64,000 nucleotides of DNA from Bacteroidales bacterium (GTDB lineage Bacteria; Bacteroidota; Bacteroidia; Bacteroidales; BM520). Under the pieces are notes generated by a model. The model saw nothing but the letters and a program-made list of their open reading frames with translations, did no database searches and was not told the DNA's origin. The position numbers and the translations under genes were made by a program. Within the stretch, counting starts at the first letter, position 1. Each line of letters starts with the position of its first letter. Shown here piece by piece: positions 1-64,000 of this stretch. The stretch is taken from NCBI GenBank assembly GCA_016285515.1, contig JAEEQW010000003.1, positions 1-64,000 of the forward strand. The letters run 5' to 3'.

Positions 1-247
1 AAAAGAGACGAAGCATATCAACGGAACTACAAAATATTTACTCCTACCGAAAAAACTCTCAAAAAATCATTGTCAATTCATAAGAATAGATAATGATATT
101 CGGATAAAACTCACACTGCAATTCTCAATAATCGGCAACTACACTGTTGATGTGTTTTTAATTTGCCTTGAACTTGCTTTGAAGACTATGACTTCGTAAG
201 GTTCGGAACGAAACCGGAAAAAAAAATGTCGGTTCTGCCAACAATTT

Positions 248-255
248 ACTATATT
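248..255 (+). promoter_or_regulatory. Bacteroidota -7 promoter element (TAnnTTTG) upstream of GH27 gene
   Basis: TATATTTG in 'ttactatatttgcatc', about 70 bp before the start codon; matches the Bacteroidota sigma-ABfr -7 consensus. Confidence 0.5.
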
Positions 256-323
256 TGCATCTTATCAATTGGCAAATCATGAAAACGAATTTGTTTGTGG
301 TTAATCAAAATAATTAAAGTTAT

Positions 324-1529
324 ATGAAGAAAAATTTACTATTACTGACAGTGCTGATATTTGTAGCCTGTGGCGTTTCAGCACAAAAATTCAGTAATCT
401 TGCACCGACTCCACCAATGGGGTGGAATTCCTGGAATAAATTCCAATGCAATGTAAGTGAGACACTTATAAAGGAAACTGCTGATGCTATGGTCAGTACA
501 GGCCTTGCTGAGGCCGGTTATCAGTATGTGGTGATTGATGACTGTTGGCATGGTGACCGTGACTCTCTCGGAATGATTCATGAAAATCCGGAGACTTTCC
601 CGTCAGGCATGAAGGCCCTTGCTGACTATATTCATTCCAAAAACTTGAAATTTGGCATCTATTCATGTGCCGGATACAAGACTTGTGCAGGCTATCCTGC
701 AGGTAGGGGACACGAATATCAGGATGCCATCCAGTATGCAAAATGGGAAGTTGACTACCTGAAATATGACTGGTGCAATTCGCGGGCTCTCAATGCTGAA
801 GGTTCATATATGACCATACGTGATGCGCTCTATGCTGCCGGTCGTCCTATTGTCCTGAGTATCTGTGAATGGGGCTCGAACAAGCCTTGGAAATGGGCGT
901 CAAAATACGGACAGCTTTGGAGAACCACTCCTGACATCGCACCATATTTCGACCAGTGGAAGAATTCGCACGGATATGATTGGGATGTCATGCATATCGT
1001 TGACAGGCAGATGAGTGACAGTGTTCGTTTCTATGCTGGTCCTAATGCATGGAATGACCCTGATATGCTTGAGGTCGGCAATGGCATGACGGTCAGCGAA
1101 GACCGCTCGCATTTTACGTTGTGGTGCATTCTTGCGGCTCCTCTTATGCTTGGCAACGACCTTCGGAATATCTCACAGGAAACCCTCAGCATCCTCACCA
1201 ACAAGGAGGTCATTGCCATAGACCAGGATCCGCTGGGATATGAAGGCTGGCGCATCAGTTCCGAAAACTATGTGGAAATTTGGGTCAAACCATTGAAAGA
1301 CAGTTCATGGGCTGTATGTTTCCTCAACAGAAGTAATCAGGAAAAAGTCTATACGATTGATTGGTCAAAGATTAATGTGAAAGATGACTTTACTATGAGT
1401 ATCCTCGACCCGTCATCGCATGTCTATAATGTCCGTGATGTATGGAATCACAAGGATTGCGGCACTACAGCCAAGTCCATGTCTGTCACGATACCCATAC
1501 ACGATGTGTTCTGTGTGGTGTTGAAATAG
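324..1529 (+). CDS. Alpha-galactosidase, glycoside hydrolase family 27
   Basis: Signal peptide then APTPPMGWNSWNKF, YQYVVIDDCW, KFGIYSCAGYKTC, VDYLKYDWC, typical of GH27. Confidence 0.93.
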   Translation: MKKNLLLLTVLIFVACGVSAQKFSNLAPTPPMGWNSWNKFQCNVSETLIKETADAMVSTGLAEAGYQYVVIDDCWHGDRDSLGMIHENPETFPSGMKALADYIHSKNLKFGIYSCAGYKTCAGYPAGRGHEYQDAIQYAKWEVDYLKYDWCNSRALNAEGSYMTIRDALYAAGRPIVLSICEWGSNKPWKWASKYGQLWRTTPDIAPYFDQWKNSHGYDWDVMHIVDRQMSDSVRFYAGPNAWNDPDMLEVGNGMTVSEDRSHFTLWCILAAPLMLGNDLRNISQETLSILTNKEVIAIDQDPLGYEGWRISSENYVEIWVKPLKDSSWAVCFLNRSNQEKVYTIDWSKINVKDDFTMSILDPSSHVYNVRDVWNHKDCGTTAKSMSVTIPIHDVFCVVLK

Positions 1530-1556
1530 GCGCGCTTGACGGTTGTCAGTACAATA

Positions 1557-2270
1557 CTAGGATTTCTTCCGTCCTCCGTATATCAGCTCCTCGCCGGGAC
1601 GTGCCAGACGCATCGTCTGTGCTTTGTCACCCAACGTATAGTAAATGTCATCGGCAAATGGCGTGAAACCGGCTTTTGCTATGTAATCGGTATAGTCGCG
1701 TCCGAATTGGCGGACATGGTCATATTGTCCGTATAGTCTCTGCCGCTCTTTTGGGTCGGTGACACTCGGATCCTCATAGGTGTCAACATCCATCCTGATT
1801 GGAACCAGAAGAATAGCCCAACCGTCAGGCTTCAAAACTCTGAGAATTTCCTTCATGGCTACATTCGCATCCTTCACGTGTTCAAGCACATGGTTGCAGA
1901 TGACGACATCGTATGTGTTGTCTGGAATGTCCATCTTCATCACGTCAAGGTGTATGTCGGCGATAGGGGAGTCCAAGTCGGCCGTGGTGTAGTCAAGATT
2001 CTTGAGACTTTTGAAACGTTTGAGATAGGGCTGCTCCGGTGCCACGTGAAGCACCTTGAGGTTGGCAGTGAAAAAATCAGTTCTTTCCTTTAAATAAATC
2101 CATAGCAGTCTGTGCCTTTCCAATGATAGGCATTTCGGACACAGCCTATTGTCCTTCGCCTCGCCGTAGCCGTATGGAAGGAACTTTCTGAAATGACGTC
2201 CACAGATGGGACACTCCACACCCTTACCCCAGTAAAATGGTCTGACCAAGAAACCGAAGATGTAACTCAT
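1557..2270 (-). CDS. Class I SAM-dependent methyltransferase (Methyltransf_11-like) with N-terminal Cys-rich segment
   Basis: ECPICGRHFRKFLPYG, CPKCLSLERHR, then VLHVAPE, YDVVICNHVLEHV, EILRVLKPDGWAILLVP; start set at MSYIFG because the ORF-track extension overlaps the divergent promoters. Confidence 0.8.
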   Translation of the reverse strand: MSYIFGFLVRPFYWGKGVECPICGRHFRKFLPYGYGEAKDNRLCPKCLSLERHRLLWIYLKERTDFFTANLKVLHVAPEQPYLKRFKSLKNLDYTTADLDSPIADIHLDVMKMDIPDNTYDVVICNHVLEHVKDANVAMKEILRVLKPDGWAILLVPIRMDVDTYEDPSVTDPKERQRLYGQYDHVRQFGRDYTDYIAKAGFTPFADDIYYTLGDKAQTMRLARPGEELIYGGRKKS

Positions 2271-2445
2271 TCGTATCAAAGTCTGACGTGAAAGCTTGGA
2301 AGTTAATAACGAGATAATTTTCTTCACGAAATATTTTATTTTTGTAAAATGCAAAAGTATAAAATAATTGGCTACATTTGCAATTCTTTTAGAAACTAAA
2401 ATTAGAAACCAAAATATAAATAACACAGAACTTAAAATTAAAAAT

Positions 2446-3642
2446 ATGTTATCACAAAGAGTATTAAACCTTGAAGAATCTGCTACTTTGGCGATGACCG
2501 CAAAGGGCAATGAGCTTAAACAAGCAGGAAAAGACGTTATCAGTCTCAGCATCGGAGAACCTGACTTCGACACACCGCGTTTCATCAAAGATGAAGGCAT
2601 TAAGGCTATTGAGGAAAATTTCACCCATTACACCGCTGCCCCTGGTATCATCGAACTCCGTAAGGCTATCTGCAAGAAATTGTTACGTGACAATGGTGTT
2701 GAATACACCCCCGACCAGATAGTTGTCTCAACAGGCGGCAAACAGGCTATTGCCAATGTTTTGCTTGCATTGCTCAACAAAGGTGATGAAGTGATCATAC
2801 CAGCTCCATACTGGGTGTCATATTCCGAACTGGTAAAACTTGGTGAAGGAACTCCTGTCATCATCAGAACCAGCATCGAAAATGATTTCAAGATTACTGC
2901 TGACCAGCTTGAGAAAGCCATCACTCCAAAGACTAAACTTTTTATGATAAACTCACCATGCAACCCTTCCGGTTCGGTTTATTCAAAGGATGAACTGTCT
3001 GCTCTTGCAGATGTGCTTAGAAGACATCCTCATGTATATATTCTTTCTGACGAAATCTACGAACACATAGTCTTTGAAGGCAAACATATTTGCTTTGCAG
3101 AGTTTGCTGACTTGAAGGACAGGACAATCGTAATGAACGGGGCTTCAAAGGGTTTTGCCATGACAGGATGGAGAATAGGTTTCTCTGCCTCATGTAAAGA
3201 AATAGCAAAGGCTTGTACAAAACTCCAGGGACAGATAACATCATCTACCAATTCCATAGCTCAGAAGGCTTCAGTGGTGGCTTTCGACTGTGACCCTAAG
3301 ACTATGCCTGAGATGTCTATGATGATATCCAAATTCAAGGAACGCAGAGACCTCTTGCTTTCCATGCTTAGGGAAATCCCAGGCTTTAAGGTAAATGTCC
3401 CTCACGGCGCTTTCTATGTGTTCCCGGACATTTCTTATTACTTCGGAAAGTCTGATGGTACAACCACCATTAAAAATGATATGGATTTATGTATGTATAT
3501 ACTTAATAATGCGTATGTTACATTGGTTCCAGGAACTGCTTTCGGAAATGAAAACTGCATACGCTTTTCATACGCCACATCCAATGAAAAACTTATTGAG
3601 GCAGTGAGGAGAATCAAACTCGCTCTTGCTAACTTAAAATAA
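2446..3642 (+). CDS. Pyridoxal phosphate-dependent aminotransferase (aspartate aminotransferase, class I/II)
   Basis: SLSIGEPDFDTP, NSPCNPSGSVYS, NGASKGFAMTGWRIGF (PLP lysine motif); start at MLSQRVLNLEESATLAM. Confidence 0.92.
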   Translation: MLSQRVLNLEESATLAMTAKGNELKQAGKDVISLSIGEPDFDTPRFIKDEGIKAIEENFTHYTAAPGIIELRKAICKKLLRDNGVEYTPDQIVVSTGGKQAIANVLLALLNKGDEVIIPAPYWVSYSELVKLGEGTPVIIRTSIENDFKITADQLEKAITPKTKLFMINSPCNPSGSVYSKDELSALADVLRRHPHVYILSDEIYEHIVFEGKHICFAEFADLKDRTIVMNGASKGFAMTGWRIGFSASCKEIAKACTKLQGQITSSTNSIAQKASVVAFDCDPKTMPEMSMMISKFKERRDLLLSMLREIPGFKVNVPHGAFYVFPDISYYFGKSDGTTTIKNDMDLCMYILNNAYVTLVPGTAFGNENCIRFSYATSNEKLIEAVRRIKLALANLK

Positions 3643-3656
3643 CAAATCAAATCTGT

Positions 3657-4631
3657 ATGACATCGGGAAAATCTGTCCTTGTGATTGGTGATGTCATGGT
3701 TGACGAATACTTCACCGGGATTGTCAGCAGAATTTCGCCGGAGGCTTCCGTGCCTATCCTTGACGTGAAATCCATCACTGACTTTCCCGGAGGGGCAGCC
3801 AATGTTGCCGTCAATGTCAATGCTGCCGGTTTCAAGCCTGTGGTCCTGTCGGTCATCGGTAATGACAGAGAAGGCAGGATATTGCTCGACTTATTCGATA
3901 AATATGGTATCGACAAAGACGGACTTATCATTTCAGAAACCCGTAAAACAACTGTAAAACAGCGTTTTATATCAAATAACAGACAGATTTTCCGAGCTGA
4001 CATTGAAGATGTCAGCAATATTAGTGCTGACGAGGAAAACAGAATAATTGAGAAAACGGCTTCATGGCTTGAAACCAAGGAAATTTCAATAGTCATTCTT
4101 CAGGACTACAACAAGGGAGTCTTGACTGCGAATGTCATAGAAAAAGTTATTAAACTCGTTAATTCAAAAGGTGTTCAAGTATGTGTTGATCCCAAGAAAC
4201 TCAATTTTGACAGATACGACAATGTGTTTCTTTTCAAGCCGAATCAAAGGGAGTTTTCGGATTATATAGGCAGGGAACTGTCAGATGATGAACTGGAAGT
4301 TGCTGTTAAAAATTTTCAGAATAAACATCATATTGAAAATGTGCTGCTTACGCGAGGTGCGAAAGGTGTTGTCATGTTTTCGGAATATGGAAATAAGGTG
4401 AAATACATCCCTTCCAACGAGCGTCAGGTGGCAGACGTGACCGGTGCCGGTGACACTGTTATAAGCATAATGTCGGTTTGTCTGATTTCGGGTATGAGTG
4501 TTGAAAACTCGGCTTCGATAGCCAATGCTGCAGGAGGTTTTGTATGCGGCAAACCTGGCGTGGCATTCATTAGCCGCGATGAATTATTACAATTTGCAAA
4601 AAAAGAATCAGGCTTCTGCAATATTTTTTAG
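3657..4631 (+). CDS. hldE: PfkB-family sugar kinase, RfaE1/HldE-type D-glycero-beta-D-manno-heptose-7-phosphate kinase
   Basis: VLVIGDVMVDEYFTG, PGGAANVAVN, DPKKLNFDRYDNVFLFKPNQREF, DVTGAGDTVIS. Confidence 0.8.
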   Translation: MTSGKSVLVIGDVMVDEYFTGIVSRISPEASVPILDVKSITDFPGGAANVAVNVNAAGFKPVVLSVIGNDREGRILLDLFDKYGIDKDGLIISETRKTTVKQRFISNNRQIFRADIEDVSNISADEENRIIEKTASWLETKEISIVILQDYNKGVLTANVIEKVIKLVNSKGVQVCVDPKKLNFDRYDNVFLFKPNQREFSDYIGRELSDDELEVAVKNFQNKHHIENVLLTRGAKGVVMFSEYGNKVKYIPSNERQVADVTGAGDTVISIMSVCLISGMSVENSASIANAAGGFVCGKPGVAFISRDELLQFAKKESGFCNIF

Positions 4632-4652
4632 TTTTCTGCGTTTGGCTTCTGT

Positions 4653-5489
4653 ATGAATAAGATAATAAAAAAATGTGTTTGTCTGGTGCTTCTGACAGTG
4701 TTTTCGATAACTGCCTTCTGTCAGTTCACACAGCGTGATTTGCCGCCTAATCTGGTTACATACGATGATGCACCTTATCATTTTGGTTTCACCTTGTCGG
4801 CTTGCAGCTGGAATTTCGCATTGACTCTGGAGGATTACTTTGATGATGAATGGTATTATAATAAAGAAGATGGACCGTATTATGTTATGGCTTTGAAGGA
4901 TAATAAATATTATAAAGTACGTGAAATCCAGACAAAATTCTTACATCCCGGTTTTGCGGTAGGCGTGGTAGGAAATCTTCGTCTTGGAGAGTATTTCGAT
5001 TTCAGAGTTGTCCCCGGACTTTCTTTTGGAGAACATACACTTTCATATAAGATAGAAGTGAGTGATAATCCTGATAATACTGCTAATTCAGCTACTTATA
5101 TTACAGAGGAAGATAAAAATTCCGACAAAGTGGAATGCGTTTTCGTTGATTTGCCTGTTCTTCTGAAATACAAGGGCAAGAGAATACATAACGTACGTCC
5201 TTATATTATCGGAGGTTTCGAAGGGAAGGCAAATTTATTGTCAGGAGTGGGATATGCCAAGCATACCAGAGATGAGCTCAGTTCACTGAAACTAAGAGTG
5301 TGGGATATAATGTACACTTTCGGTGGAGGTATGGATTTTTATATGTTCTGGTTCAAACTTGGAGTTGAATTAAGATATGGTTGTTCTTTCATTGATACTC
5401 GCGACAAACTTGATGGCAAGCATTTCTGCACCAACTCTATAAAGTCTGCTAAGGCAAACCAGTTTCAGGTAATATTTACGTTTGAATAA
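4653..5489 (+). CDS. porT: PorT-family outer-membrane beta-barrel protein (T9SS-associated)
   Basis: Signal peptide; YHFGFTLSACSWNFALTL, PGFAVGVVGNLRLGEYFDFRVVPGLSFGEHTLSY resembles PorT. Confidence 0.65.
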   Translation: MNKIIKKCVCLVLLTVFSITAFCQFTQRDLPPNLVTYDDAPYHFGFTLSACSWNFALTLEDYFDDEWYYNKEDGPYYVMALKDNKYYKVREIQTKFLHPGFAVGVVGNLRLGEYFDFRVVPGLSFGEHTLSYKIEVSDNPDNTANSATYITEEDKNSDKVECVFVDLPVLLKYKGKRIHNVRPYIIGGFEGKANLLSGVGYAKHTRDELSSLKLRVWDIMYTFGGGMDFYMFWFKLGVELRYGCSFIDTRDKLDGKHFCTNSIKSAKANQFQVIFTFE

Positions 5490-5513
5490 ATTATTGATTT
5501 GCAATAAAATATA

Positions 5514-6161
5514 ATGACTATGGAACAATTATTCGATGAGATGATAAGAGTGAACATGCTGGAGCATGAGGTAATCTATCATACTATGAAATCATTCAAA
5601 ATGCTCCGTGATGCAGCGAAGAGGATAGAGGAGAAGTTTGAGAGCAAATATCCTGAAAACAATATGGGATTCGATGTGAGCAAGAGCAGCGAATATGTCT
5701 TTGAAGTTTCTTTTGGTAGTGATGTCCTGGCATTTATATGCCATCCTGATGTTTATTGTTTTCCTAAAAACCATGAAACAATGCGTTTGCCATACGTCAC
5801 TGAAAACAAATCCAATTCGTATTGCGGTGTGATTGAGATTTACAATTTTCTTTCAGAATCATTTCAATTAAACAAACTGGATGATAGCGGTGCTCTTATA
5901 GGTCGTGTATATGTGAATCGTGAGGGGCATTTCTATGTTGAAGGTGTAAGAGAACTTGCCGGTTTCCTCAGCAGATTCGGCTCGGAAGTCTTTTCCATCG
6001 CTGCAGCAGAAAAAATAATAGAATCTTCCATTGAAGTTGCCCTGCATTATGATATGTTTGTTCCCGAAATTTCCGAATTAACAAGAATTTCTATCGATTC
6101 TTTTATGGCTTATAGGGATAAAATGAAGTTGAGATCAGGCAAGAAAATCGGGTTCGAATAA
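5514..6161 (+). CDS. Hypothetical protein
   Basis: Intact ORF of 215 aa downstream of porT-like gene; no recognised motif. Confidence 0.6.
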   Translation: MTMEQLFDEMIRVNMLEHEVIYHTMKSFKMLRDAAKRIEEKFESKYPENNMGFDVSKSSEYVFEVSFGSDVLAFICHPDVYCFPKNHETMRLPYVTENKSNSYCGVIEIYNFLSESFQLNKLDDSGALIGRVYVNREGHFYVEGVRELAGFLSRFGSEVFSIAAAEKIIESSIEVALHYDMFVPEISELTRISIDSFMAYRDKMKLRSGKKIGFE

Positions 6162-6295
6162 TATGGTTGCTTTTTATCTTCTTGATTTATTGATTGTTGT
6201 GATGTTAACAATTGTTAGTAATTTTTTCTAAAAAAAACTACATCAATATCGAAATTTGTGATAATTTTGCAGCCGACTTAAAGATAACCAAAAGA

Positions 6296-6368
6296 GGTCC
6301 CTTCGTCTAGCGGTTAGGACGTCAGGTTTTCATCCTGGAAACAGCAGTTCGATTCTGCTAGGGACTAC
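6296..6368 (+). tRNA. tRNA-Glu (anticodon TTC)
   Basis: GGTCCCT acceptor arm pairing with AGGGACT, anticodon loop TTTTCAT, T-loop GTTCGATTC; no encoded CCA. Confidence 0.93.
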
Positions 6369-6387
6369 AAAAAATAACAGAAATAAT

Positions 6388-6639
6388 ATGGCAAATCATA
6401 AATCAGCAATTAAGCGAATCAGACAGAACGAAAGAAGAAGGATTCACAGAAGATATTACGCAAGAACAATGCGCAATGCTATAAGAAAGTTTAGAATGTT
6501 GACAGATAAAAATGAGGCTACCACTCAATTACCAAAAATTAGTTCCATGATTGACAAGATGGCTTCAAAGCGTATAATTCACAAAAACAAAGCTGCTAAC
6601 CTCAAATCAAAGTTGGCAATTAAAGTAAACAAGATGTAA
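6388..6639 (+). CDS. rpsT: 30S ribosomal protein S20
   Basis: [49 protein letters not shown]. Confidence 0.96.
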
Positions 6640-6640
6640 A

Positions 6641-6670
6641 AAAAAGCCGCTCATTGAGCGGCTTTTTTTT
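6641..6670 (+). terminator. Rho-independent terminator of rpsT
   Basis: GCCGCTCATTGAGCGGC hairpin followed by T-run and preceded by A-run (possibly bidirectional). Confidence 0.88.
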
Positions 6671-6689
6671 GTTGCTTAATTGCGTTCTG

Positions 6690-7643
6690 TTAGAATTTTT
6701 CAATTCTTTGTCTGAGTATTCCCATTTTATCAAGGAATATTCCTTCAGGATTAAATGAACTGTTGACGACATATCCCACGCTGTCATACTGCCAGAAATT
6801 GACGATGATAGGTTCGGTTCTGTTGTCGCATTCGATTGTCAGCACTGCATCTGGTTTGCCTTTAGGCAGATCATACACGAAATCATTGCAAATCATGGTG
6901 CTTATCTTGCCTACGTAGTTTCTTGCTCTCAGTGAGTCAACCAGAATGCCGTCTCTTTCCCATCTTCCATTACCGACATTCACCATGTCGATTTCATGGC
7001 CGGCTGCTGTCTTGACGTTTGTATGAATCATGTTGTTGTAATTGACAGCATAGATTCTTTGGCTTCTCATCCAGTTGAAATTGTCGTTGAAAGTGAATCT
7101 CAGGTTGCCGTTCACGAGATAAACAACATCGCTGTTTGCCATTCTCATGAATGTTGCAGGGAATGATTTTCCAGGGTTTACAGTTAATTCATCAGGATTC
7201 TGATATCCTGTGTCAACCCAGTCGCTCTTGCCGAGGTAGAAATCACATACGACCTTGCCATTTGAAAAATATTTCACATGTGTTGCATGCTTGTTGTCAA
7301 CTTCATATACAGGCCACTGGTCTTTTTGGGTTGTTGCAACTCTAACAGGTTTGATGTTGAGGCTTTGGGCATACATAAGGTTTATTTTGACTGTATCCAC
7401 AGCTTCTTTTTTGCCGTCGGCTTTGACAATCCAATCTTCGCTATTGATTTTCTCAAGTACGATGTCGTATGAGTTTGCAGCTGCCTTATAGACTATCTTG
7501 TCGATTTCGTCTCTGTTGGCCTCGTTGAGAACTGTTGCAATGTTTGTGTCTTTGCTTTTGTGGTGGCATTGTGTGAATGCCATGGTGACAAATATGGCAA
7601 TTAAAACCATAAATGTACTGCTTAAATGTTTTTTACTGAACAT
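6690..7643 (-). CDS. DUF4340-like lipoprotein associated with gldAFG locus
   Basis: Signal/lipobox-like N-terminus (AFTQCHHK); overlaps gldG by 11 bp; composition and location match DUF4340 proteins. Confidence 0.65.
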   Translation of the reverse strand: MFSKKHLSSTFMVLIAIFVTMAFTQCHHKSKDTNIATVLNEANRDEIDKIVYKAAANSYDIVLEKINSEDWIVKADGKKEAVDTVKINLMYAQSLNIKPVRVATTQKDQWPVYEVDNKHATHVKYFSNGKVVCDFYLGKSDWVDTGYQNPDELTVNPGKSFPATFMRMANSDVVYLVNGNLRFTFNDNFNWMRSQRIYAVNYNNMIHTNVKTAAGHEIDMVNVGNGRWERDGILVDSLRARNYVGKISTMICNDFVYDLPKGKPDAVLTIECDNRTEPIIVNFWQYDSVGYVVNSSFNPEGIFLDKMGILRQRIEKF

Positions 7644-9144
7644 AATTTTCCTCCGTTCTTTTATTTCTTTTTATTAATTTTTTTTGCCAATTGAATATTC
7701 CGTACAGGATAATCAGAACGATTGGGAGCAGGAAATTAACCCATTTGAGGGTGGCTTTCTTGCTGTCGCTGATTTCGTCTATAGGTCTGTAATTAATTCC
7801 TTTGGAGCGCAATTCTATCAACCCTGTGTCGTCTGACAGCCAGTCGATACAATTTGCCATCAGGTTCACGTTGTCAGCGTTGGTACGTTGTCCGCCCTGA
7901 CTTGCAGCATAATCTCCGTCAGCGACAACAACTATGTTTGTTATTGGTCCGTTGTTGAAGCTTCCGGTGAGTACACCTGCAACTGGAATGTTGTGCATCG
8001 GAAAGTCAGTGTCGCTCCACTTTCTGGTAATGTCAATATATGCAGGAAGCATTACATTTTCAGCCGCTTCCGAAGTAAACATGATAGGTGTGAACTGTAT
8101 CTCTTCATTCCCTGTAAACTGCAGCGATGAAGGAAACATCAGCGAGACACCCTTCAGGCTTTCAGTTATCGGGTGTTCGGCGAAATTGGTTATAATAGGT
8201 AAATATGGGAAAGAGAGCGGAACGGTCATATTGAACATTCCCTGCTGTTGCTTTACTCCGATGTTACTGCAGTGTTTGTCAATAACAACATCGTCTTCTA
8301 TAACAAGTCCCTTCTGGGTAAGCCATCCTTCAAGTCCTGTGGTAAGGCTTTTCAGCTCCATGGAACTCTGCAGGTCGGCGTTGACATGTTCAATGTTGAG
8401 AAACAGTTTGCCGCCGTTTGCCAGGAAGTTGTCGAGAAGAGCCAGTTCGTTTTCATTGAAGGGTTGCCTTGGTGCATTGATTACCAATGTCTTATATCTG
8501 AGAAGGTTTGTTGTGTCTGAGAGATAGACATTTTCTACGTTGTATAAAAAGCCTATTTCGTTGAGCAACTGTCCTAAATTCTGCATCGGTATTTCATTAT
8601 GGCCTTGTATGAAACCGAGATTTGGTTTATTGGTCAAACTGACTTTTTTGATGCTTGTTGTCAACGTGTATTCGAATGGGGTCTTGGGCTGGATAACAGG
8701 TATGGCTTCACTTTTATCTCCAGAGGATATCACAGCTCCGAGATATGCTTTCTGTTGTTCGTTTTTGTCTTTTTCCCTGACGCTGAGCAGAACTGGTCTG
8801 ACACCGTACTTCATGGCTTCCTGTTCGAGTTCGTTGTCGCCGAGCGGATCAACAAATTTGAAGGCTATGTTCCCTTTTGCAAGGGCTGCATATTCATTCA
8901 CCATGTCTTTGAATTCCTTTCTTACCTGAGCATATTCAGGAGGAAGGTCTTCAGAGAAATATGCTGTGATGTTTACAACATCATCAAGGTTTCTGAGGAT
9001 GTTTTTTGTGGCGTTGCTGAGGGTGTACTCCTTGTCTTCGGTGGCATCGAAACGGCCATGGAAGGTGACTGCCAGAATGTTGACTACTACGACGATGCCA
9101 ATGATAGCCAACAGTGTCAATGTTAATTGTCTTCTTGTTCTCAT
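7633..9144 (-). CDS. gldG: Gliding motility-associated ABC transporter substrate-binding protein GldG
   Basis: N-terminal TM, FDATEDKEYTLSNATKNILRNLDDVVNITAYFSEDLPPEY, C-terminal TM; next to gldF/gldA. Confidence 0.85.
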   Translation of the reverse strand: MRTRRQLTLTLLAIIGIVVVVNILAVTFHGRFDATEDKEYTLSNATKNILRNLDDVVNITAYFSEDLPPEYAQVRKEFKDMVNEYAALAKGNIAFKFVDPLGDNELEQEAMKYGVRPVLLSVREKDKNEQQKAYLGAVISSGDKSEAIPVIQPKTPFEYTLTTSIKKVSLTNKPNLGFIQGHNEIPMQNLGQLLNEIGFLYNVENVYLSDTTNLLRYKTLVINAPRQPFNENELALLDNFLANGGKLFLNIEHVNADLQSSMELKSLTTGLEGWLTQKGLVIEDDVVIDKHCSNIGVKQQQGMFNMTVPLSFPYLPIITNFAEHPITESLKGVSLMFPSSLQFTGNEEIQFTPIMFTSEAAENVMLPAYIDITRKWSDTDFPMHNIPVAGVLTGSFNNGPITNIVVVADGDYAASQGGQRTNADNVNLMANCIDWLSDDTGLIELRSKGINYRPIDEISDSKKATLKWVNFLLPIVLIILYGIFNWQKKLIKRNKRTEENYVQ

Positions 9145-9148
9145 GTCG

Positions 9149-9889
9149 TTAGTCCTTTAGTTTTCTTTGTGATAGGGCAGCAACTGCACCTGTCAGTCCG
9201 AGAAATGTTATTGATAAGAAATATATTACGTCAGCGGTGTCGATGATACCGCGTGCCATAGGTTCAAAATGAGTGGAGGAACTGAGATAATTGAAAATGT
9301 TGCCTAATGTGCCGCTCATGGTGTTTGCCAGTGTTCCACAGATAAGATGGAAGAAAACACAGAAGCAGAGTGCTAAAAGTACAGCAACAATCTGATTTTT
9401 AGTGATACTGCTTGCAAAGATTCCTATACCTGCGTATGCACTGCTAAGCAGCAGCAGTCCGAGATATCCCGACAGTGTTGCTCCGTGGTCAATGTTTCCT
9501 ATCCTTGCGATAGTGATGTAATAAGGTGATGTGAGTGCCAATGCTATGAAAATCATTATCATAGATGACAGGTATTTGCTTATTACGACCTGCCAGTCGG
9601 TGACAGGTTTTGTGAGCAGAAGTTCAATTGTACCCGAACGTTTCTCTTCTGCGAAGGTACGCATGGTGAGTAGTGGTACGAAGAAAAACAGCGACCAGAA
9701 ACATATCAGAAAGAATGAATCTAATGATGCCTGCTTGCGATAAAAGATGTCGGCCCCGGAAGGTAGCCATGTGAAAAATCCCGTAACGCCCAAAAACAGG
9801 ACGAGCAGGATATATGCTATCAACGAGTCGAAAAACGTCTTAAGTTCTTTTTTAGTTAAAGTACAAATCTTATTCATTTTCCAAATCAT
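9149..9889 (-). CDS. gldF: ABC-2 type permease GldF
   Basis: TMRTFAEEKRSGTIELLLTKPVTDWQVVISKYL, multiple TM segments. Confidence 0.85.
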   Translation of the reverse strand: MIWKMNKICTLTKKELKTFFDSLIAYILLVLFLGVTGFFTWLPSGADIFYRKQASLDSFFLICFWSLFFFVPLLTMRTFAEEKRSGTIELLLTKPVTDWQVVISKYLSSMIMIFIALALTSPYYITIARIGNIDHGATLSGYLGLLLLSSAYAGIGIFASSITKNQIVAVLLALCFCVFFHLICGTLANTMSGTLGNIFNYLSSSTHFEPMARGIIDTADVIYFLSITFLGLTGAVAALSQRKLKD

Positions 9890-10818
9890 TAATTAGTTGT
9901 CAGTTCACGGAATACATCTTCGAGTTTGGTTTCAACCGAAGTAAGCCCTGTCAATGTCCAACCTCTTGACACACAAAGGTTAAACACATCGCGTTTGGAA
10001 GTGGTCTGAGGTCTTGAATGAAATTCAAACTTGTTTTCACTATCCTTTATAATGTCAACCGAAGCGGCATTAGGCAGTTCTGCCAGTGCCTTGTAGATTT
10101 CATTGGTGTTACCGTCTTCGATTTCGATTTTCAGTATTTCATCGTTTGATGCCTGATGACGCAGGTCAGATGCCGTGCCGTTGGCGACTATTTTGCCTTT
10201 GTTGATGATGAGAATGCGGTCGCATGTGGCTTCTACTTCGGCAAGGATGTGAGAGCTGAGAATGACAGTCTTCTCTTTGCCTATTCGTTTGATGAGATCG
10301 CGTATTTCTACTATCTGGTTAGGGTCAAGGCCTGAAGTCGGTTCATCGAGAATCAGAGCCTCCGGGTCATGAATGAGAGCCTGTGCGAGACCGACTCTCT
10401 GTTTGTAGCCCTTCGACAGTTCATTGATGTTTTTATGCTTTTCATTCATAAGACCGCAGACAGTGAGAGTCTCCAAAAGTCTTTCGTCAAGCGCATTTTT
10501 CTTAACTCCTTGTAACAGGGCCACATACCTAAGATAATCTATGATAGCCATATCCTGATACAGCGGGTTGTTTTCAGGGAGATAACCGATTAGTGCCTTT
10601 ACCTTTTCAGGTTGGCGTGTGACGGAATAATTGCCTATGGTTATTTCTCCGGAACTTGGGGCAAAGTATGTTGTTATGGCTTTCATCGTTGTTGTCTTCC
10701 CAGCGCCGTTAGGACCGAGAAAGCCTAAAACCTCTCCGGTCTTAACTTTGAACGATATATTGTCCACAGCTTTGTATGAACCATACATCTTGGTAAAATT
10801 CCTAACTTCTATATCCAT
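9889..10818 (-). CDS. gldA: ABC transporter ATP-binding protein GldA
   Basis: Walker A GPNGAGKTT, ELSKGYKQRVGLAQALIHDPEALILDEPTSGLDP. Confidence 0.88.
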   Translation of the reverse strand: MDIEVRNFTKMYGSYKAVDNISFKVKTGEVLGFLGPNGAGKTTTMKAITTYFAPSSGEITIGNYSVTRQPEKVKALIGYLPENNPLYQDMAIIDYLRYVALLQGVKKNALDERLLETLTVCGLMNEKHKNINELSKGYKQRVGLAQALIHDPEALILDEPTSGLDPNQIVEIRDLIKRIGKEKTVILSSHILAEVEATCDRILIINKGKIVANGTASDLRHQASNDEILKIEIEDGNTNEIYKALAELPNAASVDIIKDSENKFEFHSRPQTTSKRDVFNLCVSRGWTLTGLTSVETKLEDVFRELTTN

Positions 10819-10910
10819 AAAACGTCTGTTTTAAATCAAAACGCGAAAATACTGCTTTTTTGCCATATTCTCCATATAGGTTATAAATATTTAACAACAA
10901 ATAGCATATA

Positions 10911-12020
10911 TCAGTTTTTGACATCGAGAGCATCGCGTAATCCGTTGCCCAACAGCATGAAGGCAAGCACAAGCAACATGATTGCAATGCCAGGTATGAT
11001 TGACAGATACGGATATCCGAGAATGAGATAGGCATAGCTTTCCTTAATCATCATTCCCCATGATGGCATCGGCGGCTGTACTCCGATGCCTAAGAAACTC
11101 AGCCCTGCCTCAAGAAGGATGGATGTCGCAAAATTGCTTGCTGAAATGACCAGCAGCGGACTAATGATGTTCGGGAGAAGATGATGTATGATGATTCGTG
11201 TTGAACTATAACCCAGCGTCTTTGCGGCATCTATATATTCCTGCTCCTTTATTGAGATAACCTGCCCACGAACCATTCTTGCCACATCAACCCATAGTGT
11301 GAGCCCTATTGCGATGAATATCTGCCAGAATCCTCTTCCAAGTGCAAAACTTATTGCAATGACAAGCAATAACGACGGTATAGCCCATACAACATTGATG
11401 AGCCACATCAGAAATTTGTCAATGCCACCTCTGAAATATCCTGCTATTGAACCAATGAAAACGCCTATCAGCAGTGACAGGATTACCGCAACTGTTCCAA
11501 TGGACAGACTGACGCGCGTACCCAGGATAAGTCTGCTGAAGACATCGCGTCCATATCGGTCAGTACCGAATATGTATCGCTTGGAGACGACTTCAATATC
11601 AGACTCTTCAGAGTGCATGTCCATTTTGCCTTCAATCCCGTCGATGGTTTCGTATTCTATTGCTCCGCCTTCAATGGTATAGGATTTTATCGGGAGATAG
11701 GTGCTTATATCCGGAATTCCGGTAAAAAAGTTCTTTAACGACATTCTTTGCTGTTCGGAACTGCGCGGTGTTATCTTTAGCATGTCAACTTTGAAGCCTG
11801 GACGGCGGATTGCAATTTCAATCAGCTGATTGTTCGCATTGGGAGTTTTGTCGGGAATAATCTGATATGCGAAGACTGAAATTATTATACAGAAGACAAT
11901 GAACCATAATGAAATCATCGCCAACTTGTTTTTTTTCAGTTTTTTAATTACTTGCTGTGAGTTGTATGAGAGCTTCACCTTTGTTATTATTATTCCTTTT
12001 GCAAAGTTAATGCTTTTCAC
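10911..12020 (-). CDS. ABC transporter permease, DppC/OppC-like; true start probably GTG at 11978
   Basis: FGTDRYGRDVFSRLILGTRVSL, EQEYIDAAKTLGYSSTRIIIHHLLPNI; a minus-strand -7 element (CAAAGTTA, 12002-12009) overlaps the longer start. Confidence 0.85.
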   Translation of the reverse strand: MKSINFAKGIIITKVKLSYNSQQVIKKLKKNKLAMISLWFIVFCIIISVFAYQIIPDKTPNANNQLIEIAIRRPGFKVDMLKITPRSSEQQRMSLKNFFTGIPDISTYLPIKSYTIEGGAIEYETIDGIEGKMDMHSEESDIEVVSKRYIFGTDRYGRDVFSRLILGTRVSLSIGTVAVILSLLIGVFIGSIAGYFRGGIDKFLMWLINVVWAIPSLLLVIAISFALGRGFWQIFIAIGLTLWVDVARMVRGQVISIKEQEYIDAAKTLGYSSTRIIIHHLLPNIISPLLVISASNFATSILLEAGLSFLGIGVQPPMPSWGMMIKESYAYLILGYPYLSIIPGIAIMLLVLAFMLLGNGLRDALDVKN

Positions 12021-12031
12021 TTAAAAATGAT

Positions 12032-12039
12032 TATTTTTG
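12032..12039 (+). promoter_or_regulatory. -7 promoter element TATTTTTG upstream of MORN/YwqK-type gene
   Basis: TAnnTTTG motif 27 bp upstream of ATG at 12066. Confidence 0.5.
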
Positions 12040-12065
12040 CAGTCAAGAAAAAATATATATCAAAT

Positions 12066-12815
12066 ATGAAAAGAATTTATTTGTTATTAGCTATTAGTCT
12101 GATACCTCTCGTATCATTCTGTCAGAACAATGGTAGTGTTAATCAGAACAATGATAATGCTGTTGTAAGAGAAAAGTCCGCCAACCGTGAGGAAAATGTC
12201 GGACGTTATGTCAATGGGAAAAAGGATGGCATTTGGACAAACTATAACGACAAGGGAATGCTCAGAGCCATAACCGAATATAAAGATGGTGAAAAGAATG
12301 GATTATATGTATCTTTTGACCACCAGGGCACTCTTGAGAAGGAAGAATATTATGTCAACGGCAAACTTGATGGCGAAAGCAAGAAATATCTCCATGGCAA
12401 TTATATCAATATTCTCGCTCATTATAAGAACGGTGAGCTGGATGGCGAATACAAGCAATATTATACCGACAAGCCAACACAGCTGATGGAGGAGTCGTTC
12501 TATGTTGATGGTGTGAAAGATGGGAAATCAACATATTTTGGGTCAAATGGTCATGCTATTGCGGAATACACCTATACAAAAGGATTGTTCAATGGTGTGT
12601 GCAAGACATTCTACGAGACTGGTTTGCTCAGAACAGTTGAAAATTACGTCAACGATGAACTGCAAGGCGAATATAAGGAGTATTATGAGGATGGCAAGAC
12701 TGTAAAGGTTTCCGGAAATTATAAAAAAGGCAAGAAAGATGGCCAGTGGATGGAATACAGCCCTAATGGTTCTGTCATAAACAAAACCACATTCGCCAAT
12801 GGCGTTGCCAAGTAA
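12066..12815 (+). CDS. MORN-repeat / YwqK-family secreted protein
   Basis: Signal peptide MKRIYLLLAISLIPLVSFCQ; repeated YxNGKxDGxxxxY units. Confidence 0.8.
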   Translation: MKRIYLLLAISLIPLVSFCQNNGSVNQNNDNAVVREKSANREENVGRYVNGKKDGIWTNYNDKGMLRAITEYKDGEKNGLYVSFDHQGTLEKEEYYVNGKLDGESKKYLHGNYINILAHYKNGELDGEYKQYYTDKPTQLMEESFYVDGVKDGKSTYFGSNGHAIAEYTYTKGLFNGVCKTFYETGLLRTVENYVNDELQGEYKEYYEDGKTVKVSGNYKKGKKDGQWMEYSPNGSVINKTTFANGVAK

Positions 12816-12827
12816 AGTTAGTGTTGG

Positions 12828-15092
12828 TTAGCGTGAGTTGAACTCCGTAAGGACTCCATTTTTCCAATAAATATCCACAGTTTTCCCTTTTTGGGTTCTT
12901 AATCCCTTAATATAACCGTTTTTCCATTCTTTTGGCAAAGCCGGTAAAGGTTGTTCCGTTACAGGATTCAGAAGCATTTCGGCAATTCCTGCAGTGGCAC
13001 CCATGTTACCGTCAAGTTGAAATGGGGGATGTGCGCAGAAAAGATTGTTGTATGTGCCGCCGCCCAAATTGTCATAACCACTGTTCCCGATAGGGTATAA
13101 AAGTCGGTGAAGCAGTTTGTATGCGTGTTCTCCGTCTTCAAGTCTTGCCCAGAAGTTGATTTTCCATGCAAGTGACCAGCCGGTGCCGTCATCGCCGCGG
13201 CTTTCAAGAGTTTTTCTCGCTGCAGCGGCTAATTCCGGAGTCGTTTTTACCGATATGTCATCATCTGGATATAATGCGTAAAGATGAGACACATGCCGGT
13301 GATGGTCGTCGCGTTTGTCAACGTCTTCTCTCCATTCCTGCAGTTGTCCCCAGCTTCCGATTTTGTTTGGGTAAATTTTTGGAAGCATCATCCTGATTGT
13401 ATCTGAAAATCCGGATTTTTTATCAAGTATTTCCGTGGCTTTAAGGTAGTTGTCGAATAAATCGCGTACTATTTGATGATCCATTGTCGCTCCCTGCGAT
13501 ATTCCACCGTGTTCGGGAGAATAGGAAGGATTGGACACGTAATAGCCATCATCGTCCAGTGTAAGATAATCGACCCAGAATCGGGCGGCTTCCTCTATTG
13601 ATGGATATGCCTTATATCGCAGGAAATCAATATCTTGTGAGTATAGATAGTGCTCCCACAGATGACGGCATAGCCATGCGCCTCCGGCTGGAAAGAATGC
13701 CCACGGCATGTCTTCCCCGACTGCAGTGAATCCGAACGGATTGTTGATGGTGTTGACAGTCCAGCCACGCGCATTAAAGAATTGTTGTGCTGTAATGCTG
13801 CCCGGAACTTTCAACGTTGGGATGTAATCCAATAATGGAATGGCACATTCGCTTAGATTGCAGATTTCGGCTGGCCAGTATAGCATCTGTTCGTTGATGT
13901 TGCAGTGGTAGTCACACGACCACGGCGGGGTGGTGCTGTTGTTCCAACGTCCCTGCAGATTCAGCGGCATTCCGCCTTTACGTGAACCGGAAATCATCAG
14001 ATACCTGCCGTACTGAAAATATAACTCTTCTAAGCCCGGATCGTTACCATAGTCGGCATAATCTATGAGCCTGAGATTGACCGGCAATTCGTTGCGACCG
14101 TCACCCAATTCTATTTCAACTCTGTTGAATAATTCCTGATAATCAGTAAGTTGGGTGTCGAGAACTTGCTGGTATGTCTTGGAACTGAGTTTCGACATGA
14201 TGTCTGCACAGATGTTCATCGGATTATTGCCTGTGTATGATGGAAACTCATTTTTATATGAAGTTGCGGCAGTGCTGTAAAAATCAATATACTTGGCATT
14301 TTCGATGATGATGGTGTTGTCTGCGCATGTAATCTGTCCGTCAGAGCCAACTTTCGACATCACATAGAATTTCATGTTGTTGTCCTGGATGTAACCCGAC
14401 TTGCTGATTATGTCGCCGTACATTTTGAAATCTGACGTGTAATGTGGAGAGATTAAGGAAATGCTATAGGACACAGGTTTCGATGATTCAAAATGATAGA
14501 CCATGATTCTGTCAGGGTAATCACCGAAATATGTTCTTTTGAAATCTATCTTGTCAGCGGTATATTCGACGAATCCATGTCCAGTGTTCAGGTCGATGCC
14601 GCGTTTGTAGTCCTTTATGCTGTCGTGGTTGCATCCGGTGATGTATATGATGTAACTGCCGAGGTTTTGCTGTGCGCCAAACTCTCCATAGAACTGGGAA
14701 GGGTAGGTGTATTGGATTTTACTGGTAAGCTTGTTTTGGGCGAGTTCATTGGCTTCATCGAATTTGCCCTCCTTCATGAGCATTCTCAATTGTGGAAGGT
14801 ATTTATAGGCGTCAGGATTGTTGTTCCCGAAATTATAATTTGGATTTGAACCGGGTCCACCAGTCCATAAAGTGCCTTCAGTAAACTGGATTTCCTCAGT
14901 AGGGACACCTCCGTAAAACATGCTTCCGATATATCCGTTTCCTATTGGCAATGCTTCTGTCATCCAGTCGGTTGCAGGGGTGTTGTACCATAGGATCAAA
15001 TCCTTGTTGCTTGCTTCTTCAGCAACATTCTGCCGTTTCTGGCATGATACAAGAAGCACGCACAGCAGCAAAAACAAGATGTATCTGTTCAT
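12828..15092 (-). CDS. Glycoside hydrolase family 95 (alpha-L-fucosidase / alpha-L-galactosidase)
   Basis: LWYNTPATDWMTEALPIGNGYIGSMFYGGVPTEEIQFTEGTLWTGGPG; NLQGRWNN; DYHCNINEQMLYWPAE. Confidence 0.92.
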   Translation of the reverse strand: MNRYILFLLLCVLLVSCQKRQNVAEEASNKDLILWYNTPATDWMTEALPIGNGYIGSMFYGGVPTEEIQFTEGTLWTGGPGSNPNYNFGNNNPDAYKYLPQLRMLMKEGKFDEANELAQNKLTSKIQYTYPSQFYGEFGAQQNLGSYIIYITGCNHDSIKDYKRGIDLNTGHGFVEYTADKIDFKRTYFGDYPDRIMVYHFESSKPVSYSISLISPHYTSDFKMYGDIISKSGYIQDNNMKFYVMSKVGSDGQITCADNTIIIENAKYIDFYSTAATSYKNEFPSYTGNNPMNICADIMSKLSSKTYQQVLDTQLTDYQELFNRVEIELGDGRNELPVNLRLIDYADYGNDPGLEELYFQYGRYLMISGSRKGGMPLNLQGRWNNSTTPPWSCDYHCNINEQMLYWPAEICNLSECAIPLLDYIPTLKVPGSITAQQFFNARGWTVNTINNPFGFTAVGEDMPWAFFPAGGAWLCRHLWEHYLYSQDIDFLRYKAYPSIEEAARFWVDYLTLDDDGYYVSNPSYSPEHGGISQGATMDHQIVRDLFDNYLKATEILDKKSGFSDTIRMMLPKIYPNKIGSWGQLQEWREDVDKRDDHHRHVSHLYALYPDDDISVKTTPELAAAARKTLESRGDDGTGWSLAWKINFWARLEDGEHAYKLLHRLLYPIGNSGYDNLGGGTYNNLFCAHPPFQLDGNMGATAGIAEMLLNPVTEQPLPALPKEWKNGYIKGLRTQKGKTVDIYWKNGVLTEFNSR

Positions 15093-15115
15093 TTCGGAGT
15101 ATATGGAACAAAAAG

Positions 15116-17122
15116 TTATTTGCTCAGTCTGATGGCAGTGCCGCCGCCCGGTGCGAGATGAACAGATATCTTGCCGTTGACGATTCTTTCAGTGGACTTT
15201 ACATAGTCGGAAGCTTTCTTGTCGGCATTGGCTCCGTCCTTAAAAATCTCACATTTCGTGAAATAGCCTAATACATTGGTGTTGATTTCGATATCCATCG
15301 GCGACCAGTTGTTGATGGCTCCGATATACCAGTCATTGCCTTTTCTGCGTGCAATGACAACGTATTCTCCTAATTTGCCATCCAAGGAGATGGTCTCATC
15401 CCATGTTGTCGGTATCTTTGCAATGAAATCAGTGCATTCCTGATTGTTCGTATAGTTTACAGGGTTGTCGCAAAGCATGTTGAAAGGTGATTCGAAAATC
15501 ACGTATTCAGCGAGTTGGCGGCATCTTGTGCCTTGGCTCATTGGTTCTGAATACACACCTCTGAAGTTGCTCTTTGTGGCATTTCTCATGGCACCTTGCG
15601 TGAAGTCGAAATATCCGGCAACCTGGCGGATGAAAGGAATCGTGACTTCGTAGTTTACAAGGTCATAGTTTTTAACTTCAGGTATCCATTTTGCCTGTTC
15701 TAGTCCCCACACTCCTTCACAATTGAGTACGTTTGGATATGTGCGGCACAGACCTGTCGGTTTGTAAGCACCGTGGAAGTCAATGAAAAGATGGTATTTT
15801 GCAGCTGTTTCAGCCATTCTGTAGTAGAAATCAACAATTTTCTGATCATCTCTGTCCATGAAATCCACCTTGAAACCTTTTATGCCCATCTCGGAATAAT
15901 GCTTGCAGACATGCTCCATGTCACGATCCATGGCATAATAACCTGCCCAGAGAACAATGCCCACGTTTTTGCTTTTGGCATAGTTTACAAGTTCCTGTAA
16001 ATTGATTTCAGGAACTATCTGGAACAGGTCGGCCTGCTTGTTGACAGCCCATCCTTCATCAAGGATAACGTATTCTATGCCGTTTTCACTTGCAAAGTCG
16101 ATGTAGAACTTGTAGGTGTCGTTGTTTATGCCTGATTTGAACGGTACTCCTGATATATTCCAGCAGTTCCACCAGTCCCAGGCAACTTTACCGGGTTTTA
16201 TCCAGCTGATATCCTCAACTCTTGATGGAGATGCGAGTTTGTAGACCATGTCGTTGTTGGTGAGTTCATAATCGTGGTCGGAAATAGTAATCAGACGCCA
16301 TGGGAATGAGCGTCTGCCGCTAGTTTTGGCGATGAATTCCTCTCTTTCTGTGACTATTTTCTGAAGCATGTTGTGACCGCCCTGAACTTCACTTTTCGGG
16401 TATGTCGCATAATGACCTTTTAATGAATTATTACGACGGTTGTTCTTAATCAGATACATTCCCGGATAGTCTTCGAGATCTGCTTCGGTGATGACAGCTT
16501 TTATGTCTTTGTCATATTTAATAAGTACAGGCAGAAACGCAATTCTGTCATCCGGAGTTTCAGACAATTTGGCTGTCGTGTATTGGGCCTCAAACGAACT
16601 CATGTATTGCTTCTCTATGACAGTGCCGAAATCCTGGTCGCGTGCATCAGGATAGGGCATCAGCGTAGTGTAATCCTTCATGAAATTGAATTCAGCGAGT
16701 TCATCTTCAACAATGATGTCTTTTTTGAAATCGGTTACAAAATGATATGCAACACCTTCATTGTAAGCTCTGAAAACAATCTGATAGTTTCCTTTGAAAT
16801 TGAGTACCAATTCATTGTAATTATCAATGATTTCACTCTTCTTGTAAAAAGGTGAGGATATGGTCTGATTTACTTTATTGATTTTTGATTTATTGCATGA
16901 CGGATTCACGCCGAGGGCAACACCACCATCAAGTTTCATGGCTATGGCGCAGTCCTGCAGGATTATAACATTACCGTGAGTTACTGAATAAGTCACGTTT
17001 TTAGGCGATATTTTCACTGTCACCTTGTTTACTCCGTTTGGAGAATCAAGGTTGTAGATTTTCTGTGCTGAAACTGTTGTTGCGATTGTCGCAAGTATGA
17101 CTAATAAAAGTAGTTTTTTCAT
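15116..17122 (-). CDS. Glycoside hydrolase family 97 (SusB-like)
   Basis: VAWDWWNCWNISGVPFKSGINNDTYKFYIDFASENGIEYVILDEGW, GIKGFKVDFMDRDDQ, PGGGTAIRL; start at MKKLLLLVILATIATTVSA. Confidence 0.92.
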   Translation of the reverse strand: MKKLLLLVILATIATTVSAQKIYNLDSPNGVNKVTVKISPKNVTYSVTHGNVIILQDCAIAMKLDGGVALGVNPSCNKSKINKVNQTISSPFYKKSEIIDNYNELVLNFKGNYQIVFRAYNEGVAYHFVTDFKKDIIVEDELAEFNFMKDYTTLMPYPDARDQDFGTVIEKQYMSSFEAQYTTAKLSETPDDRIAFLPVLIKYDKDIKAVITEADLEDYPGMYLIKNNRRNNSLKGHYATYPKSEVQGGHNMLQKIVTEREEFIAKTSGRRSFPWRLITISDHDYELTNNDMVYKLASPSRVEDISWIKPGKVAWDWWNCWNISGVPFKSGINNDTYKFYIDFASENGIEYVILDEGWAVNKQADLFQIVPEINLQELVNYAKSKNVGIVLWAGYYAMDRDMEHVCKHYSEMGIKGFKVDFMDRDDQKIVDFYYRMAETAAKYHLFIDFHGAYKPTGLCRTYPNVLNCEGVWGLEQAKWIPEVKNYDLVNYEVTIPFIRQVAGYFDFTQGAMRNATKSNFRGVYSEPMSQGTRCRQLAEYVIFESPFNMLCDNPVNYTNNQECTDFIAKIPTTWDETISLDGKLGEYVVIARRKGNDWYIGAINNWSPMDIEINTNVLGYFTKCEIFKDGANADKKASDYVKSTERIVNGKISVHLAPGGGTAIRLSK

Positions 17123-17532
17123 ATTTGATTGTTTGACAGATAATATTCTATGGTTTTTTTCCATATATGGTAAATGATGACGGTAAGAATGAAGCCGAAT
17201 GTGATACCAGAGACGTCTGCTACAATGTCGAGCCATTCAAAACTTCTTCTTGGAAGAAAAAATTGCAGTATTTCAGTTGAGAAAGCTATTAAAACACTGA
17301 CACTTGCCGTTGTAACATACCTAATCCATTCCTTCTTTTGTTTGAAGGTACATATCCATAAAAAAAATGGCATAGGTGTAAACAAGCAGAAATGTATGCA
17401 TTTGTCTATCGGAATCTTAAACGGCCAATATTCTATGAACATAACAAACGATTTGCCCATCGGTTTTGTTAGCACATAGAAAATCAGTATCAGATAAATT
17501 GCAAGCAGTATAAATCTGTAACCTTGTTTCAT
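17119..17532 (-). CDS. VanZ-family membrane protein
   Basis: DKCIHFCLFTPMPFFLW, AFSTEILQFFLPRRSFEWLDIVADVSGITFG. Confidence 0.82.
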   Translation of the reverse strand: MKQGYRFILLAIYLILIFYVLTKPMGKSFVMFIEYWPFKIPIDKCIHFCLFTPMPFFLWICTFKQKKEWIRYVTTASVSVLIAFSTEILQFFLPRRSFEWLDIVADVSGITFGFILTVIIYHIWKKTIEYYLSNNQI

Positions 17533-17543
17533 TCTGATGTATG

Positions 17544-18722
17544 TTAATAATCGAAGGTTCCGTAAGGACTCTGTATTGTCAGCCTCTTGCAGTCGGCATG
17601 TTCGCAATATCCAATTATTTGTGCATCAATGTTGTATGATCTTGAGATATTAATGATTTGACTTGCGAATTGATGTGGGATGTATATTTCGAGTCTGTGT
17701 CCCATGTTGAAAGTTTTGTACATTTCCATCCAGTCTGTTCCGCTCTGACTTTGAATTATGCTGAACAGAGGCGGTGTCGGGAAGAGGTTGTCCTTTACGA
17801 CATGCAGATTATCAATGAAATGCAGAATTTTGGTCTGACCTCCGCCGGAGCAGTGAATCATTCCGTGAATTTCATTACGAAGTTCCTTCAGTATTGTGTT
17901 GACAACAGGGAGATAGGTCCTTGTCGGTGACAGCACGAGTTTTCCCATATCTCGGTCTATACCGTTGACCGGGTCTGTGAGCTTGCAGGACCCGGAGTAT
18001 ATCAGGTTGTAAGGAACATCATGGTCGTAGGTCTCAGGATATTTTTCGGCGTATTTTTTGCAGAACACATCGTGGCGTGCAGAAGTAAGTCCATTGCTGC
18101 CCATACCGCCGTTGTAGCTTTTTTCGTAAGAAGCCTGTCCGAATGATGCAAGTCCTACGATTACATCGCCGTCCTGGATTTTTTCGTTGGTGATTATTTC
18201 AGAACGTTTTACACGTGCGGTAACGGTAGTGTCAACAATGATGGTTCGTACGAGATCGCCAACATCAGCTGTTTCACCGCCTGTCGAAATGATGTTGACA
18301 CCGAGGTCGTGCATTTCCTGGATGAATTCCTCGTTTCCGTTGATGATGGCTGAAATCACCTCACCTGGGATGAGGTTCTTGTTACGTCCTATCGTTGATG
18401 ACATAAGAATGTTGTCGGTAATGCCGACGCACATCAGGTCATCGGTATTCATCACGATGGAATCCTGTGCTATTCCTTTCCAGACTGACATGTCGCCTGT
18501 TTCTTTCCAATACAGATAGGCGAGAGAGGACTTGGTACCGGCACCGTCGGCATGCATAACATTGCAGTAATCTTTGTCTTTTCCCATCACGTCTTCTATC
18601 ACTTTGCAGAAGGCGTTGGGGAATATGCCTTTGGATGAGTTCTTTATCGCATTGTGTACATCTTCCTTGGATGATGATACGCCGCGCTGTTCATATCTTG
18701 ATTTGTATTCCATCTTATTCAA
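17544..18722 (-). CDS. purM: Phosphoribosylformylglycinamidine cyclo-ligase (AIR synthase)
   Basis: YEQRGVSSSKEDVHNAI, HADGAGTKSSLAYLYWKETGD, DDLMCVGITDNILMSSTIGRNK, STGGETADVGDLVRTIIVD. Confidence 0.85.
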   Translation of the reverse strand: MNKMEYKSRYEQRGVSSSKEDVHNAIKNSSKGIFPNAFCKVIEDVMGKDKDYCNVMHADGAGTKSSLAYLYWKETGDMSVWKGIAQDSIVMNTDDLMCVGITDNILMSSTIGRNKNLIPGEVISAIINGNEEFIQEMHDLGVNIISTGGETADVGDLVRTIIVDTTVTARVKRSEIITNEKIQDGDVIVGLASFGQASYEKSYNGGMGSNGLTSARHDVFCKKYAEKYPETYDHDVPYNLIYSGSCKLTDPVNGIDRDMGKLVLSPTRTYLPVVNTILKELRNEIHGMIHCSGGGQTKILHFIDNLHVVKDNLFPTPPLFSIIQSQSGTDWMEMYKTFNMGHRLEIYIPHQFASQIINISRSYNIDAQIIGYCEHADCKRLTIQSPYGTFDY

Positions 18723-21177
18723 AAATTATCATGAAATTATCCTTGTCAAGGATTACCATGCCGACCTTATTGAGGACATTGTCGTTGAAAAGAAAATCGT
18801 ACGGCTGTCTGCTGTTTACTGTAACTGACACGTTCTCAATTTGTTTGTTTCCGAATCGTATAGTCTTCATATTGATTACAGCCTGTTCCGCGATGTTGCC
18901 ATCGGTGATAATCTTCGTTACGTCGCCTTCAAAGTCATCGATGTTGATAATACCTTTTTTCAGCCATTCGATGGCTTTTTTCTGTGAAATGCTTGCTTTG
19001 GAAGCGTTTGGACTATATTCAAAATCGACAGTGTAACCATCTACAATACAGCGAGATACCATTCTGTTGGATTTGTCCATGACGTAATTCACGTAGTTCT
19101 GGTTAGGATCAACTATAATATTGATAAATCCTTGCTGGGTAAGTTCGTCAATGGATTCGATTTTCGAGGATTCAGGAACGAAGTCTTTGCTTATGATTGA
19201 GAATTCGGTACGTCTGTTCAGCTGGTTTGCAAAGTCGATGAGGTCTTTGTTTCCAAGTCCGTTGATGAAGTCTTCGTCAAGAACGGTTCCTGCCTTGAAG
19301 GTGTAGCCTTTATATACATAGTCTTGCTGCAGTTTTCGTGGAACTCTTTCACCATAGCCTTTGGCTATTAATCGTTTCGAGTTGATACCACGGTCGATGA
19401 GGTATGCCACTACTGATTCGGCACGTTTCTGTGACAGTACATCGTTGCTTTCGATGCTGCCTATCATATCGGTGTGGGAAGCAAGTTCAATTATGAATGT
19501 TGGGTTTTCATCAAGTGTTTGAATAAGTCCCTGCAGTGAATCCTGATATTGCTCCTTGAGATCCCATTTTGCGAAATCGTACAGGATGTCAGGCAACACG
19601 ATAGGCTCCTGAGGAATTGGTGTCAGAGTAAAATTCACAATGAAATTGTGACTCAGTTCATGCCCCAATGTTGTTTCTTTGCCGTAACTGTTGAAGTAGT
19701 CGTCTTTTGAAACTGTTATATCGTATGTGGTTTCCTTGGCTATTTGGTTTTTTGTGAAATTGTATTCGCCGCGGTTGTTGGTTCTTGTTTGGATTGTTAC
19801 TCCATCGGTGCCGGTGAGTTCGACTGTTACGCCTTCGATTTTTTGCAGTGTCTTTTCATCGGTGACAATACCGCTGATGGTGAATTCAACAGGTGGTATC
19901 ACGAATTTGTATATGTCATCGCCGCCACGTCCGCCTTTTCTGTTGGAGCAGAAATAACCGCTGTCGGCATCCGGAACGAACAGTATTCCGAAATCGTCAT
20001 TGCTTGTGTTAAGCGGACTTCCCACGTTGTTTGGCAAGGATTGTGGAATGCCGTTTTTTAGGATGACATAGTATATGTCAAGTCCGCCAAGTCCCGGATG
20101 TCCGTCTGATGCGAAGAATAGGGTGGTGTCGTTTTTGAAGGAAGGGAACATTTCGTTGCCTTTCGTGTTGACTAAAGGGCCGAGATTGATAGCGGTTCCG
20201 AATTCTGACCCGCTTGATTTCCGGGTTGCATAGTACAAGTCCCTGCCACCCTGACCTCCTGCCCGTGACGATACGAAAACTATTGCCAGTTCGTCACTTG
20301 TGAGTGCAGGCTGTCCGAGGATTTCGGTTGAGTCTTTGGAAAGGACCACTTCTTTCGGGTCGTTCCAGTTCTGTCCGTCTCTTTTTGCGACATAAACCTT
20401 ACAACCGCAGAATAGTTCCTCCTTATCGGTGCAGAATGTATAGTACAGTCGGTTGGCGCGGAAATTGGTCGTTGCCGCCCCTTCATTGCCGGTAGTGTTC
20501 ACTATTCCGTCTTCGTCTATTGGAACGGGTTCGGTCCATTTGCCTTTGTTGTCACATTTGGTCATAAATAAGTCACTGAACTTCTGCCCCGTCCATTCAT
20601 CTTTGTTTTTTCCTTTTGCCGCATCGCGGGCGGAGGTGAAGATGATGGAATTATATGACTGGTCACTCCATGTGGGTGCGAAGTCGTCCTGTTTGGAGTT
20701 AATTGATTTCAAGGAAGTTATTTCAACGTTGTTGGGCAGTGCAAGCCATTGGGCAGCGAGTTCGCATGATTCCAAGCCTGCGATAGCAAGAGGGTGCCCT
20801 GGTGAAACTTCAAGAAAAGCCTTATATTGTTCTTTCGCTTCTTCATATTTGCCATTGAATCTCAAGGCGTTGCCATATTTGAGCAGTACCGTCGAGTCTC
20901 TTAGGGCATATTTCTGCTTGATGGCGTTTTTGTACTGTATTTCGGCTTTTTTAGTATTGTTGGTCATACAGTAGCAGTCACCTAAGCGCGCATATATCCT
21001 CGCTTTCTCGGCACGGTCCTTCTTGGTTCTCTTGGCTGCTTTCTTGTATTTTGTTATGGCCGTGGTATAATATTCTTTGTTGAATGCATTGTCGGCAGCG
21101 ACGCTGTAACGGTTCTGCCCGAATGCACTTATATTTGCGATGAGTACAGCAATCAGAAGTAATATTGACTTTTTCAT
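18715..21177 (-). CDS. OmpA-family protein with TPR and PD40 repeats (PorE-like), with extra C-terminal domain
   Basis: TPR-like N-terminus, PD40-type FTSARDAAKG/FVSSRAGGQGGRDLYYA, carboxypeptidase-regulatory-like segment ISGIVTDEKTLQKIEGVTVELTG, OmpA segment IELASHTDMIGSIESNDVLSQKRAESVVAYLIDRGINSKRLIAKGYGE. Confidence 0.85.
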   Translation of the reverse strand: MKKSILLLIAVLIANISAFGQNRYSVAADNAFNKEYYTTAITKYKKAAKRTKKDRAEKARIYARLGDCYCMTNNTKKAEIQYKNAIKQKYALRDSTVLLKYGNALRFNGKYEEAKEQYKAFLEVSPGHPLAIAGLESCELAAQWLALPNNVEITSLKSINSKQDDFAPTWSDQSYNSIIFTSARDAAKGKNKDEWTGQKFSDLFMTKCDNKGKWTEPVPIDEDGIVNTTGNEGAATTNFRANRLYYTFCTDKEELFCGCKVYVAKRDGQNWNDPKEVVLSKDSTEILGQPALTSDELAIVFVSSRAGGQGGRDLYYATRKSSGSEFGTAINLGPLVNTKGNEMFPSFKNDTTLFFASDGHPGLGGLDIYYVILKNGIPQSLPNNVGSPLNTSNDDFGILFVPDADSGYFCSNRKGGRGGDDIYKFVIPPVEFTISGIVTDEKTLQKIEGVTVELTGTDGVTIQTRTNNRGEYNFTKNQIAKETTYDITVSKDDYFNSYGKETTLGHELSHNFIVNFTLTPIPQEPIVLPDILYDFAKWDLKEQYQDSLQGLIQTLDENPTFIIELASHTDMIGSIESNDVLSQKRAESVVAYLIDRGINSKRLIAKGYGERVPRKLQQDYVYKGYTFKAGTVLDEDFINGLGNKDLIDFANQLNRRTEFSIISKDFVPESSKIESIDELTQQGFINIIVDPNQNYVNYVMDKSNRMVSRCIVDGYTVDFEYSPNASKASISQKKAIEWLKKGIINIDDFEGDVTKIITDGNIAEQAVINMKTIRFGNKQIENVSVTVNSRQPYDFLFNDNVLNKVGMVILDKDNFMIIFE

Positions 21178-21258
21178 AAAGATTCTATAGTGACTTACTA
21201 AATTTACAAAGATAATCTATTTTTTCTTAATAACGTGAAAATACTTTGCACTATTGTA

Positions 21259-21292
21259 TAAAAAAAGGGTCACCGTTGTTAGACGGTGACCC
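21259..21292 (-). terminator. Rho-independent terminator of secDF
   Basis: GGGTCACCGT-TGTTAG-ACGGTGACCC perfect 10-bp stem with T-run on the minus strand. Confidence 0.9.
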
Positions 21293-21327
21293 AAACCAAC
21301 TTAAAAGATATTATGAAAAAAACTATT

Positions 21328-24300
21328 CTATTCGACCTGCTTGTTGTTTGCCATAACAGCTTCTTTTTCCACTTTCTTGGCAAGTTTCTTTGCAACGTCT
21401 TCTTTGTCTCTAGTCAAGTCGTATGCGATATTGGAACTGATGCATACTGATGAGTAAGTACCAACTAAGATACCGATGAACAAAGCGAATGCCATTCCGG
21501 CGATACTTTCACCGCCAAGGAACAGTATGACGAGCAGAACTACCAAAGTGGTAAGAGATGACATGACGGAACGTGACAAAGTCGAGTTGATAGCCCCATT
21601 GATGTTTTCCTTCAAGGATTTCTTAGGATAGAGACCAAGATATTCACGAATACGGTCAAAGATGACCACTGATGCATTGATTGAGTAACCAATGATAGTC
21701 AGGATTGCTGCTATGAACGACTGGTCAACATCGAGTGAGAACGGAAGTATTCCGTAGAAGATTGAATAGCATGAAATTGCGATGAAGGCATCGTGAGCAA
21801 GAGCTGCAACGCCACCAAGACCGAACTGCCAACGACGGAAACGCAGTGCAATGTAGATGAAGATAAAGATCAATGACAAACCTACTGCCCAGTAAGCTCT
21901 AACTCTCATGTCGGTTGCAATTGTAGGACCAACTTTTGTTATGTTGAGGATACCGATGTATTTGTCTGAAGTTTCAGATGAGAAGTCTTCGTATGAAACA
22001 GGATCCTTGTAGTAAGAACTCAAGTTGTCGTATAACTTTCTTGTTATTTCATTTTCAACTTCTGCTGTTGCTTCTTCAACCTTATATGTTGTGGTTATCT
22101 TAACCTGTTTGTTAGGACCGAAAGTCTTTACTTCAGGTGCTGAACCGAAGGCATTGCTGAGTGATTCGGCGATAGCGGAAGTATTGACATCCTGGTCGAA
22201 ACGAACAACGTATGAACGACCACCGGCGAAATCGACGCCCATTGACAGACCCTTTGTAAGTAATGAAATAATACCTATAAGAATCAAGCATCCTGAAATG
22301 ATGTAGTATATGCGTCTTTTTCCAACGAAATCGAAATTGCAGTTGGTGAACCATTTTGCGTTGAATGCACGTTCAAACTTGATTGTGCGCTTGCGGTCAA
22401 CCATGCGAGTGTATATAAGTCTTGTTATGAAGATTGATGTGAATAATGAACACAGGATACCAATCATCAATGTTGTAGCAAAACCTTTGACAGGACCTGA
22501 ACCGAAAATGTAGAGGACAACTGCTGTGATTAATGTGGTGATGTTACCGTCTATGATAGCTGAATAAGCGCGTTTGTAACCTTCGTCAATTGCAAGTTTG
22601 ATGCCCTTGCCGTTTCTCAGCTCTTCCCTGATACGTTCATAAATAATGACGTTGGAGTCAACGGCCATACCTATCGTAAGTACAATACCGGCAATACCAG
22701 GAAGGGTAAGTACTGCACCGATTGATGCGAGAATACCTACGATAAAGAAGATATTGCAGAGAAGTGCGAGGTCTGCTACGAAACCGGAATTGTTGTAATA
22801 AACAAACATTATGATGAAGACGAGCAGGAATGCGATGAGGAATGAAAGCAAACCGCTGTTGATTGACTGCTGACCGAGAGACGGACCAACAACTTCTTCC
22901 TGAATGATTCTTGCAGGAGCAGGTAACTTACCGGCTTTAAGAATGTTGGCAATATCCTGTGCCTCTTCAACGGTCATGCCGCCACCGGATATTGATGAAC
23001 GGCCACCGGCGATTTCCTGACGAACATTCGGATAAGAATATACGTAGTTATCAAGTGTGATGGCTATTTGTCTGTCAATGTTCTGACCGGTGAGGTTCTT
23101 CCAAATACGAGCACCTTCTGCGTTCATTGTCATGGAGACTTCAACGCTGCCGTCCTGTGTGTAGTCCTGACGAGCATCTGTGATGACATCACCGCTCAAT
23201 GGAGCCTTGCCGTCACGGCTTGTAACCTTCAGGGCAACAAGTGACAGATAATCAGGGGCTCCTGACTCAGGCTTGCTGGTCCATGCAAAACGTGCATTTC
23301 TTGGAAATGATGAGCTTACTTCAGCCATATACTTGTTGACCATGGCAGTGTCTCTTATTTTTGCCATACCAACTGAAGCACCTTCTGACGGATATTGTCT
23401 TCCGTCATTGCCTGTGTAAAATGCCGGTATCAAATATCTGAATAAAGGATTCTTCTCTTCCCATTTTGCCAGATTAGCGTCGTCGGTCGAATCGTTTTCC
23501 ATAAGGTTGGAAAGTTCGTCTTCAGTGCTTTCCTCGTTTTCGGCATCGCTGACAGCAGCTTTGTCTGTTGTGCTTGGCGCATGGATTTCAGCCAGTCTTG
23601 AATTGGCTTCAAGGAATGTTGTGTATATCTCAGAGAATTTGTAGGTCTCCCAAAATTCGAGACTTGCAGTTCCCTGTAAAAGTTTTCTTACACGTTCAGG
23701 ATCCTTGACACCAGGAAGTTCGATGAGGATTCTTCCTGTACCGCTGATTCTCTGAATGTTAGGCTGGGCAACACCAAAACGGTCAATACGCTGACGGAGA
23801 ATTTCGTATGAACGGTCAATTGCACCGTCAACTTCTTTTCTCAGAACCTTCATGACCTCATCATTGGATGATGTGGTGGTTATTCCCTGGTTTTTGAATT
23901 CGTATGCAAAAATTCCTGCAAGCTGTGCAGAAGGATCAATTTCCTTGTATGATTCATAGAACAATGTCAGAAAATCAGACTGACTGTTTTTCTGCTTCTC
24001 TGTAGCCATTGCTATGGCCTGACGGAATGTGGGATCCTGTGAATCTCCTGATAACGCTTCGATGACATCAACAACTGCCACTTCCATCATGACGTTCATA
24101 CCACCCTTCAAGTCAAGACCAAGATTAAGCTCTCTCTCCTTACATTCTGCGTATGTGTACTTCTTTACCAACAAATTGTAAACGTTTTCATTGGATATGG
24201 AATCAAGGAAGTACTCATATTTGCGTGATTGTAACGAGTCAATAACCTTGTCATCATGCAACTTGTTATTGTTCAATAAATCCGTTGCCTGATTCATGAC

Positions 24301-24429
24301 ATAATCACTCTTCGAATAATTTGTTGCTTTCTTTTCAACTATTCTCGTAACTACTGAAAATGATAATTGAAACAAGCAAACTAATGCGAGTAATATCGCA
24401 AATAACCTGATTGTACCTTTAATTTGCAT
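21328..24429 (-). CDS. secDF: Protein translocase subunit SecDF (fusion)
   Basis: LGLDLKGGMNVMMEVAV, ITLDNYVYSYPNVR, GMAVDSNVIIYERIREELRNGK, second half VDFAGGRSYVVRF and SINASVVIFDRIRE. Confidence 0.95.
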   Translation of the reverse strand: MQIKGTIRLFAILLALVCLFQLSFSVVTRIVEKKATNYSKSDYVMNQATDLLNNNKLHDDKVIDSLQSRKYEYFLDSISNENVYNLLVKKYTYAECKERELNLGLDLKGGMNVMMEVAVVDVIEALSGDSQDPTFRQAIAMATEKQKNSQSDFLTLFYESYKEIDPSAQLAGIFAYEFKNQGITTTSSNDEVMKVLRKEVDGAIDRSYEILRQRIDRFGVAQPNIQRISGTGRILIELPGVKDPERVRKLLQGTASLEFWETYKFSEIYTTFLEANSRLAEIHAPSTTDKAAVSDAENEESTEDELSNLMENDSTDDANLAKWEEKNPLFRYLIPAFYTGNDGRQYPSEGASVGMAKIRDTAMVNKYMAEVSSSFPRNARFAWTSKPESGAPDYLSLVALKVTSRDGKAPLSGDVITDARQDYTQDGSVEVSMTMNAEGARIWKNLTGQNIDRQIAITLDNYVYSYPNVRQEIAGGRSSISGGGMTVEEAQDIANILKAGKLPAPARIIQEEVVGPSLGQQSINSGLLSFLIAFLLVFIIMFVYYNNSGFVADLALLCNIFFIVGILASIGAVLTLPGIAGIVLTIGMAVDSNVIIYERIREELRNGKGIKLAIDEGYKRAYSAIIDGNITTLITAVVLYIFGSGPVKGFATTLMIGILCSLFTSIFITRLIYTRMVDRKRTIKFERAFNAKWFTNCNFDFVGKRRIYYIISGCLILIGIISLLTKGLSMGVDFAGGRSYVVRFDQDVNTSAIAESLSNAFGSAPEVKTFGPNKQVKITTTYKVEEATAEVENEITRKLYDNLSSYYKDPVSYEDFSSETSDKYIGILNITKVGPTIATDMRVRAYWAVGLSLIFIFIYIALRFRRWQFGLGGVAALAHDAFIAISCYSIFYGILPFSLDVDQSFIAAILTIIGYSINASVVIFDRIREYLGLYPKKSLKENINGAINSTLSRSVMSSLTTLVVLLVILFLGGESIAGMAFALFIGILVGTYSSVCISSNIAYDLTRDKEDVAKKLAKKVEKEAVMANNKQVE

Positions 24430-24624
24430 CTTTTTTTTCTTATTTATTAATCTATTATTCTATCTAATGTTTTGTGTTTCAATGCTTTAAAAAAACATTC
24501 CGGTTTTTGACCAGTGGTTAGTTTTAAGCGTGCAAATATACTACAACTTATTCGATTACACAAAATAATTTTTTGTTAGTTTTTATTCATACGATATATT
24601 TCTATTCACAAAAATTGATTTACT

Positions 24625-26844
24625 TTGAAAAAAATTTGTCAGATGAAGTTTCTACCATATATTTTATCTGTGTTTTTGAGCACAACGGTTAGCTTTGCAA
24701 TATGTCAGAACATTACTTCCTTGTCATTCCAATACTCCGATTCTGTGCCGGTATTCAACTCCGACAATGCCAGATTCTTAATGCCCTGGACCGGCGGCAT
24801 TAATTCAGCCCAAATATGCAGAATTGATCTCAATTTGGATAAAATTGATGATATGATTGTTTTTGACAGAATCGGAAACAGAATAATGCCGTTTGTGTTC
24901 AGCGAAAATGACGCCATACAATTTGTCTATTCACCGCAATATATTGATTTACTGCCTTCTATATCAAACTGGATTATCACTGCCGACTATAACAACGATT
25001 CAAAATTCGATATCTTCACTTATACTGTCGGCGGAATTAAGGTCTATAAAAATGTTTCAGACGAACATAATCTTAGGTTTGAACAGGTGACTTTTCCGTA
25101 TCTGCGCTCGCATTATAATAATGTATATGCCAATATCCTTGCCACTGCGGTGGATTATCCGGGCCTCTGTGACATCGACTCCGACGGTGACCTTGACATA
25201 TTCGTCTTCGGTGCCCTCGGCGCATACGTGGAATTTCATCACAATTACGGAATGGAAAAATACAACTCTGCCGATTCCCTTATATTTTATAAGGAATCAG
25301 ACTGTTGGGGTAGTTTTGCCGAAAGCGAGGAGTCTAATGAAATCATCCTGAATACATGCCTCGGCGATAAAGTTATCGATTATTACTTGGATGAAAAACA
25401 TACTGGCTCAACGTTTCTTTTTCTTGATGCTGACAACAATGGGATATATGATCTTATTCTCGGTGATGTGGACTATTCAACACCGTGCCTCCTCTTCAAC
25501 AAAGATAATTCCGATGCTCATATTATAGATTATTCCTTTGTTTTCCCGAACTCTTATCCTATCACTTTAAACTCTTTTCCTGTTTTATTCAAGTCCGATT
25601 TGGATTATGACGGTTATGAGGAACTGGTCGTTTCAACTTTCGATCCTGATATTAATAAGTGTGACGGACTTAACTCGGTTTGGCTGTATAAGATTGTGGA
25701 TAATGATGGAGTTGTTGATTATCAGTTGATTACAAAATCATTTATTCAGGAGGATATGATTGATGTAGGCAACGGAGCTTTCCCTGTGCTGATAGATTAC
25801 GATAATGACAATCTTTTGGATTTGTTTGTAGGCAATGATGGGTATTGTGACAGTTGCTACCACCGGTATGGAGCTCTGAAATGTGACTATACATCAATGA
25901 TTGCCTATTACCGAAATTGTGGAACTGCGGATAATCCCCAATTTTGTCTTGTTACTGTTGATTTTGCGGATCTTTCATCATTGCATGTCAAGGGTATTTA
26001 TCCTGCCTTCCTCGATTATGACGGCGATGATGACTACGATTTGTTTGTAGGAACTGCCGATGGAGTTATTATTCGTTTTGAAAATAATGGCGGCCATTTT
26101 GTCATGATGGACAGTGATTGGCTTGGTTTAAGCTCATATTCCGAAAAATATCTTACTCCGTCTTTTTATGATTTCAATGGTGACGGAACGAAGGACTTGG
26201 TGGTGGGAAACAGTAGGGGAACGCTATGGTTTTTCGAGGGTAGAGCAGGCGATTCGGCTATTAGCTTTGAGCTGAAAACTACTGAATTCGGTGCTGTTGA
26301 CGTCCGTGATGCAGATATGTCATGGACGGGATACAGCGTTCCTTCGGCATTCAGTTACCATGACACCACGTTTTTATCCGTCGGGTCGGAGTCGGGTAGC
26401 ATATACCTATATATTATTTATGATGTTGACGAGCCTTTTGAGGTTGTGAGTGGTGTGGAATTTGGAAATCAAGGCTTCAGGGTGGCGCCGGCAGTTGGTT
26501 ACCTGAAAAAATATCCTGATATGCTTGTCGGAAATTTCTCTGGAGGTATCCAATATTTTAATGGTGTCAGCCGAAACGATGTGGGGATAGCCTCATTTAA
26601 TGATTTGCAGGCAGAAATTTATCCGAATCCTTTGTCGAAAGATATTGTGAGTGTCCGACTCCCTCATAATGTCTCTTGTGCTGTTATCAGATTGTTCTCC
26701 GTAACGGGTAGTCTGCTATTGGAATACTCTTTGACGGCAGGTACGAATGAGATAAATTTGACGGATTTTGATAACGGAATTTATTTTTATGAGATAAAAT
26801 CCGGTTTTTTGAACAAAAAAGGTAAGTTGTTGATTGTTAAATGA
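24625..26844 (+). CDS. FG-GAP/VCBS repeat protein with T9SS type A C-terminal sorting domain
   Basis: Repeated DxDxDGxxDLxVG-type blades; C-terminus AEIYPNPLSKDIVSV...IRLFSVTGSLLLEY...NLTDFDNGIYFYEIKS..KKGKLLIVK. Confidence 0.88.
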   Translation: MKKICQMKFLPYILSVFLSTTVSFAICQNITSLSFQYSDSVPVFNSDNARFLMPWTGGINSAQICRIDLNLDKIDDMIVFDRIGNRIMPFVFSENDAIQFVYSPQYIDLLPSISNWIITADYNNDSKFDIFTYTVGGIKVYKNVSDEHNLRFEQVTFPYLRSHYNNVYANILATAVDYPGLCDIDSDGDLDIFVFGALGAYVEFHHNYGMEKYNSADSLIFYKESDCWGSFAESEESNEIILNTCLGDKVIDYYLDEKHTGSTFLFLDADNNGIYDLILGDVDYSTPCLLFNKDNSDAHIIDYSFVFPNSYPITLNSFPVLFKSDLDYDGYEELVVSTFDPDINKCDGLNSVWLYKIVDNDGVVDYQLITKSFIQEDMIDVGNGAFPVLIDYDNDNLLDLFVGNDGYCDSCYHRYGALKCDYTSMIAYYRNCGTADNPQFCLVTVDFADLSSLHVKGIYPAFLDYDGDDDYDLFVGTADGVIIRFENNGGHFVMMDSDWLGLSSYSEKYLTPSFYDFNGDGTKDLVVGNSRGTLWFFEGRAGDSAISFELKTTEFGAVDVRDADMSWTGYSVPSAFSYHDTTFLSVGSESGSIYLYIIYDVDEPFEVVSGVEFGNQGFRVAPAVGYLKKYPDMLVGNFSGGIQYFNGVSRNDVGIASFNDLQAEIYPNPLSKDIVSVRLPHNVSCAVIRLFSVTGSLLLEYSLTAGTNEINLTDFDNGIYFYEIKSGFLNKKGKLLIVK

Positions 26845-26849
26845 TTTGA

Positions 26850-26880
26850 TAGTCCGACTTTTGTTTTCGGACGTCTTTTT
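26850..26880 (+). terminator. Rho-independent terminator
   Basis: GTCCGA-CTTTTGTTT-TCGGAC stem followed by GTCTTTTT, immediately after the stop codon. Confidence 0.7.
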
Positions 26881-26970
26881 AAAAATCCGGACGTCCTTTT
26901 CGTGCATCCTGTATCACTTTTTTTTATTTAGGGATTTCGTTAATTTTCGAATTGCGACTTTTGCAGCGAT

Positions 26971-27702
26971 TTGAAAATTAAAACAGAAATGAAAATAATA
27001 AGTGCTTTTGGTGATTCAATTATGAAGGGAGTCGTTTTTGACAGTAAAAGCAACTCCAAATATAAGGTAACTGATTCAAGTTTTGCTGACCTCTGTCAGA
27101 AAACTTTAAAACTTACTGTTTCCAATCATGCCAAATTCGGCAGCAGGATAAACCAGGTTTGGAACAATGTCAACAGATTTGAAAACGAGATAAGCAACGC
27201 CGACTATGTGATATTCGAGTGCGGTGGCAACGACTGCGACTTCAACTGGAGCGAAATTGCCGAGAGGCCGGATGAGGAACACAAACCAAATACAACCGTT
27301 GAGGATTTTACAAATACTTATTCAAATCTTATAGACAAGGTGCGGGAATACAAGTCGAAGCCTGTACTGCTGTCGTTGCCGGTCATAGATTCCCAGCGGT
27401 TTTTTAATACTGTTTCTGCGGGTTTGGCCAAGGAGAATATTCTCAAATGGCTGCATGGCAATGTTTATGCCATTTCCTACTGGCATGAGTCATACAATAT
27501 TCAGCTTTTTAAACTTGCGCAACAGAAACATGTGCCGATCATCGATATTACAACACCATTCATGTTGAAGTCAAATTATTGTGACTATCTTTGTAGTGAT
27601 GGCATGCACCCCAATGAGAAAGGGCATCTATTGATTGCCAATACAATACAGAATTTTGTGGTTAATTCAAAAAATGGAATAATACCGAGGGGTGAATGCT
27701 AA
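26971..27702 (+). CDS. SGNH/GDSL hydrolase-family protein
   Basis: SAFGDSIMKGV (block I), VIFECGGNDCDFNW, CSDGMHPNEKGHLLIA (D..H block). Confidence 0.88.
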   Translation: MKIKTEMKIISAFGDSIMKGVVFDSKSNSKYKVTDSSFADLCQKTLKLTVSNHAKFGSRINQVWNNVNRFENEISNADYVIFECGGNDCDFNWSEIAERPDEEHKPNTTVEDFTNTYSNLIDKVREYKSKPVLLSLPVIDSQRFFNTVSAGLAKENILKWLHGNVYAISYWHESYNIQLFKLAQQKHVPIIDITTPFMLKSNYCDYLCSDGMHPNEKGHLLIANTIQNFVVNSKNGIIPRGEC

Positions 27703-27805
27703 TCATTGGAATTCTATTTGTTCGTAAATATTTAAAAATCTGCTTTTCCGATGTCAGAAAAAGCAGGATTAAGGCATAATTTTTGTAATTTCTTAATACA
27801 AAATT

Positions 27806-28648
27806 TTGTATTTTATGAAATTCACAAGGTTCTGCTTAGTATCTGTTGCATTATTGTTGTCTATCGCCACGACTTCATTCTCGTGCCTGCGACCGAACAA
27901 CGACATTAATTCGTCAATCTATTCGTTTGAGGACCTTCATGAGCCATATCAACTGACTGATTCTCTGTTGCTTCAACGTGTCAAGTCGGAATTGACTCCA
28001 TCACAAATTTTGGTCAGAAAGGCTTATGTCTCCTCATACAACAAGGATACAAAATGTCCAAATTATGTTGCTTGGCATCTTACTGCCGAACATGCCAATG
28101 GCTCAATAAAAAGACCGAAAAATGCTTTCAGGGGCGACAAGGAAGTTCCCGAACCGCGTGTCGAATGGTATGATTACAAAAACACCGGAATGTCAAGAGG
28201 GCATCTTTGTCCCGCCGGTGACAACAAATGGGACATCACCGCAATGTATGAAACTTTTCTTATGACCAATATCGTTCCACAGGACAAAGCTCTCAACGAT
28301 GGTCATTGGAATGAACTTGAAATGAAATGCCGTTTTTGGGCAAAAAAATATGGCGACATTTACATCGTAAGCGGCCCGGTACCATGCAAAAAGCCTTGGA
28401 AAACGATAGGCGAGAAGAAAATATTCGTTCCCGATGACTTGTTCAAAGTGGTGCTTTGTCTTAACGGTTCACCAAAAGTAATCTGTTTTATCTGTCACAA
28501 TTCCGACAACAACAAGCCGATGAACCAGTCGGTGTGTTCGTTAAAGGAAATTGAGCAGCTTACGGGCATCGAATTTTTCCCCACTTTGCCCAAGTCGGTT
28601 AAACAGTCAATTGAGAATGAAGTTAATCTCTCTGCTTGGGGACTGTAA
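27806..28648 (+). CDS. DNA/RNA non-specific endonuclease (NUC1 family), secreted
   Basis: YKNTGMSRGHLCPAGDNKWDITAMYETFLMTNIVPQDKALNDGHWNELE (DRGH-like motif), signal sequence. Confidence 0.92.
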   Translation: MYFMKFTRFCLVSVALLLSIATTSFSCLRPNNDINSSIYSFEDLHEPYQLTDSLLLQRVKSELTPSQILVRKAYVSSYNKDTKCPNYVAWHLTAEHANGSIKRPKNAFRGDKEVPEPRVEWYDYKNTGMSRGHLCPAGDNKWDITAMYETFLMTNIVPQDKALNDGHWNELEMKCRFWAKKYGDIYIVSGPVPCKKPWKTIGEKKIFVPDDLFKVVLCLNGSPKVICFICHNSDNNKPMNQSVCSLKEIEQLTGIEFFPTLPKSVKQSIENEVNLSAWGL

Positions 28649-28707
28649 GTCATCATTTTTTTATATATTTGCACTGAAAAAAATTAACCAATAAATCGTT
28701 ATAAATT

Positions 28708-29223
28708 ATGCCAGTTATCATTTTTTTAGCAATTGTGGCAGTGCTTGTTATAATGTATTTCGTGTATAACAACCGCGAAATTGCACTGCGAAATGAGGCG
28801 GAAGCTCAGCGCCAGAATATTACCAACATCTTCGACAAAATGTGGAAGGTGTTCAATCAACAGGGACAAGTCGCCGATAAATATTACAACGACTTCAAAT
28901 CAATCTATCCCGAACTAATCGCTGGTCGTTACATGAACAGAAGCGGTGAGGCATGGAAATTTATCCATGAGGATAATCCTCTGTATAATAATGAGTTGTA
29001 TAAAATGATGCAGGTGTCTATTGAAGCACTTCGTGCTGAGTTCGCCACCAATCAGACCAGAATGCTTGACATGATTCGTCAGCATAAGACACTGATAGAA
29101 CAGTATCCCGGTAAATGGTTTATAAAAAATAAACAGCCGATAGAATATGTGGTGATATCATCGTCAAAGACCGAAGATGTGATTAATTCGCGTAAGGAGG
29201 ATGATGTCAAGATATTCAGCTAA
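28708..29223 (+). CDS. LemA-like family protein
   Basis: N-terminal TM then YNNREIALRNEAEAQRQNITNIFDKMWKV. Confidence 0.7.
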   Translation: MPVIIFLAIVAVLVIMYFVYNNREIALRNEAEAQRQNITNIFDKMWKVFNQQGQVADKYYNDFKSIYPELIAGRYMNRSGEAWKFIHEDNPLYNNELYKMMQVSIEALRAEFATNQTRMLDMIRQHKTLIEQYPGKWFIKNKQPIEYVVISSSKTEDVINSRKEDDVKIFS

Positions 29224-29226
29224 TTT

Positions 29227-29640
29227 ATGGTCATTGTAATCACAGGGCTGATAGCCATGGTCTTCGCACTGTGGATATTTTTCAGTGGAGGTGACCAATA
29301 TTTGTTCTGGAGTATCATAACTTTCCTTGTGCCGACATTATCGGCTCTTATTACTTTCTTTGCAATCCGTCGCCATAAAATGGTTTCAACGCAGTACCTT
29401 GGCGATTATGTTCTTGAAGTGGTTCACTATGAGCCGTGGGACGAGCTGGTGACATTTCATGACTATCTCATTGGTTCTTCCAGCCCGATAACAAAATATT
29501 GGGTTCCTAAGGATTTTCACGACTTCGACTATCTGAAGTTCGGTGTTTCACCAGGGGTAGTATTCGTATTGTTAGCTGTAACGGTTGTCTTCTGCATTAC
29601 GATGTTGATTGTCTCCGTGTATCTTGGGATTACAGTCTGA
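29227..29640 (+). CDS. Hypothetical membrane protein
   Basis: Intact ORF with N- and C-terminal hydrophobic helices, 3 bp after the LemA-like gene. Confidence 0.65.
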   Translation: MVIVITGLIAMVFALWIFFSGGDQYLFWSIITFLVPTLSALITFFAIRRHKMVSTQYLGDYVLEVVHYEPWDELVTFHDYLIGSSSPITKYWVPKDFHDFDYLKFGVSPGVVFVLLAVTVVFCITMLIVSVYLGITV

Positions 29641-29713
29641 TGGACAGATTTTAGTGTTCTGTCACCGATGAGCCGATGATGGGTGGTGAATGCGTGGGGT
29701 AAATAAATGGTAA

Positions 29714-29751
29714 AAAAAAGCATTGTCCCGATTCCGGAACAATGCTTTTTG
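29714..29751. terminator. Bidirectional terminator between convergent genes
   Basis: AAAAAGCATTGT ... ACAATGCTTTTT inverted repeat. Confidence 0.85.
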
Positions 29752-29772
29752 TATTGATAAGCTGCTTTCAGT

Positions 29773-30357
29773 TTATTTCAGATAATCTTTTGCAGCCTTG
29801 GCACCGGCACGTAAAACTTCAATGTTGAGGTTTACGACATCTTCACCTTTCCTGCCGAAAATAGCCTTGAGGGCATCTTCGAATGCTTCAAATGGCATAT
29901 CAATGAACTGGGCAGCGGCACCGAGAATAGCGATGTTGGCAGCCTTTGCGTTGCCATGTTCCTTTGCTATTGCATCACCGTCGATGATGATATGATTCTT
30001 GATCTTCTTGATTTCATTGTAGATATCATCAGCATTAGGATAGTTAGGAATGTTCTCGAAAGTTGCCTTGTTGGTTATCAGCCAGCCGTCTTTGTCGAGC
30101 ATGTCAGCATAGCGGAGGGCTTCCATCGGTTCCACTGAGATTATGAGGTCGGTTTTGCCTTTAGGGATAAGGTCGGAAGCAATAGGCTTGTCCGACAGGC
30201 GGAGGTGTGACTGAACGTCGCCGCCTCGCTGACTCATGCCGTGGACTTCGGCTTGTTTCAGATATAAGTTTTGTGCAACAGCAGCTGAACCTATTGTTGT
30301 GGCGATTGACAGGATACCTTGTCCGCCGACGCCTGCTAATATTATGTCTGTTTTCAT
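29773..30357 (-). CDS. iorB: Indolepyruvate oxidoreductase subunit beta
   Basis: ILAGVGGQGILSIATTIGSAAVAQNLYLKQAEVHGMSQRGGDVQSHLRLSD. Confidence 0.92.
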   Translation of the reverse strand: MKTDIILAGVGGQGILSIATTIGSAAVAQNLYLKQAEVHGMSQRGGDVQSHLRLSDKPIASDLIPKGKTDLIISVEPMEALRYADMLDKDGWLITNKATFENIPNYPNADDIYNEIKKIKNHIIIDGDAIAKEHGNAKAANIAILGAAAQFIDMPFEAFEDALKAIFGRKGEDVVNLNIEVLRAGAKAAKDYLK

Positions 30358-30375
30358 CTTTATATCTTTGTTAAA

Positions 30376-31962
30376 TTATTTTTTCTTTCTTTTTAATGTC
30401 TGTAAGCATTCACGTCTCGGGATAATGACGGATACACCCTTGTATTTTAACTCTTCCTTGATTATTGCGACGTTTTTCTCGTGTTCCTTAGGCAGAGGGA
30501 GGAGAACTTTTATGTGATCAGGATTAACACCTATGCCTTTGCAGATGTTCTCAATGCGGTGATATGCTGCGGAATCCTGACCGCCTGTCATTGCTGTGGT
30601 TTCGTTGTCAAGGATGAAGACTGTGATTGGTGAGTCAACGAGGACTGCGTCAAGAAGACCTGTCATGCCTGAATGTGTGAATGTGGAGTCGCCAATGATT
30701 GATATTGCAGGGAATATGCCTGAATCGGCAGCGCCTTTGGCCATTGTGATTGAAGCACCCATGTCAACACAGGAATTGATTGACTGGTAAGGTGGAAGAG
30801 CACCGAGAGTGTAACAGCCAATATCGCCGAATACTCTGCCCAAAGTGTATCCTTCAAGTGCGTCGTTGAGAGCCTTAAATGTGCTTTGGTGAGGACATCC
30901 GTCACACAACTTCGGAGGACGAGGTTTGACAACTTCAGGAATTGCATAATATTCCTTCTGCTCCATCTTGAGGGCGATACCAACAAGGTTAGGATTGAGC
31001 TCGCCGGCGCGAGGCAGTGTGCCGTCAAGACGTCCGTGAACTATCAGATTCGACTTGACAATACCCTTAATCTGTTTCTCTATGAATGGATAACCTTCCT
31101 CCATAACTATGAGCTCTTCGCATTCCTTGGCGAGCTTGTTAATCATGTTGACAGGAAGAGGGTATTGCGAAATCTTCAATACAGGATATGGAACTTGTCT
31201 GTCAGGATAGTTCTCCATCAGATAGTTGTAGGCTATACCTGAAGCGATGATTCCGTATTTTTTGTTGCTTCCTTCGGTGAGGAAATTCCAGCCATCATTT
31301 TCACCGTGCTTTATGAATTCGTCCTGCTTGGCGAGAAGACTGTTGTAGTTTTTCTTTGAAATTGCAGGAAGAAGGACGAACTGACGCAGGTTCTCAGGGA
31401 TGTGGATGTCATTCTGCTTTCTTGCAGGCTTGCATTCAACACCTGAACGTGAGTGTGAAAGACGAGTGGTCAGACGCATCAATACAGGAATTCTGAATTT
31501 CTCTGAAATGTCAAATGCGTACCGCACCATGTCGTAGCATTCCTGCTGGTTTGAAGGCTCAAGGGTAGGAAGCAGTGCAAAGTCACCATATACTCTCGAA
31601 TCCTGTTCGTTCTGAGACGAGTGCATTGAAGGGTCATCGGCTGATACGACGACAAGACCGCCGTTTGCCCCCACTATAGAGGCATTCATGAATGCATCGG
31701 CAGCCACGTTCATTCCTACATGTTTCATGCATACCAAAGCACGCTTGCCTGAATATGACATGCCAATAGCAGCTTCCATTGCTGTCTTTTCATTGGTGCA
31801 CCATTTCGAATGTACATTGCCCTCGGCTGCCTGCTTGGAACCTTGGATGTACTCTGTTATTTCTGTTGATGGAGTGCCTGGATAGGCATATACTCCGGAG
31901 AGACCCGCATCAAGCGCTCCTTGTGCTAATGCTTCATCTCCCAAAAATAATGTTTTTTGCAT
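30376..31962 (-). CDS. iorA: Indolepyruvate ferredoxin oxidoreductase subunit alpha (TPP-dependent)
   Basis: LGDEALAQGALDAGLSGVYAYPGTPSTEI, CDGCPHQSTF, GDIGCYTLGALPPY, GDSTFTHSGMTGLLDAV; start at MQKTLFLG. Confidence 0.92.
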   Translation of the reverse strand: MQKTLFLGDEALAQGALDAGLSGVYAYPGTPSTEITEYIQGSKQAAEGNVHSKWCTNEKTAMEAAIGMSYSGKRALVCMKHVGMNVAADAFMNASIVGANGGLVVVSADDPSMHSSQNEQDSRVYGDFALLPTLEPSNQQECYDMVRYAFDISEKFRIPVLMRLTTRLSHSRSGVECKPARKQNDIHIPENLRQFVLLPAISKKNYNSLLAKQDEFIKHGENDGWNFLTEGSNKKYGIIASGIAYNYLMENYPDRQVPYPVLKISQYPLPVNMINKLAKECEELIVMEEGYPFIEKQIKGIVKSNLIVHGRLDGTLPRAGELNPNLVGIALKMEQKEYYAIPEVVKPRPPKLCDGCPHQSTFKALNDALEGYTLGRVFGDIGCYTLGALPPYQSINSCVDMGASITMAKGAADSGIFPAISIIGDSTFTHSGMTGLLDAVLVDSPITVFILDNETTAMTGGQDSAAYHRIENICKGIGVNPDHIKVLLPLPKEHEKNVAIIKEELKYKGVSVIIPRRECLQTLKRKKK

Positions 31963-32241
31963 TTTGTTAAATGTTTGATATTTTGTGAATTGTTGAATTT
32001 CTTCCGATTTTTGCAAAGTTAATGCTTTTTTATTGATTTCCCCTATCCCGACCCGATTATTTTTTCGAATTTTTCTTTATTTTTCCTCTTGCCATTTTAG
32101 GCTCCAATTGTGACTGTAAGTCGGGAAATATCGGAAGATTTGGTCAGTGTGAAGCATAAAGTCTTCAACATGTGACATATCTTTTGTCAGTTTTTACAAA
32201 AATTTTTAATTTTGCAGAAATAAAGACATCTTGTTGGCAAA

Positions 32242-33033
32242 ATGAAAAGAATGATTTTGGCTGCGGCTATAACTTTCATGTTTTCAGTGGCTTATGGTCA
32301 AGGACTTACCGCTGATTTCCGCAATGGCGCACAGTCATTTTTATCTGCCAACATAGGGGTTTCCATTCCCGGAGGTCGTTTTGGAAGCAAGACCATATAT
32401 GAAAACTATAACAATCCATATAGCGAATCTGCCCTGAAACTTCCTTTGACCGGATCAGAAATATATAAGGTGATAGGATTCGCCGGTCCTGGATTGTCAG
32501 CTGGAGTCAATGGCGCCTGGTATTTCAACCAGTTCTGGGGAATTGGTGTGCGAGCCTCGTTTACGCAGTGCTCTCTTGCCAAGGCAAAGCTCAGTTCGGC
32601 ATACACTGCTGCGTATGGCGATAATTCGTCTTTTGAGTTCAATACCAACGACAATTATATCTCAGTGTGGATAATGCCAGGGGTTTATTTCGGTGTCGCA
32701 CTCAGCGATGACATTCAGGTTGGACTCGATGTGGGATTCGGCCCGCAATATCTCCATTCTCCTGAATATTCCTGCATTTACTCCATTAATGGTTCATCGA
32801 ATTCGGAAATTGTGGCTTCCAATGCCGACTGGGACTTTTCCTATTACGTCTCAATGGGCGTCAAATATAAGATAGACACACATCTTGCAGTTTCATTCGA
32901 TGTCAACTACAATGAGATTTACATGAAATTCGATTATTCTGTGAGAAGAGGTGTGAACACGTTTACTGAAACGCATGATGTGTTTTATAAATGTCCGACA
33001 CTGAATCTCGGATTAGTGTATCTTTTTAAGTGA
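32242..33033 (+). CDS. Outer-membrane beta-barrel protein
   Basis: Signal peptide, alternating beta pattern, terminal LNLGLVYLFK. Confidence 0.7.
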   Translation: MKRMILAAAITFMFSVAYGQGLTADFRNGAQSFLSANIGVSIPGGRFGSKTIYENYNNPYSESALKLPLTGSEIYKVIGFAGPGLSAGVNGAWYFNQFWGIGVRASFTQCSLAKAKLSSAYTAAYGDNSSFEFNTNDNYISVWIMPGVYFGVALSDDIQVGLDVGFGPQYLHSPEYSCIYSINGSSNSEIVASNADWDFSYYVSMGVKYKIDTHLAVSFDVNYNEIYMKFDYSVRRGVNTFTETHDVFYKCPTLNLGLVYLFK

Positions 33034-33060
33034 TTGTTTAATATCTAATTTATATCCATT

Positions 33061-33558
33061 ATGAAAAAATTATTTGTTTTAGTTTTGGTGGTGCTTATGG
33101 CAAGTTGCTGCACATCAAAGGAACAGAAAAATGAAAGTCAACCCAGCGAGAAGCCTGGACCTCATGCAATCGTCTATAAGACTAAAGCTGATTATAGCAT
33201 GAATGTTCCGATAAGTCTCAATGAAGACGGGACATTAATGTCATATCCTGATCCTCGTGATTTGATGAGAGGTGATGAATTTACTCTTCCAACTCAACTT
33301 GAAAAAGGTTATCTGCTTGATAACAGGGGTATTGGCCCTAATGTCGCTTTTCTGAAATGGACATACGAGGAATATGCTGCAATGTCGAGGGCTCCGTTGT
33401 CCGATTCTATCATCGCGAATATTCTCGACAAAAAACCTTTGAAGGAAATGTACGACTGCGGACTTCTTGACAAGTTTGACGACCCGGTTGCAGAAATCAA
33501 CGAGGTAGTCTTGAAAGGTCGTAGGGCAATGAAGAAGACCTATAATAAGATATACTGA
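33061..33558 (+). CDS. Putative lipoprotein of unknown function
   Basis: MKKLFVLVLVVLMASCCTSKE lipobox; intact ORF. Confidence 0.65.
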   Translation: MKKLFVLVLVVLMASCCTSKEQKNESQPSEKPGPHAIVYKTKADYSMNVPISLNEDGTLMSYPDPRDLMRGDEFTLPTQLEKGYLLDNRGIGPNVAFLKWTYEEYAAMSRAPLSDSIIANILDKKPLKEMYDCGLLDKFDDPVAEINEVVLKGRRAMKKTYNKIY

Positions 33559-34467
33559 TTATTTGAATACCTTTTCCTCGGTGAAATCCGGCTTGTAGCA
33601 CTCCGAACTTTCAGGTTCCTGTGTCCAGCCGTTGTCGAAACCGAGTGAGAACATGAAATGCGCGACTTCCGCGTATTCTTCGGATGTTATCTTGCGTGAC
33701 ATCTCCGGATACTTGTCGGCATGATATGTCGGGTAATATTGTGACATCAGGGAAATCGGTATGTCTGTTGATATTTCCGTGGCAAGGTTCAGCAATGCTG
33801 ACTTGGAGTTTTCAACCTGTCCGGGCAATACAAGATGACGTACAATGACGCCTGAGGTGGCGAGACCGTTTTCATCCAGTTTCAGGGCAGTGCCTTTTTG
33901 GCGCACCATTTCCTTTATTGCATCAAGTGCTGCGTCAGGATAATTTTCCGCTTTTGACAAATCTTTTGCTAATTCGTAGCTACCATATTTGTAATCAGGA
34001 AGATACACGTCAACGATGTCTTTCATGCTTCTTATCGTCTCAACACTGTCATAACCGTTTGTGTTATAGATGATAATCGGATGATAGCTGTTTTTGGCAA
34101 GCATTTCTGCCAGGTTTTCGATGATGTGAGCGTAAGGGGTGGGAGAGACGAACCCGAGCATGTTGCAGCCAGTGTCGAGTATTCTGGCGATTTGGATGTA
34201 ACATTCCTCCAACGACATCCTGTCTTTTCCCATGTCATACAGGTTGCAGCTGATTTGGTAGTTCTGGCAATATTCGCACTGGAGTGTGCAGTGGTCGAAA
34301 AACACATTGCATACCCCTTTTTCGCCAGTCAGCACAGGCTCTTCGCCTTTATGAATGCATATTGTTGAAATGTAAAGGTTGTCATCAATGCGGCAGAATC
34401 CTTTTTTCTGTGTCCTGTCAATGCCGCAGTGACGGGCACACATATTACAGTTGGTGATGTCGATCAT
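33559..34467 (-). CDS. Radical SAM protein (PFL-activating-enzyme-like)
   Basis: CNMCARHCGIDR and CTLQCEYCQNYQIS (CxxxCxxC variant), FVSPTPYAHIIENL. Confidence 0.88.
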   Translation of the reverse strand: MIDITNCNMCARHCGIDRTQKKGFCRIDDNLYISTICIHKGEEPVLTGEKGVCNVFFDHCTLQCEYCQNYQISCNLYDMGKDRMSLEECYIQIARILDTGCNMLGFVSPTPYAHIIENLAEMLAKNSYHPIIIYNTNGYDSVETIRSMKDIVDVYLPDYKYGSYELAKDLSKAENYPDAALDAIKEMVRQKGTALKLDENGLATSGVIVRHLVLPGQVENSKSALLNLATEISTDIPISLMSQYYPTYHADKYPEMSRKITSEEYAEVAHFMFSLGFDNGWTQEPESSECYKPDFTEEKVFK

Positions 34468-34470
34468 TGT

Positions 34471-36069
34471 TTACCAGAATATGATGTAAAGAACAGCTAC
34501 GAATGCGCTGATAACCAATGCCCATACGTTGAAGTCAGTGGAGGTGTGAAAAATTTCCTTACTTAGCTTAATGGCTTTGGAGTCATCATTTTTGCTGTTG
34601 TCAATATAACTTATAATTATTGCGATGAGGCATAAGACAACAAATACGAGGGCCATTCTCCACAGGAATGGGAGTCCCGGGAAAAGGAACTTGAATGTTG
34701 CCGAGAGAACGAAAGTCAGGATAGCACTCCATAGAGCCGCATTTGCCGACATCTTCTTCCAGAAAATGCCGAGGAGGAAGATTACGCACACACCAGGAGA
34801 AACGAAACCGGTGAATTCCTGAATGAACTGGAAGGCTTGGTCAAGGCCGCCGAGGAATGGGCGTGCGGTTAAAACTGCAATAATCAGTGCAACAAGAGAA
34901 GTGAGTCTGCCAATGTTGACGAGTCGCTTTTCTGACACTTCTTTCTTGGAATGTGTCTTATAGATGTCGAGAGTGAATATTGTGGATGTGCTGTTGAGCA
35001 TGGATGCGAGCGAGGACACTATGGCTGCTGTAAGCGCAGCAAATGCGATGCCTTTTACACCTATGGGAAGCAGAGAGACGAGAGCAGGGTAGGCATCATC
35101 AGGTTTTACTATATTAAGGTTGCCTATACCGTGACTATGCATGTAAAACGCTGCTATTCCAGGAATTACGACTATCAATGGAATTATAAGCTTAAGAAAT
35201 GCCGCGAAAATCATGCCTTTCTGTGCTTCGTTGATGCTCTTGGCAGCAAGCCCGCGTTGGATTATGTATTGGTTGAATCCCCAGTATGAAATGTTTGCTA
35301 TCCACAAACCGCCGATGAGAACGCCAATACCCGACAGGTCTTTCCATATTTCCGGATTCTCCTTACGTGAGATAATCATGTTGAACTTTTCGCCCGCTTC
35401 ATTGAAAAGTGTGGATAATCCCTGGAATGGACCATTACCGCCAGATACCATATTCAATGCAACGTAGGTGGTCACAAGTCCGCCACCGATAAGCAGAATG
35501 ACCTGCAGGATGTCGGTCCATGCAACGCTTTTCAGACCTCCGCGTATGGAATAGGCGGCTGCGAACACAGCCAGTCCGACTATTCCCCACATCATCGGTA
35601 TTCCCATGATGTTTTCAAGTGCAAGAGCACCAAGGTAAAGTATAGAGGTAAGGTTGACAAATACATAGACCAGCAGCCAGAAGACGGCCATCACGGTACG
35701 CACACGCTTGTCGTAACGCTGCTCAAGAAACTGAGGCATGGTGTATATGCCTTTTTTCAGGAAAATTGGCATGATGAATTTAGCCACGAGGATAAGCGTG
35801 ATTGCCGCCATCCATTCGTAGGATGCAATGCCGAGACCTATCTTGTAGCCCGAACCCGACATTCCGATAATCTGCTCAGCGGAGATGTTGGCGGCTATGA
35901 GCGATGCTCCAACTGCCCACCATGTCAACTTGTTGCTCGCAAGAAAATAATCGGAGGTGGTGTCTCTGTTTTGGTTTTTCTTGTTCCTTCCTATGAAAAT
36001 GCCCACTATGGCTATTTCCAAGATGTATGCTATGAAGATACATAAATCAATTGTGGAGAAATTTTGCAT
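34471..36069 (-). CDS. Sodium:solute symporter (SSS family, SGLT-like)
   Basis: DYFLASNKLTWWAVGASLIAANISAEQIIGMSGSGYKIG, many TM helices. Confidence 0.9.
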   Translation of the reverse strand: MQNFSTIDLCIFIAYILEIAIVGIFIGRNKKNQNRDTTSDYFLASNKLTWWAVGASLIAANISAEQIIGMSGSGYKIGLGIASYEWMAAITLILVAKFIMPIFLKKGIYTMPQFLEQRYDKRVRTVMAVFWLLVYVFVNLTSILYLGALALENIMGIPMMWGIVGLAVFAAAYSIRGGLKSVAWTDILQVILLIGGGLVTTYVALNMVSGGNGPFQGLSTLFNEAGEKFNMIISRKENPEIWKDLSGIGVLIGGLWIANISYWGFNQYIIQRGLAAKSINEAQKGMIFAAFLKLIIPLIVVIPGIAAFYMHSHGIGNLNIVKPDDAYPALVSLLPIGVKGIAFAALTAAIVSSLASMLNSTSTIFTLDIYKTHSKKEVSEKRLVNIGRLTSLVALIIAVLTARPFLGGLDQAFQFIQEFTGFVSPGVCVIFLLGIFWKKMSANAALWSAILTFVLSATFKFLFPGLPFLWRMALVFVVLCLIAIIISYIDNSKNDDSKAIKLSKEIFHTSTDFNVWALVISAFVAVLYIIFW

Positions 36070-36204
36070 GCTTTGATAAAATTGTTTTGCAAAAATAATA
36101 AAAGATTACCAAAAAAATTAAAGATTATCGTGGAATGAAGTAAAATAGTTATTTTTGCAGTTTACATTTCATAATCTGATTATAAATAAAAAAATAAGAA
36201 AAAT

Positions 36205-39000
36205 ATGAAGAAGAAAATTTTATTGGTAGCTTTATTATCAGCTTTTTCAATGTACGGCTTTACTCAGCAGATGGCTCTCCCACAAGATGAAAAAGTAAGA
36301 GTCGGTAAACTTGATAATGGTTTGACATATTATATCAGACACAATGATAAGCCGGAACACAGGGCGGAATTTTACATTGCACAAAAGGTTGGCTCAGTTC
36401 TGGAAGAAGAACCGCAGCGCGGTCTCGCACATTTCCTTGAACACATGGCTTTCAACGGAACCAAGAACTTCCCGGGCAAGAATATGCTCGACTATCTTGA
36501 GAAAAACGGCATAAAATTCGGCACAAATATCAACGCGGGTACCGGCATCGACCAGACAGTCTATATGATAAAGGATGTTCCTACCGGCAACAAGGGACTT
36601 CTCGATTCATGTTTGCTTGTGCTTCACGACTGGTCAAGCTTCATTTTGCTTGAAGAAGATGAAATTGACAAGGAACGTGGTGTGATATTGGAAGAATTGC
36701 GTTCAAGGGATGGGGCAGACCAGCGCCTTATGCAAAAGACTCTGCCGATTATGTATCCAGACTGCAATTATGGCAACCGTCTTCCGGGAGGACTTCCTGA
36801 GGTTGTGGCAAATTTTGAATATCAAACACTTCGCGATTATTATCATAAATGGTATCGTCCTGATTTGCAGGGAATTATTGTTGTAGGTGACATAGATGTG
36901 GATGAAATAGAGGCTCGCATAAAGGAAATGTTCTCCGATATCAAGGCTCCGGTCAACCCTACGCCTCGTCCTTTCATCGAAGTTGCTGACAACACCGACC
37001 CAATTATTGCTGTTGCCACCGATCCTGAAGCGACAAACTATCAGATGATGCTGTTCTATAAACAAGACGTATGGCCTCAGTCGGAAAAGAACTCAATTGA
37101 GTATTTTATGGTGCAGTATATCTTTCAGATGATTTCCGACATGATGAACAACCGACTCAATGAACTGATACAGTCTGCAAATCCACCATTTACCTACGCT
37201 TATGCATATTATACAAATTATTACGTTGCTCCTACCAAAGACAGTTGGATGAATGTTATGATCCCTATGTCGGCATCAGGTATCAATAATGCGCTTACAG
37301 CCATGATTCACGAAAACAGCCGGATGGTCCAATATGGATTTACCGCTTCGGAATATGAAAGAGTCAAGGCTGATTTTATGAAACAGATTGAAAGCCAATA
37401 CAACGACCGTGACAATGAAAAGAATGAGAGTTACGTGAGTGACTGTCTGATGAATTTCCTTCAGAGTGAACCTATGCTCGGCATTGAAAACGAATATATG
37501 CTCTACAATCAGCTGGTGCCATATATTCCTTTGGAGGCAATTAACCAGGTTGCACAACAATTGGTGACACCTAATAATATGGTTTTGTGTGTCACAGGAC
37601 CTGACGTTGAACCTATGCCATCGGAGAAAGACCTTCTCGCTATAATGGAAAAGGCTGAAAATGATGCGGTTGAACCTTATCAGGAAACAGTATCAGATGA
37701 ACCTCTGCTTGCAAAAACACTTAAAGCGGGCTCAGTTAAGAAAGAAACTAAGAATAATGTGCTGGGCGCAACAGAATGGACTTTAAGCAACGGCGTGAAA
37801 GTTGTCTTCAAACCTACCGAATTCAAAAAGGATGAAATCCAGATGAACGCTTTCAGATTCGGAGGCACCTCAACGATGGACCTGAAAGATGCTGTGACTG
37901 TCAGAAATCTTGACCAGATTATTACCCTTGGCGGTGTGGGAAACTTCAGCGCAACTGAACTTCCTAAAGTCCTCGCCGGTAAAAAGGTGACTGTCACACC
38001 ATATATCAGAAATTATAGAGAAGGCATTTCCGGGTCAAGTACTCCTAAGGACCTTGAAACCATGTTGCAACTGGTTTATCTTTACTTTACCGATAACAGA
38101 TACGACCAGACTGCTTTCCAGTCATATATCACCCGTACAACACCTTTGCTTGAAAGCGTTGAGAACCAGCCGCTTACATCATTCAGTGATTCGGTCGTCT
38201 CAATCACATATAATAATCATCCTTTTGCTGTCCGCACCAAAGCTTCTCAAATGAAGGACATCAACTATGAGAAAGGAATGGAACTGTACAAACAGCATTT
38301 CTCAAATGCCATGGATTTCACTTTCACTTTCTCGGGCAACATTGACCCTGATACTTTCAAACCGCTTGTGGAACAGTACCTCGGCTCTCTGCCGACAGGC
38401 AAGAATGTCAGCAAAATCGGTAAGAATGTGATGTCATTTAGCAAAGGCTCCAAGAACTGCTCTTTCGAAAAGAATATGGAAAATCCTACCACCACGATAT
38501 ATATCGTTTATTCCGGTGATATGCAGTACAACTTGAAAAATGATATCTATATGACAGCATTCGGAAATATTATGGATATCGTTTATACCGCAACTGTCCG
38601 TGAGGAAGAGGGCGGAACATACGGCGTCTCCACTTATGGAACAACTGACAAGTATCCTTCTGAACATTATGGTTTTCAGATAGTCTTCCAAACCAACTCC
38701 GATGTCAAAGACAAATTGATGGGCATCGTAAAGGATGAACTGACAAGGATTTCTACCGAAGGTCCTGATCCGGTCAATCTTCAAAAGACAAAAGACTATA
38801 TGTTGAAACATCATGAGGAACTGAAACAGGAAAATTCCTATTGGAACAGTCTTATGGATGCATATTACTGTGAGGGTGAGGATTTCCTGACCGACTATGA
38901 GAAGATTGTCAACAGCATAACTGTTGAATCCATGAGAGATTTTGCAAAGAAGGTTATATCACAGGACGAAAAAGATATTATCCAAGTAGGGGTGAAGTAA
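36205..39000 (+). CDS. M16 family metallopeptidase (pitrilysin-like)
   Basis: GLAHFLEHMAFNGTKNFPG (HxxEH), VILEELRSRDGADQR. Confidence 0.94.
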   Translation: MKKKILLVALLSAFSMYGFTQQMALPQDEKVRVGKLDNGLTYYIRHNDKPEHRAEFYIAQKVGSVLEEEPQRGLAHFLEHMAFNGTKNFPGKNMLDYLEKNGIKFGTNINAGTGIDQTVYMIKDVPTGNKGLLDSCLLVLHDWSSFILLEEDEIDKERGVILEELRSRDGADQRLMQKTLPIMYPDCNYGNRLPGGLPEVVANFEYQTLRDYYHKWYRPDLQGIIVVGDIDVDEIEARIKEMFSDIKAPVNPTPRPFIEVADNTDPIIAVATDPEATNYQMMLFYKQDVWPQSEKNSIEYFMVQYIFQMISDMMNNRLNELIQSANPPFTYAYAYYTNYYVAPTKDSWMNVMIPMSASGINNALTAMIHENSRMVQYGFTASEYERVKADFMKQIESQYNDRDNEKNESYVSDCLMNFLQSEPMLGIENEYMLYNQLVPYIPLEAINQVAQQLVTPNNMVLCVTGPDVEPMPSEKDLLAIMEKAENDAVEPYQETVSDEPLLAKTLKAGSVKKETKNNVLGATEWTLSNGVKVVFKPTEFKKDEIQMNAFRFGGTSTMDLKDAVTVRNLDQIITLGGVGNFSATELPKVLAGKKVTVTPYIRNYREGISGSSTPKDLETMLQLVYLYFTDNRYDQTAFQSYITRTTPLLESVENQPLTSFSDSVVSITYNNHPFAVRTKASQMKDINYEKGMELYKQHFSNAMDFTFTFSGNIDPDTFKPLVEQYLGSLPTGKNVSKIGKNVMSFSKGSKNCSFEKNMENPTTTIYIVYSGDMQYNLKNDIYMTAFGNIMDIVYTATVREEEGGTYGVSTYGTTDKYPSEHYGFQIVFQTNSDVKDKLMGIVKDELTRISTEGPDPVNLQKTKDYMLKHHEELKQENSYWNSLMDAYYCEGEDFLTDYEKIVNSITVESMRDFAKKVISQDEKDIIQVGVK

Positions 39001-39003
39001 GAT

Positions 39004-40626
39004 ATGAAGAATAATAAATCCTTAATTATAGGATTGCTGTCATTAATGACGGTGACATTGTTTTCATGTGCTCATATTGACATCAGTCGCATCAATACTT
39101 CCGAATATTACAAGGGAACAATAAATGATTCGCTGTATGTTGTCAAATTTGAGAATATAAGCAAAGCATCTGCTAAAGAGATTGATGGTGTGTTCTATAA
39201 GGTTGACACTTCAATCTATGCCGATCCTGTGACTTTCAATTCAAAACTCAAGGGCAAGAAAGTTATTCTCAGAACCAATGATGGCGAAAAAGAAATGATA
39301 TGCTCATTGGATAAGGTCTCAGAGGATGTGATATATGGGAAATACAAGTCGGCCAATGGCAATAATGACTTCACTTTCAGTATAATAGGGGAACCGGAAT
39401 TTAAGTCTTTCAATCCGCAATATACTGACGAAATCTATGATGTGACAGTTGACAACGATGTTGTCTATGGCAAGGTCAAAGGCAATTGGACAAGTCTGCC
39501 GGAGACGGAGGAACCGTTTACTAAGGTTTTTGCCAACAAACTTGATGATTTGGCCTATTATAATGTACATCCCAAAAACCTAGACCTGACGATGGACATA
39601 TATCAGCCTGTTGACGACGGCACAAAGTTGCGTCCGCTGTTTATGATTATCCACGGTGGGGCTTTCTTCAACGAGGACAAGCAGTCGAAACCAATCATTC
39701 TTATGGCAAATCATTTTGCCTCAATGGGTTACGTGGTGGTTTCCATCAACTACAGGATGGGTTATTTGCCGAGCAAGAATCAGATTGACAGGATAGGGTA
39801 TAAAGCCACGCAGGATGCAAATGCAGCCATGCGCTATCTCGTCGCAAATGCCTACAGATACAGGATTGACAAGAATCTGCTGTTTGTCGGCGGCATGAGT
39901 GCAGGCGGCATAACCGCTCTCAATATGACTTTCATGCGCAGTCAGAACATCCCGAAGTCGGCGAAAAAATCGGGACTTTTTAAAGATGATTTGGGTCCGA
40001 TTAACGCAGTAAGTCCTGAATATACCGAGTCTTATCACATCAAGGCGGTGGCCAATATGTGGGGAGCCGTTCATGATATTTCAATGCTCGACAACAGCGT
40101 CACTTCAATCATTTCATTTCATGGCGACGCCGACAATATAGTTCCCTACGATGAGGGTTATCCGTTTCAACTGCTTGTGGAGAAAGTTCCCAAATTGAAG
40201 ATTAACGAACTGGTGGTCAATAAGATGTATGGTTCAAAAGTGATACATCAGTATGCCAACAAAATCGGATTGCGCAACAAACTCTACACTAAGCATAATG
40301 CAAAGCATGGTCTGCACAAAGGAGAAGTGTTGGGTACGGTTTCGCCATATTTCTATTTCATAGAGGATTCCATCACTGCTTTTTTCTATCCTGAGATAGT
40401 TGAAAGTCCGGTTTGGTTTGTACAGGACTGGTTTGACCATACCATGTTTTCCGCTGTCAGCGAGGATGTGGATGAGTTATACTGGAAGGTTGTCGGAGGA
40501 GTTATCCTTGAAAGTGATGACCGGTCGGCCAAAGTGCTGATGCTCCGCGACAAGCCAGATCATTCACTGACCATTTCAGGCAAGTATAAGGATGGCGTGG
40601 AATTCAGGGAAACGAAAACATTTTAG
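39004..40626 (+). CDS. Alpha/beta hydrolase (esterase) lipoprotein
   Basis: LFSCAHI lipobox; MIIHGGAFFN, VGGMSAGGITALNM (GxSxG), SFHGDADNIVPY. Confidence 0.85.
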   Translation: MKNNKSLIIGLLSLMTVTLFSCAHIDISRINTSEYYKGTINDSLYVVKFENISKASAKEIDGVFYKVDTSIYADPVTFNSKLKGKKVILRTNDGEKEMICSLDKVSEDVIYGKYKSANGNNDFTFSIIGEPEFKSFNPQYTDEIYDVTVDNDVVYGKVKGNWTSLPETEEPFTKVFANKLDDLAYYNVHPKNLDLTMDIYQPVDDGTKLRPLFMIIHGGAFFNEDKQSKPIILMANHFASMGYVVVSINYRMGYLPSKNQIDRIGYKATQDANAAMRYLVANAYRYRIDKNLLFVGGMSAGGITALNMTFMRSQNIPKSAKKSGLFKDDLGPINAVSPEYTESYHIKAVANMWGAVHDISMLDNSVTSIISFHGDADNIVPYDEGYPFQLLVEKVPKLKINELVVNKMYGSKVIHQYANKIGLRNKLYTKHNAKHGLHKGEVLGTVSPYFYFIEDSITAFFYPEIVESPVWFVQDWFDHTMFSAVSEDVDELYWKVVGGVILESDDRSAKVLMLRDKPDHSLTISGKYKDGVEFRETKTF

Positions 40627-40642
40627 GGCTGAAATACAAGTC

Positions 40643-41260
40643 ATGGCGGCAAAACTTCCTTCATCCGACATGTCGGATAGTATTGAAACTCATCCGTTTG
40701 AGCCGTTTTTCCCTGCAAATGCGCGTGTCCTGATGCTCGGTACATTTCCGCCGGCACCAAAGAGATGGTGCATGAGATTCTATTATCCGAATTTCATGAA
40801 TGATATGTGGCGGATGATGGGTTATATTTTCTTCTGTGATAAGTCGCATTTCGTTGATGCCGCGGGTAAGACTTTCAAACTTGAGGAGCTGAAAGCGTTT
40901 CTGAAAGAGAAAGGGTTGGCCTTCTATGATACGGCATATCGTGTCAGGCGCACCAAAAACACAGCTTCCGACAAAGATTTGGAGGTTGTTGAACCTACGG
41001 ATTTGGACTCGATGTTGCATCAGCTGACTGAATGTCGTGCTGTAGTTACTGCAGGTCAGCTTGCCACACAGTTGTTTGCCGGACATTTCCACATTGGCAT
41101 GCCTGAAATGGGGGAGTGTGTTGAATTTCTGTTTGAAGGACGTTCGGTTCGACTTTATCGTATGCCGAGCACTTCCCGTGCATATCCCATGTCTCTCGAA
41201 CGCAAAGCAGCCTACTACAGCAGGATGCTGCAAAATGAAGCGGTCTTAAGCAAAAAATAG
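40643..41260 (+). CDS. Uracil-DNA glycosylase family protein
   Basis: ARVLMLGTFPPAPKRWCMRFYYPNFMNDMWRMMGYIFF; start at MAAKLPSSD. Confidence 0.82.
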   Translation: MAAKLPSSDMSDSIETHPFEPFFPANARVLMLGTFPPAPKRWCMRFYYPNFMNDMWRMMGYIFFCDKSHFVDAAGKTFKLEELKAFLKEKGLAFYDTAYRVRRTKNTASDKDLEVVEPTDLDSMLHQLTECRAVVTAGQLATQLFAGHFHIGMPEMGECVEFLFEGRSVRLYRMPSTSRAYPMSLERKAAYYSRMLQNEAVLSKK

Positions 41261-41396
41261 TGGGGGCGTCCGCAAAGTGGACACACGCGGTGTGTCCCTA
41301 CGGCACTTCGACAGGCTTAGCGACTCTCAGGCTCAGGAATCTTTCTTCTAGGGTGCAGGCTTCTTGGCGGGGATGGTGCGGTTTCTTCAAATAATC

Positions 41397-41418
41397 GGCA
41401 ATATTTTAGAATATTGCC
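41397..41418. promoter_or_regulatory. Perfect palindrome, probable AbiEi operator
   Basis: GGCAATATT-TTAG-AATATTGCC ending 10 bp before a TATTTTTG -7 element (41428-41435). Confidence 0.6.
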
Positions 41419-41452
41419 AAAAATTTGTATTTTTGCAGTCGAATAAAACAGC

Positions 41453-42187
41453 ATGGACAAAATGACGCAAAACGAAGAAATCATTAACTATTTCAGGCCT
41501 ATAGGGTTATTTAAGACTGCTGACATTGCCGCTTGGTTTCGCAAATCGGAACCTGACTTGAAGGACTCCACCATCAATTGGCGCGTGTATGAGTTGGTGA
41601 AAGACGGCGTGATAACCCGCATATCGAAAGGGGTTTTCATGATTGGGGAGAAACATTCGTATAGGCCTACCGTGGATGCAAGGATTCAAAAACTGGCCAA
41701 GGCTATCAGCAAACAGTTCTCGTTTGCTGAGTTCTGTCTATGGGATTCAGCTATGATTAACAATTTCTCCCAGCATCTGACTGCTCAAAGTTTTTATGTG
41801 GTTTCCGTTGAAAAAGATGCTGCCGAATCGGTATTTCATTTCCTGTTAGAGAAGAATAAAAACACATACTACAATCCAACTGATGATGTGATTGACAATT
41901 ACTTGTATCAGAAAGGCACCAAACCTGTTGTGGTGAAAAACATGGTTTCGGAGGCTCCGACCGAAACTATTGACGGGGTGACAGTCCCTTCGCTTGAGAT
42001 GATTTTGGTGGATCTTTTCTGTGACAAGCGTCTTTTCAAAGCCTACCAAGGTAACGAGTTGGTACACATTTACAAAAATGTCTTCAGCCAATACTCCATT
42101 AATATGACAAAGCTGGTGAGATATGCGGCAAGACGTGGCAAAAAACCTGAAATTGAGGAATTTATAGAAAAGCTAAATCATGATTGA
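41453..42187 (+). CDS. AbiEi-like antitoxin / DUF6577-type winged-helix protein (type IV TA)
   Basis: N-terminal wHTH (FKTADIAAWFRKSEPDLKDSTINWRVYELVKDGVITRISKGVFMIG); overlaps AbiEii-type gene by 8 bp. Confidence 0.78.
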   Translation: MDKMTQNEEIINYFRPIGLFKTADIAAWFRKSEPDLKDSTINWRVYELVKDGVITRISKGVFMIGEKHSYRPTVDARIQKLAKAISKQFSFAEFCLWDSAMINNFSQHLTAQSFYVVSVEKDAAESVFHFLLEKNKNTYYNPTDDVIDNYLYQKGTKPVVVKNMVSEAPTETIDGVTVPSLEMILVDLFCDKRLFKAYQGNELVHIYKNVFSQYSINMTKLVRYAARRGKKPEIEEFIEKLNHD

Positions 42188-43241
42188 CTATACTGCAATT
42201 GACATTAACTGGATAGAGAACGTATCCAAGGCAAACCGCAACACGGACAAGACTTTGGTTGAGAAAACCATTAGGGCATTCGTTTTGCTTGAAGGGCTGG
42301 CCTCGACAGGATTGCCATTTGTATTCAAAGGCGGCACTTCACTCATGTTGCTGACAAAATCAAGCAAGAGAATGTCCATCGACATTGACATCATCATGCC
42401 GGATGTTCCCTCTCATCTGACGGAAATGTTGGAGGCAGTTGTCCAGAAGCAAGGTTTCCTTCGGGTAGAGCGGCAAGAGCGTCATAGTGAGACCAAGGTG
42501 CCTAAGATACATTACAAGTTTTATTACAAGCCCATACACCGCACAGCGAATGATGAGGATTTTGTATTATTGGATATTCTCACGGAGCAGGTGCCGTATG
42601 CTGACGTCAGGCAGGTGGAGCTCACATCGAGATTTCTGCCGATGGGAGAACCATCGACCATGGTAATGTTGCCCAGTGCCAATGACCTGCTGGGTGACAA
42701 ACTGACTGCCTTTGCCCCAAATACTACAGGCATCCCTTACTTAAAGAAAGGCAACGGTATGGGTATGGAAATCAACAAACAGCTTTATGACGTGGCTTGC
42801 CTGTTTGATTTGTTCGACGACTTGAAAGTCGTTACAAATACTTTTGAGAAGATTGCGGATAATGAATTGCACTATAGAGATGGCAACAACCTTACAAAAA
42901 TGGATGTCTTAGAGGATATTTTCCAGACCGCACTGTGTGTCAGCACTCGTGGCATGCAAGGCAAAGGCGAGTTTGACGAACTGATGGCGGGTATCAAAAG
43001 AGTGAACGGTTTCATTTTCTCGGAGTCGTATCAGATTGACAAAGCAATTGTTTGTGCCTCAAAAGCCGCATATCTTTCGGCGTTAATCAAGAAAGGAGAC
43101 GTGGAGTTTGAGCGTTATTCCAACCCATTGCAAATCAAGGAATGGCAGATTGAACAGACGGAATACAGCAAACTGAACAAGCTGAAAAAATCAAGTGCGG
43201 AGGCGTTCTTCTATTGGTATAAGGCGTGTGCGATGAGATAG
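42180..43241 (+). CDS. Nucleotidyltransferase, AbiEii/AbiGii toxin family
   Basis: FVFKGGTSLMLLTKSSKRMSIDIDIIMP (GGTSL...DIDI nucleotidyltransferase motif), GDKLTAFAPNTTG. Confidence 0.88.
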   Translation: MIDYTAIDINWIENVSKANRNTDKTLVEKTIRAFVLLEGLASTGLPFVFKGGTSLMLLTKSSKRMSIDIDIIMPDVPSHLTEMLEAVVQKQGFLRVERQERHSETKVPKIHYKFYYKPIHRTANDEDFVLLDILTEQVPYADVRQVELTSRFLPMGEPSTMVMLPSANDLLGDKLTAFAPNTTGIPYLKKGNGMGMEINKQLYDVACLFDLFDDLKVVTNTFEKIADNELHYRDGNNLTKMDVLEDIFQTALCVSTRGMQGKGEFDELMAGIKRVNGFIFSESYQIDKAIVCASKAAYLSALIKKGDVEFERYSNPLQIKEWQIEQTEYSKLNKLKKSSAEAFFYWYKACAMR

Positions 43242-43256
43242 AAATTATTCTTGTGA

Positions 43257-43356
43257 GTCTTACCCTGAAAATAGATGACACTCATGTTATTGTTCCCTGC
43301 AAAACTAACTACTTTTTCGCCTTAACTCCTGCTCTCAATTTTGGGGTACATTATAG
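43257..43356. repeat. Short IS/MITE-like repeat, copy A
   Basis: gTCTTACCCTGAAAA..TGACAC ... TTGTTCCCTGCAAAACTA(A)CTACTTTTTCG(C/T)CTTAACTCCTGCT(C/T)TCAATTTT(T/G)GGG(G)TACA, shared with copy B; ends are imperfect inverted repeats. Confidence 0.75.
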
Positions 43357-43546
43357 TTAGAAGAAAAAAGCATCCGGCATCCATAGTCAACCGGTCGGTA
43401 GTGCGCCGTGCGGCCTAAGCCGTGCATTCGAATGACAACGTGCTGAGCCTGCGCCGTGCGGTTCATAGTGAACGGGTGTTGTCGGCTCCGGGCAACGGTC
43501 AGAAGTGGGGGTTCGGTTCGCCCTACGGATGCGGATGCATATAGGT

Positions 43547-44002
43547 TCAGACCAGCTCGGTCTGGAAGTTCAGCGATTGTATCTCCATGTCGAGTTTGCG
43601 CAGCTCAGCAGAGCATTCGTCTGCCTGCTTGCCGATGGTTTTCACGTTAACCACGGTCACCGTCTTGATTTCAGAGCGTGAATAGCGGTCCTGTCCCGCC
43701 GAGGCGGTCTCGAAGATGCTGCGCAGGTTGTTGACGCGCATGGTCAGCACGTCCTTGCGTGCCATGAGTTGCGTGAGGGTGACTCCCTCGGCGTTTTGGG
43801 TCTTCATGTTGGTGGCGTTGATGCGCCAGATGAGGTCTTCCAGTTGTGTCAGGCAGGCGTCGAGTTCCTTCATCAGCTCCATGGGTTCTTCCGAAGGCGA
43901 ATCGCCCTCCTGCACTTTCACGTTGTTCTGTATGCGCTGACCCAGCTGTTGGATGCGCTTTTGCAGGTCTTTCCTGATGCTTAATGCTTCTGCGAGTTTC
44001 AT
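43547..44002 (-). CDS. DIP1984 family protein
   Basis: MKLAEALSIRKDLQKRIQQLGQRIQNNVKVQEGDSPSEEP, LEDLIWRINATNMKT; start at MKLAEA. Confidence 0.8.
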   Translation of the reverse strand: MKLAEALSIRKDLQKRIQQLGQRIQNNVKVQEGDSPSEEPMELMKELDACLTQLEDLIWRINATNMKTQNAEGVTLTQLMARKDVLTMRVNNLRSIFETASAGQDRYSRSEIKTVTVVNVKTIGKQADECSAELRKLDMEIQSLNFQTELV

Positions 44003-44147
44003 GGTGGATGGTATTTTGGCGCAAAGATAGTAAAAAATGAGGGATGGTGAGCGTTTGAATGGGAATAAGCTTGATTTCTTTGGTGTGTTTGAAAGGATTA
44101 TGGGGAACTTTTTGAGCAAGGCCAATAGTATGAAATCGAAAAGTTAT

Positions 44148-44155
44148 TATATTTG
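44148..44155 (+). promoter_or_regulatory. -7 promoter element TATATTTG ahead of the defence cassette
   Basis: TAnnTTTG motif 25 bp before the ATG of the DUF4007 stub. Confidence 0.5.
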
Positions 44156-44179
44156 CAGATTCTAAATGCTAACAATGCA

Positions 44180-44266
44180 ATGAGTTATTCAAAATATGTT
44201 TTTTCTGGGCATGAATCTTTTACTTGCAAGACCTTATGGCTGAAGAAAGGGTACGGACTGTGTTAA
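44180..44266 (+). pseudogene. 5' remnant (28 codons) of a DUF4007-family gene
   Basis: MSYSKYVFSGHESFTCKTLWLKKGYGLC*, matching the conserved DUF4007 N-terminus (FSGHESFxCKxLWLKKGY) before truncation. Confidence 0.7.
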
Positions 44267-44285
44267 ACAAAAAAATGATGGAGTA

Positions 44286-45083
44286 ATGAAACAAGAGCAA
44301 CTTAATAGGTTCCTTGAAGTGCTCAATGAATACCATGTAGATATGCTCAAAACGCTGTCGGCATTGGTGATGAAGAATACAGGCTCGCAATATAACACAC
44401 CACACGGCTCGTTTGACGCTTCGAAAGGCGACCTCCGTTTGTTAGGTGTAACGGCTGGAACAGGTGGCCGGTCTTACATGAACTTCCAGAAAGTGCCAGG
44501 GAAGTTGGCAGAGTTCTGCCAGTTGACGAATGAGCGTCGTCATCAGTTGATGGATACCGATGATATGATAGATAAGTATCTGTTGTGTTTCGATGCCCAC
44601 TGCCAGTTGGTGACTATCCATCCTTGGGCAGATGGCAACGGACGCATGTCGCGTCTTGTGATGAACCATCTGCAATACGAGTTCGGACTGGTGCCGGTGA
44701 AGATTGTCAAGGAAGACAAGGCGGAATACATTCAGGCACTTGTTGAAGCTCGGAAACAAGAATCGCTTGAACCATTCCGTGAATTCATGATGGAAGAGCA
44801 CATTCGGAACCTCAGCAAAGAGATTGGGGAATTTAAACAATCACAACAAAATGACCCGATAAGCATTACCCCTGACCCGATAAACACATTCTCTGACCCG
44901 ATAAAACAACAATTGTATCAGGCTGTTTTACGGGATGGTTCGTTGAATTACGCTGGATATGCCGCATTGATAGGTGTTTCTGAAGCCACTATCAAGCGTC
45001 GGCTCAACGAACTGAAAAAGGAAGGAGCCATTGTCCGTATAGGCAGCAACAAGACTGGACATTGGGAAATAAAAAAACAATGA
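44286..45083 (+). CDS. Fic/DOC family protein with C-terminal winged-helix domain; probably lacks N-terminal inhibitory region
   Basis: HPWADGNGRMSR Fic motif; GGRSYMNFQKVP; C-terminal wHTH LNYAGYAALIGVSEATIKRRLNELKKEGAIVRIG. Confidence 0.88.
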   Translation: MKQEQLNRFLEVLNEYHVDMLKTLSALVMKNTGSQYNTPHGSFDASKGDLRLLGVTAGTGGRSYMNFQKVPGKLAEFCQLTNERRHQLMDTDDMIDKYLLCFDAHCQLVTIHPWADGNGRMSRLVMNHLQYEFGLVPVKIVKEDKAEYIQALVEARKQESLEPFREFMMEEHIRNLSKEIGEFKQSQQNDPISITPDPINTFSDPIKQQLYQAVLRDGSLNYAGYAALIGVSEATIKRRLNELKKEGAIVRIGSNKTGHWEIKKQ

Positions 45084-45089
45084 CAGATT

Positions 45090-46148
45090 ATGATATTGCC
45101 ACAAAATAACAAACTCCCTATTACTCGTTTTGCTGGGGTTTTCAATAACACAACAGCTACTTACAAATTCTATTGGTTTGTGTCGTTGCTTGATATTGTT
45201 GTGAAAGAACGGAAGACCAAAATCTCTTTTTGGGAAATCATAGCTGGAATGGTGGCGGAGTCATGGTACCCGATTCACTATTTCAAACTTTCATTTGGCA
45301 AATCCGATTCACTTTACGACCAGTCATTGGCACTACAACAAGAGTTGAACATTACGATAGACGCTGACAAAGAAAGAATAAAAAGGTCTTTACTTGATAG
45401 CATTGAAAATGGTCGGGTAAGAAGTTTGTTGCGAGTTTTCACGCTTAATGTTCCGTATCGTTTTTTGTCACCATGGATAACGTATACAACAGATAGAGAG
45501 GTAATAGCTAGTTCACAGCGATATGAAAACAATTGTTTGTACGCGCTCAATGGTGAAACGATTGAACTTAATCCAATATGGAATGATTATTTGATGGAAC
45601 ATTACGGCATTTTACGTGATTTTTCGTTTTGGAATCTGGCCATTTTCCTTCAGAAACGCAATCCAAATGTTCCAGATGTGCCGTCAAAACTCATCAAGCC
45701 GATTCAGCGAGATTCGCTTACCAAACAACGTAAGTTTTGGGATTCATATATCGAAACAGTTGGTTCAATCCGTTGCATATATACAAACAATGTGTTGGTT
45801 GTCAGAGGTTACGATTTGGACCATTTTATTCCATGGAGTTTCGTATCACACAACTTATTATGGAATCTGTTACCAGCTGACTCAAGTATCAATTCATCGA
45901 AAAGCAACAACCTGCCGCCTTTGGATATTTATTTGAAACCATACGCAAAATTGCATCACGAGGCATTAAAAACGCTTTATCCAATGAAACCTAATAACAA
46001 TCTTTTCGAAGATTATCTTACTGTGTATGATTCCGTTCCAGAATTGATTCGACTGTCTGATAATGATTTTTGCAATGTTTTTCAAAAGACTTTTTCACCA
46101 ATGGCGCAGATAGCTGAAAATATGGGGTTTAAATATTGGATACGATGA
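45090..46148 (+). CDS. HNH endonuclease-family protein
   Basis: YDLDHFIPWSFVSHNLLWNLLPADSSINSSKSNNLP (DHxxPWS...WNLxP...N..K). Confidence 0.82.
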   Translation: MILPQNNKLPITRFAGVFNNTTATYKFYWFVSLLDIVVKERKTKISFWEIIAGMVAESWYPIHYFKLSFGKSDSLYDQSLALQQELNITIDADKERIKRSLLDSIENGRVRSLLRVFTLNVPYRFLSPWITYTTDREVIASSQRYENNCLYALNGETIELNPIWNDYLMEHYGILRDFSFWNLAIFLQKRNPNVPDVPSKLIKPIQRDSLTKQRKFWDSYIETVGSIRCIYTNNVLVVRGYDLDHFIPWSFVSHNLLWNLLPADSSINSSKSNNLPPLDIYLKPYAKLHHEALKTLYPMKPNNNLFEDYLTVYDSVPELIRLSDNDFCNVFQKTFSPMAQIAENMGFKYWIR

Positions 46149-47017
46149 AAAGAGTAAAAAACAATCCGCACTTGACAGCAAAGGAGCGCACATCTGTTTC
46201 GTTCCCAACCCGATGGTTCAAACAAAACAATCTTCTGCAAGGTGAGATTTTGGATTTTGGATGCGGCTTTGGCTTTGACACTGACCAGCTAAAAAAAGAA
46301 GGTTTCAATATTGTCGGTTACGACAATTATTATCGCCCTGAATATCCCAAAAAACGCTTTGACACGATTATTTGCAACTATGTCCTAAATGTTTTGGAGC
46401 CCGAGGAACAAGCCGAAGTGCTCATGTCGGTTTCGGAATTGCTAAAACCTACGGGTACGGCATATTTCACAGTCCGCCGTAATTTGAAATATGAAGGATT
46501 TCGCACGCATTTTGTGCATAAAATGCCTACATATCAATGCAATGTTTTGTTACCATACAAAAGCGTGTTTTCAAACGAAAATTGCGAGATTTATGAGTAC
46601 AAACATTACAACCAGTCCGATTTCAAAAGGAACTATAAAATTGTAAAAAATTGTCCATTCTGCAATTTGAATTCAAAAGTAGAGTTGTTGTGCGAAACGG
46701 CAACTGCCGTCGCGTTTTTAGACGGCTATCCTGTGAGCGAAGGACACACTCTAATTATCCCCAAACGCCACGTGGCCAGTTATTTCGACCTTACAACACA
46801 CGAACAACGTGCGTTATGGTTAATGGTAAACCATTGCAAAAAGATATTGGAAAGCCGTTTCCATCCCGATGGTTTCAATATCGGAATCAATGTGAACGAA
46901 GCCGCAGGGCAGAGCGTGTTTCATGTTCATATACACTTGATTCCAAGATATAAAGGAGACGTTGAGAATCCCAAAGGTGGGGTGAGAGGAGTGATTCCGA
47001 TTAAACAAAAGTATTAA
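46136..47017 (+). CDS. Fusion of class I SAM-dependent methyltransferase and HIT-family domain
   Basis: GEILDFGCGFGFDTDQLKK (motif I) ... NCPFCNLNSK...GYPVSEGHTLIIPKRHVASYFDL...QSVFHVHIHLIPR (HIT HxHxH). Confidence 0.88.
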   Translation: MDTMKRVKNNPHLTAKERTSVSFPTRWFKQNNLLQGEILDFGCGFGFDTDQLKKEGFNIVGYDNYYRPEYPKKRFDTIICNYVLNVLEPEEQAEVLMSVSELLKPTGTAYFTVRRNLKYEGFRTHFVHKMPTYQCNVLLPYKSVFSNENCEIYEYKHYNQSDFKRNYKIVKNCPFCNLNSKVELLCETATAVAFLDGYPVSEGHTLIIPKRHVASYFDLTTHEQRALWLMVNHCKKILESRFHPDGFNIGINVNEAAGQSVFHVHIHLIPRYKGDVENPKGGVRGVIPIKQKY

Positions 47018-47038
47018 ACTAAATTTGATGAGACTATT

Positions 47039-47935
47039 ATGTTGTTACGTCAAGATATAAATGATGATTTTCTCAATCTTTTCACAAAGATTGTGGAAAA
47101 CGAGCCATTAGATAATGATAACAAATTAAATTTGTTTGTTCTTAAGATTTCTAATAATAGTTTCAATTTAGGCGATTTAACTGAAGAATTGGAGAATGCA
47201 TTGCTGACATATGCACTTTCTCGCCATACATATAATGAATTAGTTGATCAGAAGAAGTTGGGTAACTTGGCTTCAAAAGCAAGGGAAAAGCTTAGAAATG
47301 CCAAAAGTAATGAAGGTGAATTAGGTGAGCTTTTATTGTATTGCCTTTTGGAGTCACACCTTCATGCGCCAAAATTACTAACCAAACTCGAATTAAAAAC
47401 AGCATCAAATGATTATGTAAAGGGGGCTGATGGTGTTCATTTGTTACAAATTGACAAATCGTCATATCAGATAGTTTTTGGCGAATCCAAGTTAAATTCA
47501 GATTTACACAAGGGGATAAAAGACGCATTTGATTCTATAAAAACTATGATGGATAATGATTTGCGAAAAATGCGATATGAGATAAGTCTTGTAAATAGTA
47601 ATATCTTAAAAGAAGTTGTAACTGAAGAATCGGCTGAAATATTGAAAAAACTGTTGATACCAACGGAAAATGACGATAATTTAAACATAGACAATTCCTT
47701 TGGGGTTTTTCTTGGTTTTGATATAGAGATTTCAGATGACGAACGCAAAATGAATCATTCTCAATTCAGAGAGCATATAAATGATAGAGTAAAAACTGCT
47801 GTGAATAACCAAATCCCGACTATCAATAAATTCCTTAATGAGTCAAACTTTTTAGGGTATGATTTTTATTTTTATATAATACCATTTTCAGAGTTGGAGA
47901 GAGTTAGGAAAGATATAATATCACAATTAAAGTAA
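47039..47935 (+). CDS. hamA: Hachiman defence protein HamA (DUF1837)
   Basis: NEGELGELLLYCLLE...LELKTASNDYVKGADGVHLL...IVFGESKL nuclease-like motif; directly upstream of a HamB-like helicase. Confidence 0.85.
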   Translation: MLLRQDINDDFLNLFTKIVENEPLDNDNKLNLFVLKISNNSFNLGDLTEELENALLTYALSRHTYNELVDQKKLGNLASKAREKLRNAKSNEGELGELLLYCLLESHLHAPKLLTKLELKTASNDYVKGADGVHLLQIDKSSYQIVFGESKLNSDLHKGIKDAFDSIKTMMDNDLRKMRYEISLVNSNILKEVVTEESAEILKKLLIPTENDDNLNIDNSFGVFLGFDIEISDDERKMNHSQFREHINDRVKTAVNNQIPTINKFLNESNFLGYDFYFYIIPFSELERVRKDIISQLK

Positions 47936-47941
47936 CACGAT

Positions 47942-50509
47942 ATGGTTCTTGCTGATGAAATAGCAAAAGAAATAATGAATAATCCATATTTCCACAAGCT
48001 ATATATTAAGTGTATGGAGTATTCTTACAATGAAATGCTTGGAAGTGATAATGGTATTACTTATACGGAAAAAGAATACAAGGATTTGTTAAGGTTTGCG
48101 GAACTTTTGTCAAATTCTTCGGGTTCTCAATCGAGAGGATATGCCTACAGAATAATAACTTATCTTAATTCTACATACAAAGAAGAACCTTATTATCGTA
48201 CAGTTTCTAAGTCCGTGTATTATAATCTTGGTAATTTTCCGGCAGCATATTATTTGATTAATAATGATGGAAATGAATCGGAACTACCATTTGACCGAAT
48301 GATGCAAGTTGAAGCAAAAAAGATCATACAAGAAGTTCCTGATGCGGATGGGGTTTATTTTACAGATACTCAATATCATTTATTCTCAGGATTGAGCGGG
48401 GCGCGTGAATTTAGCTTTTCAGGACCGACATCAATGGGAAAGTCTTTTATTATTAAGGCATTTTTACGTAGAATAATTAATAATAAGCCACCAGAAAACT
48501 TGGTAATAATGGTCCCAACAAGAGCTTTGATTAATCAATTTGCAATCGAAATAAAGCAAGAGTTAGGGAAGCAATTAGACAGAGCAAATTATAAAATTGT
48601 CACAAATTCCAATGTGTCGGAACTTATTCTTGAAAGAAATGTTAGTTTGGTTTTAGTGCTCACTCCCGAGCGTTTAATTAGTTATTTGTCTCAAAATGAA
48701 AACCCATCGATTGGTTTTTTATTTGTGGATGAAGCACATAAAATCGCTCAGGATGATACTCGAAGCGTTACCACTTATGTTTCAATTGAAAAAACATTAA
48801 AGAAGTATCCTACCACTAAACTATATTTTTCTTCTCCTAGTATTTCAAATCCCGAAGTGTTTTTAAAGCTTTTTCGAAAACCAGAACAAAATGTTTTTAA
48901 AACCGCAGAGACCACTGTCGCTCAAAACTTGTTTTTTGCAGATTTGGAAACTAGGGAACTGTCTTATTATTATGAGAATAAGTTCAATAATGTAACAACA
49001 CAAATTCCACAGTGTGTAAACACAGTGAATGACTTTCTTCTCACGTATGGGAGAAATAGTAATCTGATATACTGCAATACGGTTGCTAAAACAATTGAAT
49101 ATGCTACCAACTTCGCGGATTCAATTGACTTAGTTAATAACGAAGAATTGAAAAACAACAAGGCTTTAAGAAAGGCTTCTAGAATAATAAAAGATTACAT
49201 CCACCAAGATTATTATTTGACCGAAATAATAAAGAAAGGAGTTGCATATCATTTTGGTAATATGCCTCAATTAATTCGGAATTTAATAGAAGATTTGTAT
49301 AAGAGAGGGGATATTAAATATATGTTTTGCACTTCTACATTGTTGGAGGGGGTTAATATGCCCACACAAAATTTGTTTATTCTTGACAATAGGAAGTCAA
49401 AAAAGAATTTGAAACCTATAGATTTCTGGAATTTGGCAGGAAGAGCTGGTCGTATGACAAAAGAATTGCAAGGTAATGTTTTTTGCATCAAGCATTCTGA
49501 TTGTGATTGGGCTAATGTTTCGTTTTTTAATACCAAAGAAGTAGAACTTATTCCAACGGTGTTTGATCGGATAAACCATAATTTAAAGAAAATAGAAAAT
49601 CAAATAAAAAACAATGAGATAAAAAGTGGTACGGAAGAAGAAAAGAATATCTTGCGCTATATTGCTAATATTATAAGTATTGATACTATGGAACCTAAAA
49701 CGGGTTACCAAAGTCCTATAATACAGGAATTGATAAGCAATAATAAAGATGAAATTATATCAATAGCACAGAATAAAATCAAGGAGAAAGGCATTAAGAC
49801 CCCTTATACTTTATTGGACTCAAATGAATCTATTGGTATAGACGTTCAAAACAAGGTTTATTCGCAACTAAAAGTAGAACATAAAAACGGGAAAAATATC
49901 AAATTGCATAATGTTGTTGATTACGAATCATGTTTGGCTATACTTGAAAGATTTTATTGTTTATATGATTGGGAAAAGACCAATAAAGAATTGTCTAATA
50001 AGAATAGCATGAAGTATTATGCTTTGTTGATGAATCAATGGATTAATGGAGAAAGCTTAAACCAAATCATTACAGGATCAATTAATCATTATTCATCGAA
50101 ATCGAAGATGATACGATTGTCATATGGGAATGATGAACTTTTTGATAGTAGTAATAAAAAGCATATCAACACGTTGATTAGTAATATAATAAGTGATATA
50201 GAAAGAATATTACGCTTTCAGTTTGAGAAATATTTCAACCATTATTATATGATGTTGAAGTATATAATAGGAGAAGAGAACACTGGAGAGAATTGGGCAA
50301 CTTTGTTGGAATATGGTACGCAAAATAGAATTATTATTGCATTACAAAATTTAGGATTGTCAAGGCATACCGCAAATGTAGTATTCAAAAACTATCGTTA
50401 TGCAATAAGCATCGAGAATGGTAAATTAAAAGAGGTTAATAAGTTACAATTATTAAAACATCTTTCACCAGACACACTAGAATATGAAGAAATACAAGAA
50501 CTATTGTAG
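47942..50509 (+). CDS. hamB: Hachiman defence helicase HamB (DEAD/DEAH-box superfamily 2)
   Basis: FSGPTSMGKSF (motif I), FVDEAHKIAQD (motif II), FCTSTLLEGVNMP, DFWNLAGRAGRM (motif VI). Confidence 0.88.
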   Translation: MVLADEIAKEIMNNPYFHKLYIKCMEYSYNEMLGSDNGITYTEKEYKDLLRFAELLSNSSGSQSRGYAYRIITYLNSTYKEEPYYRTVSKSVYYNLGNFPAAYYLINNDGNESELPFDRMMQVEAKKIIQEVPDADGVYFTDTQYHLFSGLSGAREFSFSGPTSMGKSFIIKAFLRRIINNKPPENLVIMVPTRALINQFAIEIKQELGKQLDRANYKIVTNSNVSELILERNVSLVLVLTPERLISYLSQNENPSIGFLFVDEAHKIAQDDTRSVTTYVSIEKTLKKYPTTKLYFSSPSISNPEVFLKLFRKPEQNVFKTAETTVAQNLFFADLETRELSYYYENKFNNVTTQIPQCVNTVNDFLLTYGRNSNLIYCNTVAKTIEYATNFADSIDLVNNEELKNNKALRKASRIIKDYIHQDYYLTEIIKKGVAYHFGNMPQLIRNLIEDLYKRGDIKYMFCTSTLLEGVNMPTQNLFILDNRKSKKNLKPIDFWNLAGRAGRMTKELQGNVFCIKHSDCDWANVSFFNTKEVELIPTVFDRINHNLKKIENQIKNNEIKSGTEEEKNILRYIANIISIDTMEPKTGYQSPIIQELISNNKDEIISIAQNKIKEKGIKTPYTLLDSNESIGIDVQNKVYSQLKVEHKNGKNIKLHNVVDYESCLAILERFYCLYDWEKTNKELSNKNSMKYYALLMNQWINGESLNQIITGSINHYSSKSKMIRLSYGNDELFDSSNKKHINTLISNIISDIERILRFQFEKYFNHYYMMLKYIIGEENTGENWATLLEYGTQNRIIIALQNLGLSRHTANVVFKNYRYAISIENGKLKEVNKLQLLKHLSPDTLEYEEIQELL

Positions 50510-50702
50510 TTGTTTCCTTCAACTTTCCCCTGTTCGAGAAAACAAAGTATAGTCCAAAAGAACAATAACTTTTCGAAATCTAGCAGAGGGTGTTATAACT
50601 TCGATGAAATCAACAAACATTTGTTGAGAGTGAAATGGGTAATAGTGATTAAAAGATATAATATAATGTAAATCAGAATATTATAATATTAAGAATCATA
50701 CT

Positions 50703-51221
50703 ATGAGTTTAGAAGGTTGGCTAGGGATAATAGCCACAATTGTTGTGGCAGTCTTATTCTACTTTTTACAGAAGTTGGATAATAAGAAGAGTAATAATGG
50801 TGATAAAATGGTGGAGGAGAAAAAGTATAATGGGATGAGTCTGAAGGATATAAACTTTGTCGTTCCAACAAAGAGGACGCAATCTACAGGAAAGCCCTGG
50901 AGAAACGCTTTGGTTTTTGAGATACGGGAAGTTTATCATGGATATATGACCACAATAAAATATACCAATGTTGGGAGTTGTGAAGTGAGGAAAGTAAGTG
51001 TAAGTGTGGAGCAAGATACAGATGAAATGGTTTCACTTACTTTAATAAAGAATGAGCACATTTTTCCGATAGAAATGCTTAATGTTGGTGATGGTTTTGA
51101 AATAGAAGTGGAATGTTATTATCCAAAAACGAATAGATATTTTACTATAGAATGGGAAGATAAAGCGGGAAAGCATAGCCAACGAAACTATATTCTACTT
51201 TCAAAAAACTACATTGTATGA
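50703..51221 (+). CDS. Single-pass membrane protein of unknown function
   Basis: N-terminal TM helix WLGIIATIVVAVLFYFLQ then soluble beta-rich region; follows hamB, overlaps next ORF by 8 bp. Confidence 0.65.
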   Translation: MSLEGWLGIIATIVVAVLFYFLQKLDNKKSNNGDKMVEEKKYNGMSLKDINFVVPTKRTQSTGKPWRNALVFEIREVYHGYMTTIKYTNVGSCEVRKVSVSVEQDTDEMVSLTLIKNEHIFPIEMLNVGDGFEIEVECYYPKTNRYFTIEWEDKAGKHSQRNYILLSKNYIV

Positions 51222-51867
51222 AAAAAAGCCCCTGATGGGCAATTCTTTGGAAGACTATCGCACACAATTCTCAAAGATATCGGAAGACTCTTCTGCTGCA
51301 ATGTATAGCAGAACAAGCCAAGCCATCAGGAAAATACTTGATTCGTTTGTTTTGGCAAAGAAGAAGAACAAAAGAGAGTTTTTGGACCAACTCGAGGAAG
51401 TTACCAATGACTATCTTGCACTCTTGAACAAAGGCGATTTTAGGGGCTATGCGCAAATCATAGAAAAGCCGAATTCAAGTGCTGAAATTATTTTGATAGA
51501 TACGGACGGTTCTCGCATATATAATGCCAATACGGCCTTGAAGACCACTATGTACATGTCGTTGTTGTTCGCGGTCGCCAAATTGACCACCGTCAAGCAC
51601 GAAAACGATTATCCTCTTATCTTCGATGCGCCTACGTCATCGTTTACTGCTGCAAAGGAAAGCGACTTTTTCGGTGTGATTGCTGGAATCAACAAACAAA
51701 CCATCATTGTCACGAAGAGTTTCCTGGTTGAAGACGCCGAAGGAAATTCCACTTTGGACGCTAAGCGCCTAGGTGAGATTGACGCAAAAAAATACCGCAT
51801 CGAAAAAGTTTGTCCTTTTGATGAAAAAGACCTGTCCACCATCCAAACTTATGTTGAACCCATCTAA
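51214..51867 (+). CDS. C-terminal fragment of a DndD/SMC-like AAA ATPase (likely truncated gene)
   Basis: KTTMYMSLLFAVAKLTTVKHENDYPLIFDAPTSSF (Walker B/D-loop) ... KRLGEIDAKKYRIEKVCPFDEKDLSTIQTYVEPI; no Walker A in the fragment. Confidence 0.7.
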   Translation: MYEKKPLMGNSLEDYRTQFSKISEDSSAAMYSRTSQAIRKILDSFVLAKKKNKREFLDQLEEVTNDYLALLNKGDFRGYAQIIEKPNSSAEIILIDTDGSRIYNANTALKTTMYMSLLFAVAKLTTVKHENDYPLIFDAPTSSFTAAKESDFFGVIAGINKQTIIVTKSFLVEDAEGNSTLDAKRLGEIDAKKYRIEKVCPFDEKDLSTIQTYVEPI

Positions 51868-51877
51868 ATCCAAAACT

Positions 51878-52477
51878 ATGCCAATTACTAGCAACAACAA
51901 ATATCGTGAAGACATTTTTGATGTGTGGGGAAGAAAAACGCCGTCATACGAAAAGCATTATGAAACCGAGGTGATTAAGCCGCTTGCGGATTTTGGCATC
52001 GGAACTAATGCTGTTTCAGATGCAAAGGGCAAAATACTGGGTGCTGCCTACGAGGTGCTTATCATGGCCTATTTCATCGGCTTGTATTCAAAAAGACAAA
52101 AGCCGTTGGGAGAATATGCTGACATAAAGGATTGTGGACAGCCCATACAGTATTGGGGTAATGTTGACTCAAAGAAAGGAAGAAAAGCATACCCCAAACT
52201 TAGGGAATACATGTTTATTTCATTAGTAGCCCGCACTCCCGATATAGATTGGATTGCCCTCGACAAAGGCCAACGGACGGTAAATGAGACCGTGAGTATG
52301 CTGATGATTACGATGGAAGAGTATATCAATTATGGCCTATCGGTATTAGCTGAAAAGATAAAAGAGGATGAGGGCTATTTCTACAACAAGAACTCATTCT
52401 TGGACATCTTCAAAGATTTTACTCGTCCAGAAAAAGAAATGGTAGTGGAAGAAGATGTCCCTGAATCGTTAGATTAG
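51878..52477 (+). CDS. Conserved companion protein of DUF4007/DndD-like defence loci
   Basis: SNNKYREDIFDVWGRKTPSYEKHYETEVIKPLADFGIG; 10 bp downstream of the ATPase fragment; start at MPITSNN. Confidence 0.55.
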   Translation: MPITSNNKYREDIFDVWGRKTPSYEKHYETEVIKPLADFGIGTNAVSDAKGKILGAAYEVLIMAYFIGLYSKRQKPLGEYADIKDCGQPIQYWGNVDSKKGRKAYPKLREYMFISLVARTPDIDWIALDKGQRTVNETVSMLMITMEEYINYGLSVLAEKIKEDEGYFYNKNSFLDIFKDFTRPEKEMVVEEDVPESLD

Positions 52478-52611
52478 TACGAGATAGAATTGTTTCCATA
52501 TTAAGCCACCATCATCCAGGATGTAAATGACGAGAGCCCTTCAGACAGCCGTCGGAACCAACGGCCATAGGTGTGTTTGTGATCCACGATGTATTCACGT
52601 AACTTCATGCG

Positions 52612-52860
52612 CTATTCCTTGCTTTGAAGCAATACCCATAGATTGTCGTCGAAACAGGCATACCTGACGTTTCCATTCAACCAAGCCCTTGAAAGCGAAA
52701 CGCCCTTCTCCGTTTCTATCTTCAACTGTAGATGCCAAAAGCCGTCAGTAGCCGGATGCCCAAAGGGATTGGAGATATATGCAGGTTTGTCGAACTGCGA
52801 GCGTTTGGTGTATTCGTGCATCAGCGTTAGGTAATGTTCTTCAAGCCATTCGTTCAAAGT
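52612..52860 (-). pseudogene. C-terminal remnant of an ORF interrupted by the repeat element
   Basis: FTLNEWLEEHYLTLMHEYTKRSQFDKPAYISNPFGHPATDGFWHLQLKIETEKGVSLSRAWLNGNVRYACFDDNLWVLLQSKE*; upstream sequence is replaced by repeat copy B. Confidence 0.4.
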
Positions 52861-52865
52861 AAAGT

Positions 52866-53102
52866 GTCTTACCCTGAAAAAAAGTTGACACTTTTGGGAG
52901 CAATACCGAATGTGGAATGAAACCAAGGGCACGGCAATTGTACAATGAAAAACTCTGATGCGCACAAGCCTTCTGTCACCCTCTCACAGAGTGATGGACA
53001 CGGTTCCTGAGCCAGTCGAAGGAACCGTGTCCATCGTGTTTTTGTTCCCTGCAAAACTACTACTTTTTCGTCTTAACTCCTGCTTTCAATTTTTGGGTAC
53101 AT
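52866..53102. repeat. IS/MITE-like repeat, copy B, with internal perfect hairpin
   Basis: Left end TGTCTTACCCTGAAAAAAAGTTGACAC shared with copies A and C; right end TTGTTCCCTGCAAAACTACTACTTTTTCGTCTTAACTCCTGCTTTCAATTTTTGGGTACA shared with copy A. Confidence 0.78.
52993..53035. repeat. Perfect 16-bp inverted repeat (hairpin)
   Basis: GATGGACACGGTTCCT-gagccagtcga-AGGAACCGTGTCCATC. Confidence 0.9.
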
Positions 53103-53172
53103 AATAATGTTTCTTTGAGTAAGTATGCGGTTGAAGCGAAGGCGGCTTGGTCGGAATAAATTCGATGATGGG

Positions 53173-54549
53173 CTACAACTTGATGGTGCTTATGGCATAG
53201 AGTGGGAGGATGCTGACGTGGCGGATGGCGTTTTTGTTCTTTTCGTCTTTTTCGTCAATGTAGTCGAACTCGCCGAAGTTTTCAAGAGAGCAACGAATGG
53301 CCTGATACAGTCCCTTCTCTCGCATGAAATCCCATAGGCTTTTCATGCCGCCTTGAACGCCCGCCTTCACTTCGAGCGGTAAGATTTGCATGTTGTATGG
53401 CAGGATGTAATCCACCTCTGCCGTGGCATTCTTGGCTTGACGGGTCCAATAGAACAACTCGTAAGCCAAGTGTGGCGAACGGTAATGCAAGATTTCAAGG
53501 CCAGCAATCATTTCTGCCATTGGGCCCTTGTTGACTAGATCCGCAGCAGTGGCGGTGAGAATTTGTGTTGTGATTCCTGTGATGTCGCCCATGGCCATGT
53601 TCAGCAGTCTCAGCATCAATCCCGTGTCAAGTAAGAGCATCTTGCGGTAGCTGTCATCGCGCTCATCGCCCAATGGCAAGCCGTTGGAATTGGTGTGTGT
53701 GACTGGGATGATGATGTAGGCCTTTATGAGTAATTCAAGCGCTTTTTTTATCTCGGCGATTTTATATCCGCCAGGCACCTGTGAATACACGAACTTCTTT
53801 GTCGCTTGACGGGCGGCACTCCTCATGGTCAGCCTCAACATCTGCGGGTCAACCTTTTTTTTATATTTTGGAAAGTCAGCTTCATACCCGGTGATGATGT
53901 CGTCCTGCACTTCCTGACATTGCAGATAATCGTGGGTCTCTACCCATTTGGCAACCGATTCAGGCATTCCGCCTACCAGCATGAAGGTACGAATCAGACT
54001 TGTGAGTTTATCGTGCAGTGGCATTGGTAGTGGCGATGTCGTCGATGCCTGATTTCTAGCTTCTAATAGAAGCATTTCGTCGTTGGCTTCGAGAAACTCA
54101 TCGAAGGTCATTGGATACATATACATCGAATGAATCCTGCCGACGCCGTAGGTGGGGATGTCTTCCAACATGAATTCTAGCAGCGAACCAGCAGCGACGA
54201 CGTGCAGCTCAGGCATATCCTCCTTGAAGTAGCGCAAGGCCATAATGGCTTCGGCGCATTCCTGAATCTCATCGATAAAGAGCAACGTCTGGCCAGCAAT
54301 GATAGGCGTGCCATACATGGCAGCTATCTCTGGCACTATGCGCTTCACATCGAGATTGGGCTTAAACAATGCTTTGTAGTCGGGTTGTTTTTCAAGGTTG
54401 ATTTCCACGAAATATTTGAACTGCTCACCCAAATGCCTGACTGCCGTAGACTTTCCGACCTGACGTGCGCCACGGAGCAACACGGGCTTATGGATAGGGC
54501 GTGCTGCCCACTCACTTAGATATCGGTCTATGATTCTTTTGTAATACAT
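53173..54549 (-). CDS. AAA_14 / DUF4143 ATP-binding protein
   Basis: KPVLLRGARQVGKSTAVRHLGEQF, TLLFIDEIQECAEAIMALRYFKEDMPELHVVAAGSLLEF; start at MYYKRI with AAAGGAGAT RBS. Confidence 0.88.
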   Translation of the reverse strand: MYYKRIIDRYLSEWAARPIHKPVLLRGARQVGKSTAVRHLGEQFKYFVEINLEKQPDYKALFKPNLDVKRIVPEIAAMYGTPIIAGQTLLFIDEIQECAEAIMALRYFKEDMPELHVVAAGSLLEFMLEDIPTYGVGRIHSMYMYPMTFDEFLEANDEMLLLEARNQASTTSPLPMPLHDKLTSLIRTFMLVGGMPESVAKWVETHDYLQCQEVQDDIITGYEADFPKYKKKVDPQMLRLTMRSAARQATKKFVYSQVPGGYKIAEIKKALELLIKAYIIIPVTHTNSNGLPLGDERDDSYRKMLLLDTGLMLRLLNMAMGDITGITTQILTATAADLVNKGPMAEMIAGLEILHYRSPHLAYELFYWTRQAKNATAEVDYILPYNMQILPLEVKAGVQGGMKSLWDFMREKGLYQAIRCSLENFGEFDYIDEKDEKNKNAIRHVSILPLYAISTIKL

Positions 54550-54593
54550 ATCTCCTTTGTTTTTGGCCTGCAAAGATATAGAAAATGAAATAA

Positions 54594-54674
54594 TCCAAAC
54601 AAATAATTTGGTGGAAAATAAAAAAATCCAAGGAAATAATTTGTTTCAAATCGAAAAAATCCAAGGTAATAATC
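54594..54674. repeat. Three 33-bp-phased repeats upstream of AAA_14/DUF4143 gene
   Basis: TCCAAACAAATAATTTGG / TCCAAGGAAATAATTTG / TCCAAGGTAATAAT at 54594, 54627, 54660. Confidence 0.75.
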
Positions 54675-54729
54675 GGCTTCACATTGTACGGGTTTGTACT
54701 GCTTGCAAAAAGTAGACTGTAAAACCTGT

Positions 54730-54830
54730 CTTACCCTGAAAAAATATGACACTTTTGGGGACAATACCGAAAGTGGAAATGAAACCAAGGACACGGCAAG
54801 TGTACAATGAAGAACTCTGATGTAAAAAAA
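54730..54830. repeat. IS/MITE-like repeat, copy C (left-end portion only)
   Basis: TGTCTTACCCTGAAAAAATATGACACTTTTGGGGACAATACCGAAAGTGGAAATGAAACCAAGGACACGGCAAGTGTACAATGAAGAACTCTGATG, closely matching copy B left part. Confidence 0.78.
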
Positions 54831-54877
54831 TAATACATCATTCTTTCTTTGGTATTAGGAAAAATAGTGTACTTTTG

Positions 54878-54937
54878 CATCCGAAATGGTCATTTCGGAA
54901 ATGGCTGTTTCGGAAGTAATGATTTCTGACATAAAAA
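54878..54937 (+). repeat. Four imperfect 15-bp tandem units in the 5' leader of the DUF234-type ATPase
   Basis: CATCCGAAATGGTCA/TTTCGGAAATGGCTG/TTTCGGAAGTAATGA/TTTCTGACATAAAAA directly after a TACTTTTG -7 element. Confidence 0.65.
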
Positions 54938-54945
54938 GATAAGAT

Positions 54946-56265
54946 ATGAGATTCTACGACAGAAAAGAAGAAATTGCCCTCCTGAAGGATACTCGGGAGC
55001 AGGCAGAGAAGGTGGCCCGCTTTACGGTGCTGACCGGACGGAGGCGTGTTGGCAAGACTACGTTGATACGCGAGGCGTACAAGGACAAGCCTTTCGTCTA
55101 TTTCTTCGTGGCAAGGAAGGCGGAGAGCGACCTGTGTGAGGCTTATCTGGAGGAGATTAGCGAGAAGTTGGGCATCCCCACGCTGGGCAGCAGCAGGCAT
55201 TTCAAGGACATCTTCCGCTACCTGATGCAGCTGTCGGTATCAAAGAGCTTCACGCTGGTGATAGACGAATTCCAGGATTTCTTCAGGGTGAACAAGTCGG
55301 TTTTCAGCGATATTCAGGATGTATGGGACGAGTTTGAGAAGAGTTCGCATATCAACCTGATTGTGTGCGGTAGCATTTACTCGCTGATGCAGAAGATTTT
55401 TAAGGACAAGAAGGAACCTCTGTACGGACGAAATACGGCAGAGCTGAGGCTGAAACCTTTCCGACCTTCGGTATTGAAGCAGATTATGGCAGATGCCAAG
55501 CCCGGCTATAGCAGTGAGGACCTGCTGGCGATGTTCACCTTTACGGGTGGGGTGGCTAAGTACGTGAACCAACTGGTGGATGCAGGGGCGCTGGACAAGG
55601 ATGCGATAATCAGGCATATCATCAGCCCCAACTCGACTTTTCTGAACGAGGGCAAGAACAACCTGATTGAGGAGTTCGGCAAGGATTACGGGATATATTT
55701 CTCCATCCTGTCGTGCATTGCCAGAGGGAAGAACACCCGCAGCGAGATTGAGGAAGTGATAGGCAAGGAGGTGGGTGGTTACATGACCAATCTGGAGAAC
55801 GAATATGAACTGATTGCCAAGCGGCAGCCCCTGCTGGAGAAGAGCACCACGAAGAACGTGCGGTATGAGCTGGGGGATGTGTTTTACAGTTTTTGGTTCA
55901 GATTCATTTTTAAATACAGCTATATCATTGAGATTGAGAACTATGCCAAACTTCGGGAGATTGTTGAACGCGACTACAACACGTTCAGTGGATTGATGCT
56001 GGAGCGGTATTTCCACCGTGTGGCGATGGAGAGTGGCCAATTCACAAGGATTGGACGCTGGTGGGACCGCAAGGGGGAGAATGAGATTGATATGATATGC
56101 GAGGACGAGTTGGAGGACAAGGCTGTGTTCTATGAAATCAAGCGTCAGAAGGATAAGATTAGCATCGGCCTGCTGAAGCAGAAGGCGGAGGTGATGCTCC
56201 GAACATCGGACGAGTTCAAGGATTACGAGATAGGGTACAAAGGACTGGGCATGGAGGATATGTAA
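54946..56265 (+). CDS. ATP-binding protein, archaeal-type ATPase / DUF234
   Basis: MRFYDRKEEIALLKDTREQAEKVARFTVLTGRRRVGKTTLIREAY, TLVIDEFQDFF, RWWDRKGENEIDMICEDE (DUF234 nuclease-like tail). Confidence 0.88.
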   Translation: MRFYDRKEEIALLKDTREQAEKVARFTVLTGRRRVGKTTLIREAYKDKPFVYFFVARKAESDLCEAYLEEISEKLGIPTLGSSRHFKDIFRYLMQLSVSKSFTLVIDEFQDFFRVNKSVFSDIQDVWDEFEKSSHINLIVCGSIYSLMQKIFKDKKEPLYGRNTAELRLKPFRPSVLKQIMADAKPGYSSEDLLAMFTFTGGVAKYVNQLVDAGALDKDAIIRHIISPNSTFLNEGKNNLIEEFGKDYGIYFSILSCIARGKNTRSEIEEVIGKEVGGYMTNLENEYELIAKRQPLLEKSTTKNVRYELGDVFYSFWFRFIFKYSYIIEIENYAKLREIVERDYNTFSGLMLERYFHRVAMESGQFTRIGRWWDRKGENEIDMICEDELEDKAVFYEIKRQKDKISIGLLKQKAEVMLRTSDEFKDYEIGYKGLGMEDM

Positions 56266-56291
56266 TAGCGAGAGAGTAGCACAGTCATGAG

Positions 56292-57512
56292 CTACATCAT
56301 GCGACTCACGCCTGAATCCACTGCGGCTTTCGATACGGCAGACGCCACATATTCCTTGAGCCTCGGGTCGAATGGGGTAGGAATGATATAATCCCTGCCG
56401 AAATGTAATTCGGTCTTGTTGTATGCCTTAAGCACCTCTTCAGGTACCGGCTGCTTTGCCAAGAGCGCCAGCGCTTTGGTGGCGGCGACTTTCATCTCTT
56501 CGTTGATGGCCCTCGCCCTTACATCAAGAGCTCCGCGGAAGATGAACGGGAACCCCAATATGTTGTTGACTTGGTTAGGGTAGTCGGAACGACCTGTGGC
56601 CATGATTATGTCCTGTCTCACCTTGAAGGCTTCCTCAGGAAGTATCTCCGGAACAGGATTTGCCAATGCAAATATGATAGGCGTGTCACCCATTTTTTTC
56701 AGCAGTTCCGGCTTCAGCGCACCAGCCTTTGAAAGCCCTAAAAACATATCTGCACCGTCAATGGCTTCATCCAAAGTGGTTATCTCTCTGTCGGTGGCGA
56801 AAAGCGCCTTGTATTTGTTGATGTCGGTTCTCTTTTTGGTGATGACACCCTTGCTGTCGAGCATGACGATGTTCTCACGTCTGATTCCCAGATTGATGTA
56901 CATTTTTGCACAGGCAATGGCTGCGGCACCGGCACCGCTTATGACAACTTTTATGTCGGAAATGTTCTTGCCTGCTATCTCTGCGGCATTGAGAAGGGCG
57001 GCTCCAGTGATAATAGCCGTGCCGTGCTGGTCGTCGTGCATGACCGGAATGTCAAGCGCGGCTTTCAGTTTGTCTTCTATCTCAAAACATTCGGGAGCTT
57101 TTATGTCTTCGAGATTTATCCCACCGAATGTGCCGGCTATTGATTTTACAATCTCCACTATCTTGTCCGGGTCTTGTTCGTCAATCTCAATATCCATGGC
57201 ATCAACGTCAGCAAACACCTTGAACAGCAGGCTTTTCCCTTCCATCACAGGCTTCCCGGCTGCAGCACCTATGTCGCCAAGCCCGAGAACTGCCGTTCCG
57301 TTGGATATGACTGCAACGAGATTGCCTTTTGCAGTGTATTTATAGACATCTTCCGGATGTTTCTGTATTTCGAGACAAGGTGCGGCCACTCCTGGAGTGT
57401 AGGCGAGTGTGAGATCCATCTGTGTGGAACTCGGTTTTGTCGGTATTATCTCCAATTTGCCCGGACGACCTTTTGAATGATATTCAAGTGCTAATTTGTT
57501 TATGTCTTGCAT
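56292..57512 (-). CDS. NAD(P)-dependent malic enzyme (short form, no C-terminal phosphotransacetylase domain)
   Basis: [57 protein letters not shown]. Confidence 0.93.
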
Positions 57513-57534
57513 TTTGCTGATAGTTAATGATTTG

Positions 57535-58353
57535 TTAGGCGTTGATGTATGATTTCATCTCGTCTCTGAGTTCCCTTGCCTTTATTCCTGCGACTTCATC
57601 AAAGTTGTCATCTTTCGATGCGAAAATGATGCCTCTTGACGAATTGACTATCAGTCCGCAGTCTTTGTTAAGCCCGTATTTGCAGACTTCAGCGAGACTG
57701 CCTCCCTGTGCTCCGACACCGGGAACCAGCAGGAAGCTGTCGGGTATTATCTGCCTGATGCCTGAAAGCATCTCAGCTTTGGTCGCACCGACCACATACA
57801 TCATATTGTCGGTGTTTCCTCCCCATTTCTCGGATGTTTTTATCACTGTCTCATAGAGATGTTCGTTGTCATGTTCGATAAACTGAAAGTCGTATGCTCC
57901 CTCGTTGGATGTCAGTGCAAGCAGAATAACCCATTTTCCCTCAAACTGGAGAAAAGGGGAGACCGAGTCTTTGCCCATATATGGGGCAACCGTGACAGCA
58001 TCGAAATCCATGGTCTCGAAAAACGCCTTTGCATATTGTTTTGAGGTGTTTCCAATATCTCCCCGTTTTGCATCAGCAATGATGAAAATACTCGGGTCAA
58101 CCTGACGAATATAGTTCACCGTTTTTTCGAGGGCTTGCCATCCTTTGCTGCCGAGACTTTCATAAAATGCCACGTTTGGTTTGTAAGCGATGGCATATTT
58201 GTATGTGCTGTCAATGATTCTCTTGTTGAATTCCCATATGGGTTCATCATATTTGAGAACGCACTGCGGCAGTTTTGACATGTCGCTGTCAAGACCTACA
58301 CAAAGAAATGATTTCTTGTTATTGATATTCTGTATAAGTTGCTGTCTTGTCAT
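57535..58353 (-). CDS. pyrF: Orotidine-5'-phosphate decarboxylase
   Basis: [65 protein letters not shown]. Confidence 0.94.
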
Positions 58354-58375
58354 TGTTTACGGCTGTTACTTTAAG

Positions 58376-59467
58376 TTATTGTTGATTGTCTTCTTCGAGA
58401 GATGCTTTAAGTCTTTCGGCATTTTCTGCAATCTGCAGAGCATCTATGAATTCTTGTATATTGCCGTCCATAATACTTGGAAGATTGAAGGCGGAATAGT
58501 TTATTCTGTGGTCGGTGACACGTCCTTGAGGATAATTGTAGGTCCTGATTTTTGCCGAACGGTCGCCGGTTGAAACCATGGTCTTTCTTTTGCTTGATAT
58601 TTCATCAAGGTATTTCTTGTATTCGATTTCGTAAAGACGTGTACGAAGGACCTCCAAAGCTTTTTCGAAGTTTTTTATCTGTGATTTCTGGTCCTGGCAT
58701 GTGACGATGATGCCGGTAGGGATGTGAGTGAGTCGGATTGCCGAATATGTAGTGTTTACTGACTGTCCGCCAGGTCCTGAGGAGCAGTAGGTATCCTTTC
58801 TTATATCCGACATTTTCAGTTCGAGGTCGAATTCGTCAGCTTCCGGCAAGACCACCACTGATGCTGCCGAGGTATGGACACGGCCCTGGGTTTCGGTCTG
58901 TGGCACACGCTGCACGCGATGGACACCGCTTTCATACTTCAGTTGCCCATACACATCTTCTCCCTTGACATTGAATATGACTTCCTTGTATCCGCCTACA
59001 GTTCCGTATGTCGCACTTACAGGTTCTATCTGCCAACCGCGTGTCTCACAGTATTTTATGTACATGCGATGCAAGTCTCCAGCGAATATGCTGGCTTCGT
59101 CACCGCCTGTTCCTGCCCTGATTTCAATAATGGCATTCTTATGGTCGGTAGGGTCGTTAGGAAGAAGCAGAATCTGAAATTCATCTTCCATTTTCGCCTT
59201 CTTCTCGGTCAGCTCGGCTATCTCTTCCTTCGCCATAGTCCTCATTTCCTCATCCTTTTCTGTCAGAAGAAGTTCTTTGGCTGAATCTATGTTGGCGATT
59301 ACGTTCGAATATTCTTTGTACGCAGTCATAACCGGCTCAAGTTCCTTCACGTCTTTGTTGAGCTTAATCAATTTCTTGATGTCGGAAGTTACTTCCGGAT
59401 CATTGAGCTGCGCCTGTAACTCATTGTATTTGTTTGATAAAGATTCTAATTTGTCTAATAATAACAT
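58376..59467 (-). CDS. prfA: Peptide chain release factor 1
   Basis: EIRAGTGGDEASIFAGDLHRMY, SGVHRVQRVPQTETQGRVHTSAASVVVLPE, CSSGPGGQSVNTTYSAIRLTHIPTG (GGQ); start at MLLLDKLESL. Confidence 0.95.
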   Translation of the reverse strand: MLLLDKLESLSNKYNELQAQLNDPEVTSDIKKLIKLNKDVKELEPVMTAYKEYSNVIANIDSAKELLLTEKDEEMRTMAKEEIAELTEKKAKMEDEFQILLLPNDPTDHKNAIIEIRAGTGGDEASIFAGDLHRMYIKYCETRGWQIEPVSATYGTVGGYKEVIFNVKGEDVYGQLKYESGVHRVQRVPQTETQGRVHTSAASVVVLPEADEFDLELKMSDIRKDTYCSSGPGGQSVNTTYSAIRLTHIPTGIIVTCQDQKSQIKNFEKALEVLRTRLYEIEYKKYLDEISSKRKTMVSTGDRSAKIRTYNYPQGRVTDHRINYSAFNLPSIMDGNIQEFIDALQIAENAERLKASLEEDNQQ

Positions 59468-59540
59468 ATCTCTTTTTTTGCGTTTGCAAAGGTAGTTTTT
59501 TTCAGCAAAAATTATTGTATCTTTGCGGAAAAATTGAAAG

Positions 59541-60032
59541 ATGTCAATTTCCATAGTAGTTGCAATAGGTCGTAATAACCAGTTAGGATACAATAATCAC
59601 CTGCTTTGGTCGCTTCCTAACGACATGAAACGTTTTAAGACACTGACCACGGGACATACTGTGATTATGGGGCGTAATACATATTTGTCACTTCCCAAGG
59701 GCTCATTGCCAAATAGAAGAAATGTTGTGATCTCTGATGACAAAAATGACAATTTTCCCGGCTGTGAGATGGTGTCGTCAATAAAAGATGCGTTAAAGCT
59801 GACTGAAAATGACGGTGAAGTGTTCATTATGGGCGGAGCTTCCATCTATCGTCAGTTTCTGCAGTATGCCGACCGCCTGTATCTTACCATAGTTGACGAT
59901 TCTCCGGAGGCTGATGTGTTTTTCCCGCTGATAAGCAGTGACGATTGGGTTTTGGTTGAACGTGAGGACTTTACGGCTGATGAACGACACTGCGCCGATT
60001 ATTCTTTCCGTACACTTGAAAGAAAAAAATAG
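59541..60032 (+). CDS. folA: Dihydrofolate reductase
   Basis: ISIVVAIGRNNQLGYNNHLLWSLPNDMKRFKTLTTGHTVIMGRNTY. Confidence 0.95.
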   Translation: MSISIVVAIGRNNQLGYNNHLLWSLPNDMKRFKTLTTGHTVIMGRNTYLSLPKGSLPNRRNVVISDDKNDNFPGCEMVSSIKDALKLTENDGEVFIMGGASIYRQFLQYADRLYLTIVDDSPEADVFFPLISSDDWVLVEREDFTADERHCADYSFRTLERKK

Positions 60033-60109
60033 GGGAGAGATAAAATTTTTTTTAGGTAAAAGCGTTTAACCTTGAAAAAAATATATATTTTTGCAGTCGC
60101 AAAAACATG

Positions 60110-60183
60110 GTGGGTGTAGCTCAGTTGGTTAGAGTATCGGATTGTGGATCCGTGGGCCGAGGGTTCGAGTCCCTTCTCCCACC
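60110..60183 (+). tRNA. tRNA-His (anticodon GTG)
   Basis: GTGGGTGTAGCTCAGTTGGTTAGAG..., anticodon loop TTGTGGA, T-loop GTTCGAGTC, extra 5' G at 60109. Confidence 0.92.
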
Positions 60184-60254
60184 CAAAAAAATGACTCCAA
60201 AGATGAATATATTTTATGTTCATCTTTTTTTATGCCCTTTAGTGTACAGAAAGT

Positions 60255-61841
60255 ATGAAGATTAGACGTTTTTTGCTTGCAGGTCTTTTTATAGTGTCGT
60301 CATTCGGCAGTTTTTCCCAGAAAAACAGCTATGTGCTGTATTTCAAGGATAAACCGAATATCTCTAAAGTCCAGCTTGAAGATTGTATCTCCAATGCCGC
60401 CATGTATAGGCGCATGAAAAACAATGTATCCTTTGATACTTTCGATTTGCCGGTAAATAGGGCATATATAGATGCCGTACGAAATCATGGCGCTGAAATA
60501 CTGCTGGTTTCCAAATGGCTGAACTGTGTGGTAATACAATGCGATTCGTTACCTGATTTTACTGATTGTCAGTTTGTTTCGAGAATTATTGAAATAACTG
60601 CTACAGGATCTTCTATAAGCACTGATGAGGATGTGTCATTTACTCCGGCTCTTTCCGGTAATTCTTACATTGACCAGCTTTCTATCGTTAACGGACTGCC
60701 TCTTCACGAGAATGGTTTTTACGGGAAGGGAGTTGTCATTGCCATTATGGATGACGGATTTCTTAGAGCAAACGAAATCAGCGGATTACAGCATTTATTT
60801 AAAGAAAGTAGAGTAGTGGCTGCAAAGAATTTCCTCGATAATGCGAGCATATATAACACAGGAAGCGGTCACGGCTCAAGTGTATTGTCGATTATTGCTG
60901 GAAAGACGAACGCTTTCTCAGGTTCTGCTCCCAATGCACAGTTTATGCTGTTTCGTACCGAGGATGTCAATCATGAGAGCCTTCTTGAGGAATATGCCTG
61001 GGTTGTGGCTGCGGAATATGCTGACAGCGTTGGGGTTGACATCATCTCCTCTTCTTTGAATTATTCGGTAATGGATGACAGTTCGCAGTCACATTCCTAT
61101 TCAGATATGGACGGCAAGACATGTCCCATTTCCATCGGAGCCCAAATAGCTGCGTCCAAGGGCATTTTGGTTGTCAGTTCTGCCGGCAACGACGGCGCTT
61201 CTGAATGGAAGTATGTCTCTGCACCTGCTGATGCTCAGGATGTTATAACTGTCGGTGGGGTGACGATGGAAGGAAACCGTTGGTATGGAAGTTCAGTCGG
61301 ACCTACAGCCGATGGCAGGATTAAGCCCGATATCTGCGCTCTTTCGGCTGATGTTGTCATGATTAACCCTGTCAACGACAATCTGCTCACTATGTCAGGG
61401 ACATCGTTTGCTGCGCCTGTAATCGCAGGTTTTTTTGCCTGTATGGTTGAAGCATTTCCCAATTCTCCATCTTCTTATCTGAAACACGTGGTTTATAATA
61501 CATCATCCGATGCGGAGACTCCCAATAATGAAATAGGGTATGGCATTCCGGATTTCGAACAGGCATATTGTATTGTCGGTATAGTTGACCCTGAAGCCCA
61601 GTTTGTGAATTACCGTGTTTATCCCAATCCTTTCAGCAGTTCTGTGTCGATTAGCTGTACCAGACCTATTTGTTCTGTTTGCGTTTTTTCGGTGGATGGT
61701 CAACAACTGCCTTTTTCTGAAGAAATAATAGATGATACAAATGTGAAGTTGTCGCTTTTGTCGTCTTACAAGGGGTATGTCATCATACAGATCGTGCTCT
61801 CGAACAATTACTACAAAACTTTTGTGACATACAGATATTAA
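60255..61841 (+). CDS. S8 (subtilisin-like) serine peptidase with T9SS C-terminal sorting domain
   Basis: VVIAIMDDGF (Asp), TGSGHGSSVLSIIAG (His), MSGTSFAAPVIAGFFA (Ser); C-terminus FVNYRVYPNPFSSSVSISC. Confidence 0.92.
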   Translation: MKIRRFLLAGLFIVSSFGSFSQKNSYVLYFKDKPNISKVQLEDCISNAAMYRRMKNNVSFDTFDLPVNRAYIDAVRNHGAEILLVSKWLNCVVIQCDSLPDFTDCQFVSRIIEITATGSSISTDEDVSFTPALSGNSYIDQLSIVNGLPLHENGFYGKGVVIAIMDDGFLRANEISGLQHLFKESRVVAAKNFLDNASIYNTGSGHGSSVLSIIAGKTNAFSGSAPNAQFMLFRTEDVNHESLLEEYAWVVAAEYADSVGVDIISSSLNYSVMDDSSQSHSYSDMDGKTCPISIGAQIAASKGILVVSSAGNDGASEWKYVSAPADAQDVITVGGVTMEGNRWYGSSVGPTADGRIKPDICALSADVVMINPVNDNLLTMSGTSFAAPVIAGFFACMVEAFPNSPSSYLKHVVYNTSSDAETPNNEIGYGIPDFEQAYCIVGIVDPEAQFVNYRVYPNPFSSSVSISCTRPICSVCVFSVDGQQLPFSEEIIDDTNVKLSLLSSYKGYVIIQIVLSNNYYKTFVTYRY

Positions 61842-61879
61842 AGTGGTTGTTTACATTTGTGAATACAATTGTAAACAGG

Positions 61880-62317
61880 TTATTTCATTATCTGATAAGT
61901 CCCATCGCTGAACAAGACAATTATGGAGTCTATTCCGTTTTTGGGTGTGGTGTTTGTGTTTGCCGGTGCAGATGTATGTTGTTTTGTTTCCTTGGGCGGT
62001 GTCACCGGTTTTTCCTCCACAGCAATAACTACAGGGGACTCTTCTTTTACCTTTTCCTTTGCCGGTGCTTTAGGTTTGGATTGGGTGGTGTCTGGTTTTT
62101 CATTGCTTGTTTTGTACATATCGCCGACACCTCTCGCAAGCCAGTCGAGATTTATGTCCGGGAACGTTTCCACTACTTTGATAATGAAGTCAAGACTCGG
62201 ATTGTTTCGTCCCGACAATATGTGTGACAACGTTGAACGCTGTATGTTTATGGCAGCTGCAAATTGAGTCGGGCTGAGCTTTTTCGCCTCCATAACCTTG
62301 TTTATTCTTGTAATCAT
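61880..62317 (-). CDS. XRE-family helix-turn-helix transcriptional regulator
   Basis: KLSPTQFAAAINIQRSTLSHILSGRNNPSLDFIIKVVETFP. Confidence 0.88.
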   Translation of the reverse strand: MITRINKVMEAKKLSPTQFAAAINIQRSTLSHILSGRNNPSLDFIIKVVETFPDINLDWLARGVGDMYKTSNEKPDTTQSKPKAPAKEKVKEESPVVIAVEEKPVTPPKETKQHTSAPANTNTTPKNGIDSIIVLFSDGTYQIMK

Positions 62318-62348
62318 GATGCTATGTGGATTGACGTTTTTGTTTTGG

Positions 62349-62450
62349 TTACAAAAGTAAAAAATATATTTGATATGACGTTACATTTTTGCAATTAATT
62401 TATGTTACAAGAGTAAACAACACAAGAATGGATTTTGTTTACAAAAGTAA
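62349..62450. promoter_or_regulatory. Three TTAC-N4-GTAA palindromic sites, putative XRE operators
   Basis: TTACAAAAGTAA (62349-62360), TTACAAGAGTAA (62405-62416), TTACAAAAGTAA (62439-62450). Confidence 0.6.
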
Positions 62451-62543
62451 CAGAATGCATATTGGAATTGCTTGATAAAAATTTCAAATTATTTTTTTAT
62501 AATTAATTTTTTCAGATAATTTTGCGCCAAATTTCAGCAAAAA

Positions 62544-63572
62544 ATGAATCAGGATTTGGCAAACAAATTTGAGAATTATATTTTATGTGCGCGTTCGATA
62601 GTGGTGTGTGTGCATAAGTCACCTGACCCTGATGCTGTTGGTTCACTTGTCGCTATGCAGAGATTCTACGACAACCATTTCGCTAAAAAACATGATGCTG
62701 AAATCCATTATATCATACCGGATGAACTGCCTGACCATCTTCAATGGATGATTGAAGGAGAACGTGACAAGTATTTGATTGATGACGACTTCCAAAAAGG
62801 CGGCGAAAGGATTTTCAACGACGCCGAACTTATTGTCTGCATGGATTTGGCTGATTCCGCTCGCATCGCTATGTACGGTCCCCTGTTTGATAAGTCGGAT
62901 GCAGTAAAAGTCAATATAGACCATCATCCTCAAATATGCGATGATTTCGATTTTGTTGTGCGTGACATGTCGGTTTCTTCAACTTCAGAACTACTGTTTA
63001 CCTTGCTGTCGCTCATCAGTGTTGATTCAATTGACTCGTGTATTGCAAATGCGTTATATGCTGGTATTCTTGGCGATACAGGCTCTTTCAGCTATAGTTG
63101 CGACAAACCTTCCACATATTATGTGGTGGCTGAATTGTTGACCCTCGGCGCTGAAGTCGAAAAAATTCACGAACTGCTTTTCAACAACTATCCATACGCG
63201 CGGACACAACTGCTTGGATATGTCCTTGACAAGAAGCTGAAACTGGTTAAAGTGAATAATGAAATGGTTTCATATTATACATTGAGTGTCAGTGAGTTGG
63301 AGGAATATCATTATAAGCCCGGATATCTTGAAAATGTCATAAATTATGCTCTTAATATTAAGGGAGTGAAAGTCGCTGCTTCTTTTGTCCAAAGAAATAA
63401 TAATTTAATCAGAATTTCGTTACGTTCTAAAGGAAAGATTAGAATCAATGAGTTTGCAAGCAATTATTTCAACGGTGGCGGCCATCCTAACGCTTCCGGC
63501 GCTACTGTTTACGACAAGTCCCTTGAAGAATGTGTAGATATTTATTTGAAAAACATTCAGGAAGTATTCTGA
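62544..63572 (+). CDS. nrnA: DHH-family bifunctional oligoribonuclease / PAP phosphatase NrnA
   Basis: CVHKSPDPDAVGSLVAMQRF, VNIDHHPQ (DHH), YAGILGDTGSFSY, FNGGGHPNASGA. Confidence 0.92.
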   Translation: MNQDLANKFENYILCARSIVVCVHKSPDPDAVGSLVAMQRFYDNHFAKKHDAEIHYIIPDELPDHLQWMIEGERDKYLIDDDFQKGGERIFNDAELIVCMDLADSARIAMYGPLFDKSDAVKVNIDHHPQICDDFDFVVRDMSVSSTSELLFTLLSLISVDSIDSCIANALYAGILGDTGSFSYSCDKPSTYYVVAELLTLGAEVEKIHELLFNNYPYARTQLLGYVLDKKLKLVKVNNEMVSYYTLSVSELEEYHYKPGYLENVINYALNIKGVKVAASFVQRNNNLIRISLRSKGKIRINEFASNYFNGGGHPNASGATVYDKSLEECVDIYLKNIQEVF

Positions 63573-64000
63573 ACGTCACGTTGATCATTTTCGCATTATT
63601 GCTTTTCCCCTCATGCCATAATCGTAACGGAGAACAAGCTGAAACCGATGTCGCGGAACAATACCACACCATTGATTCCGAAATCCTCTATGATGCTCAC
63701 AAAGAGGCTATGAGGAAGGAAAAAATCCAGATTAACGATTTCATCGAACGGTATCATTGGGATATGCTCGAATCACCTACAGGGCTCAGATACATGATTT
63801 ATAAACATGGAAATGGCAGACAGGTCGAAAAAAACGATATAGTCGTACTTGATTATACCGTGAAATTTCTCAATGGGCAACTTGTATATTCTTCCGAAAA
63901 TGACGGGATGAAGATATTTCAGCTGTCGCATTCCGATGAAACCTCCGGTCTGGAAGAGGGGATTCTTATGCTTCATGTTGGGGATAAGGCGAGGTTTATC
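63530..64000 (+). CDS. gldI: FKBP-type peptidyl-prolyl isomerase lipoprotein, GldI-like (partial, runs off window)
   Basis: Read from sequence (not in ORF track): MCRYLFEKHSGSILNVTLIIFALLLFPSCHNRNGEQ... lipobox, then ESPTGLRYMIYKHGNGRQVEKNDIVVLDYTVKFLNGQLVYSS...GLEEGILMLHVGDKARFI. Confidence 0.7.
   Translation, partial: MCRYLFEKHSGSILNVTLIIFALLLFPSCHNRNGEQAETDVAEQYHTIDSEILYDAHKEAMRKEKIQINDFIERYHWDMLESPTGLRYMIYKHGNGRQVEKNDIVVLDYTVKFLNGQLVYSSENDGMKIFQLSHSDETSGLEEGILMLHVGDKARFI

Follow-up and report, generated by a model that had tools for sequence, protein, structure and literature searches.

A Hachiman gene pair within a probable two-slot exchange locus of Ssp-Pbe type in a Bacteroidales bacterium

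Hachiman type I is a known two-gene system, in which the nuclease HamA and the helicase HamB are encoded side by side. Hachiman, like Avs and Lamassu, recurrently acquires nuclease-protease pairs (PMC12799240). Among systems linked to phosphorothioate DNA, the Pbe restriction module PbeABCD is a CxC-ABC ATPase-DndE system (PMC10853773), and SspE and DndI combine DUF262 with a DUF1524 HNH domain (PMC11662687). We analysed a 64,000-nucleotide stretch of a Bacteroidales contig (JAEEQW010000003.1, positions 1 to 64,000; hereafter the window), in which an earlier note had described five same-strand genes as an 'extended Hachiman operon'. The reading that fits best is that this cluster is canonical Hachiman inside a two-slot exchange locus, not extended Hachiman.

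Gene layout and flanking remnants

The five open reading frames were correctly typed in the earlier note; the ORF list, Pfam and PADLOC agree on them, HamA and HamB do form the Hachiman core, and profile searches confirmed each domain it had named (Table 1). Three of its four intergenic distances also stand: +6 bp from fic to HNH, +21 bp from MTHIT (the methyltransferase-HIT fusion) to hamA and +6 bp from hamA to hamB. The fourth, -13 bp, corresponds to an alternative TTG start of MTHIT at 46136, whereas the ATG at 46145 used by most homologues gives -4 bp and an ATGA overlap. Judged by spacing, the cluster genes are close enough for co-transcription. Terminator-like and sigma-70-like sites are at chance level, with counts not above shuffled expectation.

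Table 1. Positions of the genes and gene remnants at the window locus
Feature	Position	Strand	Evidence
ssp operon leader, ancestral, retained	44132..44179	+	Bacteroidetes -7-like TATATTTG at 44148
sspB (DUF4007) 5' remnant, 28 codons then stop	44180..44266	+	PF13182 positions 1-23
fic	44286..45083	+	Pfam Fic 7e-12 plus winged HTH
HNH endonuclease gene	45090..46148	+	Pfam HNH_4 1e-9
MTHIT	46145..47017	+	Pfam methyltransferase 9e-11 + HIT 7e-25
hamA, effector nuclease of Hachiman	47039..47935	+	Pfam HamA 3e-58, PADLOC HamA1 2e-116
hamB, helicase of Hachiman	47942..50509	+	PADLOC HamB1 E=0; Pfam DEAD/Helicase_C
172-aa ORF, hydrophobic N-terminus	50703..51221	+	ORF list, low GC like hamAB
pbeC C-terminal remnant (CxC-type ABC ATPase)	51242..51867	+	roughly residues 516-722 out of 723
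pbeD, 199 aa, seemingly complete, DndE-like by position	51878..52477	+	homology to L137, L097

On the 5' side, the ssp leader is part of a 124-bp match (82% identity) to the sspB 5' region of a related locus, L097, where TATATTTG is also present (position 2963) and where, as here, it would be a putative promoter. Matches to TAnnTTTG occur at about chance frequency, a caveat that covers both this site and another at 47020, just 5' of hamA, which could be an internal promoter. The sspB remnant is the sole PF13182 match in the whole genome (E=3e-4) and shares 82% DNA identity with the intact sspB of L097 (E=1e-25); apart from this stub, no SspB was found elsewhere in the genome. On the 3' side, the pbeC remnant is 86% identical in DNA to L097 from position 51242 onwards, and pbeD is 91% identical to that of L097 and 50% identical to that of the intact locus L137. 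L097 retains the same pbeC/pbeD remnant (92%/91% amino acid identity) behind a different cargo. No match to the pbeC fragment was found in viral contigs.

The order and strand of these scars fit an Ssp-Pbe ancestor, and they indicate an Ssp-HNH-MTHIT-Pbe locus with its 5' and 3' parts replaced. We consider it very probable that the window holds a phosphorothioate defence locus of Ssp-Pbe type with two exchanged slots around a constant HNH-MTHIT centre, a judgement that concerns architecture and history only. The ancestral order would have been about sspB-sspC-sspD-HNH-MTHIT-pbeA-pbeC-pbeD. Slot 1, from the 5' end of sspB to HNH, would then have been replaced by fic, and slot 2, from MTHIT to the middle of pbeC, by a cassette of hamA, hamB and the 172-aa ORF, leaving a centre in which HNH is presumably translationally coupled to MTHIT. 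The 172-aa ORF is probably part of this cassette; it had no family match in domain and defence profile searches, nor a counterpart in L078, the one other locus with hamAB behind the pair. GC content is about 38-40% in HNH and MTHIT, 28-34% from hamA to the 172-aa ORF (about 31% for the insert as a whole) and about 42% afterwards.

The fic gene occupies the former sspBCD position. Compared with its closest homologue, in L090, it has lost 77 aa in frame, and it retains the core motif HPWADGNGR and a C-terminal winged HTH. As L090 is the only other locus with this Fic family 5' of HNH-MTHIT, Fic is not a constant member of the cluster. The fic deletion, the sspB remnant, the region from the 172-aa ORF through the pbeC remnant to pbeD (50703-52477) and the GC steps had all been missed by the earlier note.

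A conserved gene pair beside an exchanged slot

Among 80 related loci, 79 have HNH immediately 5' of MTHIT, usually with the 4-bp ATGA overlap (51 loci). This near-invariant pairing fits an option that the earlier note had also offered, namely a second, unnamed HNH and methyltransferase/HIT module translated together with Hachiman. The pair is conserved without any constant third partner. Many of the compared loci are MAG contigs, but isolates carry the pair too (L106, L119, L125, L131 and L150); one genome scan matched 412 MTHIT relatives. Of 18 other genomes with HNH-MTHIT, 17 lack sspB and the last has only a stub, like the window's genome. In plasmid and phage collections, MTHIT returned HIT-domain matches only, and hence there is no sign of a plasmid- or phage-borne intact pair in those collections. 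Literature searches gave no account of the pair, and it does not appear in the descriptions of Ssp and Pbe consulted.

What follows the pair varies. The genes behind it belong to about ten defence gene families, including hamAB (besides the window, L078 only), Wadjet, Pbe and DruE-, DdmD-, Mko- or LmuB-like genes. In L098, L096, L137, L093 and L151 the pair is combined with several Ssp/Pbe genes; L098, for example, reads partial sspB, then sspC-sspD-HNH-MTHIT-c39-pbeA-pbeC-pbeD. In L101 and L109 the slot is empty, and the MTHIT stop is followed directly by pbeD from about codon 142. The left edge of the slot lies near the MTHIT stop throughout the compared loci, and its 3' edges are ragged, at pbeC codon 408, 456, 516, 570 or 612, or with part of pbeD only. 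Explaining 12 cargo states in 28 loci takes 19 cargo changes, on the HNH and MTHIT trees alike.

The HNH protein has a Cas9-type HNH domain (profile match to Cas9 HNH, 2e-8), with H245, N259, N268 and K271 invariant in nearly all of 44 homologues. Its AF2 model has a pLDDT of 89 and a pTM of 0.62; the N-terminal part (about 200 aa) is helical, and Foldseek and profile searches found no PDB relative for it. MTHIT joins a class I methyltransferase domain to a HIT hydrolase domain, with G39/G41 of the SAM motif and H260/H262 of HIT invariant in nearly all of 29 homologues. Its top PDB matches are HIT structures; in sequence it comes closest to small-molecule methyltransferases, UbiG-type ones among them, and to TIGR04096 (DNA phosphorothioation-associated putative methyltransferase). 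The dN/dS is 0.04-0.13 for HNH and 0.04 for MTHIT, the latter from the one comparison with unsaturated dS. The pair is thus under purifying selection, with its catalytic residues kept.

Possible functions of the pair

HamAB is most likely ordinary Hachiman, in which HamB would scan DNA and, on meeting damaged or phage DNA, release the nuclease HamA. HNH-MTHIT is most likely a separate two-gene nuclease unit that would act independently of HamAB, presumably against viruses, with HNH cutting DNA. MTHIT may be the constant partner that licenses or restrains HNH through a SAM- and adenylate-binding reaction, although we suggest such control only with some reserve. It is conceivable, and we propose it tentatively, that HNH-MTHIT is an unrecognised immune nuclease pair widely used in Bacteroidota, alone or as a plug-in, with MTHIT controlling the Cas9-type HNH. 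The locus would then be a two-slot platform that swaps Hachiman, Wadjet, Pbe, Druantia-like, short-Argonaute-like and other systems between the fixed pair and a fixed pbeD end.

It seems somewhat unlikely that the pair is a general add-on, an effector or brake of whichever system follows, with that partner supplying the trigger. The variety of families behind the pair, its strict pairing and ATGA overlap, and the parallel to nuclease-protease pairs (PMC12799240) would all suit such a role. However, in 31 of 71 loci the 150 bp behind MTHIT contain no same-strand ORF, no fusion of MTHIT to a partner protein was seen among the loci inspected, and descent from one Ssp-Pbe ancestor, as the scars record it, accounts for the shared position with no need for functional coupling. 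The add-on role is compatible with the slot-exchange history and differs on function.

An extended Hachiman, in which HNH, MTHIT and possibly Fic serve HamAB as accessory effectors or regulators, as HamM pairs do in HamMAB, is improbable. The same-strand, tightly spaced genes speak for it, and Hachiman is known to gain nuclease pairs as add-ons repeatedly (PMC12799240). The neighbourhood comparison suggested by the earlier note did reveal a further HNH-MTHIT-hamA-hamB locus, L078 (followed by a pbeC scrap), so the linkage is not unique to the window. Yet this is the only one among the 80 related loci, the window aside, and none of the five unlinked hamAB loci of the nearest kind carries HNH or MTHIT in its available flanks. 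A clade of window and L078 is rejected in the HNH tree (p-AU 1e-72), indicating that HNH and hamAB were not co-inherited; it is not rejected in the MTHIT tree (p-AU 0.30), and part of the cassette may therefore have moved jointly. The recurrent, coevolving linkage that a stable subtype would require is thus not seen. HamA also keeps its nuclease motif here, which is lost in virtually all protease-HamA fusions (PMC12799240). With many unrelated systems filling the slot and Fic inconstant, neither the extended operon nor the accessory or regulatory roles given to its first three genes agree with the evidence.

That the pair is a restriction-modification system, with MTHIT methylating host DNA and HNH cutting unmethylated DNA, appears quite improbable. 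Nuclease and methyltransferase are always paired, and the pair outlasts loss of the Ssp writer, but motif IV of DNA methylases is absent from the MTHIT alignments by inspection (an invariant YVLNV stands at about that place), MTHIT has no target-recognition domain, and its nearest relatives are those named above. Finally, it is highly improbable that the pair is a decaying relic marking an exchange breakpoint; it does sit between two replaced slots and near the relics of pbeC and sspB, but its catalytic residues, its low dN/dS and the many genomes in which nothing follows it closely argue against decay.

Comparison with known systems

Adjacent same-strand defence genes are routinely taken as one system; here three histories appear to lie end to end. 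The ancestral, empty-slot and other-cargo versions found in relatives form a natural series of defence-system exchange, and HNH with a methyltransferase-HIT protein is an abundant, conserved and uncharacterised nuclease pair, worth study by itself.

Like SspBCD and PbeABCD loci, the window keeps an sspB stub, the pbeC C-terminus and pbeD, and relatives carry sspB, sspC, sspD, pbeA, pbeC and pbeD around HNH-MTHIT. The window locus lacks sspC, sspD and pbeA altogether, along with most of sspB and of pbeC, and hence neither an Ssp system (intact SspB, SspC and SspD) nor a Pbe system (the helicase-nuclease PbeA and intact PbeC, here cut at about residue 516) is present. SspE and DndI are likewise HNH nucleases linked to phosphorothioate systems, whereas the window's HNH is of the Cas9 type and is retained without sspB; membership was rejected, as Pfam gives HNH_4 only and no DUF262 or DUF1524. 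Restriction-modification membership was rejected as well, with no DNA methyltransferase catalytic motif seen on alignment inspection. TIGR04096 matches about 90 N-terminal residues in all 29 MTHIT proteins, but the model has 478 positions while MTHIT combines a shorter methyltransferase domain with HIT, and its 56 bits fall under the curated cut-off of 150 bits.

The nuclease-protease pairs (PMC12799240) resemble HNH-MTHIT as a fixed, nuclease-containing gene pair beside several unrelated defence systems. The folds differ, with an MBL-fold nuclease and a trypsin-like protease there against HNH and MTase-HIT here; at the window locus, moreover, HamA is unfused and has its nuclease motif intact, and the exchange-locus origin is explicit. 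Neither HamC (type II) nor the protease fusion of HamMAB was found at the window locus. As in Hachiman type I, hamA and hamB are adjacent, full-length and on the same strand, with the HamA nuclease motif (GADGVHLL...FGESK, the D...GESK pattern) and an SF2 helicase whose motifs are also present. The Hachiman of the window is the known two-gene system; what differs is its setting, with an extra 172-aa ORF, within an Ssp-Pbe remnant and behind an uncharacterised pair.

Partial replacement of a phosphorothioate defence locus

A Hachiman cassette and fic have taken over the outer portions of a phosphorothioate defence locus, and its central pair, an HNH endonuclease gene and a methyltransferase-HIT fusion gene (MTHIT), stayed intact. 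Gene calling, Pfam and PADLOC searches bear out the five plus-strand ORFs and their domains as described in the earlier note, and PADLOC assigns HamA and HamB to ordinary type I Hachiman. The grouping of all five genes as one extended Hachiman operon is nevertheless wrong, as shown by scars of a replaced locus whose ancestral order was approximately sspB-sspC-sspD-HNH-MTHIT-pbeA-pbeC-pbeD (ssp, phosphorothioation; pbe, restriction).

Features of the window in their order along the contig
Feature	Position	Strand	Description
AbiEi/AbiEii type IV toxin-antitoxin pair	41453-43241		just upstream of the cluster
L099-like segment	43364-44030		90% identity to segment upstream of the pair in L099
sspB remnant	44180-44266		28 codons, then stop; directly 5' of fic
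fic	44286-45083	+	catalytic core HPWADGNGR retained
HNH	45090-46148	+	
MTHIT	46145-47017	+	more probable start ATG 46145
hamA	47039-47935	+	
hamB	47942-50509	+	
172-aa ORF	50703-51221		hydrophobic N-terminus, low GC like hamAB
pbeC remnant			last ~207 residues of ~723-residue ABC ATPase
199-aa gene			in PbeD position
Short repeat	52865-52961		90% copy at 54727; further shorter matches elsewhere in genome

Apart from the sspB remnant (E=3e-4), the genome contains no DUF4007 match. A 124-bp stretch here shares 82% DNA identity (E=1e-25) with the beginning of sspB in L097, where the gene is intact (L numbers denote related loci). Upstream of the pair, L097, L140 and L143 carry almost complete sspB and sspC genes; in the window and in L085, L101, L105, L109 and L129, sspB is down to a stub. 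On the other side, the truncated ABC ATPase is identified as PbeC by its full-length relatives (1e-21), which follow PbeA (TIGR04095, E=0) in intact loci; PbeD is a DndE cognate (PMC10853773). GC content is 38-40% in HNH-MTHIT, 28-34% from hamA through the 172-aa ORF and about 42% in the pbe remnant. The 172-aa ORF has no family match and none in L078, the other hamAB locus.

Compared with its 369-aa homologue in L090 (L090:7704-8813), the window's Fic protein lacks 77 aa; the missing stretch includes STAIEGS, fitting the (S/T)xxxE(G/N) Fic inhibitory motif. The likeness of segment 43364-44030 to DNA of L099 hints at flanking DNA common to, or swapped along with, the locus. An AbiEi-AbiEii pair also lies directly 5' of HNH-MTHIT in L115.

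Exchange of genes around the pair

Using 15 MTHIT proteins as queries, a scan of the whole collection matched 412 relatives, of which the best 80 were fetched. HNH lies immediately 5' of MTHIT in 79 of these 80, and the 80th contig starts inside MTHIT. Behind the pair stand Wadjet I (L072, L076, L079), an SMC-like cassette containing JetD (L081, L110, L111, L115), PbeA-PbeC-PbeD (L093, L096, L098, L137, L151), hamAB (L078), DruE-type (L106), DdmD-like (L090, L099), Mko-like (L088, L100, L116) or LmuB-like genes (L085, L104, L107), a TIR-containing protein of short-Argonaute type (L108) or genes of no known kind. No same-strand ORF of at least 80 aa lies within 150 bp behind MTHIT in 31 of the 71 loci with enough sequence. 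Association of HNH-MTHIT with hamAB recurs in L078 alone among the best 80 of 412.

The SMC-like cassette has four genes (about 400, 190, 1220 and 290 aa) in a Wadjet-like layout and may represent a divergent type of Wadjet; PADLOC gave no match for the 1220-aa and 397-aa proteins of L110, and the last protein there is JetD-like (4e-8). MTHIT ORFs in L089, L091, L124, L125, L128, L129, L141, L144 and L149 are 365-387 aa, about 80 aa above the usual length. TcmP-like and Gp37/Gp68-like genes, identified by eye without a profile, lie upstream of HNH in L074 and L114.

The slot behind MTHIT has a ragged 3' edge: pbeC restarts at codon 408 (L104), 456 (L097), 516 (window), 570 (L078) or 612 (L075), and just a piece of pbeD remains in L073, L074, L090, L099, L101 and L109. 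In contrast, its 5' edge remains near the MTHIT stop, and in L101 and L109, where the slot is empty, this stop is followed directly by pbeD from codon ~142. The slots on either side of the pair combine freely; an AbiL-like pair (c16-c17) 5' of HNH-MTHIT occurs with DdmD-like cargo (L090, L099), SspD-PbeA (L092) or a PDC-S60-like gene (L102).

In the HNH tree, the window clusters with L090, L092, L093, L099 and L102, and L078 with L097, L101, L105 and L109. Grouping the window with L078 is rejected for HNH (p-AU 1e-72) and not rejected for MTHIT (p-AU 0.30). For 28 loci and 12 cargo states, each tree requires 19 changes. Among hamAB loci not linked to the pair, the five nearest (HamA ~40%, HamB ~49% identity) have neither HNH nor MTHIT in their available flanks.

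The pair and its possible control

The MTHIT ORF stands as previously described, with a more probable start that overlaps the HNH stop as ATGA; HNH-MTHIT spacing is -4 in 51 related loci. The HNH domain is of Cas9 type (profile match, 2e-8), with H245, N259, N268 and K271 invariant in 44 homologues; the first ~200 residues are predicted to be helical, and a structure search found no match for them. In MTHIT, the N-terminus of the methyltransferase domain matches TIGR04096 in 29/29 members, and alignments revealed no DNA-methylase motif. The HIT domain has invariant H260/H262, and its top structural matches are HIT proteins. Where dS is unsaturated, dN/dS falls at 0.04-0.13 in HNH and, from a single comparison, at 0.04 in MTHIT. 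A further 18 genomes carry the pair: 17 lack SspB, and one retains a 65-residue stub of it at the locus, so the pair does not require a resident Ssp writer. We found no description of the pair in the literature searched; one may still exist outside it.

The HNH and MTHIT genes are strictly paired and translationally coupled, and they have outlived the original system, which suggests a self-contained nuclease unit with HNH under its partner's control. The substrates of HIT enzymes are adenylated, and SAM is the ligand of class I methyltransferase domains; control of HNH through a small molecule or adenylyl group would therefore be the most likely route, although we offer it as a tentative guess. 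As for the Hachiman genes, the D...GESK of the window's HamA matches the D-GEXK nuclease motif (PMC12799240). In published Hachiman, HamB keeps HamA in check as long as the DNA is intact and switches it on when the DNA is damaged (PMC12278908), and, judging from its motifs, the window's HamAB would act in the same way.
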